A stretch of DNA of 42,856 nucleotides from the NCBI GenBank assembly GCA_004356825.1, contig SMXC01000199.1, positions 1 through 42,856 on the forward strand. The letters are read 5' to 3'. Made by a program: the position numbers and the translations under genes. Under the pieces are notes generated by a model. The model searched no databases, had not been told where the DNA came from, and saw only the letters and a list, made by a program, of their open reading frames with translations. Below are positions 1-42,856 of the stretch, piece after piece. Within the stretch, counting starts at the first letter, position 1. Every line of letters begins with the position of its first letter. Source of the stretch: Caldithrix sp. GTDB lineage: Bacteria > Zhuqueibacterota > Zhuqueibacteria > Oceanimicrobiales > Oceanimicrobiaceae.

Positions 1-327
1 GCGGCACTAAGCCTGTCCTGATCGTAGCCGAAGGGACAGAGAGAATAAAAGATTTATAACGAGAGTGTGTTTAAAACAAAGTTTTTGAAATCGAATTGAT
101 TACGCTGATATATGTTCAATAGCTCCAATATAATCAAACCCTGGTGCTTTTGTGTCTCTGTGGTTCATGAATTATTCAAGCTAAAAAAGGTTAGGGGCAA
201 AGTCAGTAAAAGAATAGTAAAAATAAAATCAATTTTCTGTGATTTTTTGTGCTGCTCTGTGTCCATTTTATCTTTTGTCTTTTAATGTCTTTATGGCAGA
301 ATATTTATCATAGAATAGTAAATAAAA
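1..327. other. Intergenic region with degenerate repeat fragments
   Basis: No credible gene is seen here. Positions 11-40 hold a 'gtcctgatcgtagccgaaggga' type element, a degenerate motif of a kind often dispersed between genes in uncultured bacteria. Positions about 151-170 ('tgtgtctctgtggttcatga') and 249-264 ('tgctgctctgtgtcc') belong to the same CTCTGTG-rich family as the inverted repeats near 35.8 and 41.1 kb. The promoter of the downstream DUF4139 gene should lie in the AT-rich last 80 bases, but I see no convincing -35/-10 pair. Confidence 0.5.
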
Positions 328-1695
328 ATGAAAAATAGAATTCGCAAAATTTTATATTCAATCATTTTGTTTTTAATCTGCGCCGCCAACATCCTGGCGC
401 AGGACAAAGAAATCGGCCTTACGATTTACAACAACAATTTAGCTCTGGTCAGAGATGTCCGAACTTTGCAACTGACCAAGGGCATTTCCGAAATCAAGTT
501 TCAAGATGTTGCCGCTCAAATCGACCCGACTTCCGTTTATTTCGCATCCCTGACGGCTCCTGACAAAGTCGTAATCTTAGAGCAGAATTATGAGTACGAT
601 CTGGTCAACACTAGCAAGATTTTGCAAAAGTATATCGAACAGGAAATTAGACTTGAGACCAAAGAAGGTACGGCTTATTCCGGCACTCTGTTAAATGCTT
701 CAGGAAAAGATATTATTTTGCGGGAATCCGACGGCGGCATCAAAATAGTCAGGCGGGAAGCGGTCGAAAATATGGCGTTCCCGAAACTGCCGGATGGCTT
801 GATCACACGCCCGACTTTGGTTTGGTCGATCGATTGTCAACAAGCAGGAAAACACAAAACTGAGGTTGGGTATTTAACCAACGGAATTCAATGGCATGCT
901 GAGTACGTCGGGGTTGTGAACAAAGACGATACTGTTTTAGAACTCAGCGGTTGGGTTTCTCTTGATAACAAATCGGGCGCGACTTACGAGAACGCCAAAC
1001 TCAAACTGGTGGCCGGCGATGTACATCGAGCTCAGGATGTTAGACCTTTCAGAAGAGGTCGGGTGCAAACTGAGATGATGGTGTCGAGCGCGCCTCAATT
1101 CGCAGAAAAGGCATTTTTTGAATATCATATTTATACCTTGCAGCGGCCAGCGACGGTCGCCAATAATCAGATTAAGCAAATTTCCTTATTTTCTCCCGCT
1201 GAAACCAAAGTGAATAAAACCTACTCTTACGATGGCGCTCGCGATCGAAAAAAAGTCCGGGTGAATTTAGAGTTTGAAAATAAAAAAGCATCTGGTCTTG
1301 GCATGCCGCTGCCAAAAGGGAAAGTGCGGGTTTATAAACGCGATGATGATAAATCGCTCATTTTTATCGGTGAAGATTTTATCGACCACACACCCAAGGA
1401 TGAAAAAGTCCGGGTTTATGTTGGCAACGCTTTTGATATCGTCGGCGAGCGGACTCAGAAAGATCGTAAATCCGTGGGCAAAACTTCCTGGCAAGAAAGC
1501 TGGCAAATCAAGCTGAGAAATCACAAAGACAAAACTGTGCGAGTGACAGTAATCGAGCATCTCCGTTTTGGCTGGGAAATTCTGCAAAATACTCGCGCGT
1601 ACAAAAAGAAAGATGCTGCAACAATCGAATTTAGTATTGAGATTGCCAGAGATGCAGAAGTCGTTGTTGAGTATGTTGTGCGCTATAATAAATAA
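328..1695 (+). CDS. Exported DUF4139 domain protein
   Basis: This 455-aa protein starts at an ATG and has a clear signal peptide in about residues 1-24 (basic start, hydrophobic core, 'ANILAQ' cleavage region), so it should be exported. The opening 'IGLTIYNNNLALVRDVRTL' and the downstream 'GYLTNGIQWHAEYVGV' and 'LSGWVSLDNKSGATYENAKL' stretches are typical of the DUF4139 family, mostly beta-strand proteins distantly related to mucoidy-inhibitor-A-like proteins. The C-terminal part is predicted beta-rich and carries no enzymatic motif I recognise. No function is established for the family, and the neighbouring recG is probably a separate unit, since 163 bases with two small inverted repeats lie between them. 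Family assignment is firm; role unknown. Confidence 0.85.
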   Translation: MKNRIRKILYSIILFLICAANILAQDKEIGLTIYNNNLALVRDVRTLQLTKGISEIKFQDVAAQIDPTSVYFASLTAPDKVVILEQNYEYDLVNTSKILQKYIEQEIRLETKEGTAYSGTLLNASGKDIILRESDGGIKIVRREAVENMAFPKLPDGLITRPTLVWSIDCQQAGKHKTEVGYLTNGIQWHAEYVGVVNKDDTVLELSGWVSLDNKSGATYENAKLKLVAGDVHRAQDVRPFRRGRVQTEMMVSSAPQFAEKAFFEYHIYTLQRPATVANNQIKQISLFSPAETKVNKTYSYDGARDRKKVRVNLEFENKKASGLGMPLPKGKVRVYKRDDDKSLIFIGEDFIDHTPKDEKVRVYVGNAFDIVGERTQKDRKSVGKTSWQESWQIKLRNHKDKTVRVTVIEHLRFGWEILQNTRAYKKKDAATIEFSIEIARDAEVVVEYVVRYNK

Positions 1696-1706
1696 TTGAA
1701 TATTAC

Positions 1707-1789
1707 GGATAGCCTAAACTTTTTCTATCCTAGAACTAATTCCAAAAGAAACTTAAATGTAATCGGGAGCCGTCAGGCTTATAACGGCT
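1707..1789 (+). other. Two small inverted repeats between the DUF4139 gene and recG
   Basis: GGATAG/CTATCC (1707-1712 with 1725-1730) and AGCCGT/ACGGCT (1768-1773 with 1784-1789) can form short hairpins. Neither is followed by a proper T-run, so they are weak terminator candidates at best and may simply mark the boundary between two transcription units. Confidence 0.3.
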
Positions 1790-1858
1790 ATCTTTCAAAC
1801 GAGTGCATGATCAAGATTTTTCAATTAACTTCAATAATAAATAATCAATTTAAAAGAT

Positions 1859-3961
1859 GTGGTTGGAACTGACTCCAAAAATCTTAACACGTCAGTAAAG
1901 TTTTTAAAAGGAATAGGAGAAAAGCGTGCAGAACGTCTGCAAGAAGCAGGGGTGGAGTCGATTCATGACCTGCTTTATTATTTTCCCCGCCGCTATTTAG
2001 ATCGCAGTCACATCAACAAGATTAAAGATTTAAAAGAGAGCATGACCGCCACTGTGGTCGGCAAAGTGCAATCTTGCGGCATTAAACAGGGACGGCGGAA
2101 GCGTTTCGTTTTGGTGCTTTTCGACGGCACCGGTTTTTTAAGCGGTGTTTGGTTTCACCGGGCTGAGTATTGGAATAAAGTCTTTGAAAAGGGCGAGACC
2201 ATTGCATTCAGCGGGAAAGTCGGGTACTTTGGCGACTACCAAATGGTACACCCTGAATTCGACAAACTAAGTGACGAAGGCGACAGTGATTTTTTAAATA
2301 CCGGAAGAATTATTCCGTTATACCCTTCGACTGAGGTTCTCGGGAAAGTTGGAATGGACAGCCGTGGATTCCGCCGAGTGATTAAAGCCGCTTTAAAAAA
2401 TTACGCGCAGGAACTTTGCGAGTCACTACCCAGGGAGATTCTGAGAAGGCAAGAATTGATTGATTTGCGGCAGGCAATTGAAAACGTGCATTTCCCGAAA
2501 GATAAAGACCTCTTGAGAGCCGCACGCAAAAGGTTGAAATTCGACGAACTCTTTTATCTCGAACTAATACTGGCTTATCGGAAAAAAAGTGTTGCAATTA
2601 AACGAAAAGGTATTGAATTTCTTAAAGTGGGCGACCGCACTAAAAAGCTGATAAAGTCGCTGCCGTTTGAACTCACAGCCGCACAGAAGAAGGTCATTCG
2701 GGAAATTCGCGACGACATGAAAAAGGACTCGCCGATGAACCGGCTTTTGCAGGGAGATGTGGGCTCCGGGAAAACTATCGTTGCGTTGATTTGCATGATG
2801 ATGTCTGTTGAGAATGGCTATCAAGGTGCGCTGATGGCGCCAACAGAAATCCTGGCCGAGCAGCACTACCTGACCATTCACAAGTTTCTTGAAGAGTTGG
2901 GGATAAAGGTCGTTCTTTTGGTTGGCGCGCAAAGAAAAAGTGAACGTCAGGAAGTTTTGAGGTGTATTAAGGAGGGAGAAGCCGAAATCGTGGTCGGGAC
3001 CCATGCTTTGATTCAGGAGGGTGTCGAATTCAAGCAGCTTGGCCTGGTCGTGGTCGATGAACAGCACCGTTTTGGCGTTATGCAGCGCGCCACTCTGATC
3101 GAAAAAGGCTTGACCCCGGATGTTTTGGTTATGACAGCAACTCCCATCCCCAGAACGCTGTCGTTAACGCTTTACGGGGACCTCGATTTTTCAATCATCG
3201 ACGAACTGCCGCCAGGACGGAAGCCGATCAAGACTCACTGGCGTAGCGACAAAAAACGCAGCGAAATTTACAAATTTGTGAAAGAGAAAGTTGAAGCAGG
3301 CGCTCAGGTTTATATTGTTTTTCCACTCATTGAAGAATCTGAGAAAATTGATTTAAAAGCAGCGATTGAAAACTATGAAAATCTGAAAGAAGGGATTTTC
3401 TCGAATTTTTCAGTGGGTCTGTTGCACGGCCGGATGAAAAGCGCTGACAAAGAAGAGGTCATGTCGCAGTTTAAGGCCGGTGAGATTCAGATTTTAGTTA
3501 GCACAACGGTAATTGAAGTTGGGGTGGATGTTCCAAACGCGACCATCATGGTCGTCGAAAATGCCGAGCGTTTCGGTTTACCACAAATGCATCAATTACG
3601 CGGACGTGTCGGCCGTGGAGAAAAAGAATCTTATTGTTTTTTAATCGCCACCTACCCGATTTCCAGGGAGGCTAAAACGCGGTTAAGCACTTTAGCAGAA
3701 ACCAACGATGGCTTCAAAATAGCCGAAGTCGATTTGCAAATTCGTGGTCCAGGCGAGTTTTTTGGCACCCGACAACACGGCTTGCCGGAACTGCGGATTG
3801 CGGATATTGTTAAAGACACCGAGCTGTTGTTAAAAGCCCGCGACGAGGCGTTTGACCTTGCTCGAAGAAACAAACAAATTCTTAACACTGAAAATATGCC
3901 GAATCGAGTACAATTTTTTAAGAATTATCGGGATAAGATGGAGTTGTCCCGGGTGGGGTGA
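1859..3961 (+). CDS. recG: ATP-dependent DNA helicase RecG
   Basis: This superfamily-2 helicase remodels stalled replication forks and branched DNA. The 700-aa product has the standard order: an N-terminal helix-hairpin-helix-like segment ('LKGIGEKRAERLQEAG', about residues 15-30), the wedge/OB domain (about 60-150), Walker A 'GDVGSGKT' (299-306), a Walker B box 'DEQH' (400-403), motif III 'TATPIPRT' near 427, and a C-terminal helicase domain with 'LLHGRM', 'STTVIEVGVDVPNA' and 'QLRGRVGRG'. The start is GTG at 1859; an ATG two bases upstream is in another frame that soon stops. Length and motifs are complete. A 7-bp tandem repeat begins two bases after the stop codon. Confidence 0.97.
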   Translation: MVGTDSKNLNTSVKFLKGIGEKRAERLQEAGVESIHDLLYYFPRRYLDRSHINKIKDLKESMTATVVGKVQSCGIKQGRRKRFVLVLFDGTGFLSGVWFHRAEYWNKVFEKGETIAFSGKVGYFGDYQMVHPEFDKLSDEGDSDFLNTGRIIPLYPSTEVLGKVGMDSRGFRRVIKAALKNYAQELCESLPREILRRQELIDLRQAIENVHFPKDKDLLRAARKRLKFDELFYLELILAYRKKSVAIKRKGIEFLKVGDRTKKLIKSLPFELTAAQKKVIREIRDDMKKDSPMNRLLQGDVGSGKTIVALICMMMSVENGYQGALMAPTEILAEQHYLTIHKFLEELGIKVVLLVGAQRKSERQEVLRCIKEGEAEIVVGTHALIQEGVEFKQLGLVVVDEQHRFGVMQRATLIEKGLTPDVLVMTATPIPRTLSLTLYGDLDFSIIDELPPGRKPIKTHWRSDKKRSEIYKFVKEKVEAGAQVYIVFPLIEESEKIDLKAAIENYENLKEGIFSNFSVGLLHGRMKSADKEEVMSQFKAGEIQILVSTTVIEVGVDVPNATIMVVENAERFGLPQMHQLRGRVGRGEKESYCFLIATYPISREAKTRLSTLAETNDGFKIAEVDLQIRGPGEFFGTRQHGLPELRIADIVKDTELLLKARDEAFDLARRNKQILNTENMPNRVQFFKNYRDKMELSRVG

Positions 3962-3963
3962 AC

Positions 3964-4005
3964 TTGATGCTGGATGCTTGATGCTGGATGCTGGATGCTT
4001 GATGC
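3964..4005 (+). repeat. Six tandem copies of a 7-bp unit T(T/G)GATGC
   Basis: The units read TTGATGC, TGGATGC, TTGATGC, TGGATGC, TGGATGC, TTGATGC without interruption, starting two bases after the recG stop. A T-rich stretch follows. The block is not coding on either strand in any convincing way, although an ORF-track entry spans it. It looks like a replication-slippage microsatellite. Confidence 0.9.
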
Positions 4006-4115
4006 TCTTTTTTATTTCCAGGCAACCAGCAATAGGTATCACGAAACCAGCGCCAGCATCCATTACAATATTAAACATCACTAATACAACCAGGATTTTG
4101 GAGGGACTTACCTAA

Positions 4116-6878
4116 ATGGAACATCAGAAACTTAATAAAATAATCGGATTCGCTGTATTTGTCATTTCATTGATCGTTTATGGGAAAACCGTTGCCCCGA
4201 CAACCTCCTATTGGGACTGCGGCGAATTTATTACCAGCTCATATATACTCGGCGTCCCACACCCACCCGGAGCGCCGCTTCATGTATTGGTTGGCCGAGT
4301 CTTCACCATGATTCCGGATTGGCTGATTTCAGACATCGGTTTGCGAGTAAATATGATTTCGGTTTTGTTGAGTGCTTTATCGGTGATGTTTGCTTATTTG
4401 ATCATCGTGCGCTTGATTCGAGAATTTAAAGGCATCCCCGAAACAATTGATCAGAAAATCAATATTTATACCGCCGGAGTCATTGGGGCCTTAGGTTTTG
4501 CCTTCACCGATTCGCAATGGTTTAACGCGGTCGAAGCTGAAGTTTATGCGGTTTCTATATTTTTTACAGCCATTGTTGTCTGGCTGATATTGGTCTGGTT
4601 GGAGAAAGCCGAAAACCCGGTGAATGACAAAATTTTAGTGTTTATCGCTTATTTAATCGGCTTGGCAACTGGCGTACATTTGCTCAATATTTTAGCCATC
4701 CCCACCTTGTTTTTGATTGTGTATTTTAAAAAAGCGGCGTTAAATATAAAAACATTCTCACTTTGGGCGGCGGGCGCTATCGCTGCTTTTGCAGCCATTT
4801 ATCCGGGTCTTGTCCAAGGAATTCCGTGGCTGCTGAATAAGTTCTCCTTTCTGACGATTGGATTGGTTACGCTGGGTGTCTTTTTTGCCATTGTTTATGC
4901 CGTCAAAAATCAAAAGCGATTATTAAGTCTGGGTTTAATGAGCATCCTACTTGTCTCTGTTGGCTATTCTACTTATACTGCTCTTTACATCCGTTCCGAC
5001 ATGCGGCCGGCGATCAACGAAAACCATCCGAATACCCCCCAAAAATTCGTAAGTTATCTAAACCGTGAACAATACGGTGACATTCCTTTGACGGATCGAA
5101 GATCGCCAATGTGGGAGTATCAAATCAAAAAAATGTATGTTCGTTACTTTGGCTGGCAATTCATCGGACAGGGGATGACCCTTGGACGTGATAATTATAT
5201 TGTTGAGACCCTGTCACTTCACGGCTTAATGGGACTGCCATTTATTATCGGATTAGTTGGAATGTTTTTTCACTTTAACCGGGATTGGAAGCGTGCGTCC
5301 TCGATTCTGACTTTGTTCATTATGACCGGGATAGCGATCACCATTTACTTAAATCAGGACGACCCGCAGCCGCGGGAACGAGATTATGCTTATGTCGGCT
5401 CGTTTTTCGCTTTCTCAATTTGGATCGGCATGGGAGCAAGCGCCATTCTGGAATTGGTGCAAAATGCATTTAGACAAAATTCTTCTTTGAGAAAAGTGGG
5501 CATTGGGCTGACTATTCTCCTGTTAATTGTGGCTGTACCGTCGAACCTCTATCAACATAACGCCCACTCACATGACCGAAGCGGGAATTACGTTGCCTTT
5601 GACTATTCTTACAATATTCTACAGTCCTGCGGACCCAATGCTATTCTTTTTACCAACGGGGATAACGATACCTTCCCATTGTGGTATTTGCAATATGTTG
5701 AAGGAATTCGCGATGATGTTCGTGTGGTCAATTTAAGCCTGTTAAACACCCCCTGGTATATTAAACAACTTCGTGATGAAGAACCTAAAGTACCGATTAC
5801 TTTTACCGATGCTCAAATCGATCAGCTGGGACCGGCCTTATGGTCTGAGCCAAAGATGGCGCGAGTCGAGGTGCCGCGCGACAAATTAATTAAAGAATTC
5901 GAAAAAGGCGAAGACAACGCCTCTATCTCGATTGAGGACGTTCCTCAAAACCCGGCTATCGAGTTTGAACTTGCGCATACCAAAATTATCCAGGGCCACC
6001 CGGTTCTCTTGGTGCAGGATCGCATGATTATTCATATTCTCGCTACCAATAAATTTAAGAAGCCGGTTTATTTTGCAGTAACAGTTTCACCGACCAATAT
6101 GCTCAACCTGGATAATCGGCGGAATGTCGAAGGTTCGAAAAACTATTTGCGCATGGATGGACTGGCTTTTCAGGTTATGCCTTATGGAGGTCCCCGCAAT
6201 GATTTTATTTCGCCAGTGAAGCTCAAGGCCAATTTATTCGAGAATTTTAAATATCGAAACTTAGACAATCCCGAAGTTTATTATAATAACAATATTCTTG
6301 GGCTCCTGCAAAATTACCGCTCTGCGTTTTTGCGCCTCACCAATTATTACCGGACTCAAGGTCTGACTCAAAGTAACAAAGAAAAGGCTTTAGCCGTTTT
6401 GCAAAAGATGGATGAAGTTATGCCTGAAGAAGTCATTCCGCTAAGGGACTTCCGTCTCTCGCTAAATTTTGGCCAGATGTATTCGGATTTCGGCAGCCGC
6501 GATGGTCTGATAAAGCGCCTTGATAAAATATCAGAAATTTACAACATGGGAACGGTTGACCAACTTTACATAGCTGAATTTTATGCCCAGATTTTGAAAA
6601 ACAATGCCAAGGCGGAATCACTTGCGGTTTCGTTGATGGATGAAAACCCGGAGACGAAAGAAATCTATCTCTGGCTGGCGAGCCATTATACCCGGGCCAG
6701 GCGCTTTGATGACGCGATTCAAACTTTACAGGAATGGATGAAAGATCACCCGGATGACTTTACTATGAAAAAGGAACTAACAGAATTGCAGGCTTTTACC
6801 AGTGCAAATGACAGTTTGAATATTTCGAATGGCAGCAGCGATTCCAGTTCTGTAAAAGATTCGAATAAGAACCCTTAA
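4116..6878 (+). CDS. DUF2723 multi-spanning GT-C-like protein with C-terminal TPRs
   Basis: The 920-aa product begins with a hydrophobic multi-spanning domain whose 'APTTSYWDCGEFITSSYILGVPHPPG' region is the hallmark of DUF2723 (GT-C fold, related to protein O-mannosyltransferases). The acidic residues in 'YWDCGEF' and the 'HPPGAP' loop are the usual conserved positions. About ten or more membrane helices fill residues 10-480, a large soluble part follows, and the last 200 residues look like TPR helices ('IYLWLASHYTRARRFDDAIQTLQEWM'). The family is inferred to transfer sugars from polyprenyl-phosphate donors to exported proteins or glycans in the FCB group. A good ribosome site ('GGAGGG') lies ten bases before the ATG. 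The polyprenol-phosphate glycosyltransferase gene at 12768 could supply the donor; that link is inference. Confidence 0.88.
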   Translation: MEHQKLNKIIGFAVFVISLIVYGKTVAPTTSYWDCGEFITSSYILGVPHPPGAPLHVLVGRVFTMIPDWLISDIGLRVNMISVLLSALSVMFAYLIIVRLIREFKGIPETIDQKINIYTAGVIGALGFAFTDSQWFNAVEAEVYAVSIFFTAIVVWLILVWLEKAENPVNDKILVFIAYLIGLATGVHLLNILAIPTLFLIVYFKKAALNIKTFSLWAAGAIAAFAAIYPGLVQGIPWLLNKFSFLTIGLVTLGVFFAIVYAVKNQKRLLSLGLMSILLVSVGYSTYTALYIRSDMRPAINENHPNTPQKFVSYLNREQYGDIPLTDRRSPMWEYQIKKMYVRYFGWQFIGQGMTLGRDNYIVETLSLHGLMGLPFIIGLVGMFFHFNRDWKRASSILTLFIMTGIAITIYLNQDDPQPRERDYAYVGSFFAFSIWIGMGASAILELVQNAFRQNSSLRKVGIGLTILLLIVAVPSNLYQHNAHSHDRSGNYVAFDYSYNILQSCGPNAILFTNGDNDTFPLWYLQYVEGIRDDVRVVNLSLLNTPWYIKQLRDEEPKVPITFTDAQIDQLGPALWSEPKMARVEVPRDKLIKEFEKGEDNASISIEDVPQNPAIEFELAHTKIIQGHPVLLVQDRMIIHILATNKFKKPVYFAVTVSPTNMLNLDNRRNVEGSKNYLRMDGLAFQVMPYGGPRNDFISPVKLKANLFENFKYRNLDNPEVYYNNNILGLLQNYRSAFLRLTNYYRTQGLTQSNKEKALAVLQKMDEVMPEEVIPLRDFRLSLNFGQMYSDFGSRDGLIKRLDKISEIYNMGTVDQLYIAEFYAQILKNNAKAESLAVSLMDENPETKEIYLWLASHYTRARRFDDAIQTLQEWMKDHPDDFTMKKELTELQAFTSANDSLNISNGSSDSSSVKDSNKNP

Positions 6879-6898
6879 ATTGCTTTGAAGCTTTTTCT

Positions 6899-7939
6899 AT
6901 GACTGAGAAACCGCTGGTTTCTGTAATTATACCTCATTTTAATGGGAGGGAAATTCTTCGTAACTGTTTAGAAGCGTTAAAAAAAACGGAGTATCAAAAT
7001 AAAGAAGTAATTATTGTAAATAACGCTTCGACCGACGGTAGCGTTGATGATATTCATCACTTTTCCCCCGGGGCCCGAGTGGTCAATAATGAAAAAAACC
7101 TGGGGTATGCGGGCGGATGCAATTCGGGTCTGGCAAACGCTTCTGGCAAATATGTTCTTTTTCTAAATAACGACACAGTTTTTGGACGCAAGTGGCTTTC
7201 GATACTTGTCGAGGCTTGTGAGAAAGATGAAAAGATCGCCGCTTGCCAGCCGAAAATTCTTTCGCAGACGGATCGGGAAATGTTTGATTATGCCGGGGCT
7301 GCCGGCGGCCTGATCGATGTTTTAGGCTATCCGTTTGCAATGGGGAGACTTTTTTTCACTTTAGAAAAAGATGAAAAACAGTACGATGCCGGCGGTAATA
7401 TTTTTTGGGCATCCGGAACCGCAACTTTGATTCGGAAATCCGTGCTTGATGAGGCAGGTACTTTCGATGAAGATTTTTTCGCCCACATGGAGGAAATTGA
7501 TCTGAATTGGCGCATGCACCTTGCCGGTTACCGGGTTGTGGCGGTGCCAGAGGCTATTGTGTATCACAACGCAGGTTCGACGCTTAAGCCGGATTCCCCT
7601 GAAAAAATTTACTTGAATCATCGTAACAGTCTGGTCATGATTTTGAAGAATTATGAGCTGAAGAATTTGCTTTGGATTATTCCGGTGCGAGTCAGTCTTG
7701 AGTTTCTGACGTTAGTTTATGCTCTTCTAAAGTTAGACTTTGCCCGGCTTAAGGGCGGAATTCTCGCTCTGATTTATGTTTTCATCAATTTTTTTGGCAT
7801 TATCAAAAAACGCAAGCAAGTTCATCGGCTTCGAAAAGTGCCGGATTCCGACATCTTTAAGAAGATGTACCGTGGCAGCATTGCTTTTGAATATTTTGTT
7901 CGGGGTATTAGCAAAGCCAAAGACTTGAAACTTAAATAA
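6899..7939 (+). CDS. Family 2 glycosyltransferase (rhamnosyltransferase-like)
   Basis: This 346-aa GT-A enzyme has the family-2 pattern: 'VSVIIPHFNGREILRNCLEAL' at the N terminus, the nucleotide-binding 'VNNASTDGS', the metal-binding 'LFLNNDTVF' (DxD equivalent NDT), and the acceptor-side 'EEIDLNWRM' near residue 200. A hydrophobic pair around 250-310 suggests inner-membrane attachment. Proteins with this layout usually add rhamnose or a related sugar to lipid-linked glycans. It starts 20 bases after the DUF2723 gene and is followed by a methyltransferase three bases downstream, so the three genes are probably co-transcribed. The sugar specificity cannot be read from sequence. Confidence 0.9.
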   Translation: MTEKPLVSVIIPHFNGREILRNCLEALKKTEYQNKEVIIVNNASTDGSVDDIHHFSPGARVVNNEKNLGYAGGCNSGLANASGKYVLFLNNDTVFGRKWLSILVEACEKDEKIAACQPKILSQTDREMFDYAGAAGGLIDVLGYPFAMGRLFFTLEKDEKQYDAGGNIFWASGTATLIRKSVLDEAGTFDEDFFAHMEEIDLNWRMHLAGYRVVAVPEAIVYHNAGSTLKPDSPEKIYLNHRNSLVMILKNYELKNLLWIIPVRVSLEFLTLVYALLKLDFARLKGGILALIYVFINFFGIIKKRKQVHRLRKVPDSDIFKKMYRGSIAFEYFVRGISKAKDLKLK

Positions 7940-7942
7940 CGG

Positions 7943-8902
7943 TTGAGTTTAGAATTAGAAAAGATAAATTGTCCGCTTTGCGGCGCTGAGAAAAGTGAAT
8001 TGTTTCTCAAGACTCGGGATCGGTTTAACTTAAAGGGAGAATTCAAATTCGAAATCGTAACCTGCGCCGGGTGTAAGTTTACATTCTTAAATCCCAGACC
8101 AACTCCCGAATCGATTTCAGCGTTTTATGAAAGTGAGGATTACCAACCGTTTTTATCTACACAATCGGGTTTAACTTTCTGGGATAGAATTTACCTGACG
8201 GTTAGAAGTTTCACTTTAGCTGGTAAGCGTCGCAAAATTTCCAAGTTAAAATCTAGCGGCAGCATTTTGGATATGGGGTGCGGCACCGGAGAATTTTTAC
8301 ATGAAATGCAGCAACATGGCTGGCGGGTAGAAGGGTTGGAGATGGAGAAAAAAGCCGCTGAGTTTGCGAGAACCGAGTATAACCTGAGTGTCAGGACGCA
8401 GGAACTGCAAGATTGTTATTTTCCTGATAAAAGTTTTGATGTGATTACATTGTGGCATGTTTTAGAGCATCTTTATGAGCCGAAAGAAAGCTTGAAAAAA
8501 ATGCGGAATCTTTTAAAGGATGATGGATTTATCTTGATCGCGGTCCCGAATATTTCAAGTTTTGATGCTCGATTTTATAAAAAAAATTGGATCGCCCTGG
8601 ATGCGCCGAGACATCTTTTCCATTTCACTCCTGAAACGATGAGGGCTTTTTGCAAAACGGCCGGCTTGGTAATTAAAAAATTTTACCAGTTGCCCATGGA
8701 TGCATTTTTTAATTGTCTAATGAGCGAACGAATTATTCTAAAAAATAACGCTTTTGGAAAGCTGCTTTCCCCCTTGTATTTTCTCCGCGGGTTTTCAACT
8801 GCGAATATTTCAATTTTTGAATCGTTACGCCTGGGCAGGCAAAAAAAACGCTTGGGCTCTTCAATCTTATATTTTGTACAAAAACAGGAAGAATTATCAT
8901 GA
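7943..8902 (+). CDS. Class I SAM methyltransferase with N-terminal zinc ribbon
   Basis: The 319-aa protein starts at TTG (7943), three bases after the preceding stop. An N-terminal CxxC...CxxC pair ('CPLCGAEKSELF' then 'CAGCKFTFLNPRP') forms a zinc-ribbon-like module, followed by a Rossmann methyltransferase domain with the SAM loop 'ILDMGCGTGEFL' (about residues 109-120) and 'FDVITLWHVLEHL' as motif post-I. This architecture is common among methyltransferases in polysaccharide clusters, which modify sugars or lipid-linked glycans. The context of glycosyltransferases fits that role. The substrate is unknown. The stop overlaps the next ATG by four bases, suggesting translational coupling. Confidence 0.88.
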   Translation: MSLELEKINCPLCGAEKSELFLKTRDRFNLKGEFKFEIVTCAGCKFTFLNPRPTPESISAFYESEDYQPFLSTQSGLTFWDRIYLTVRSFTLAGKRRKISKLKSSGSILDMGCGTGEFLHEMQQHGWRVEGLEMEKKAAEFARTEYNLSVRTQELQDCYFPDKSFDVITLWHVLEHLYEPKESLKKMRNLLKDDGFILIAVPNISSFDARFYKKNWIALDAPRHLFHFTPETMRAFCKTAGLVIKKFYQLPMDAFFNCLMSERIILKNNAFGKLLSPLYFLRGFSTANISIFESLRLGRQKKRLGSSILYFVQKQEELS

Positions 8903-9954
8903 CTTTAGTTAAGTACGCACAATTCTATTTGGTGCTCCTCCTCGTTATTTTACTTTTTGGGTGTTTTGGGAAACCTCCTGCCTCTGGGGAAGATAATCAA
9001 CTTTTTGTCGTGTCCGATCCGGATAATTGGCAAGCCCTGGAGTCATCGATAAAAGATGTTTTTGAAAGAGTGATCAAAACCCCTCAACCCGAAAAATTAT
9101 TTGAAGTACACTGGATTCCCCCCGAAAAATTTAGCCAGTTTGCCACAAAAAGAAATCTTGCTATAGTTGGAATTTTGAATGCGGAAGGTGAAATTAATAA
9201 GAAAGTCTCGAACATGCTGTCCGCTGAGGTTAAAGCTAAAGTCGCCGATGGTTCTGCATTTGTGTTTCCAAAAGAGAATCCTTGGGCAAAAAATCAATTG
9301 CTGGTAGTTCTTGCCAGTACCAGCTTTGCAGAGATGCGGGAGAAATTACAGGACAATAAGGATTACTTGTATCAGCTTTTCGAGAAAAAGGTTCTTGCCG
9401 AAACCGGCGCAAAAATGTTTAGTCAGTTAGAGCAAACAGAGATATCTGAGGAGTTGTTGGAGAATTATGGCTGGATGGTGCGAATTCAGCACGATTACAT
9501 CATAAACATTGAGCGACTACAAGATCGTTTTGTGATGATACGCAGGAGTTTGCCTGGCAGAGAACGTTGGTTGTTCGTGCATTGGATTGAAGACGGTGAT
9601 CCGGATATAATAAGTGAAAAATGGGCATTGAATACTCGTGATAAGTTAACCAGAAAGTTTTATGAAAACGATTTGATCGATCGGGAGCACACGGTGTCTG
9701 AAGAAGTGGATTTTTTGAATAGATCGGCACTCAAGCTGGAAGGCCTCTGGGGTAACGACGAGAAAGTCGCCGGCGGCCCATTTCGAAATTACACTTTTTA
9801 TGATGATCAGTCCGGCAGAATTTACATGATTGACGTTGCGGTTTGGTTCCCGAGGGGAAACAAAGAGCCCTTCCTCCGCCAATTGGATATCATCGCAAAT
9901 ACGTTTAAAACAGCGGATGAAGTGAGAAAAGAAACTGAGAAGGAGGTAAACTAA
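8899..9954 (+). CDS. DUF4837 family lipoprotein
   Basis: The 351-aa product carries a lipoprotein signal: a hydrophobic N terminus ending in the lipobox 'LLFGC' (Cys22). The mature part, with 'LFVVSDPDNWQALESSIKDVF' and 'PQPEKLFEVHWIPPEKF', matches DUF4837, a family found mainly in Bacteroidetes and relatives and of unknown function. No enzyme motif is visible. Its start overlaps the methyltransferase stop by four bases, and a strong AAGGAGGT at its end serves the following purE. The family call is good; the biological role is unknown. Confidence 0.8.
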   Translation: MTLVKYAQFYLVLLLVILLFGCFGKPPASGEDNQLFVVSDPDNWQALESSIKDVFERVIKTPQPEKLFEVHWIPPEKFSQFATKRNLAIVGILNAEGEINKKVSNMLSAEVKAKVADGSAFVFPKENPWAKNQLLVVLASTSFAEMREKLQDNKDYLYQLFEKKVLAETGAKMFSQLEQTEISEELLENYGWMVRIQHDYIINIERLQDRFVMIRRSLPGRERWLFVHWIEDGDPDIISEKWALNTRDKLTRKFYENDLIDREHTVSEEVDFLNRSALKLEGLWGNDEKVAGGPFRNYTFYDDQSGRIYMIDVAVWFPRGNKEPFLRQLDIIANTFKTADEVRKETEKEVN

Positions 9955-9955
9955 A

Positions 9956-10429
9956 GTGGCTTCAGGCAGACAACCGCAGGTGGCGATTTTAATGGGAAGT
10001 AAATCCGACAATAGCGCTGCCGAGGAATGCAAAAAATATTTGGACTATTTTAATATTCCGTTTGAAACACACATACTCTCGGCGCACCGAAATCCCAAAG
10101 AAACCGCAGAATTCGCGGATACTGCTGAAGAAAATGGATTTAAGATTATCATTGGCATTGCAGGAATGGCCGCCCATCTGCCCGGTGTTATTGCAGCGCA
10201 TACTAAGCTGCCGGTCATTGGTGTGCCAATGCCGGGTTCCCATCTAAACGGCGTTGATGCGCTATACTCAGTTGTACAAATGCCAAAGGGAGTGCCGGTT
10301 GCAACCGTGGCCATTGGTACGGCCGGCGCCGGCAACGCAGCGATTTTGTGTGCCCAGATTCTGGCGCTCAGCGAGCCGGCTCTCAAAGAAAAGTTGGCTG
10401 AATTTAAAAAGCAGGGATGCAAGCTTTAA
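9956..10429 (+). CDS. purE: N5-carboxyaminoimidazole ribonucleotide mutase (PurE class I)
   Basis: PurE converts N5-CAIR to CAIR in purine synthesis. The 157-aa protein shows the complete class I pattern: 'ILMGSKSDNSAAEEC' at the N terminus, 'SAHRNP' (residues about 42-47), 'GMAAHLPGVIAAHT', and 'VQMPKGVPVATVAIG' followed by 'AGAGNAAILCAQIL'. The GTG start at 9956 is supported by AAGGAGGT at 9940-9947, eight bases upstream. No purK partner is seen nearby, and purine genes are otherwise absent from this window, so the gene stands alone next to a lipoprotein gene. Confidence 0.96.
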   Translation: MASGRQPQVAILMGSKSDNSAAEECKKYLDYFNIPFETHILSAHRNPKETAEFADTAEENGFKIIIGIAGMAAHLPGVIAAHTKLPVIGVPMPGSHLNGVDALYSVVQMPKGVPVATVAIGTAGAGNAAILCAQILALSEPALKEKLAEFKKQGCKL

Positions 10430-10467
10430 ATCCTTGGAGTTATTTGATTAAAAGTTGAAGTTTGGCT

Positions 10468-10861
10468 ATGAAAGAAACAGGTGTTTTACTCTTCAGTTTA
10501 ATGATTTTTATAACGTTATCATTTGCAACCACACAGCCTAAGGGCGGCGCTAATTTGGTTGGAACTCAACGGGCGCGTTTAAACGGGTTTGGTGAAATCA
10601 CCGGCCGGGTTTTCATTGCGGAATCGAAACACCTTTTTACCTGGTGCAAATGTTATCCTTTTGGGCACCAGGTCAGGGGCGGCGACTGATTATTCCGGAA
10701 TGTACAGAATTTCAAGTGTATCGCCCGGACTTTTTACGCTAAAGGCGGCTTATATCGGTCTTATTTCCCTTGAAGCTCAAGTTCAGGCCACTGTCTTAGA
10801 TTTTGGCCTTGCACCTGACCTTGATATTATATTCAATCACGTTCGCGTGCCGAAGCGCTAA
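10468..10861 (+). pseudogene. Small secreted carboxypeptidase-regulatory-like domain protein, frameshifted
   Basis: The ORF track splits this into two overlapping ORFs (10462-10689 and 10589-10861). The first has a signal peptide (ATG at 10468, 'VLLFSLMIFITLSFA') and the beginning of a domain ('GEITGRVFIAESKHL'); the second, in another frame, has the rest ('LPGANVILLGTRSGAATDYSGMYRI'). Removing one T from the TTTTT run at 10634-10638 joins them into a single 130-aa reading frame with the classic CarboxypepD_reg-like/TonB-receptor plug-like beta-sandwich pattern. The protein would be exported and consist of only this domain. It may be a real one-base frameshift or a sequencing error in a homopolymer. 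Confidence 0.75.
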
Positions 10862-10889
10862 CCAGATACTTAAATCATAAAGATATCTC

Positions 10890-11816
10890 ATGAAAATTGG
10901 CGTCGTCGGCACATTTAATCGAGACATAATTTTACCCTGGCAGGGCGAAAAGGCCGAAAGTATCGGCGGGATTTATTTTTCAGTTTTATATTTGGCGAAT
11001 TTATTGCACCCCACGGCTGCGATCTATCCGATTGCAAATTTGGGGGAGGACTTTTATGATGTGGTCATTAACGGTCTGTCAGATTATAAAAATCTGCGTT
11101 TAGATGGCCTTAAACGGCTCGCAGAAAAAAATACCCAAGTCACCTTGACCTACACCAGTCAACATGAGCGGGATGAATTTATTTCAAAACCAATGCCGCC
11201 TTTGGGATTTTCAGAATTGGCAATATTACAAGAGGTTGATGCGGTTATCTTTAATTTAATAACCGGAACGGATGTCGGTTTAAATGCGTTGCGAAAATTT
11301 TGCCAATCAACAAATGCCTTGATTTACCTTGATTTCCATTCCCGCGCTTTGGGAATAAATGGCAACGGAAAAAGGTTTTACCGGCCTCCCGTTGACTGGC
11401 AGGATTGGATTGAATTAGTAGACGTTTTACAATTAAACGAAATGGAGGCTCGGACCCTTGCCGGGTATTCAACCGATCAGCCTGTAGAAATCCTCGTTGA
11501 ATTTGGTAAAGAGGTGTTGCAATTGAACCCATCCGTTTGCCATATTACGCTTGGGGACAAGGGCTCTTATTTGTTCTACTTTGAAGGAGAACAAATGAAA
11601 CATAAAAAGTTTAAGGCAATTTCGTTGACAAATGCTGTCGATGCAATTGGTTGTGGCGACGGGTTTGCCGCCGCATATTTAATGAAATATTTTTCTACTC
11701 GAGATGAAGTAAAGGCAACTGAATTTGCCAATCAAGTAGCTGCGTTGAACTGCACATTTGTTGGGAGTTCGCGGATTAATGAAATTCAAACACTAATCAA
11801 AGAAGCTAATTTCTGA
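10890..11816 (+). CDS. PfkB/ribokinase-family carbohydrate kinase
   Basis: The 308-aa protein begins 'KIGVVGTFNRDIILPWQG', with the usual ribokinase N-terminal strand, and ends with the PfkB signature around residues 249-262, 'DAIGCGDGFAAAYLMKYF', where the GxGD aspartate is the catalytic base. Other matches are 'VDVLQLNEMEARTLAG' and 'HITLGDKGSYLF'. The glycines usually following the N-terminal strand appear as 'SIGGIYFSVLYLANL'. It sits between the broken secreted protein and an RfbD-like reductase six bases downstream, so it may phosphorylate a sugar used in nucleotide-sugar supply. The substrate cannot be predicted. Confidence 0.85.
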   Translation: MKIGVVGTFNRDIILPWQGEKAESIGGIYFSVLYLANLLHPTAAIYPIANLGEDFYDVVINGLSDYKNLRLDGLKRLAEKNTQVTLTYTSQHERDEFISKPMPPLGFSELAILQEVDAVIFNLITGTDVGLNALRKFCQSTNALIYLDFHSRALGINGNGKRFYRPPVDWQDWIELVDVLQLNEMEARTLAGYSTDQPVEILVEFGKEVLQLNPSVCHITLGDKGSYLFYFEGEQMKHKKFKAISLTNAVDAIGCGDGFAAAYLMKYFSTRDEVKATEFANQVAALNCTFVGSSRINEIQTLIKEANF

Positions 11817-11821
11817 GACAA

Positions 11822-12754
11822 ATGGGAAATCTAAAGTTATTTAAACAGAAAGTGTTGGTCATCGGTGCAAACGGATTGCTGGGACAAAAGATTGTTGAAA
11901 CTTTTTTAGATGACTTTGAGGTTCATGGAATTGGCAGAAAGAACAAACCAAGTTTGGAATTCGATAAATTTAATTACACCGTTTGCGATATTACAAATCG
12001 GGAACAAATACTTGAATTAGTGCGAACGTTCGAACCACACTTTATTGTAAACTCAGCTGCTTATACCGATGTTGATGGCTGTGAAGATGAAAAAGAGGAT
12101 TGCTGGAAAATAAATGTTGTCGGTGTTGAGAATTTGGCAAAGGCGGCAAAAAGGTTCGGCATTCATGTCGTTCATATTTCAACAGATTATGTGTTTGATG
12201 GAGTTGAAGGGAATTATGACGAGGAATCCAGGCCGAAACCGCTTGGATACTACGGCCGTACAAAACTGGCGGCCGAGAATGCGCTGATCAGCAGCGGCAT
12301 TGACTGCGCAATCGTCCGGACCATGGTTCTTTTTGGAATGGGTATAGATTTGAATCATAATTTTGTTACCTGGATCATTGAAAAACTGACAAACGGCGAA
12401 AGTATTAAGATTGTCGACGATCAATTTGGGCATCCGACCCTTGTGGATGACTTAGCAAAGGCAATTCTGAAAATTGTTGACCTAAAAAAAACAGGAATCT
12501 ACAACATCGCTGGGTCTGAATGCATGAGTCGCTTTGAACTTGCTCAGAAAATCGCCGAAGTCTTCGATTTGAATTCCGCTCTTATTCATTCAATTAAAAC
12601 TAAAGATTTAAATCAAAAGGCGCCCCGCCCGTTAAATTCAAGCTTCGATTTAAACAAAACCCTCAAGGAAATCGGTTTCCAGTTGAGCGATGTCGAAAAA
12701 GGCCTTCAAACCCTCCGCCAGCAATTAGACAACTCAAAATTGCTTGCTTCCTAA
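11822..12754 (+). CDS. dTDP-4-dehydrorhamnose reductase-like extended SDR
   Basis: The 310-aa enzyme has a Rossmann loop 'VIGANGLLGQKI' (about residues 13-24), the RmlD-typical 'VNSAAYTDVDGCEDE' (77-91), 'ISTDYVFDG' (119-127), and the catalytic YxxxK as 'YYGRTK' (Tyr144, Lys148). These match RfbD/RmlD, which makes dTDP-L-rhamnose in the last step, and related sugar-nucleotide or MAT2B-like reductases. No rfbA, rfbB or rfbC is present in the window. The neighbouring rhamnosyltransferase-like GT2 genes make a role in surface sugar synthesis likely. Its 3' end is followed 13 bases later by the next ATG. Confidence 0.82.
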   Translation: MGNLKLFKQKVLVIGANGLLGQKIVETFLDDFEVHGIGRKNKPSLEFDKFNYTVCDITNREQILELVRTFEPHFIVNSAAYTDVDGCEDEKEDCWKINVVGVENLAKAAKRFGIHVVHISTDYVFDGVEGNYDEESRPKPLGYYGRTKLAAENALISSGIDCAIVRTMVLFGMGIDLNHNFVTWIIEKLTNGESIKIVDDQFGHPTLVDDLAKAILKIVDLKKTGIYNIAGSECMSRFELAQKIAEVFDLNSALIHSIKTKDLNQKAPRPLNSSFDLNKTLKEIGFQLSDVEKGLQTLRQQLDNSKLLAS

Positions 12755-12767
12755 CCTTCGGATTTTG

Positions 12768-13490
12768 ATGAAAAAAACGTTAATCATTATTCCAACTTAT
12801 AACGAAGCTGATAATATTAAAGGTATTATTTCTAAAGTTATCAATTTAAACGTTCCGGATCTTGCGATACTGGTTGTTGATGACAATTCTCCGGATGAAA
12901 CCGGAAAAATTGTGGCAAAAATTTCCGCGAAAGATTCACGGATTCGATTGATTCAAAGAGAGGGGAAACTTGGCCTTGGTACAGCCTACGTGGCCGGTTT
13001 TAAATATGCAATCAAAGAGAAGTTTGATTATGTTTTTGAGATCGATGCCGACTTTTCTCACGATCCCGACGAGATTCCGAAGTTTTTGGAGAAGGCAGAG
13101 TCGTATGATTTAATAATCGGCTCACGTTATATTGCAGGTGTGAATGTGGTGAACTGGCCGCTTTCTCGCCTTTTGCTGAGTTTGGGCGCGAACTGGTATA
13201 CCCGCATTATAACCGGGTTACCGGTCTATGACTGCACGGGAGGCTACCGATGTTTCAGGAGAGCAGTCCTGGAAAGCATTGATTTAGATGAAATCCACAG
13301 CGATGGATACTCATTTCAAATCGAGATGACTTTCAAAGTCTGGAAAAAAAACTTTCGCATACTTGAGCTGCCAATCGTGTTTACAGACCGTGTAAAAGGG
13401 AACTCAAAGATGACTCGAAAAATTATGCGTGAAGCCGCCTGGGTAGTTTGGAAACTCAGGTTTTTGAGCCTGGTGGGAAAAATAAACTGA
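12768..13490 (+). CDS. Polyprenol monophosphomannose synthase-like GT2 (DPM1 type)
   Basis: This 240-aa GT2 enzyme transfers a sugar, classically mannose from GDP-mannose, onto a polyprenyl phosphate. The pattern is close to dolichol-phosphate mannose synthase: 'IIPTYNEADNIKGII', 'VVDDNSPDETG', 'EIDADFSHDPDEIP' (the DAD metal site), 'GSRYIAGV', and 'YDCTGGYRCFRRAVL'. The short form without C-terminal membrane helices is seen. The ORF track starts at 12744, but the family start is the ATG at 12768 ('MKKTLIIIPTYN'). Polyprenyl-phosphate sugars are the donors of GT-C enzymes, so it may feed the DUF2723 protein encoded at 4.1 kb (inference). Confidence 0.9.
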   Translation: MKKTLIIIPTYNEADNIKGIISKVINLNVPDLAILVVDDNSPDETGKIVAKISAKDSRIRLIQREGKLGLGTAYVAGFKYAIKEKFDYVFEIDADFSHDPDEIPKFLEKAESYDLIIGSRYIAGVNVVNWPLSRLLLSLGANWYTRIITGLPVYDCTGGYRCFRRAVLESIDLDEIHSDGYSFQIEMTFKVWKKNFRILELPIVFTDRVKGNSKMTRKIMREAAWVVWKLRFLSLVGKIN

Positions 13491-13542
13491 TCGATGTTTC
13501 AAGACGGTGTCAAAACTTTAGTTTGTAAGTAGCTTTAAAATT

Positions 13543-15690
13543 ATGAGTAAAGTGGTAAAAACAAAATCACCCCAGCGAACTTCTGAGAGACGAGCTGAAA
13601 TCGACCTCTCCCTAATCATCGTCAATTACAATGTTAAAGAATTCCTTGAACAGTGCCTGATTTCTGTGCAAAAGGCGCTTAAAGGAATCTCTGCTGAAAT
13701 TTTAGTTATTGATAATTCATCTGCCGATGGCAGCGCAGAACTGCTTCGACAAGAATTTCCGGATCTGCGGTTAACATTAAATTCCAGGAATGTTGGATTC
13801 GCAAAAGCCTCCAATCAGGGACTGCAGATTGCTCGCGGCAAGTTTATAGCATTATTGAATCCGGATACTCTTGTTCAGGAAAACACGTTCTCGAAAATGC
13901 TTGATTTTTTTAGAGACCGGCCAAAAATCGGCATGCTGGGCTGCAAAATTCTGAATCCGGATGGTTCTCTGCAACTGGCTTGCCGGAGAAGTTTCCCTAA
14001 ACCCTGGGTTGCGTTTACAAAACTCAGCGGCTTGAGTTATCTTTTTCCTAAGAGTAAGCTTTTCGGAAAGTATAATTTAACCTATCTGGATCCCGACGAT
14101 TCTCATGAAGTTGACGCGATTTCGGGGTCATTCATGATGATACGGCGCGAAGTATTGGAGGATGTTGGTGACCTCGATGAGTCCTTTTTTATGTACGGAG
14201 AGGATCTCGATTGGTGTTTTCGCACCCGTGAGAAGGGGTGGCAGGTCGTCTATTTCCCAGAGACTCAGATTATCCATTTTAAAGGTGAAAGTTCCAAACG
14301 GGCTCACTTTGACAACCTCAAACAATTTTACATCGCAATGGAACTATTCGTCAAGAAACATTTCAAGCAAAAATATTTTTTTATGCCGTATTGGCTCTTG
14401 AGAGGTGCGATTTGGTTCAGGGCGGGCATCTCCTTGTTTATAAAACTGACTGGCTATTTAGCAGTTCCTTTGCTTGATATTGTGTTGTTTGGGTTGAGCT
14501 TGATACTCGGCGTTTTGATCCGTTTTGGTAATTTGACTGATTTGCCACCTTTTATTCCAGTAATCATTTTTTACTCCTTAATATGGGTCATGTTTCTTAA
14601 GCTTTTCGGCTGTTATGATAGAGAAGAATTTTCATTTTCAAAAGCCGCCATAGCTGTGTTGGTCGGGTTTCTTGTAAATACGAGTTTGACGTTTTTCTTT
14701 AAACAATATGCTTTTTCACGAGTTGTGGTTCTTGTCGGTAGCGTTTTCAGTTTAATAATTGTGCCGGGGTGGAGGCTTTTGATCAAAGAGTTGTCACGAA
14801 CCCGGTTTTCCCTTTTTGGGGGCAGGTTCAGTGAAGCATTTTTTGCAAAAAATACGATTATCGTTGGCGACTTAAAGTCGGGGGAAAAGCTTGTTGAGAA
14901 ATTTAATTCACAAATCGACAGCGATTATAAGATTTCAGGATTGGTAAGTACCAACGGCAGGCACACGGGTAAAAATGTTGCCGGGGTGCCAGTTCTGGGT
15001 ACTTTCGAGGACATAAATTTTATTATCAGAGAACATGGTGTTCAAGAAGTGATTTTCTCGACGCATGATCTTTCCTATGACCAAATCCTTGGAGTTATGT
15101 CCAGAACCCGAAAACAGCGGGTGAATTTCAACTTAATCCCCAGCAACCTTGATGTCATTATCGGCAAGGCCTCAATCGACCGGATAAGTCATGTTCCACT
15201 TTTGGAGATTGATTATAAACTCCATCAAACTCCGTATCGGGTGCTAAAAAGGATGTTTGACTTTACGTTAGCATTTGTTATATTAACACTTAGTTTGCCC
15301 TTGTTTTTATATAAAAAATTTCTAACTTCTCAGAAAATACAAAAGAAATTTGTTTATGGAGAAAAGAACCAACGAGTTTTGTTGTATCAATTTGCAGGAT
15401 CTGAATCACAAACTTCAAATAAACTGCCGTATTTGTGGGCAATTTTAAAAGGTGATGTAAGTTTTGTTGGCAAGGAATTGATTGAAGTTTCGGACGATTT
15501 TTCACCAACCGAAGAAAAACCGGATTTGAAGCCGGGACTTACCGGCCTGCAGCAAATCAATCGACATAAACATATTACTGAGGAAGACAAAAGCAGGTAT
15601 CCACTGTATTATATAAAGAATTATTCACTTTTTTTGGACATGGAAATTCTTTTTAAAGCATTTTTTCAAAACCGGAACAGGCATGACTGA
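13543..15690 (+). CDS. GT2 glycosyltransferase fused to a degenerate polyprenyl-phosphate glycosylphosphotransferase
   Basis: The 715-aa protein joins two enzymes. Residues about 20-270 are a complete GT2 domain ('[16 protein letters not shown]', 'LLNPDTLV', '[12 protein letters not shown]'). Residues about 280-420 hold several membrane helices, and about 437-560 a CoA_binding_3-like Rossmann domain ('[18 protein letters not shown]'), as in WbaP/WcaJ proteins. The C-terminal bacterial sugar transferase domain begins '[14 protein letters not shown]' (about 565) and retains '[15 protein letters not shown]' and '[12 protein letters not shown]'. The central catalytic segment is much shorter than usual, and the conserved LDELPQ, whose Asp-Glu is the catalytic dyad, reads 'SNKLPY' (Asn626-Lys627). 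The phosphotransferase is therefore probably inactive. The stop overlaps the accA start by eight bases. Confidence 0.85.
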
Positions 15691-16639
15691 GTACGTTTTA
15701 GAATTTGAAAAGCCGATAGTTGAGCTCGAAAAACGAATCAAGGGGATGAAAGAGTTATCGGAAAACGAAAGTGTTGAGCTCTCCGAGGAGATTGAGCGCT
15801 TAGAAGAAAAGGTCTCCAAACTTCGTGATGAAATATTTTCGAAGTTAACTCGATGGCAGCGCGTGCATTTAGCGCGTCACCCGCAACGCCCTTACACGCG
15901 CGACTACATTGAACGAATGACTGACACTTTTTTTGAGATACACGGTGATCGTGCTTTTGGGGACGATCCAGCAATCGTTGGTGGAATTGCGAGAATAGGC
16001 GGCAGAAAAGTGGTGATTATCGGTCAACAAAAAGGCCGGACCACAAAACAGAAGCTGCACCGGAATTTTGGCATGATGCATCCCGAAGGATATCGAAAAG
16101 CTTTACGAATTATGAACCTCGCAGCAAAGTTTAACCGCCCCATTATTTCGCTGATTGATACGCCAGGAGCCTTCCCGGGTATCGGTGCGGAAGAGAGAGG
16201 GCAGGCTGCAGCGATTGCTCGTAATTTATTGGAGATGTCTCAGCTACCGGTACCGATTGTCGTTGCAGTTATCGGTGAAGGCGCCTCCGGCGGCGCTTTA
16301 GGCATCGGCGTTGGCGACCGCATTTTGATGTTGGAAAATACCTGGTATTCTGTTATCTCACCAGAGGGTTGTGCCGCAATTCTGTGGCATGACAGCACCA
16401 AAGCGGAACAGGCAGCAGAAGCTCTAAAATTGACAGCGCCTGATTTATTGGAGTTGGGTGTCATCGATAAAGTTGTAAAGGAGCCGAACGGAGGTGCGCA
16501 TCGAAATTATGACGAAGCCGCTAAATTACTGCGTGAGTCGATCGAGGCTGAACTGACTGAATTAGAAAAATTATCCCCGGAACAACTTGTCGATGCGCGA
16601 ATTGAAAAATACACAAACATGGGTTTTTACGAAGAGTAA
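15683..16639 (+). CDS. accA: Acetyl-CoA carboxylase carboxyltransferase subunit alpha
   Basis: AccA, with AccD, moves the carboxyl group from carboxybiotin to acetyl-CoA to give malonyl-CoA for fatty-acid synthesis. The 318-aa protein shows the coiled N terminus, '[15 protein letters not shown]', '[18 protein letters not shown]', '[16 protein letters not shown]', and the oxyanion-hole region '[16 protein letters not shown]' and '[16 protein letters not shown]'. The length is as in Escherichia coli. The ATG overlaps the stop of the previous gene (ATGACTGA), so expression may be coupled to the glycosyltransferase. No accD, accB or accC is present in the window. Confidence 0.97.
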
Positions 16640-16656
16640 CTAAAGGGTAGATTGAG

Positions 16657-16821
16657 ATGCTCGATAAAGAACTGCTTGATATTTTAGCCTGTCCAAAATG
16701 TAAAGGCGATCTTGACTATGATAAGGAAAATCAAAAACTGATTTGTAATAATTGTCGTCTTAAGTACGATATCAAAGACGATATTCCAATTATGCTTATT
16801 GATGAAGCTGAAAACTTTTAG
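16657..16821 (+). CDS. Trm112-family zinc-ribbon protein (UPF0434/YcaR-like)
   Basis: This 54-aa gene is too short for the ORF track. It starts 17 bases after accA and reads '[19 protein letters not shown]' then '[20 protein letters not shown]'. The CPxC...CxxC pair and the 'DIPIML' ending are diagnostic of the bacterial Trm112/YcaR family. In other organisms Trm112 proteins are small zinc-binding partners that activate methyltransferases; in bacteria the role is less clear. It is probably the last gene of the accA unit, since a 209-base gap with a promoter-like sequence follows. Confidence 0.88.
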
Positions 16822-16868
16822 TTTATTCAAACTTTATATCAGACCCTAGCTATCTTAATTAAAACAAC

Positions 16869-16897
16869 TTGACTCTTTTGAATTTTTATTGTAAATT
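16869..16897 (+). promoter_or_regulatory. Candidate promoter for scpA-scpB-rluB
   Basis: TTGACT (16869-16874), a 17-base spacer, and TAAATT (16892-16897) resemble a sigma-70 type promoter. It lies 134 bases upstream of scpA in the only sizeable gap between accA-trm112 and scpA. The match is by eye. Confidence 0.45.
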
Positions 16898-16942
16898 GGC
16901 CAGAATTTTTCGAGCGGGGTTGAATGAAACGACGTCTAATTA

Positions 16943-16971
16943 GGAGTCAAGTCATCTTATTAGTTGACTTC
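16943..16971 (+). other. Stem-loop in the scpA leader
   Basis: GGAGTCAA (16943-16950) pairs with TTGACTTC (16964-16971), eight pairs including one G-U, around a 13-base loop. It lies in the predicted untranslated leader between the candidate promoter and scpA. No known riboswitch is recognised. Confidence 0.35.
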
Positions 16972-16994
16972 AAAAAAATAAAGTTATTTAAAAT

Positions 16995-17029
16995 AAGCCC
17001 TATCTTGAATGAAAAACGAGGGCTTTTTT
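16995..17029 (+). terminator. Terminator-like hairpin immediately before the scpA start codon
   Basis: AAGCCCT (16995-17001) pairs with AGGGCTT (17019-17025) around a 17-base loop, and the T-run ends one base before the scpA ATG at 17031. It could end transcripts from the accA side or act as an attenuator. The 'GAGGG' likely to serve as the scpA ribosome site lies within the right arm, so folding would hide it. Confidence 0.5.
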
Positions 17030-17030
17030 A

Positions 17031-17753
17031 ATGCCGTATCGTGTACAATTACAGAATTTTGAAGGCCCTTTAGATCTGCTTCTTTTTTTGATTAGGAAAA
17101 ACGAAGTTGAGATCTATGATATCCCGGTTGCGGATATTACCCAGCAATATCTTGAATATTTGACCATGATTGAACTCCTGGATTTGGACAATGCCAGTGA
17201 GTTCGTTTTGATGGCGGCAACTCTCATTCGGATCAAAGCGCAAATGCTGCTGCCAAAGCCGGAATTGGAGGACGATGAAGAAGCTGAAGATCCACGCGAA
17301 GAGCTGGTAAGAAGATTGCTGGAATACCAACGCTACAAAGAAGTGGCCTGGGAGATTTCGGATTTAGAAAAAGAGCAACGGCAGCATTTTCCACGAAGTG
17401 ATTTCACTTTTAATTTTGAAGACGATAAGGATGTTGATGAGGAAGAACTGCTGGGAAAGGAAGTCTCAATATTTGGTCTTATGTCGGTATTTGCTGAGAT
17501 AATGAAAAGGATTCCGCCTCGCACAGAGCATACTGTCGAACAAATTCCGGTAACGATTGAAGAACAGGCGGAAGTCATTATGTGCCTGGTAGACAAACAG
17601 GACCGTGTCTTATTAACCGAGATATTGCAGCAAATAAAAGAAAGAATTATTGTGATTGTTACTTTTGTAGCGCTGCTAGACTTAGTGAAAAATAAACGAG
17701 TACAATTGAATCAGAATAACCCATTCGCTGAAATTTGGATTAGAAAGATTTAA
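17031..17753 (+). CDS. scpA: Segregation and condensation protein A
   Basis: ScpA is the kleisin subunit that bridges SMC heads in the bacterial condensin complex. The 240-aa protein has the standard opening 'YRVQLQNFEGPLDLLLFLI', 'EVEIYDIPVADITQQYLEYL', and 'ASEFVLMAATLIRIKAQMLLP', an acidic linker near residues 84-90, and the C-terminal winged-helix part ending 'NNPFAEIWIRKI'. A terminator-like hairpin abuts its ATG. The stop overlaps the scpB ATG by one base (TAATG), as expected for a coupled pair. Confidence 0.96.
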   Translation: MPYRVQLQNFEGPLDLLLFLIRKNEVEIYDIPVADITQQYLEYLTMIELLDLDNASEFVLMAATLIRIKAQMLLPKPELEDDEEAEDPREELVRRLLEYQRYKEVAWEISDLEKEQRQHFPRSDFTFNFEDDKDVDEEELLGKEVSIFGLMSVFAEIMKRIPPRTEHTVEQIPVTIEEQAEVIMCLVDKQDRVLLTEILQQIKERIIVIVTFVALLDLVKNKRVQLNQNNPFAEIWIRKI

Positions 17754-18385
17754 TGGATCATGCTTTTCAAAAACAAATCGTTGAAGCGTTAATATTTGCA
17801 AGCGATGTCCCGATTTCAGCAAAAAAGATTGCCGATCTTGAAGAAGAGTTAGATTCGAGAAAGATCAAAAAAATAGTCGAAGAGCTTAATTCCGACTACC
17901 AAAAAAGTAAAAGAGCATTTTTTATAGCAAACGTCGCCGGCGGATTCCAATTAAATACAAGGAAGGATTTTACGCCCTGGCTTAAAAAGCTTTTCAAAGG
18001 CCGACTCAGGACGAGGTTAAGCCAGGCCAGTCTGGAATCTCTGGCGATTATTACGTTTAAGCAGCCCCTTAGCCGGGTAGAAGTAGACGCCATTCGCGGC
18101 GTAAACTCTGGCGGCGTGATTAAGAATCTCCTGGAAAGAAACTTGGTTTGTATTGCGGGGCGGTCAGAAGGTCCTGGCAAGCCGTTACTCTATGGCACAA
18201 CGAAAGAGTTTCTGCGCTATTTTGGCATCAATGATATTGCCGATTTACCTAAACCCAAGGAAATTGATGAGATTATGGGAAAATTGGATCAGGAAGAAGG
18301 AATTAGTGAAAGCATCATTGAGACTTTAACCGAAACCGAGTCCTTTGAGGACGAAAGCAATCATAAAGATGATTCGGCTCAATAA
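17753..18385 (+). CDS. scpB: Segregation and condensation protein B
   Basis: ScpB dimers bind ScpA and stabilise the SMC-kleisin complex. The 210-aa protein contains two winged-helix modules: 'IVEALIFASDVPISAKKIA' at the start, 'FFIANVAGGFQLNTRKDF', and the highly conserved 'LSQASLESLAIITFKQPLSRVEVDAIRGVNSGGVI' region (about residues 89-125), followed by 'GRSEGPGKPLLYGTTKEFL'. The acidic C terminus overlaps the start of rluB by 17 bases, so scpA, scpB and rluB form a tightly coupled operon, an arrangement common in many phyla. Confidence 0.96.
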   Translation: MDHAFQKQIVEALIFASDVPISAKKIADLEEELDSRKIKKIVEELNSDYQKSKRAFFIANVAGGFQLNTRKDFTPWLKKLFKGRLRTRLSQASLESLAIITFKQPLSRVEVDAIRGVNSGGVIKNLLERNLVCIAGRSEGPGKPLLYGTTKEFLRYFGINDIADLPKPKEIDEIMGKLDQEEGISESIIETLTETESFEDESNHKDDSAQ

Positions 18386-19076
18386 GTATTTGGCGGAGTG
18401 CGGAGTCGGCTCCCGGCGCAAATGCGACCAGTTTATTCTCGAAGGTAAAGTTTCTGTCAACGGCAGCATCGAAAACCGTCTCGGAGTCAAAATAGACGAA
18501 AACACTGACAGTGTGAAATTCGCCGACAATTTACTGAAGAAGGTTAACCGCTTTGAGTATATTCTTTTAAATAAACCAAAAGGATACGTAACCACCGCTG
18601 CTGATGAAAAAGGACGTAAGACCGTTTTAGATTTGGTGAATTCAAAAATGCGGTTGTTCCCGGTCGGTCGTTTGGATATCGATACAAACGGTCTGCTGCT
18701 TCTAACAAACGACGGAGACTTAACTTATAAATTGACCCATCCCAAGTTTGAAGTGGATAAGATTTACGATGTCAAGTTAGACCGTGATTTGAAATTAACG
18801 GACAAGAAGCAACTGGAATCCGGAATTGACCTGGAAGAAGGCAAAACCTCAAAGTGTACGATCCAATTTCAAAATCCGCAAGACAAAACTCGGGTCAAGA
18901 TGACTTTGCACCAGGGGTGGAAGCGTCAGGTACGTAGAATGTTTGATGAGTTGGATTACAAAGTTTTAATGCTGAGACGAATCAGTCTTGCTTTTTTGAA
19001 TCTCCAGGGTTTGAGGTCGGGTGCCTCACGCAGCCTGACCGTTAAAGAAATCGAGCACTTAAAGAGAGTCTGCTAA
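18369..19076 (+). CDS. rluB: 23S rRNA pseudouridine synthase, RluB family
   Basis: The 235-aa enzyme has an N-terminal S4 RNA-binding domain ('IRLNKYLAECGVGSRRKCD', residues 2-20) and the RsuA/RluB catalytic domain with 'LNKPKGYVTT' and the active-site 'GRLDIDTNGLLLLTNDG' (catalytic Asp103). 'HQGWKRQVRRMFDEL' is the usual C-terminal match. The ORF track begins at 18345, but the conserved start is the ATG at 18369 inside scpB. Members of this group modify position 2605 of 23S rRNA (RluB) or a nearby site (RluE/RluF, RsuA); neighbourhood with scpAB favours RluB. The stop overlaps the next ATG by one base. Confidence 0.9.
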   Translation: MIRLNKYLAECGVGSRRKCDQFILEGKVSVNGSIENRLGVKIDENTDSVKFADNLLKKVNRFEYILLNKPKGYVTTAADEKGRKTVLDLVNSKMRLFPVGRLDIDTNGLLLLTNDGDLTYKLTHPKFEVDKIYDVKLDRDLKLTDKKQLESGIDLEEGKTSKCTIQFQNPQDKTRVKMTLHQGWKRQVRRMFDELDYKVLMLRRISLAFLNLQGLRSGASRSLTVKEIEHLKRVC

Positions 19077-20785
19077 TGGATATTAATGGCAAAAGAGTAA
19101 TGGTGCTCGGCGGTTGGGGATTAGTAGGATTTGCTATTTGCCGAGACATTTTGAAAGAAGAACCCGGTGAGCTTATCGTCCATTCTTTAAACGAATGGGA
19201 AGCAAAAGAGGCTTCTGAGAAACTAAGAAAAAACAGCTCCGCCAATTCAAAAATAACACCGAATTGGGGCAATATGTTCGTGCGGGATGCCATGCAAGGG
19301 TTGAGCCGCGCAGAAATCTTAGAGAATTCCGAATATCGTGCATGGTTGATTGAAGACGGTTTGGATGATTTGACCGAGGAAGTACTACAACGATCTTATC
19401 TTTTCCAGGTCGTAAGTAGCGTCCGTCCGGATATTTTAATTGACTGCGTTAATTCGGCAACTGCAGTCGCTTACCAGGACATCTTTACGGGCTACTACAA
19501 TTTAAAGGGCGAGTTGAAAAAATTTAAAGAAGAAAAGGTTTATTCTGACACGCTTGTTTCCGAAGTTGAGAAAATTCTGTGCACGCTTTACATACCGCAG
19601 CTAATCCGGCATGTGCAGATTCTGTACGAGGCCATGCGACGCTCGAAAACCGGATTCTACTTCAAAATCGGAACGAGCGGTACCGGTGGGATGGGTTTAA
19701 ATATCCCTTATACCCATTCTGAAGAGAAGCCATCCCGGACTTTGTTAAGTAAATCTTCCGTAGCCGGTGCCCATAGTTTGCTATTATTTCTCATGGCACG
19801 CACACCGGATGCACCCATTACAAAAGAAATTAAACCAACAGCTGCAATTGCCTGGAAAAAAATTGCTTACGGTGAAATTAAAAAGGACAATCAGAGTGTG
19901 GAACTATATGATTGTCCGCCTGAGAATGCCCTCAAGTTAGACGGGCACCTCGATAAAAATGAACCACGAAATTGGGTAAAACTCGACGACAAAGTTCTCA
20001 AATCAGTCTACGTTGATACGGGTGAAAACGGCACTTTTTCATACGGTGAGTTTGCCGCAATTTCTTCTTCGGGACAGATGGAACTTGTGACTCCTGAAGA
20101 GATTGCCAAAAGCGTCGTCTATGAAATCAAAGGCGGTAACACCGGGCATGACGTCATTAATGCCTTGGATAATGCTACTATGGGGCCTACGTATCGCGCC
20201 GGCCTTATGCGCCAACATGCTCTGAGCAAAATGCAGAAATTGATGGCGGAAAATAACTGCGACAGCATAGCTTTTGAACTCTTGGGACCACCGCGCTTAA
20301 GCAAACTTTTGTATGAGGCCCATTTATTTAAAAAAGTTTGCGGCAGCATGCAAAAATTACGTGACACTGATGCCGAAATAGTATCATGTCAGCTCGAAGA
20401 TTTGATATCAAATGACGAGGAACTGAGGTCGTCCATTTTATCAATTGGTATTCCAATTCTTTTGAAGGACGGAAAAAATTTACTGCGCGGGCCAACTATC
20501 AAAATTCCCGCGTACCGGGGAGAGAATAAATTCACGATTAATCCGGAAGCGATTGATACTTGGGCAAAGGATGGCTGGGTTGACTTAAGGCTCAGCAACG
20601 TCATTCAATGGCAGAAGAGAATGAATCAAATTTTTGATGAAATCGAATCCGTTCCGGCGGATGACACGAGCTCCCAATTTATTAGAGATCGTACTTACTG
20701 GCTTGAAGATGACGAGATAGATATTGGCAAGGTCGTAGGATGGATTTTCTCTCATGAAGAGCAGGGGTTGAGGATGAAAGACTAA
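19076..20785 (+). CDS. Large Rossmann-fold protein of unknown function
   Basis: The 569-aa product opens with a dinucleotide-binding fold ('KRVMVLGGWGLVGFAICRDIL', GGxGxVG at residues 12-18) and carries a later stretch 'FYFKIGTSGTGGMGLNIPYT' and 'TLLSKSSVAGAHSLLLFLMA' resembling the substrate side of extended short-chain dehydrogenases. No YxxxK in the usual place is obvious. About 200 more residues follow with no motif I recognise. It is coupled to rluB (TAATG overlap) and followed 14 bases later by cmk, inside an otherwise housekeeping operon. I do not know its function; an NAD(P)-dependent oxidoreductase or epimerase is possible. Confidence 0.7.
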   Translation: MDINGKRVMVLGGWGLVGFAICRDILKEEPGELIVHSLNEWEAKEASEKLRKNSSANSKITPNWGNMFVRDAMQGLSRAEILENSEYRAWLIEDGLDDLTEEVLQRSYLFQVVSSVRPDILIDCVNSATAVAYQDIFTGYYNLKGELKKFKEEKVYSDTLVSEVEKILCTLYIPQLIRHVQILYEAMRRSKTGFYFKIGTSGTGGMGLNIPYTHSEEKPSRTLLSKSSVAGAHSLLLFLMARTPDAPITKEIKPTAAIAWKKIAYGEIKKDNQSVELYDCPPENALKLDGHLDKNEPRNWVKLDDKVLKSVYVDTGENGTFSYGEFAAISSSGQMELVTPEEIAKSVVYEIKGGNTGHDVINALDNATMGPTYRAGLMRQHALSKMQKLMAENNCDSIAFELLGPPRLSKLLYEAHLFKKVCGSMQKLRDTDAEIVSCQLEDLISNDEELRSSILSIGIPILLKDGKNLLRGPTIKIPAYRGENKFTINPEAIDTWAKDGWVDLRLSNVIQWQKRMNQIFDEIESVPADDTSSQFIRDRTYWLEDDEIDIGKVVGWIFSHEEQGLRMKD

Positions 20786-20799
20786 GTGAGATGCGTTAG

Positions 20800-21474
20800 T
20801 TGAAAAAAAAAATAGTTATTGCGATTGATGGGCCAGCGGGGTCGGGGAAGAGTACGATTGCAAGACTGGTTGCGAAAAAACTAAAAATATTATATATTGA
20901 TTCCGGGGCAATTTACAGAGCCTATACACTGCAATATTTGCGAGAAGAAATTAACCTCGAGGAGCAGGAAACCCTGGTTGAGTTTCTGGAACGAACGACA
21001 GTTAATCTGGAAAGCGGAAAAAATGGTGCACTCATTTTTGTAAATAGAGAGAACGTCACAAAAGAAATTCGATCGCTAGAAGTTACGGCAAATGTTTCTT
21101 TGATTTCCGAAAATAAGAATATTCGTGAGGTTGTCACCAAGAAATTAAGAAGTGAGGCCGAACATAATTCTTTAGTGATGGATGGCAGAGATATCGGCAC
21201 AGTGGTTTTTCCAGATGCGGCACTAAAAATTTTCTTAACAGCTTCGATCGAAGAACGTGCCCGGCGTAGAAAGGATGATTTAAAATCAGCAGGCGTTGAA
21301 ACTGATTTGGAAAAAATTAAAAACGATATTCAAAGAAGAGATAAACATGATTCTGAGCGCTATCTCGCGCCATTGCAGAAGCCGGATGATGCCATTCTCT
21401 TAGATACAACGAATTTAGCAATTGACGAATGTGTTGATTTTATCATAGAAAAGACTTTAGAAAAAAGTGTTTAA
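20800..21474 (+). CDS. cmk: Cytidylate kinase
   Basis: Cmk phosphorylates CMP and dCMP. The 224-aa protein starts at TTG (20800; 'TTG AAA AAA AAA') and shows the P-loop 'AIDGPAGSGKSTIARLVAKKL', 'YIDSGAIYRAYTLQYL', the signature 'VMDGRDIGTVVFPDA', and the lid region 'ERARRRKDDLKSAG' and 'RRDKHDSERYLAPL'. The usual 'DTGAMYR' reads 'DSGAIYR'. It precedes rpsA by 116 bases, the widely conserved cmk-rpsA order. Confidence 0.95.
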   Translation: MKKKIVIAIDGPAGSGKSTIARLVAKKLKILYIDSGAIYRAYTLQYLREEINLEEQETLVEFLERTTVNLESGKNGALIFVNRENVTKEIRSLEVTANVSLISENKNIREVVTKKLRSEAEHNSLVMDGRDIGTVVFPDAALKIFLTASIEERARRRKDDLKSAGVETDLEKIKNDIQRRDKHDSERYLAPLQKPDDAILLDTTNLAIDECVDFIIEKTLEKSV

Positions 21475-21590
21475 GTATTTGGGTGTTCAAGTGTTTAAGA
21501 TGTTGACTCAATCGGAGATTTCAGGGTTACGTGAACACCAACCAACTTTGGTTATAGGCAAAAACAAAATACATAAGGAGGTACGTTTTC

Positions 21591-23672
21591 ATGTCAACTA
21601 ACACGGATCAATTTCCTGAAAAGGAAAACGAATCAAACCAAATGGAAGGAGGAGATACCGCGGTAGCGGAAAAGGTCGAAGACAATAAGACATCAGCTGA
21701 TTCTGAAAAATCTGCTGAGAAAATTTATACTTTTGAGGAGCTTGCGGATGAGCAAGAATACCCGGAAGATGAATTTAACGAAATGGTGGATCTCTACGAG
21801 CAAACACTCTCTGATTTTGTTGAAGGAGAAATGGTCGTTGGTAAGGTCCTTGCAGTCAACGATAAAGACGTGTGTGTGGATATTGGTTTTAAATCCGAAG
21901 GTATAATTCCAATCGAAGAATTTAACGATCCGAAAGCAATCCAGATTGGAGATGATATCGAGGTATTCCTTGACAATGTTGAAAATCAGGATGGTCAACT
22001 TGTCCTTTCCAAAAAGAAAGCCGATTTTCTACGAGTGTGGGAAAAAATTATCCAGTGTCATGAGGAAGATGAAATCCTTGAAGGCACTTGCATGCGTAGA
22101 ATTAAAGGCGGAATCGTGGTCGACTTGATGGGAGTTGACGCTTTTCTCCCAGGCTCTCAAATAGATGTAAAGCCAATTCGAGATTTTGATGCGATAATTG
22201 GCAAAACAATGGATTTTAAAATAGTTAAAGTCAACGAGCTCCGCAAAAATATCGTGGTTTCGCACCGGGCCCTGGTCGAAGAAGGCATGAAGGAGCAGCG
22301 CGCTCAGATCCTTGAAAATCTTGAGAAAGGACAGGTACTTGAAGGCACGGTTAAAAACATTACTGACTTCGGTGTCTTTATTGACCTGGGCGGAGTTGAT
22401 GGGCTACTCCACATTAACGATCTTGCCTGGGGTCGCGTAAGTCATCCTTCCGAAGTCGTTGCACTTGATGAACAAATAAGTATCCAGATTTTGGATTTTA
22501 ATGAAGAGAAAAACCGGATTTCTTTGGGATTGAAACAGCTTCTGCCTCATCCCTGGGATAATGTAAAAGATAAATATAACGAAGGCGATGTTATCAAGGG
22601 AAAAGTTGTGAATATTTCCGATTACGGTTCATTTATCGAGTTGGAAAAAGGAGTGGAAGGCTTAATTCACATTTCGGAGATGTCTTGGACGCAGCATATT
22701 AAACACCCTTCCAAAATTCTTTCTTTGGGTGAAACCGTCGAAGCCAAAATACTTAAGCTCGATTTCGAAGGCCGTAAGATTTCCTTAGGACTGAAGCAGC
22801 TTGAGCCTGATCCCTGGACTGATATTGACGTGAAGTATCCGGTTGCATCGAAGCAGAAAGGAATCGTTCGGAATTTAACCAATTTTGGCGCGTTCGTTGA
22901 GTTGGAAGAGGGGATAGACGGGCTGATTCATATTTCTGATCTTTCCTGGACAAAAAAGGTTAGGCATCCGGGCGAGGTGGTCAAGAAAGGTGACGAAGTC
23001 GAAGTCATGGTTCTAAAAATGGACAAAGATAATCGCAGAATTTCCCTCGGTTATAAACAGACAATGGAAAATCCGTGGGATAATTTTGAAAAAGCTTATA
23101 AGCTGGAGACATTAACCAAAGCCAAAATTGTACGCATGATTGAAAAAGGCGTTATTGTTGAGTTGCCGGAAATTGTTGATGGCTTTGTACCTCTATCGCA
23201 ATTAAAGAAAGAAGGGATTCAAAAGCCCTCTGATGCATATCAAGTTGATGATGAATTAGAGCTTTTTGTAATCGAATTCAACAAAGAGAACAAAAAAATT
23301 ATCCTGTCCGAAAAACATGCTGCGAAAGGTGAAGAAGGCAAACCCGAGCTTGCTATCGATGACAAAGAGGCAATCGCCGAATTTGAAAAGGAGGTTTTCA
23401 CAACTAAGCCAGTCGACGGAAAGAAGAAATATAAAGCAAAGCCTAGCCATGTAGGAGATGATAAAGCAGAGACAACAGAAGTTTTGGTTGAAACTCCGGA
23501 AGAAGTACCGGAAACAGCTGAAGAAACAAAAGCTGAGGCTTCGGAACAGGCCGTAGAGGCTGCGGATGAAGCAACGTCCGATGAGGCTGAATCTACCAAG
23601 GACGAAGCGGAAGCAAAGGCAGCGGCGAAATCCGCTGACTCAAAGAAAAAAGATTCAGAAGAAACGGATTAA
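21591..23672 (+). CDS. rpsA: 30S ribosomal protein S1, six S1 domains
   Basis: S1 unfolds and delivers mRNA to the 30S subunit. The 693-aa product has an acidic N-terminal extension (about 1-75), then six S1 OB-fold repeats beginning near residues 78, 163, 250, 335, 422 and 508, for example 'EGTVKNITDFGVFIDLGGVDG' and 'KGIVRNLTNFGAFVELEEGIDG'. The last 100 residues are a low-complexity Glu/Ala/Lys tail with lysine-rich patches, longer than in E. coli S1 (557 aa). A strong AAGGAGGT (21575-21582) lies eight bases before the ATG, consistent with high expression. The cmk-rpsA context supports the call. Confidence 0.95.
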   Translation: MSTNTDQFPEKENESNQMEGGDTAVAEKVEDNKTSADSEKSAEKIYTFEELADEQEYPEDEFNEMVDLYEQTLSDFVEGEMVVGKVLAVNDKDVCVDIGFKSEGIIPIEEFNDPKAIQIGDDIEVFLDNVENQDGQLVLSKKKADFLRVWEKIIQCHEEDEILEGTCMRRIKGGIVVDLMGVDAFLPGSQIDVKPIRDFDAIIGKTMDFKIVKVNELRKNIVVSHRALVEEGMKEQRAQILENLEKGQVLEGTVKNITDFGVFIDLGGVDGLLHINDLAWGRVSHPSEVVALDEQISIQILDFNEEKNRISLGLKQLLPHPWDNVKDKYNEGDVIKGKVVNISDYGSFIELEKGVEGLIHISEMSWTQHIKHPSKILSLGETVEAKILKLDFEGRKISLGLKQLEPDPWTDIDVKYPVASKQKGIVRNLTNFGAFVELEEGIDGLIHISDLSWTKKVRHPGEVVKKGDEVEVMVLKMDKDNRRISLGYKQTMENPWDNFEKAYKLETLTKAKIVRMIEKGVIVELPEIVDGFVPLSQLKKEGIQKPSDAYQVDDELELFVIEFNKENKKIILSEKHAAKGEEGKPELAIDDKEAIAEFEKEVFTTKPVDGKKKYKAKPSHVGDDKAETTEVLVETPEEVPETAEETKAEASEQAVEAADEATSDEAESTKDEAEAKAAAKSADSKKKDSEETD

Positions 23673-23720
23673 CTTGGAAATAAATGCTAGCGCATTTGGC
23701 ACTGAAATAAGGAAATTGCA

Positions 23721-24050
23721 ATGTGGGCAGTTAAATGGTTTTTGGCCGTTATCCTGATTTTGATGGTTTTCGGATTTGCACTCCAAAATAATGATGTCAA
23801 CCAGAAAGTAACGGTAAGCTTCGTAACCTGGCAGTACAACGCTGTACCGTTATGGCTGGTGATTTATGCCTCTTTCGGGTTCGGGGTTTTATTCTGGCTG
23901 GTCGTTTCTGTGTTCCAGGTTCTGCAATTTAAAAGTGACATTCGCCGTCTGAATAAAAGCCAAAACGAATTGCAGATCGAGCTGGATAATCTCAGGAATC
24001 TTCCTATTGGGGAGGATGACACCGGTTTTAATATCAATGAAGAAACATAG
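23721..24050 (+). CDS. lapA: LapA-family (DUF1049) inner-membrane protein
   Basis: The 109-aa protein has two membrane helices ('FLAVILILMVFGFALQNN' and 'WLVIYASFGFGVLFWLVVSVF') separated by a short loop 'VTVSFVTWQYNAVPLW', followed by a cytoplasmic coiled-coil ('SDIRRLNKSQNELQIELDNL'). This is the DUF1049/LapA pattern: LapA helps LapB control lipopolysaccharide synthesis in E. coli. AAGGA lies eight bases before the ATG. The lapB-like gene follows ten bases later, which strengthens the assignment. Confidence 0.85.
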   Translation: MWAVKWFLAVILILMVFGFALQNNDVNQKVTVSFVTWQYNAVPLWLVIYASFGFGVLFWLVVSVFQVLQFKSDIRRLNKSQNELQIELDNLRNLPIGEDDTGFNINEET

Positions 24051-24059
24051 TCGTCTAAA

Positions 24060-25208
24060 ATGGATTTTACGGTAATTCTAATTTTTGTTGTTTTGAGCGC
24101 TATTACGGCGCTGATGATAATGTTTGTTTTCAGAAAGCGGCCAGCTGCTGGTCCTGAGGATGCATCTTTGGATTATGCTGAAGGCCTGAATTTACTTTTG
24201 GCAGGCGACACGGAAAAAGCTTTGAATAAATTAAAAGATGCCGTTACAAAGGATAGCCAAAATATTGACGCTTACTTAAAAATTGGTGATATTCTTCGGG
24301 AAACGGGTCAATTCGATCGCGCTGTAAATGTCCACAAGTATTTGACGGTTCGAACTACACTTACTGCGAAACAGAAGAGCGAAATCTATCGAAGCTTGGT
24401 AATCGATTATCAGGCTGCACAGGAATTCGATAAAGCATTTGATGTATTAAGCAAAATTATTTCTGAGGACAAGAGTAACACTTGGGCTCATGAAATGAAG
24501 TTAAAGCTTTACGAGCAAAAAGAAGAATGGGAGAATGCTTTTCAGGCTTACAAAAATCTCAAAAAAGTAAGTAAAGAATTTAAAAACGGTAGATTGGCGC
24601 TTTACAAAGTTCAGGAAGGGCTGCAGTTGAGTGAGAACGGCAAAGAAAAAGATGCTCAAGTTCGATTTCGCGATGCTATTAAAATTGATTCCGAAAGCCC
24701 GCCTGCTTATATTTATCTTGCCGACTCTTATCGAAATGAAGATCGAAAAGAAGATGCGCTTAAGGTCTTAAAGCAATTCGTGGAAAAGATACCTTCACAA
24801 TCTTTTCTTGCGTTTGAACTTATAAAAGAGTTACTCTATGAGGGTGGCGTGTATGGTGAAATCGAAAATTTTTATATGGAGATAATCGATAGCCAGCCGG
24901 ATAACTATGAAGCTAAATTAGCGCTAGCAGAAAATTATGAGAAAAAGGGTGAAATTGAAAAAGCCGTTAATCTTTGCGCGAATATACTGGAAAGCGATCC
25001 CCCAAATAAAGCAGCGAAAAAATATTTGATCCGGCTTTATCATCATACCGGGCAAAAAGATGAAGCTTTGAATTTAGCCTTAGAGATAATTGAGGCATCC
25101 TCAAAGCATAAGGAGAGGTTCAGGTGCAGTAAGTGTCGGCATGAATCTGACAAGCCGTTTTGGAGATGCCCCGGCTGTTCTGAGTGGGAGACGGCAATTC
25201 AAAATTAG
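24060..25208 (+). CDS. lapB: LapB/YciM-like TPR protein with C-terminal rubredoxin-type metal site
   Basis: The 382-aa product has an N-terminal membrane anchor ('FTVILIFVVLSAITALMIMF'), at least seven TPR-like helix pairs (e.g. 'YAEGLNLLLAGDTEKALNKLKDA', residues about 40-62), and a C-terminal pair of CxxC motifs, 'FRCSKCRHESDKPFWRCPGC', that forms a rubredoxin-like domain packed against the TPRs in E. coli LapB. LapB regulates lipopolysaccharide level by directing LpxC to FtsH. Length, anchor, TPRs and metal site all match. It suggests an outer membrane with LPS-like lipid and that LpxC turnover control exists here (inference). Confidence 0.9.
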   Translation: MDFTVILIFVVLSAITALMIMFVFRKRPAAGPEDASLDYAEGLNLLLAGDTEKALNKLKDAVTKDSQNIDAYLKIGDILRETGQFDRAVNVHKYLTVRTTLTAKQKSEIYRSLVIDYQAAQEFDKAFDVLSKIISEDKSNTWAHEMKLKLYEQKEEWENAFQAYKNLKKVSKEFKNGRLALYKVQEGLQLSENGKEKDAQVRFRDAIKIDSESPPAYIYLADSYRNEDRKEDALKVLKQFVEKIPSQSFLAFELIKELLYEGGVYGEIENFYMEIIDSQPDNYEAKLALAENYEKKGEIEKAVNLCANILESDPPNKAAKKYLIRLYHHTGQKDEALNLALEIIEASSKHKERFRCSKCRHESDKPFWRCPGCSEWETAIQN

Positions 25209-25355
25209 AATTATTAGGCTAGCCAGGAATTAAATTCTTTGACTCAAAGTTTAAGCAAATTGCAACTGACTATGAATCTCGAAGTCTTAGGTTAATTGAG
25301 TCGAGCCGCACCGCACTATTTGCCTTGATACTTATTTTGAGGCTGTGCAATTTCT

Positions 25356-26153
25356 ATGAAAAACGCACTTACTATTCTTCTATTCCCTCTACTTTTTGCA
25401 AACCCTCTGTTTGCGCAAAAAACTGAATTCGATTTAAATCGGACTCTGAAGTCTGATAAACCCGCTGAAATCAAACACAAGGTGGCAACATTTGTTAATG
25501 AGAATAAAGGCACGCCTCTGGCTCTTTATTTGGAAGCGCTTACCGAACCTAAGGCGCAACAAGCGGTTGATAAATATATAGAGCTTTTAACAAAGTTTCC
25601 AGATTCTTTACAGGCAGAGGATGCAACATTTAGAATCGGCCAGTATTATTTTTCCCGGGGATTATATATTGCTGCCAGAAAATATTTTTTGGGACTTGTT
25701 GAAAAGTACACTCAATCAGAATATGCAGATGATGCAATGTATTTAGCGGTCGCCTGCCTGATGGCGTCGAGAAAGTATGAATCCGCGAATACTGAATTGC
25801 TCAAGTTTTTAAGTAAGCATCCTGGATCGCCATTTGCCAAACTAGCGAAAAAAGACCTTAAGGAAATTAAATCGACCACAAACGGAAAATATGCTAAATT
25901 AAAGCCACGAGATTCAAAGGGTCGTTTCACTTTGCAAATCGGTGCGTTTTCGAAAATTAATAATGCTTTAAATTTCCGTACTAATTTTTCTAAATTAGGA
26001 GTTTCAACAAAGATTCGCGAGAAGAAACGAAACGGAGCCACCATTTACACGGTGACTGTCGGCTCATTTGATAACCGGGAATCCGCCGAGAAGTTTGGCA
26101 ACAGGTTCCAAAAACGGTATGCTGTGCCGTACCGCATCGTGAGTAAGAATTAA
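25356..26153 (+). CDS. Exported TPR/SPOR-domain protein
   Basis: The 265-aa protein has a signal peptide ('LTILLFPLLFANPLFAQ', cleavage near residue 21), TolA-binding/YbgF-like tetratricopeptide helices ('YFSRGLYIAARKYFLGLVEKY', 'SEYADDAMYLAVACLMASRKY'), and a C-terminal SPOR domain from about residue 190 ('FTLQIGAFSKINNALNF' and 'YTVTVGSFDNRESAEKF'). SPOR domains bind denuded glycan strands at the division septum. It is periplasmic or lipid-side facing in an outer-membrane organism. Together with the downstream amidase it suggests a small cell-wall module with moeA between them. Confidence 0.87.
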   Translation: MKNALTILLFPLLFANPLFAQKTEFDLNRTLKSDKPAEIKHKVATFVNENKGTPLALYLEALTEPKAQQAVDKYIELLTKFPDSLQAEDATFRIGQYYFSRGLYIAARKYFLGLVEKYTQSEYADDAMYLAVACLMASRKYESANTELLKFLSKHPGSPFAKLAKKDLKEIKSTTNGKYAKLKPRDSKGRFTLQIGAFSKINNALNFRTNFSKLGVSTKIREKKRNGATIYTVTVGSFDNRESAEKFGNRFQKRYAVPYRIVSKN

Positions 26154-26169
26154 CCCCGATTCTATTGCT

Positions 26170-27384
26170 ATGATCGCTGTAAAAGATGCAATTGAGATTA
26201 CTTTAGACGAAGCTGCTCCCCGTGGCGTCGAGGAAGTTGAGCTCAAAAACGCATCCGGCTATATTCTTGCCGAAGACATTTTTTCAGATATCGATGTGCC
26301 TCCCTTTGAAAAATCTTCCATGGATGGTTATGCGTTTAAGGCCGCTGATTGTCAAAATAAGTTGACAACCCTAGACGTTGTGGGATCTATCCCCGCTGGC
26401 GTTTATCCGGATTTTGAAGTAGAACATGGGCAAGCAGCCAAGATTATGACAGGCGCTCCTTTACCCCAAGGTGCAGACAGTGTCCAGATGGTCGAGAAAA
26501 CTCAAGCCATCGGCGAAAATAAGGTCAAAATTTTGGAACCGGTTTCGTTAGGAAAAAACGTAGCCAGGAAAAGTGAAGTTATCAAAGCAGACTCTAAGGT
26601 ACTCTCAAAAGGAGTCTTTATTAGTCCGGCGGTGGCCGGCGCTCTGGCAACTGTTGGTATGGCAAGGGTCAGCATTTTTAAAAGACCCGAAGTTGGCATT
26701 CTGGTGACAGGTGACGAATTAGTCGAAGTTGCCCAAAAGCCTAAGGCCGGTCAAATCAGAAGTAGCAACGGTTATTCGCTTTATAGTCAGGTGGTTGACT
26801 CAGGAGCTTTGCCTGAGCTCTTCGGAATAGTGCCGGACAATATTGAGTATTTAACTAAGAGCATTGAACTTGGACTGCAAAAGGATGTGCTGTTGATTTC
26901 CGGCGGTGTTTCTATGGGAGATTATGATTTTGTTGAGGAGGTTATGTTAGAACACGGTGTAAAAATATTTTATGACAAGGTTAATATCAAGCCGGGAAAG
27001 CCAACGGTTTTCGGCCGAACCTCCGAGGCGCTTGTTTTCGGTCTACCGGGAAACCCGGTTTCGGCCAGCACCATTTTCGAAATTATTGTCAGGCCTGCTC
27101 TTCGTAAGATGATGGGATTTTCAAATTATCATAGTGTGAAAATGGAGGCGACTTTAGAAAAAGATTATGCAACTAATACCAAAAGGGAAAACTATCATCC
27201 CGCCTGGACTTTTATGAAAGATAATTCTTTTTATACCTCTCCTATTCAATCACGAGGCTCTGCTGATGTGGTAGCGTTTGCGAATAGTAATTCTTATTTG
27301 ATTACCACTAAAGGCAAACAGGAATTTAACTCAGGTGAAACGATTGAGGTGATTTTGCGTCCCGAATTCTGGAAAACAATGTAA
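26170..27384 (+). CDS. moeA: Molybdopterin molybdenumtransferase
   Basis: MoeA inserts molybdate into adenylated molybdopterin to form Mo cofactor. The 404-aa protein has the expected pieces: 'PPFEKSSMDGYAFKA' (residues about 43-57), 'IMTGAPLPQGADSVQMVE', 'VGILVTGDELVE' (MoCF-biosynthesis domain), 'LLISGGVSMGDYDFVEEV', and 'VFGLPGNPVSASTIFE'. The C-terminal domain IV is present. No other Mo-cofactor genes are in the window, so the gene is isolated between a SPOR protein and an amidase; it starts 16 bases after the former. Confidence 0.95.
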   Translation: MIAVKDAIEITLDEAAPRGVEEVELKNASGYILAEDIFSDIDVPPFEKSSMDGYAFKAADCQNKLTTLDVVGSIPAGVYPDFEVEHGQAAKIMTGAPLPQGADSVQMVEKTQAIGENKVKILEPVSLGKNVARKSEVIKADSKVLSKGVFISPAVAGALATVGMARVSIFKRPEVGILVTGDELVEVAQKPKAGQIRSSNGYSLYSQVVDSGALPELFGIVPDNIEYLTKSIELGLQKDVLLISGGVSMGDYDFVEEVMLEHGVKIFYDKVNIKPGKPTVFGRTSEALVFGLPGNPVSASTIFEIIVRPALRKMMGFSNYHSVKMEATLEKDYATNTKRENYHPAWTFMKDNSFYTSPIQSRGSADVVAFANSNSYLITTKGKQEFNSGETIEVILRPEFWKTM

Positions 27385-27404
27385 ATCAAAAACCGGTGAA
27401 TTAA

Positions 27405-29198
27405 TTGCCAAGTATAATATCCCTAATATTTTTTGTAATCCTCCTCCCTTTAAAAACAAATGCTCAACTGACAGTTGACGTTGTTTACCCCCGAGAAGAA
27501 CAAATTGTCAGTGCTTCAGACTCGACGTTTATTTTTGGCGCTGCGAATAATCCGGCGGCCCGGGTTTTTGTAAATGGTTTACCGATGAGGATGTATTCTA
27601 ATGGCGCTTTCATGGGTATGGTTCCGATTTCGACCGGTGACTTCTTGTTTAAATGCATTGCTCAAACGGAGTCGGATTCGGTAGAAGTTATCATTAATGT
27701 AGTTGTTGCTCCTTATTTAACCACGACCCGGAATGATACCATCGCAATTGACAGCACCTTTTTTTTGCCAGGTCAGAATATTGAACTACGCGCGGGTGAT
27801 TATCTTGAAATTGCATTTAAAGGCACACCTGGCCTGACTGCCTCTTTTAGCATTCCGGGTTTGATTGAAGACGCCGAAATGGTGGAAGCGCCCCCTCGGA
27901 AAGAATTCTATTGGGGCGAATCGGTATTTGGTGTCGGTAAAATTACACCGACACCGGACGTGGCCGGAATATACTGCGGTGGTCTCTTTATCAAGCAAGA
28001 TACAGAAATGGACACCGTTGAGATTGAGTTTGAACTACTTGGGGCGAACGGAATCAGTGCAACTGCGATTGCCCCTGGAAGATTGACGGTTCGAAATGAT
28101 AGCAGCCCAAGGATTGTTGAACTTACAGAAGAAATAACCGTGGCTCGAACCGGTTCGGGTTTGGGTTATCAAATGTTTTTACCCGAAGGCGTGAAGTTGT
28201 GGGTTACCGGAAAAAAAGGAACTTATTATCGTGCTCAACTAAATAGTTTGGAAGATATCTGGGTGCCAGAAAGCAACTTGAAATTTCTGCCAGCTGGGAC
28301 GCCGATTCCATCAAGCACAATCGAACTTGTTAGATCCCGAAATTTTGATAGAAAAGTCAGAATTACATTTCATTTGCGTGAACGACTACCGTTTAAGATT
28401 GCTCAACTGAATGATCCCTCTGCGTTGATTGTTTCAATTTATGGCGCTACTTCAAATACGGATTGGATAAGGTATGATTTCGAAGATCCCCTGCTCAGAG
28501 AAATGAGCTGGTCACAACCTGTTAATGGTGTATATGAAGTAAAAATCTTACTCGACCAAAAACAACAATGGGGGTATAATCCTTATTACGACGGGACGAA
28601 TTTAGAACTTGAAATAAAGAAACCTCCAAAAAAGTTTTCACTAAAGTACATGACCATCTGCATAGATCCCGGACATGGCCCGGATAACGGAGCTATCGGC
28701 CCAACCCGGTTGAAGGAAAAAGATGCAAATATGCAGTTATCTTTGACATTAAAAGAAAAATTAGAGAAAAAAGGAGCAAAAGTTTTTTTAACTCGAAAAG
28801 ATCATCATGGGGCAGCACTTGCGGTTAGAACAAAATTGGCTGCATTTGTGCAGGCGGACGTTTTACTCAGCATTCACCACAATGCTTTGCCGGATGGGGT
28901 GAACCCTTTCGCAAACAAGGGTAGCAGCACTTATTACTATCATCCGCAAAGTCATGCTTTGGCAGTTGCGATTCAAAAAAGGTTACAAACAAAATTAAAA
29001 TTAACAAATTTTGGCCTTTATTATGATAACTTATCGATATGTAGAATTCCGCAAATGCCGGCTGTACTAATAGAGCCCGCTTTTATTATGCATCCGGATG
29101 AAGAAATGCAAATTAGAACCCGGAAGTATAAAAAAAATGCAGCGGATGCTATTGTCAAAGGTTTAGAGGATTTTTTAAAAAAGGCAAAAAAGAATTAA
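27405..29198 (+). CDS. N-acetylmuramoyl-L-alanine amidase (Amidase_3) with long N-terminal region
   Basis: This 597-aa exported enzyme cleaves the amide between muramic acid and the peptide stem. It starts at TTG (27405) with a signal peptide ('LIFFVILLPLKTNAQ'). Residues about 25-110 resemble an Ig-like domain, about 240-300 an SH3-like domain ('EGVKLWVTGKKGTYYRAQL'), and 310-405 an AMIN-like domain. The catalytic Amidase_3 domain (about 415-595) holds the zinc ligands in 'IDPGHGPDNGAIG', the 'LKEKDANMQL' glutamate and 'LLSIHHNA', plus the catalytic-glutamate region 'AVLIEPAFIMHPDEE'. It follows moeA by 20 bases and precedes a small lipoprotein. The neighbouring SPOR protein suggests action at the septum. 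Confidence 0.9.
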   Translation: MPSIISLIFFVILLPLKTNAQLTVDVVYPREEQIVSASDSTFIFGAANNPAARVFVNGLPMRMYSNGAFMGMVPISTGDFLFKCIAQTESDSVEVIINVVVAPYLTTTRNDTIAIDSTFFLPGQNIELRAGDYLEIAFKGTPGLTASFSIPGLIEDAEMVEAPPRKEFYWGESVFGVGKITPTPDVAGIYCGGLFIKQDTEMDTVEIEFELLGANGISATAIAPGRLTVRNDSSPRIVELTEEITVARTGSGLGYQMFLPEGVKLWVTGKKGTYYRAQLNSLEDIWVPESNLKFLPAGTPIPSSTIELVRSRNFDRKVRITFHLRERLPFKIAQLNDPSALIVSIYGATSNTDWIRYDFEDPLLREMSWSQPVNGVYEVKILLDQKQQWGYNPYYDGTNLELEIKKPPKKFSLKYMTICIDPGHGPDNGAIGPTRLKEKDANMQLSLTLKEKLEKKGAKVFLTRKDHHGAALAVRTKLAAFVQADVLLSIHHNALPDGVNPFANKGSSTYYYHPQSHALAVAIQKRLQTKLKLTNFGLYYDNLSICRIPQMPAVLIEPAFIMHPDEEMQIRTRKYKKNAADAIVKGLEDFLKKAKKN

Positions 29199-29213
29199 TA
29201 ATGAGGTGCTGCA

Positions 29214-29636
29214 ATGTTAAGTAGTAATTTAAATATAGGTCTGGTGTCATGCATTGCATTATTTGCAATATGCAGTTGTACAACATCAAAAAATGGTGGT
29301 GTGGTGCAAAATTCCGATGGGCTTGAAATGGTTTACGTGGACAAAGTTGATTCCGGCCAGAGCATTTTCGAGGCTGAAAAATTACAGGTTAACATCAGTG
29401 GAAACTTACCCTCTCCGGCCTACACATTTGAGCGCTTCGCCGTCAAATTAAAAGGAAAAGCCATCGAGATTATACCGCTGGCCAAATTTGATGCAACTAA
29501 AATGGTGGTTCAGGTCTTGGTGCCGTTTCAGGAGGTATGCTCTGTTGAAAACCTGAAACCTGGAACGTATAACATTCTAGTCCGCGGTCGTGGCGACACG
29601 GTTGTAAAAGCCGAAAGTATACAGGTTAAGAAGTAA
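29214..29636 (+). CDS. Small predicted lipoprotein of unknown function
   Basis: The 140-aa product starts with a hydrophobic signal ending in a lipobox-like 'LFAICSC' and then the polar 'TTSKNGGVVQ'. The rest is predicted beta-rich ('SIFEAEKLQVNISGNLPSP', 'VVVQVLVPFQ'-like) with no known motif; an Ig-like fold is plausible. A good GAGGTG ribosome site lies before the ATG. It follows the amidase by 15 bases and may be part of the same envelope module. I do not recognise the family. Confidence 0.65.
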   Translation: MLSSNLNIGLVSCIALFAICSCTTSKNGGVVQNSDGLEMVYVDKVDSGQSIFEAEKLQVNISGNLPSPAYTFERFAVKLKGKAIEIIPLAKFDATKMVVQVLVPFQEVCSVENLKPGTYNILVRGRGDTVVKAESIQVKK

Positions 29637-29663
29637 CGTTAAATCTAATAATGGGCTGCCTCT

Positions 29664-30602
29664 TTGAGTAAAGTAGGATTTTATTCCCACAATGATTACT
29701 TAAAACACAAAACAGGCCCCGGTCATCCCGAACGCCCTGAACGGCTGCAATATCTTACTCAGCATTTAAAAAAGACCGATGTTTTTGCAGGACTAACTTT
29801 TTTATCTCCCAGCCTCTGCGACATTAACCGAATTAAACAAATTCATCCCGGAAATTATGTTGAAAACATACAAAACGCTTGCAAAAACAGATCACATTCT
29901 TTAGATTCTGATACGGTCGTTTGCGAGGATTCTTATGAGACTGCGCTTTTGGCGGCGGGAGCGGTGGTAGATGCCTGTGATGCGATTGTTGAAGGAGCAT
30001 TGGAAAGTGCCTTCTGCGCTGTTCGGCCACCAGGTCATCACGCTGAACCTGCAAAAGCGATGGGGTTTTGTTTGTTCAACAATGTGGCGATTGCCGCCAG
30101 ATATTTACAGGCTCAGCATTCGATTAAAAAAGTCTGTATCATTGATTGGGATGTTCACCATGGTAACGGCACTCAAAGTGCCTTTTATGACGACCCGACG
30201 GTTTTTTACCTTAGTATCCATCAGCACCCGTTGTATCCCGGCACAGGATTAGCCGATGAGAAAGGTCAGGGCGAGGGAGCAGGAACGACGTTAAACTTTC
30301 CTTCTCCAGCCGGCTTTAGCGATAGAGAATACTTGCAGATGTTTGAAAATGATATCGCCCGGGCAGTCAGTAAATTTAAGCCCGAATTTATGTTGATTTC
30401 CGCAGGCTTTGATGCACACCAACATGATCCGCTGGCAAATATGAATGTCACTGAAGAGGGGTTTGCACGGATGACCCAGGTCGTGCATGATTTATCCAAA
30501 GAATTTTGTCAGGGAAGAATGATTTCGGTTTTGGAAGGCGGCTACGATTTGGATGCTCTGTCGCGAAGCGTGGAACATCACTTGCGAGTAATGTTAAAAT
30601 AA
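29664..30602 (+). CDS. Histone-deacetylase-family (AcuC/HDAC-like) hydrolase
   Basis: The 312-aa protein starts at TTG (29664); the upstream ATG at 29651 runs into a stop. It has the arginase/deacetylase fold with 'GPGHPERPERLQYL' at the N terminus, 'CAVRPPGHHAEPAKAMGFC' (the tandem active-site His), 'IIDWDVHHGNGTQ' (metal Asp/His), 'ISAGFDAHQHDPL' (metal Asp), and 'VLEGGYDLDALSRSVEHHL'. The family removes acetyl groups from lysines, polyamines or acetoin-related substrates. All catalytic residues are present, so it should be active. The substrate is unknown. pcm follows 27 bases later. Confidence 0.92.
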   Translation: MSKVGFYSHNDYLKHKTGPGHPERPERLQYLTQHLKKTDVFAGLTFLSPSLCDINRIKQIHPGNYVENIQNACKNRSHSLDSDTVVCEDSYETALLAAGAVVDACDAIVEGALESAFCAVRPPGHHAEPAKAMGFCLFNNVAIAARYLQAQHSIKKVCIIDWDVHHGNGTQSAFYDDPTVFYLSIHQHPLYPGTGLADEKGQGEGAGTTLNFPSPAGFSDREYLQMFENDIARAVSKFKPEFMLISAGFDAHQHDPLANMNVTEEGFARMTQVVHDLSKEFCQGRMISVLEGGYDLDALSRSVEHHLRVMLK

Positions 30603-30629
30603 AAATAATTTTTATGGGATACTTGAAGA

Positions 30630-31316
30630 GTGTTCGAATTTGAGAAAAATATTGGGTTAAAGCCGGGCGATACTTTTGCGCATCTCGAGGTAAGAAAAAA
30701 GATGATAAGGAGTCAAATTATCGCTCGAGGCGTAAAAAATCCGGCAGTACTCAAAGCCTTAGAAAAGGTGCCGCGCCATAGATTCGTGAACGAGAGTTTA
30801 GAAAACTCGGCTTATGATGATGCTCCGTTGCCGATTGGAGAGGGACAAACGATTTCACAGCCATTTATTATCGCATACATGACTGCCGCTTTAGAACTCA
30901 AGGGCGGCGAAAAAATTCTGGAGGTCGGCGCCGGGTCAGGCTATCAGGCGGCCGTTTTATCTGAAATTGTTGGGCAAGTTTATACGATTGAAATCAATGA
31001 AAATTTAGCGATAGATGTTGCTATGCGGTTAAAAAAAATAGGCTGCCATAATGTTTCACTGAAATTTGGGAACGGCTATAAAGGCTGGCCTGAACATGCA
31101 CCTTTTGACGGTATCATCGTCACGGCCGCACCGAATGCAATTCCACAGTCTTTAGTTGAGCAACTCAAAATAGGCGGGAAAATGGTCATTCCCGTAGGTA
31201 AGACCAACCAGGATTTGATTGTCGTCACAAAATTTCCGGACGGATCTGTTAAAAAAGAATCACGAATTCCGGTACGATTTGTCCCGATGATTCGTGAGAC
31301 CGAAAATGAAGAATAG
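30630..31316 (+). CDS. pcm: Protein-L-isoaspartate O-methyltransferase
   Basis: Pcm repairs isoaspartyl residues in damaged proteins. The 228-aa enzyme starts at GTG (30630) and includes 'MIRSQIIARGVKNPAVLKAL', 'VPRHRFVNES', 'AYDDAPLPIGEGQTISQPF' (the PCMT signature), the SAM-binding 'KILEVGAGSGYQAAVLSEI', 'GNGYKGWPEHAPFDGIIVTAA' and 'QLKIGGKMVIPVG'. Length is usual, with about 17 extra residues at the N terminus. It lies between an HDAC-family gene and rpiB with seven bases to the latter. Confidence 0.95.
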   Translation: MFEFEKNIGLKPGDTFAHLEVRKKMIRSQIIARGVKNPAVLKALEKVPRHRFVNESLENSAYDDAPLPIGEGQTISQPFIIAYMTAALELKGGEKILEVGAGSGYQAAVLSEIVGQVYTIEINENLAIDVAMRLKKIGCHNVSLKFGNGYKGWPEHAPFDGIIVTAAPNAIPQSLVEQLKIGGKMVIPVGKTNQDLIVVTKFPDGSVKKESRIPVRFVPMIRETENEE

Positions 31317-31322
31317 TGCTGA

Positions 31323-31961
31323 ATGAGAAAATTGATAACCGAGCACGATGTCATTGATGCCTCTAGAAAGCAGAAAACCGAGCTGACCGTTTCGCCTAAT
31401 TGTATTGTAACCCCTTCTGCTCGAGACGCAGCCGCTATTCGAGGGATCAGAATCCTTAAAAAAGAAATAACGGATACCTCCCCAACTCAGCAACTCTCCC
31501 CGAAAGTTCAATTCTCAGGCAAAATAATTATTGGTTCGGATCACGGCGGCTTTGAGTTAAAAGACATACTCAAAAACTATCTAACTGAATTGGGTTGGGA
31601 ATTCGATGATGTGGGCACGCATTCAACTGAGTCCGTGGACTACCCGGACTTTGCTTATGCAGTTGCTGAAAAAGTTACAAATGACGCAGGATTATTAGGT
31701 ATCATTATAGATGGAGCCGGTGTCGGCTCCGCGATGGCCGCAAATAAAGTTTGTGGAATTCGAGCGGCTTCGTGTCAGGATACTTACACTGCCAGAAATA
31801 GCCGACTTCATAATAATGCAAACGTTTTGACTCTCGGAAGTCGATCTCTTGGGATCGACGTTGCCAAAGAGATTGTAAAAACTTGGGTTGAGACTCGATT
31901 CGAGGGTGGTCGGCACCAAGCCAGGGTTAATAAAATCATGGCAATCGAAAAGAAGAAATAA
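31323..31961 (+). CDS. rpiB: RpiB/LacA/LacB-family sugar-phosphate isomerase with N-terminal extension
   Basis: The C-terminal 145 residues match ribose-5-phosphate isomerase B: 'KIIIGSDHGGFELKDIL', 'DDVGTHSTESVDYPDFAYAVAE', 'AANKVCGIRAASC', and 'SRLHNNANVLTLGSR'. The active-site 'CGTGIGM' segment reads 'DGAGVGS', so the usual catalytic Cys is Asp130. About 60 extra N-terminal residues ('RKLITEHDVIDAS', 'IVTPSARDAAAIRGIRI') resemble a small domain often seen with microcompartment-associated enzymes, ending in a flexible linker. No microcompartment shell genes are nearby. It should isomerise a pentose or tetrose phosphate, but the true substrate is uncertain. Confidence 0.85.
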   Translation: MRKLITEHDVIDASRKQKTELTVSPNCIVTPSARDAAAIRGIRILKKEITDTSPTQQLSPKVQFSGKIIIGSDHGGFELKDILKNYLTELGWEFDDVGTHSTESVDYPDFAYAVAEKVTNDAGLLGIIIDGAGVGSAMAANKVCGIRAASCQDTYTARNSRLHNNANVLTLGSRSLGIDVAKEIVKTWVETRFEGGRHQARVNKIMAIEKKK

Positions 31962-32165
31962 GCTAAAGCAAGAGATTGAATATTCAGGGAATCCTTTTAT
32001 GGTCTCAGCGGCCATTGTAAATCTGTTTGATTGTTTAGCATAAAGAAGATATTTGCGGGTACCATTCTCAAACCGAAACCTTGTTACCGTTTTTACGTTA
32101 ACCCAGTTAGAGTGCAGCCCAGTTTTTGATAACCAAAAATTAAAAGGAATTAGCTGAGAAATAAT

Positions 32166-32954
32166 ATGGCAGATAAAAAAAAGACCGGGGGTAGTGTAAT
32201 AAAAGCAGGTGAGGCTAAAAGAGAGTCGCGAAAGAGAATTTATCGATCACAAAGTGATAAAGTGATCGGTGGGGTTTGCGGTGGCTTTGCAGAGTATTTT
32301 AATATCGATGCATTAATCATTCGGATTATTTGGGCTGTTGCGTTTTTTGTGGGCGGTGTCGGCTTTTTGGCTTACATAGCGTGCTGGATTATCATCCCTG
32401 AAAACCCATCTCAAGCAAAAGACAAAGAAAAGTCTGATGGCAAAACGACTAACACTTCTTTAGTTTGGGGTTTTGTCCTCATTCTTATCGGTGCATGTTT
32501 CTTGTTTAGGGAGTTTAATTGGTTTAATTTTTATCCTTTCCATTGGTCATGGCATGGGCCTGGTGGGTGGCTTTGGAATTTTCGATTTGATTTTCTTTTA
32601 CCAATCGCCCTTATCGTAATTGGAGTTATTTATCTTTTCAAGGTGAGTAAAAGTGATAAACAAACAAGCGAAGTTAAAAAGAAACAAACATCCGGAGGTG
32701 CGACAATGGCAAATAAATTGATGCGGTCAATAAATGATAAAATGATAGGTGGCGTGTGCGGAGGCCTCGCAGAACATTTTAATATCGACCCTTCCCTAGT
32801 AAGAGTTGGTTTTGTGCTGGTAACTTTTGCAAGTGGTATCCTTTTCGGCATTGTAGCCTATGTCGTCATGATGATAGTCGTACCAGAGGAAACCGTTATC
32901 GAAGCGTCCGGTACAGCTGCTAAAACAACTGCTGCTAAAACAAAAAGCAAATAA
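32166..32954 (+). CDS. Tandem PspC-domain membrane protein
   Basis: The 262-aa product holds two PspC domains: one in about residues 23-78 ('DKVIGGVCGGFAEYFNIDALIIRIIWA' then a helix and 'CWIIIPEN'), a middle membrane segment ('LVWGFVLILIGACFLF' and 'LLPIALIVIGVIYLF') of LiaI/LiaF type, and a second PspC in about 184-240 ('INDKMIGGVCGGLAEHFNIDPSLVRVG'). PspC proteins take part in envelope-stress sensing. An internal GGAGGTG at 32694-32700 lies six bases before an in-frame ATG at 32706 and could start a stand-alone second PspC. The gene is followed by a related LiaI-like membrane protein. Confidence 0.88.
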   Translation: MADKKKTGGSVIKAGEAKRESRKRIYRSQSDKVIGGVCGGFAEYFNIDALIIRIIWAVAFFVGGVGFLAYIACWIIIPENPSQAKDKEKSDGKTTNTSLVWGFVLILIGACFLFREFNWFNFYPFHWSWHGPGGWLWNFRFDFLLPIALIVIGVIYLFKVSKSDKQTSEVKKKQTSGGATMANKLMRSINDKMIGGVCGGLAEHFNIDPSLVRVGFVLVTFASGILFGIVAYVVMMIVVPEETVIEASGTAAKTTAAKTKSK

Positions 32955-33025
32955 AACGTCTTCATGCAGGGCTTGGTCAGGCTGAGTAAAAGATAAATGG
33001 GCGATTAATTTTTACGGAGAACAAA

Positions 33026-33538
33026 ATGGCTGAGAGGGAGAAATCTTTTATTCCTGGTGCCGTGCTAATTATTATTGGTGTGGTTTTCTTATTCAATGAA
33101 CTCAATATTTTTAACTTTAGATGGCGATACCTGTATCCCATTTTAATGCTTGGCGGCAGTGCACTTTTTTTTGTTTCCATGTTTACTAAAAAGGAGAAGG
33201 GCGCTATTTTTCCCGCTACGGTTCTTCTGATATTAGGTTTGTTTTTTGCACTGCGCAATTTTGACATCTTTTCATTCGATTATTATTTTTATTACGTTCA
33301 AGACTTTTGGCCGATATTTTTAGTAGCCTTCGGCTCAGGATTTGTCGCCTTATTTTTTGTTAGGTCTGAGGATTGGGGAGTGCTGATTCCCGGAGGCGTA
33401 TTGCTTTTTCTGGGTATGGTTTTCTTTCTTAGGAACAGCGGATTTATTTATTGGCAAGATTTCGCTGACTATTGGCCTGTTGTGTTAATTATAATCGGGT
33501 TAAGTGTTGTTTTGAGCAGTTTAAGAAAAAAGACGTAA
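33026..33538 (+). CDS. LiaI/LiaF-like (DUF5668-type) membrane protein with three internal repeats
   Basis: The 170-aa protein has three similar units, each opening with a helix: 'FIPGAVLIIIGVVFLFNELNI', 'IFPATVLLILGLFFALRNFDI' and 'LIPGGVLLFLGMVFFLRNSGF'. Each is followed by a short aromatic loop and another helix, giving six predicted membrane segments. The pattern is typical of the LiaI-LiaF transmembrane region seen beside PspC domains in envelope-stress modules. GGAG seven bases before the ATG is a fair ribosome site. A strong intrinsic terminator ends the unit. Confidence 0.82.
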   Translation: MAEREKSFIPGAVLIIIGVVFLFNELNIFNFRWRYLYPILMLGGSALFFVSMFTKKEKGAIFPATVLLILGLFFALRNFDIFSFDYYFYYVQDFWPIFLVAFGSGFVALFFVRSEDWGVLIPGGVLLFLGMVFFLRNSGFIYWQDFADYWPVVLIIIGLSVVLSSLRKKT

Positions 33539-33568
33539 TAGTTTTTGTTATTCTTATTGCAAGAGTTC

Positions 33569-33593
33569 AGGCTCCTTTTTAGGAGCCTTTTTT
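33569..33593 (+). terminator. Rho-independent terminator
   Basis: AGGCTCCT (33569-33576) and AGGAGCCT (33581-33588) form a perfect 8-bp stem with a 4-base loop, followed by a run of Ts to 33593. It ends the PspC/LiaI-like unit and is the best terminator in the window. Confidence 0.9.
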
Positions 33594-33662
33594 GTTTTAA
33601 TTGTCTTGACTGGATCAGCAGTGCTGTTTATCTTGTGAAGAAATTAATAGAACGATTGAATT

Positions 33663-34616
33663 ATGAAGGCGCTTTATTTCCAAAATTCATTGGTTTTAAA
33701 AGAAATTTCCATTCCGGTTTTTCACGAAAATGAAGCCTTGGTTAAAGTGAAAATTGCCGGCATCTGTAACACCGACCTGGAATTGGTGAAGGGCTATATG
33801 GGATTTGAAGGAGTACTTGGCCATGAGTTCGTCGGCAGGGTTGAGAAAGCTGCAGAGCAAGAATGGGTTGGCAAACGTGTCTGTGGTGAGATAAATTTTG
33901 GCTGCGGGGAATGTTTCTATTGCAAAAGTGGCTTAAGCCGTCATTGTCCGAAGCGAACTGTATTGGGAATTCTTAATCAAAATGGCGCATTTGCCGAATA
34001 CGTCATTTTACCCATTAAAAATCTGCATGAAATTCCTCAAACCATTCCAGATTCTGCTGCGGTTTTTGTCGAACCGTTGGCAGCAGCTTTGGAAATTTTG
34101 GAGCAGATTCAAGTTGAGCGAAATCAGGATGTCGTTGTGATTGGTGATGGAAAATTAGGTCTACTGATTTGCCAGGTTCTTCAGTTGACCGGATGCGACC
34201 TCAGGCTTGTTGGTAAACACCCTAAAAAACTTTCTTTAGCACAATCCTGGGGAATCAAAACAGACAAGCTCAATGCGGCGGATGATCATAAAGTTGATAT
34301 TGTAGTTGAGGCTTCGGGTTCACCAAGCGGATTTTCGACCGCCATGCAGCTTGTGCGTCCGCGGGGCACACTTGTGTTGAAAAGCACTTACACTGATAAT
34401 TTGGAATTAGATGCGGCGCCAATCGTTATTGATGAAATCACAATTATTGGCTCCCGATGCGGTCCTTTTGACTCTGCAATCAAAACTTTAGAAAATAACT
34501 TGGTTAAAGTCGAAGGCTTAATCGATCAAACTTACCCATTTAGCCAGGCTTTGCAGGCATTTGAGCATGCAAAACAGCGAGATAGTATGAAAATTATTTT
34601 AGACTTCGATGAATAA
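33663..34616 (+). CDS. Zinc-dependent medium-chain dehydrogenase (MDR family)
   Basis: The 317-aa enzyme has catalytic-zinc ligands at Cys35 ('GICNTDLELV') and His54-Glu55 ('LGHEFVGRV'), four structural-zinc cysteines at 81, 84, 87 and 95 ('FGCGECFYCKSGLSRHC'), and a Rossmann loop 'VVVIGDGKLGLLICQVL' near 156-172. It belongs with threonine/sorbitol dehydrogenase-like alcohol dehydrogenases, and the substrate is unknown. It is slightly short for the family (typically 340-350 aa). The last eight bases overlap the start of aroB (ATGAATAA), implying coupling. Confidence 0.88.
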   Translation: MKALYFQNSLVLKEISIPVFHENEALVKVKIAGICNTDLELVKGYMGFEGVLGHEFVGRVEKAAEQEWVGKRVCGEINFGCGECFYCKSGLSRHCPKRTVLGILNQNGAFAEYVILPIKNLHEIPQTIPDSAAVFVEPLAAALEILEQIQVERNQDVVVIGDGKLGLLICQVLQLTGCDLRLVGKHPKKLSLAQSWGIKTDKLNAADDHKVDIVVEASGSPSGFSTAMQLVRPRGTLVLKSTYTDNLELDAAPIVIDEITIIGSRCGPFDSAIKTLENNLVKVEGLIDQTYPFSQALQAFEHAKQRDSMKIILDFDE

Positions 34617-35691
34617 AATATTAGTCGAATTAGGCAAGAATGCTTATCCGGTATTTATCGGCGAAGGTATTCTGGAAAACCTGGGGGAGATGCTAAATCT
34701 ATATAACCTCTCCGGGCAAGTTGTGGTTATTTCGGATTTAAATGTTCATAAACATTATGGTGAAGCTCTCACTAAAAGTCTAAATTTCTCCAAAAAAGCC
34801 AGCCATTTGATATTTATTCATGGCGGTGAGAGGTCAAAATCATTCCGTACAATAGAAAAAATATTGACTCAAATGTTGGAGCTTGGATGTGATAGGAATA
34901 GCGTAGTGTTAGCTTTTGGTGGCGGTGTAGTTGGGGATATTGCCGGGTTTGTGGCCTCCGTTTATAAACGCGGTATACCCTATTTACAGGTTCCCACAAC
35001 GCTTTTAGCACAAGTAGATTCGAGTCTCGGGGGAAAGACCGGTGTAAACCATCCGCTCGGCAAAAATATGATTGGAACATTCTATCAACCTAAAATGGTA
35101 TGGACGGATTTGACGGTTTTACAAACGTTACCGAAGCGGGAAATTGTTTGTGGTCTTGGGGAAATTATCAAATATGGTGTAATAAAGGATGCGGAATTGT
35201 TCAAGTTGGTGGAAGACAGGCTGCACGAAATCGTTGCACTTGATTTAGAACTCTTGCAGGAAATTGTTCTGCGCTGCTGTCAAATTAAAGCTGGAATTGT
35301 TGCTGAGGACGAGAAAGAGACCGGCCCCAGGATGGTTCTGAATTTTGGCCACACAATCGGGCATGCACTGGAGGCGGAGATGGGATATAAAAAGATCTCT
35401 CACGGGGAGGCCGTGCTGCTGGGGATGTTGGCAGAAAGCAGAATGGCGTTGAATTTGAATATATTAGACATAGGTGACTTTCAACGCATCGAAAGATTGA
35501 TCTCAAGATTTGAGTTGAGCGGAAAACTAAACAGGGTCGAAGTTGGCAGACTTCTGAAATTTATTAAAGCTGACAAGAAATCCTCATCCGGCCACACAAA
35601 ATTTGTTTTGCCGCGGAAAATTGGTGAAGTTGAAATAGTAGATGAAGTAAGCGAGGATTTGATTAGATCGAGTCTGGCCCCGATTCTTTAG
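34609..35691 (+). CDS. aroB: 3-dehydroquinate synthase
   Basis: AroB converts DAHP to 3-dehydroquinate, the second step of the shikimate pathway. The 360-aa protein shows the NAD-binding 'AFGGGVVGDIAGFVASVYKRGI', 'QVPTTLLAQVDSSLGGKTGVN' , 'GKNMIGTFYQPKMVWTD', 'CGLGEIIKYGVI', 'AEDEKETGPRMVLNFGHTIGHALEAE' (metal-binding His) and 'SHGEAVLLGM'. The sequence follows AroB rather than the related aminoglycoside or valiolone cyclases. No other aro genes are in the window. It is the last plus-strand gene and converges on a minus-strand TPR gene. Confidence 0.95.
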   Translation: MNKILVELGKNAYPVFIGEGILENLGEMLNLYNLSGQVVVISDLNVHKHYGEALTKSLNFSKKASHLIFIHGGERSKSFRTIEKILTQMLELGCDRNSVVLAFGGGVVGDIAGFVASVYKRGIPYLQVPTTLLAQVDSSLGGKTGVNHPLGKNMIGTFYQPKMVWTDLTVLQTLPKREIVCGLGEIIKYGVIKDAELFKLVEDRLHEIVALDLELLQEIVLRCCQIKAGIVAEDEKETGPRMVLNFGHTIGHALEAEMGYKKISHGEAVLLGMLAESRMALNLNILDIGDFQRIERLISRFELSGKLNRVEVGRLLKFIKADKKSSSGHTKFVLPRKIGEVEIVDEVSEDLIRSSLAPIL

Positions 35692-35714
35692 TCGGTTACA
35701 GGTCAATCTTTGCA

Positions 35715-35890
35715 CAAAAGCAGGAAATTTCAGCGAGAGGCGCAAAGATTGGGCAGAGAAAAGAGAGAAAATCCACTCAGCAAGAAAAAGATAATTTTGA
35801 TTTTTTAAGCATGCCGCATAAAGATATTATGCTTCCCGAAAAACTTTGCGTTTTCTTCGCGTCTCTGCGACTTTGCGTGCGTTGTCTTTT
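35715..35890. repeat. Degenerate inverted repeat (CTTTGCG/CGCAAAG family)
   Basis: Left arm near 35731-35747 ('CAGCGAGAGGCGCAAAG') and right arm near 35844-35869 ('CTTTGCGTTTTCTTCGCGTC') are imperfect inverted copies around about 100 bases of AT-rich sequence. The element fills the gap between the convergent aroB and TPR genes. No coding potential was seen in 35692-36008. It resembles the element at 41029-41147 and fragments at the left edge. Confidence 0.55.
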
Positions 35891-36008
35891 GGGTTGCGGC
35901 TTGTCCGCGTGAGGATTTTGAATGAATTGGGACTTATGTGTGGCAGGATCTGCGTCTCAGATTGTTCAAGTTGCATGAGCAAAGTTTAAAGGGCGCGAAC
36001 ATTTTTAG

Positions 36009-37258
36009 CTATCGCTGCAACTTTTTTATCTCGAGTTCTGCATGCAAAATTTGTTTGTAGTACTGCGTTGGCGCATTATTTAAGAAATTTTGAAAAGCAC
36101 GAACTGCCTGCTTTGGTTGCCGTAAGCTTTTGTGGGCGTACCCCTTCCAGTAGTAAGCCCAAAAATATCGCTGGTCCAGTTCAATGACTCTGTTAAATTC
36201 AATTATCGCCTTTTTATATTTGTCTGATAGCTCTCCGCTATTTTGAAGCTAAGTTTCGTATCTTTTGGACTGAGTTTGAGCGCCGCCCGAAAGTCAGTGG
36301 TGGCCTTAGTATAGTGACGTCTGGCACTATGCAGCAAAGCACGCTGATAATAAGCTTCTTTGAAATCAGGATTGCTTTCAATGCAATGTTTAAAGTCTTT
36401 CAACGCTTTTGTGTATGATTTGAGTTTTTTGTACGCCCGGGCACGACTCAAATATGAGTTCAAATACTCCGGATCGATTTCAATAGCTCGATCGAAATCC
36501 GCGATGGCTTTACGGTATGACTTCTTTTGTATCCTTTCAACGCCACGATTATGATAGGCCTCAATCACGACTGTGCTGTGCTCCCAGTCTGGATGGCGGC
36601 GAATGGCAATTTCAAAGTCCTTGATTGCTTTGTCATACTCTCTCTGCAAGCAGTAGGTGAATCCCCGCTCAAAGTAACCAAAGCCATAAGCCGGGTCCAG
36701 CGTGATCGCCCGGGTCATATCTGCGATTGCTTCCTCAGACCGAGAGAGTTTTGCATAAAACTTTGCCCGGAAGATGTATGGCAAAGCGATATCCGGTGCA
36801 AGATTTATAGCTTGTGTAAACGCTTTTTCGGCCTTTTCATAGTTTTCCCGGCTGACTAGAATGTCTGCGTGAATGATGTGAGCCGGGAAGTAGCCCTCGT
36901 TTTGTTTCACAACTTTGTTTATTTGCTTTAGGGCTTTCTTTGATTTGGCATTTAATTCCTCATGGACGGCTTTGAAAATATTTGCGGCATTCTTTTTTTT
37001 GAGCCGATTGTTAGTCACATCGTTGAGAATAGTCAAATATAGCGAGGATGTGTGATGGGCTTGCCAAAACCTTGAAGATTCCTCAAACTTTTTTCTGGCC
37101 GGGTCAAATTTTTTCTTTTTGGACAGTTTAACACCTTCACTTAACGCAGTATTGTTGGCAAAGGAATCAACTAAGCCGTTTGAGCCCGGGCTATAAATTG
37201 GTAAAAAGGCTAATAAGAAGAAGAATGGAGTTGCTGCAAGAGTTACTTTTAATTTCAT
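36009..37258 (-). pseudogene. Exported TPR protein, frameshifted near its 3' end
   Basis: The intact part (36203-37258, 351 aa) has a signal peptide ('KVTLAATPFFFLLAFLPIYS') and about eight TPR units ('AIADMTRAITLDPAYGFGYFERGFTYC', 'AIADFDRAIEIDPEYLNSYLSRARAY'). After 'KLSFKIAESYQTN' the frame is lost and ends, but another frame downstream continues with clear TPR sequence: 'KYKKAIIEFNRVIELDQRYF' and 'AHKSLRQPKQAVRAFQNFL' to a stop at 36009-36011. Adding one A to the AAAA run (plus-strand TTTT at 36241-36244) gives one 416-aa protein through 'SFKNSGELSDKYKKAI'. It may be a true mutation or a homopolymer error. It likely acts in the periplasm as a protein-interaction scaffold. Confidence 0.8.
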
Positions 37259-38019
37259 GTGCTGTCCTTTTTTCTCGCTGATTCTGTATTCAAGACCCGC
37301 CTGTTCCCCAATTTGCTATACCAATCCCTCCTATGATTAACGCTGGAAATGCTAAAGGGTGAGAATAGAGGTGAAGTTAAAAAAGTGGTGATTTTCCGAT
37401 AACTGCATTATTCCGTGCTTAAAAGCATGTTAACTCATTGAAACAATTTTATATTAAGGATTTCTGTTTTAAGAAGCAAGATTTTTTGGGGAAGGGTGGG
37501 TTAATCCTTGCGGTTTTCTTCTACGCTATGCTCTTTAACAATGTCTCAGGAGAGCAATGATTCGCGGATAAGTTCCCCGGAAGCAAAGACAATAATTAGG
37601 ATACCCAGGCAGGTCAAAATTAAAACATTTTCTCAGCCAGTTTGTGCCGCTGGAGAGTGAGGCCGCCCAGGAGACTTGCGAGAGAGAACAGGCCGAAACT
37701 GAAGTAGAGACAACCAGGACATTTCTAAAAAAACGGAACGCTTGAGGAGTTTATGCACGGCGAGTGCAGCAGACTTCCTTTGTGCTCTGATAATGATGGA
37801 ACTCGTCGTGAATTCTGCTATATCGAATCGATGTAGACATGATCAAATAACGCAACTCCAGGCAGGAGCAGGAGGGGCGTTATCCAGGTGGCTGCGTTTT
37901 CCATTTATCGTTGAAATTCAACAAAAGGACATTAGCAGGGAATCAGGCGCTTATGTTTTTTTATTGAGAATCAGTTGTGTCTAATTTGATTTAACGATTT
38001 ACGATCTCTGATTTACAAG
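37259..38019. other. Long intergenic region with no intact gene
   Basis: This 761-base stretch lies upstream of the minus-strand TPR gene and downstream of trhO. It should contain the TPR promoter, but none is convincing. A near-palindrome TGCTTAAAAGCA sits at about 37417-37428. A possible decayed membrane-protein gene lies on the minus strand at about 37550-37710. The ORF-track entry at 37742-37984 has no recognisable features and no ribosome site and is not called. Confidence 0.5.
37548..37710 (-). pseudogene. Possible remnant of a small membrane-protein gene
   Basis: On the minus strand, one frame reads 'CLYFSFGLFSLASLLGG' and on to 'LTLQRHKLAEKM' before a stop; a neighbouring frame continues 'LTCLGILIIVFASGELIRES' to a stop near 37550. 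Joined by one shift they give two membrane helices linked by a basic loop. An in-frame stop just upstream and the lack of a start suggest a decayed gene. It may also be chance hydrophobic sequence. Confidence 0.25.
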
Positions 38020-38853
38020 CTACTTTTCTGCACAATCCGGACACGAAACTCCTGGCACAAACTCCGGCGATTGCTGCTCTTCAACCGTGACCGGCTTAAA
38101 ACAGCGAGCGCATTGAGCCGTTCCGGTTTCTGCTAATTGACTGTTAAGTGAAATCCGTTCGTCAAAAACAAAGCATTCGCCTTCAAAATGAGACTCGCCG
38201 CACGCTTCAAAATATTTTAAGATGCCGCCCTCAAGTTGATACACCTGCTTGAAGCCCTGCTGCTGCAGCAAAGGCGTGGCTTTCTCACAGCGGATGCCGC
38301 CGGTGCAGAACATCACCAGCGGTTTTTCTTTCAGTTCAGGATCTAATTTTCCGGCGGCGTCCGGGAAAGAACGAAATGATTTGATATCTAAATGGCGCGC
38401 CTTTTTGAAAGTTCCGAAATCAACTTCAAACCTGTTTCTCGTGTCCAGCAGAGTAATATTCCGCCCTTCATCAAGCCATCTTTTCAGCTCTTGCGGGGAA
38501 AGATGGGTGCCGTTTGATTGCTTCGGCTGAAGGGTTGCATCCATGGGGATGAGTTCATCTTTGATTTTCACCCGCATCCGTTTGAACGGCTGGCGATCGC
38601 TTAGACTGGTTTTGTAAGTCAAACCCGAAAACTCTCTGTGATAGAGAAAGCATTGCCAGAATATTTCGATATCTTTTTTAGGTCCGGCGAGAAATAAATT
38701 GATTCCCTCTTTGCTGAGTAAAATCGTGCCTTTTAGATTGCTCTTTTTTGACAAAGCATTTAATTCTTTTTTTAATTGAATGGGACGCTTGCCGGTCAGC
38801 GCAACGAATTTGTAAGCTGCGATGTTTAGAATTTTTACCCGGTTTGTTGTCAT
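38020..38853 (-). CDS. trhO: tRNA uridine(34) hydroxylase (rhodanese-domain protein)
   Basis: TrhO (YceA) makes 5-hydroxyuridine at the wobble position of certain tRNAs using oxygen. Counting from the ORF-track start, the protein shows 'ILNIAAYKFVAL', 'LKGTILLSKEGINLFLAG', the rhodanese part with 'LLDTRNRFEVDFGTFKKA', and the active-site loop 'VMFCTGGIRCEKA' (Cys190 and Cys196). A C-terminal CxxC pair ('CARC', 'CPDC') is typical. The track starts at a GTG (38874), but that part overlaps a repeat-like 'agccacagattctcacg'; I prefer the ATG at 38853 ('MTTNRVKILNIA'), giving 277 aa. Confidence 0.92.
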   Translation of the reverse strand: MTTNRVKILNIAAYKFVALTGKRPIQLKKELNALSKKSNLKGTILLSKEGINLFLAGPKKDIEIFWQCFLYHREFSGLTYKTSLSDRQPFKRMRVKIKDELIPMDATLQPKQSNGTHLSPQELKRWLDEGRNITLLDTRNRFEVDFGTFKKARHLDIKSFRSFPDAAGKLDPELKEKPLVMFCTGGIRCEKATPLLQQQGFKQVYQLEGGILKYFEACGESHFEGECFVFDERISLNSQLAETGTAQCARCFKPVTVEEQQSPEFVPGVSCPDCAEK

Positions 38854-38867
38854 GTTGAAAGAATTAT

Positions 38868-38902
38868 TAGCCACAGATTCTCACGAATTCGCACCGATGA
38901 TT
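38868..38902. repeat. Fragment of a 'CCACAGATT' intergenic repeat
   Basis: 'agccacagattctcacgaattcgcaccgatga' resembles the degenerate 'ccacagattacacagatt' repeats dispersed in many uncultured bacterial genomes. It sits directly upstream of the likely trhO ATG. Confidence 0.4.
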
Positions 38903-39031
38903 GTGAAACATTAAAGTTTTTTACTTATAACGACTAGCATCACAAGTTGCTGGCCCGATGCGAAAATTTAAAAAAATGCACCAGCTATCTTTTTGAATTC
39001 AATTGTTAGGTACTTTCTAAGTTCCACTTTT

Positions 39032-39952
39032 TTATTTGATAAATCTGTGAATCGCTTCGTTAGCGTTATCCTGAAATGTTTTGTTGTTCAAATCATCAAA
39101 AATTGTCCCCTGATCTATTGTTGGACCAGTGAGAACTGACTTTTTACTCCCGTAAAAAACACCGCTCTTATACGACTCATCATTTAGCCCGTCTACGTAT
39201 CGCTTGGCGCCTTCTTCCAACTTGTGCATTAAACCAAACATTGGCATCAATCTAAGACCAACATGGGTAAACATGAACTTCATAAAAGGAGGAAGATCGT
39301 TCATTACGCCGGTTCCACTGGTTCCCCCTGGACTCATGGTGACAAATCGAATGTCTGGATACTTACGAGCTATCGAGGACATCCACAAAGCGGCCATGTA
39401 TTTGACCGGTCCATATGCGACCATAGGGTCAATCTTTTTTCCAAAGAATGATCCGTCACATATAGACTCAAATTCGTTCACAGATGACGTTTTTAGTTCG
39501 GGTCGTTTCATGCCCATTTTGGGGACGCCTCTGGCCGCTTCCGATCCTGCATACAATGCCATTTTGGTCAACTTCTTGGCTTTCAAAAGCTCCTCTGCCA
39601 AAACCACGTGTCCCAGAACGTTTACGGCAAACAATTGCAGGACTCCGTCCACAGTCTTGTCACCGAAATTTTTTCCACCCATACCCCCTGCATTCATAAC
39701 TAGGGCTGCAACCGGTTCGTCCAATGACTCAACAGCAGATCTAACGGAATTCAAATTTGAGACATCCATAAGAACAATTTCGAACACTGATTTGCCCGTC
39801 GATTCCTCCAACGCCAGTTTGGCGGCCTTCGCTCTCTCTTCGTTTCTGCAAGCCAAGTAGATTCTTTCAGTTCCAGCCTGTAAAGCTAATTGCCTTGCGC
39901 ACTCTTTGCCTAACCCTCCATTTGCGCCTGTTATCAAAATACTTTTCATCAT
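39032..39952 (-). CDS. Short-chain dehydrogenase/reductase
   Basis: This 306-aa SDR has the cofactor loop 'ILITGANGGLGKECARQLA' (TGxxxGxG, residues about 8-15), 'LVMNAGGMG' (NAG motif), 'ALYAGSEAARG' as the region of the catalytic Ser, and the active-site YxxxK as 'VAYGPVKYMAALW'. 'VTMSPGGTSGTG' follows. The layout is like retinol-dehydrogenase or protochlorophyllide-reductase-like SDRs, which act on hydrophobic alcohols or ketones; the substrate is not predictable. AAGGAG lies six bases before the first of two ATGs. It stands between trhO and a CDGSH gene, with about 157 bases on each side, so it may be its own unit. Confidence 0.88.
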   Translation of the reverse strand: MMKSILITGANGGLGKECARQLALQAGTERIYLACRNEERAKAAKLALEESTGKSVFEIVLMDVSNLNSVRSAVESLDEPVAALVMNAGGMGGKNFGDKTVDGVLQLFAVNVLGHVVLAEELLKAKKLTKMALYAGSEAARGVPKMGMKRPELKTSSVNEFESICDGSFFGKKIDPMVAYGPVKYMAALWMSSIARKYPDIRFVTMSPGGTSGTGVMNDLPPFMKFMFTHVGLRLMPMFGLMHKLEEGAKRYVDGLNDESYKSGVFYGSKKSVLTGPTIDQGTIFDDLNNKTFQDNANEAIHRFIK

Positions 39953-40110
39953 TCGTAACTCCTTTTCTCAAAGCGCCATAGTAAGAGGTCGGGTCTCGTC
40001 TTCACTTGCCCACAAACTTGACTCCTTCGCCGGTGGTCTCCTCTTTAACAATACCCTCACCTTTCTATCCCAAAATTCTGCAAAAGCCCATATTCCCCAA
40101 AAGTGAGGTA

Positions 40111-40752
40111 CTAGTTCTTCGGATCGTCAAAGTTGTTAGACCAATGTGCGCCGTCACAAAATGGTTTGTTTTTTGAGCCGCCGCATCGGCACATTGTGAA
40201 ATGTTCTTTTGAGGCGCCTTCGCCACGTTCGGTATCGAGAAGATCCGGGCCACCGGAAACCACATAAGGTCCGTTCGGGGCAACAAAGATAGCCGGCTCG
40301 CCCTCCCGGTCGCGATTTTCGACACTGTCAATGGAATAGCTAATCGCCCCGGACGGGCACTGCTTAACCGTGGCGCTGATTTCATCAGGGCCGGCGCCGT
40401 GCGGATCGATAAAGGGTTCTTGTCGCAGCCGGAAAACCGCGGGCAGTCCATCCGTGCAGCGACCGGCATGTGCGCAAATGCCGCGATTGTCGTGAACGGT
40501 TATTTTAGCCCCTTCATAGTTCTCGCGTTTGTCCGCAAGGCGGCCATCAAGTTTGGCAGAGGAGAAGCCGATTTTTGCATGCGTTCCATCGCAGAAAGGT
40601 TTGTTGGCCGAGCCGCCGCACCGGCAAAGCGCTATCGACGCTTTGGTTGCAATTGAACCTTTTTGATTGGTAAAGTTCTCAAGGTCTTTTACCAGGTAAG
40701 GTCCATCAGGAGTCGGATTGATGCTTGGTTTGGATATGTTTTCTGAAGCCAT
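40111..40752 (-). CDS. Double CDGSH iron-sulfur protein with central ferredoxin-like (Fer4_19) domain
   Basis: The 213-aa protein has two CDGSH [2Fe-2S] sites: Cys43, Cys45, Cys54, His58 ('CRCGGSANKPFCDGTH') and Cys188, Cys190, Cys199, His203 ('CRCGGSKNKPFCDGAH'). Between them lies a DUF1271/Fer4_19 ferredoxin-like segment ('GICAHAGRCTDGLPAVF' and 'VKQCPSGAISY', Cys93, Cys99, Cys132). This type of protein transfers electrons or stores iron-sulfur clusters. AAGGAG lies eight bases before the ATG. It is downstream of a zinc-ribbon gene and PaaB/PaaC-like genes, so it may serve as an electron carrier for that oxygenase (inference). Confidence 0.92.
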   Translation of the reverse strand: MASENISKPSINPTPDGPYLVKDLENFTNQKGSIATKASIALCRCGGSANKPFCDGTHAKIGFSSAKLDGRLADKRENYEGAKITVHDNRGICAHAGRCTDGLPAVFRLRQEPFIDPHGAGPDEISATVKQCPSGAISYSIDSVENRDREGEPAIFVAPNGPYVVSGGPDLLDTERGEGASKEHFTMCRCGGSKNKPFCDGAHWSNNFDDPKN

Positions 40753-40811
40753 ATGAATCTCCTTTTACTTTTTAATTTTGAGGAGTCAGCAAGGTGGATT
40801 AAGCTATCAAG

Positions 40812-41012
40812 CTAATTGTCTTTTGAATTGGATTTTTTTAAATAATCGGGCAGATCAAGATGGGAGTCATCCTCCCCCCACTTTATCCACTCAAATGCAG
40901 ATTTGCAGTCAAGGCAAAAGTGGGGCGTCACCATAATAGAGGTGCCAAAATCGGATTGTTTTTCGGTATTCGTCGAGCCGCAGAACGTGCATTTTTTATT
41001 TTGGTTTTTCAT
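40812..41012 (-). CDS. PaaD C-terminal-like zinc-ribbon protein
   Basis: The short product (66 aa from the ATG at 41012; 73 aa from the GTG at 41033) carries two CxxC motifs: 'KCTFCGSTNTEKQSDFG' and 'MVTPHFCLDCKSAFEWIKW'. The pattern CxxCGS...S-FG-T...CxxC...F...K is that of the zinc beta-ribbon at the C terminus of PaaD, here encoded as a free-standing gene. The GTG start would lie inside an inverted-repeat arm, so I favour the ATG. PaaD is needed to assemble the phenylacetyl-CoA epoxidase. The MIP18-like half of PaaD is at the window's right edge. Confidence 0.8.
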   Translation of the reverse strand: MKNQNKKCTFCGSTNTEKQSDFGTSIMVTPHFCLDCKSAFEWIKWGEDDSHLDLPDYLKKSNSKDN

Positions 41013-41028
41013 TTTATTCAGTGTTTTT

Positions 41029-41147
41029 GCCACGGTAGCACAGAGAACTCAGAGCAAAATAATTACTGAGACTGATTTTTAAAGACGATTCAAAATGCGA
41101 ACTTATATTTCTTAATAATGCCTCTGAGATCTCTGCGCCTCTGTGGC
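41029..41147. repeat. MITE-like element with 26-bp imperfect inverted repeats
   Basis: GCCACGGTAGCACAGAGAAC... at 41029-41054 and its complement at 41122-41147 match at 21 of 26 positions around a 67-base AT-rich centre. It sits between the PaaC-like gene and the zinc-ribbon gene and belongs to the same CTCTGTG family as the elements at the left edge. No coding content. Confidence 0.75.
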
Positions 41148-41166
41148 GATTCGCGTTAAATCTAAC

Positions 41167-42018
41167 TCAACTTAGTTTAAAAACTTTGTTCTTGCTGCCA
41201 CGCAGATGATAGAGGATTTCTGGGTCAGGGCCTGTTTTGGTTAGACGGCGAGTTTTAGGATCCCAGCTATCCCATTCAAAGGTTGTGTTCAGCCGCCACG
41301 TTCCATTGGCCTTTGACAGACCGAGATCAACTCCCAAACTAGCAGCCAGATTTCCTAATTCAGAAAGATATTTGTCTAAAATTTCCGAGCTGCTTTCGGA
41401 CTTAATTCCTGCTTGTACCAAAACCCGATCGTATTCTGAATCCGGCGGCCCAAACCACTCCACAACTTTAACCAGCGCATTTTGGGCGCTTTTTTGAATT
41501 GCCTGTTTGGTCTCAGCGCTTTTTTTAGACAGCGTTCGGAACCATCCTTGGCCGTGATGAATGTGGTACCTTTCTTCTTCGAGCATTTTCTCCAGGCTCA
41601 TGTGCAACGGTTTAAACGAGGAATTTCTCATTGAGAGGAGTAAGGTAGTCACGGCTAAATCAACGACGTAATTGACGGCGACAATGTCCGGCCAGCTTTT
41701 TATTTCATTATCAAGGTAAGAAATATTGGCGAATTCCTCGGGTTTAGCCGATTCAACCAATTTTTCAGGATCATCTTTATAGTGTTTGGTTAAAAGTGCA
41801 TGCAAAAGGCGGACGTGTCCTAACTCCGACTGGCATAAGGAGCAGAAGGCCACCGCAGCCTCAATTTCCGGTGGTCCGAAGGTCCATTCGCCGTAATGAT
41901 ATCCTAAAAGCAGCTTGGTATCGGCGCAGGCTAAAAGAAGATAGCGGAGAGCTTCTTTGCATTCGGGAGTCATGCCTTCGGTTGATTCAAAGATTGTCTG
42001 TGTTGTTGATTTCTTCAT
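41167..42018 (-). CDS. paaC: PaaC-like subunit of a phenylacetyl-CoA epoxidase-type oxygenase
   Basis: The 283-aa helical protein belongs to the PaaA/PaaC ferritin-like family. Matches include 'LLACADTKLLLGYHYGEWTFG', 'AVAFCSLCQSELGHVRLLHALL', 'VNYVVDLAVTTLLLSMRNSSF' and 'LEEERYHIHHGQGWFRTL', which follow PaaC more than the catalytic PaaA. In the known complex PaaC is the structural partner of PaaA. 'AAGAGA' precedes the ATG. No paaA or paaE is visible; they could lie beyond the right edge. The true substrate of this complex is uncertain. Confidence 0.85.
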   Translation of the reverse strand: MKKSTTQTIFESTEGMTPECKEALRYLLLACADTKLLLGYHYGEWTFGPPEIEAAVAFCSLCQSELGHVRLLHALLTKHYKDDPEKLVESAKPEEFANISYLDNEIKSWPDIVAVNYVVDLAVTTLLLSMRNSSFKPLHMSLEKMLEEERYHIHHGQGWFRTLSKKSAETKQAIQKSAQNALVKVVEWFGPPDSEYDRVLVQAGIKSESSSEILDKYLSELGNLAASLGVDLGLSKANGTWRLNTTFEWDSWDPKTRRLTKTGPDPEILYHLRGSKNKVFKLS

Positions 42019-42132
42019 TCTCTTAAGTTTGATAAAGTTATTTTAACATAATGGTAGCAAATGTATCGGGTACGAGGATATAAGGTAGGGGATACCTAGG
42101 TTAATCCTTATTTCCTTTTCACCTATTCCTCC

Positions 42133-42348
42133 TCAGTTCCCCCAGAGAGGAATTTTACTGTCATGAGTAACTTGAATTACGGATTTTCGCGGGATGACAC
42201 ACATCTCCACCCATTTTTCTTCGTCATACATCGTCCAGGCGTACACTTTGGCGAGTTCGTCATCGGAGGCATTTAAGCTGCCGACATGTTGCAGCGTTTC
42301 TTGGTGCGTTTTGCGGGCAAATACTTCATAAACCTGATCTTGATCCAT
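42133..42348 (-). CDS. paaB: PaaB-like small subunit
   Basis: The 71-aa protein shows the PaaB pattern 'VYEVFARKTHQETLQHVGSL' and 'NASDDELAKVYAWTMYDEEKWVEMCVIPR', where PaaB-type proteins have 'HVGSLHA' and a 'W.VP' end. It is shorter than the usual 90-95 aa. AGGAG lies six bases before the ATG. PaaB links PaaA-PaaC pairs in the epoxidase complex. The paaC-like gene follows after 114 bases. Confidence 0.85.
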   Translation of the reverse strand: MDQDQVYEVFARKTHQETLQHVGSLNASDDELAKVYAWTMYDEEKWVEMCVIPRKSVIQVTHDSKIPLWGN

Positions 42349-42426
42349 CTAATCTCCTAATTCTGGAAAATATCCGCAAATCTTTTACCTTTGTTCACCC
42401 ATTAACGCTGAAGTAATTATCAGCAG

Positions 42427-42545
42427 TCATAACGCTGCGCTGTCATTATCGTAGGCTGTTTTGCGACTCTCAATAATGACGCCGAAGGCAGAGAATCTTA
42501 TGACTTAATGACGTTTTTTGTCATTCACTTCGCTGTCATTTGGGT
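42427..42545. repeat. Intergenic repeat rich in GTCATT/AATGAC
   Basis: The gap between the MIP18-like gene and paaB holds GTCATTAT/ATAATGAC (42442-42449 with 42473-42480), a compact hairpin AATGAC-GTTTTTT-GTCATT (42507-42525), and more GTCATT copies around 'gccgaaggcagagaatc'. It resembles the 'TGTCATTCTGAGCGAAGCGAAGAATC' type of dispersed element. The hairpin could affect transcription between the two genes. Confidence 0.6.
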
Positions 42546-42579
42546 TGCTATTGCTCAAAAAATAAAAAAAACACATTGA

Positions 42580-42856
42580 TCAAACCCCCACACCGTAATA
42601 TTGCAAAATTTCACGGCCTGCAGGAGTAATCCTGTCCCTGGTCCAGGGGGGGCTCCAAACGATTTCTATATCGACATTTTTTACCCCGGAAATTTTTCTG
42701 ACCTCCTCATCAACGTCCAACAGAATCATATCAATCGCGGGACATCCCATGGCTGTAAACGTCATCTCAATTGCTACTATCGCGTGCAGTACCTCAACTT
42801 TATAGATTATCCCTAAATCGACGATACTGAGCGGGTATTCGGGATCATTAACTGCC
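42580..42856 (-). CDS. MIP18-family (DUF59) PaaD N-terminal-like protein, 5' end beyond the window
   Basis: The ORF track starts at 42765, but the frame stays open to the window edge and the extra residues are the conserved MIP18 core: 'NDPEYPLSIVDLGIIYKVEV', then 'TFTAMGCPAIDMIL' and 'IEIVWSPPWTRDRITPAG'. The DPE, VDLG, TxxGCP and WxPPW motifs all match PaaD/SufT-type DUF59 proteins. The gene stops at 'QYYGVGV', where full PaaD would go on to its zinc ribbon. The protein probably helps insert iron into the oxygenase encoded downstream. The start lies outside the window. Confidence 0.88.
   Translation of the reverse strand, partial: AVNDPEYPLSIVDLGIIYKVEVLHAIVAIEMTFTAMGCPAIDMILLDVDEEVRKISGVKNVDIEIVWSPPWTRDRITPAGREILQYYGVGV

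Follow-up and report, generated by a model that had tools for sequence, protein, structure and literature searches.

An RpiB-like protein of Caldithrix sp. with aspartate at the catalytic cysteine position and a EutQ-like N-terminal module, predicted to be microcompartment cargo

We identified, in a 42,856-nucleotide contig of Caldithrix sp. (SMXC01000199.1, assembly GCA_004356825.1; hereafter the window), a gene for an RpiB-like protein that has aspartate in place of the catalytic cysteine of ribose-5-phosphate isomerase B and belongs to a clade in which this aspartate is invariant. On the evidence of its sequence and of its relatives, this Asp-RpiB is predicted, almost certainly, to work inside a bacterial microcompartment; the reading that we favor, and consider reasonably probable, is that it docks to the shell and isomerises pentose phosphates in an SPU-like microcompartment that catabolises nucleosides and is encoded by scattered genes. 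The open reading frame gives a stop-free translation of 212 aa, with the following parts:

31323 to 31961, plus strand: Asp-type RpiB gene (translation; PF02502, E 4e-55)
31323 to 31463, plus strand: EutQ-like putative shell-docking module at the N-terminus, residues 1-47, with helices at 7-15 and 31-40 (NCBIfam EutQ/TIGR02536/PduM; AlphaFold2; PMC12487888)
31464 to 31514, plus strand: flexible linker, about residues 48-64 (low pLDDT)
31515 to 31958, plus strand: RpiB domain, residues 65-212 (Pfam, structure comparison)
31710 to 31730, plus strand: active-site loop DGAGVGS (alignment of 192 RpiB-like sequences)
31710 to 31712, plus strand: Asp130, replacing Cys66 (same alignment)
31728 to 31730, plus strand: Ser136, at the position of Glu75 of mycobacterial RpiB (same alignment)

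The protein and its N-terminal module

The protein is a member of the RpiB/LacAB superfamily, matching Pfam LacAB_rpiB (PF02502) over residues 68-205 with 186 bits (curated cut-off, 24.7), and its nearest solved structures are ribose-5-phosphate isomerases B. The AlphaFold2 model (mean pLDDT 93.9), for which 54 homologues were aligned, has an N-terminal module of about 47 residues (pLDDT about 95-98), followed by a loose linker around residues 50-64 and then the RpiB fold; the extension, pointed out in an earlier note made from the sequence of the window, is therefore genuine. The model superposes on the RpiBs of Clostridium thermocellum (3he8) and Escherichia coli (2vvr) with 0.7 Å rmsd, and Foldseek matched it to 3he8 with a TMt of 0.96.

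The earlier note had also likened the extension to a module of microcompartment-linked enzymes, and comparison with NCBIfam upholds this likeness across the family: residues 1-48 match EutQ 1-49 and the C-termini of TIGR02536 and PduM. Since the E-values for the window protein are modest (1e-4 to 2e-3), homology of the module rests on the family as a whole, in which TIGR02536 is matched by 34 of 54 members and EutQ by 21 of 54; the best EutQ match of a homologue is 2e-7, and one homologue matches EutT too. In Salmonella EutQ, helices H1 and H2 bind the shell (deletion of residues 9-41), and residues 1-99 are enough to target sfGFP to the compartment (PMC12487888). The two helices and the flexible linker of our model fit this shell-binding arrangement. 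Unlike EutQ, in which the module precedes a cupin, the window protein carries it ahead of RpiB, and we saw in it no counterpart of the cargo-binding part (H3/H4). At the sequence level, features of docked microcompartment cargo are thus found both here (the EutQ/TIGR02536-like module) and in seven module-less homologues, which have amphipathic helices instead. Sequence comparison of the 48-residue module with solved structures gave no match, and a single-sequence search found the module in no other protein of the same genome.

Aspartate at the cysteine position and the clade that carries it

The loop of the window protein reads IIDGAGVGSAMAANK. In the alignment with E. coli RpiB, Asp130 corresponds to Cys66, Ala132 to Thr68, and Ser136 to Ile72, a position that is Glu in the Mycobacterium-like forms (GGSGNGE); both substitutions read from the loop at the outset, Asp130 for the catalytic cysteine and Ser136 for the mycobacterial Glu, are borne out. 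Neither canonical RpiB base (Cys66, or Glu75 of the mycobacterial type) is present, Asp130 and Ser136 being there instead. All 103 distinct Asp-type sequences have the Asp and 99% have the Ser, with the Thr position variable; such invariance within one clade means that Asp130 is not a chance substitution. Asp9, His10, Asp42-Tyr43-Pro44, His99, Asn100, Arg133, and Arg137 (E. coli numbers) are likewise 100% conserved in the Asp-types, and the window protein has the complete canonical set for binding and ring opening (these residues, with Tyr43 from the middle three). We know of no Asp variant of RpiB that has been tested.

In the known RpiBs, Cys abstracts the proton at C2 and Thr relays one between O1 and O2; replacement of Cys by Ser or Ala abolishes activity (PMC4783025). 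Asp130 probably replaces Cys as the base. Because the binding and ring-opening residues are 100% conserved, the site should still bind a pentose phosphate and open its ring, with the proton-transfer part alone altered, and the invariance of the substrate residues argues for a substrate that is the same as, or very similar to, ribose 5-phosphate. Counting against an isomerase of the usual kind, Thr68 is lost in most members of the clade and the oxyanion-hole glycines vary in the Ignavibacteria-type members, both of which point to altered catalysis. Members from Kryptonia and Ignavibacteria (L009, L015, L017, L020, L021, L023, L025, L026, and similar ones) have relaxed loops, for example DGTGVAS, DAVGVAS, and DSIGLAS, in which oxyanion-loop glycines are lost and the Asp and Ser are kept. 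Cys151 was considered as a stand-in base and rejected, being neither invariant nor nearly invariant in the Asp clade.

Compared with ordinary RpiB (2vvr, 3he8), the window protein thus shares the fold and the substrate-binding and ring-opening residues, but differs by the changes Cys66 to Asp, Thr68 to Ala, and Ile72 to Ser and by the N-terminal module. It resembles the M. tuberculosis-type RpiB (Glu75 base) in having a carboxylate instead of Cys as the presumed base; here, however, the carboxylate is at the Cys position, with Ser at the Glu75 position, and the two types fall in separate clades.

We assigned RpiB-like genes to types in three sets, namely 61 genomes of the phylum, 50 from other groups, and 80 homologous loci; most of the genomes are draft or metagenome assemblies. 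The 192 RpiB-like sequences comprise 103 Asp, 68 Cys, 9 Gly/Glu, 7 CWTGTG, and 4 degenerate forms and 1 unclassed fragment; the phylum set was searched by family. The window protein was the query that retrieved Asp-types from elsewhere, so the counts outside the phylum (here and below) do not represent a random sample. The Asp forms make a single clade (support 99/94) in a 119-sequence tree, and this clade persists after the loop columns are dropped (SH-aLRT 81), as expected of the distinct RpiB subfamily that had been suggested. The module is present in 91 of the 103 Asp forms; seven others, from Chloroflexota, have an amphipathic N-terminal helix of the encapsulation type alone, and five are fused to DeoC. 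In contrast, the module is absent from all 84 forms of the Cys, Gly/Glu, and CW types.

Two further groups of RpiB-like proteins were observed. L159 (G059:C47) and six more CW-type sequences form a separate clade with the loop CWTGTG, and two BMC-P genes are located about 2 kb from the L159 gene. L161, L162, L163, and L164 encode proteins of about 240 aa that combine the docking module with a degenerate RpiB domain whose catalytic residues are lost; their genes adjoin BMC-P triplets, and they are possibly a scaffold derived from the enzyme.

Shell genes, partner enzymes, and housekeeping isomerases

The remark in the earlier note that no shell genes are nearby is true of the window (contig C324 of the genome) and fails for the genome as a whole, which has two BMC-H genes on C300 and three BMC-P genes on C240 and C322. 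These shell genes are spread over three contigs and form no single cluster, and the Asp-RpiB gene has no physical linkage to them, which counts against the favored reading. On C322 the gene order is phosphomutase, BMC-P, DeoC, and pyrimidine-nucleoside phosphorylase (PynP); the pair of BMC-P and DeoC is found again in relatives, in most cases accompanied by PynP and often by phosphomutase. The five RpiB-DeoC fusion genes adjoin BMC-H and BMC-P, and in two other genomes the fusion adjoins the same phosphomutase and PynP genes. Within the phylum, BMC-P is present in all 25 Asp-type genomes vs. 23 of the 36 others (p 4e-4). In 29 of the 80 homologous loci (in Chloroflexota, Planctomycetota, and Acidobacteriota) the gene has DeoC and/or shell genes no more than 10 kb away, and in Bacteroidota, Ignavibacteriota, and the class of the window the Asp-RpiB gene is mostly detached. 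In this last class the detached gene sits behind conserved genes: a histone-deacetylase-like gene (hdac) and pcm lie upstream in the window (29664-31316) and in 21 related loci, and PspC-like genes are often near. The phosphotransacylase PduL, which in SPU compartments usually accompanies an aldehyde dehydrogenase, was not found in the genome, a further point against the favored reading. The N-terminal helix of its DeoC is not claimed as an encapsulation peptide, since 33% of shuffles were at least as amphipathic. At C322:8403-9242 (L091) there is possibly a metal or Fe-S site.

The gene in the window is the only RpiB gene of its assembly (94.7% complete), in which no RpiA was found, and the protein was at first assumed to be the only ribose-5-phosphate isomerase of the cell; the isomerase genes of relatives overturned this assumption. 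A relative of the same genus has RpiA, so the absence is likely a gap in the assembly. With the Asp-types set aside, RpiA and Cys- or Gly/Glu-type RpiB are almost mutually exclusive among the 61 genomes of the phylum (both in 3, RpiB only in 38, RpiA only in 17, neither in 3; p 2e-9, shared ancestry ignored), and the retest on 50 Asp-type genomes of other groups gave a similar split (2, 28, 18, and 2, respectively; p 2e-9, again with shared ancestry ignored). Of the Asp-type genomes, 22 of the 25 in the phylum and 48 of the 50 others have a housekeeping isomerase (RpiA or Cys/Gly-type RpiB). Since Asp-type genomes nearly always have RpiA or a Cys-form RpiB as well, the gene content suggests that the Asp form is not the housekeeping isomerase; retention of the other isomerase implies that the Asp form is sequestered in an organelle or performs something else.

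The favored reading would work as follows. The protein would be enzymatic cargo of a microcompartment encoded at scattered places in the genome and would be docked on the inner face of the shell, as homology suggests, by its EutQ-type module (the N-terminal 47 residues) through the flexible linker. Through its conserved residues, the RpiB domain would bind a pentose 5-phosphate and open the ring. The pentose phosphates may come from the nucleoside phosphorylase and phosphomutase whose genes accompany the shell gene, so that the compartment would handle the sugars of DNA and RNA, with RpiA or a Cys-type RpiB doing the housekeeping isomerisation of ribose 5-phosphate.

The protein could also be microcompartment cargo in which the Asp/Ser site catalyses a different reaction or has a different sugar phosphate as its substrate; it might, for instance, feed DeoC by opening the deoxyribose 5-phosphate ring, or isomerise some other pentose or tetrose phosphate. 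Such a change would agree with the failure of the Asp-types to substitute genomically for RpiA or Cys-type RpiB, with the replacement of both Cys and usually Thr beside an invariant ring-opening His99, and with the direct fusion to DeoC in five genomes. We nevertheless regard it as unlikely, though deserving of weight: the residues that bind ribose 5-phosphate are unaltered, including both phosphate-binding Arg, sequestration alone explains the genomic pattern, and the window protein exceeds the NCBIfam rpiB equivalog cut-off (177 vs. 139 bits).

An ordinary cytosolic housekeeping isomerase, with a changed base and an incidental extension, is very improbable. The sole RpiB and missing RpiA of its assembly speak for it, but the module or another targeting feature occurs in 103 of 103 Asp-types and 0 of 84 others, and relatives, including one of the same genus, keep an RpiA that an incomplete assembly may simply lack. 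We give even less credence to an RpiB that has lost catalysis and persists in the compartment as a structural or adaptor protein. Loss of the Cys base is compatible with this, as is the existence of degenerate RpiB domains with the same module beside BMC-P triplets; unlike those proteins (L161-L164), however, in the Asp clade the residue at the base position is always acidic and the substrate-binding and ring-opening residues are invariant, and for this clade a dead enzyme was rejected.

Comparison with known microcompartments, and other proteins with the module

As described in the main texts of two surveys (Axen 2014, PMC4207490; Sutter 2021, PMC8217296), SPU microcompartments pair RpiB and DeoC with shell proteins, the enzyme pair being a pfam01791 aldolase and a pfam02502 isomerase (PMC8217296), and for SPU, RpiB-DeoC fusions have already been reported in Marinimicrobia and catabolism of DNA sugars has already been proposed. 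In these main texts we saw no mention of the Asp replacement or the EutQ-like module. The genome studied here has the same pair (DeoC beside BMC-P on C322, RpiB in the window), but its genes are scattered over C240, C300, C322, and C324, whereas those of SPU form one locus. FRAG microcompartments, according to the main text of Sutter 2021 (PMC8217296), have shell genes at several genomic places and three BMC-P genes, a triplet with members of defined clades, are reported from Ignavibacteriae and related phyla, and have no recognisable signature enzyme. Our genome is like FRAG in gene arrangement (shell genes on three contigs, three BMC-P genes) and unlike it in the signature enzymes proposed here, the detached Asp-RpiB and the BMC-P-adjacent DeoC.

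Among the main texts of openly licensed papers, searches on three topics (Asp-RpiB, nucleoside microcompartments, and FRAG in combination with DeoC) yielded nothing beyond the two surveys; SPU compartments with RpiB are already known, and we found no published description of the Asp clade, of RpiB bearing a EutQ-type module, or of a connection with FRAG. A wider proposal, which we put forward tentatively and with more doubt than belief, is that the Asp clade represents a third type of RpiB active site, one that evolved within microcompartments and serves a DeoC-coupled step (possibly not the isomerisation of ribose 5-phosphate), and that FRAG compartments are scattered-gene organelles catabolising nucleosides and deoxyribose. 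For one FRAG lineage or more, the module-bearing, detached Asp-RpiB and the DeoC beside BMC-P offer a specific function that can be tested, and would point to the breakdown of DNA and RNA sugars as the job of scattered-gene organelles with no assigned function. In addition, the fixation of Asp for Cys throughout a large clade amounts to a natural experiment in changing the base of an aldose-ketose isomerase, and the invariant Asp together with the docking module provides a simple sequence signature for cargo that lacks an adjacent shell gene.

Elsewhere in the compared loci the module was also seen in other settings. In L060:10609-11322 (whose protein has no Pfam match) and L044:9808-11334 it stands at the C-terminus, in open reading frames that overlap the end of the Asp-RpiB gene or follow it. 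Three small proteins of about 115-140 aa (L058:15483-15896, L071:15007-15399, and L079:15252-15599) carry it near the N-terminus, lie inside SPU-type loci, and are possibly shell-docking adaptors.
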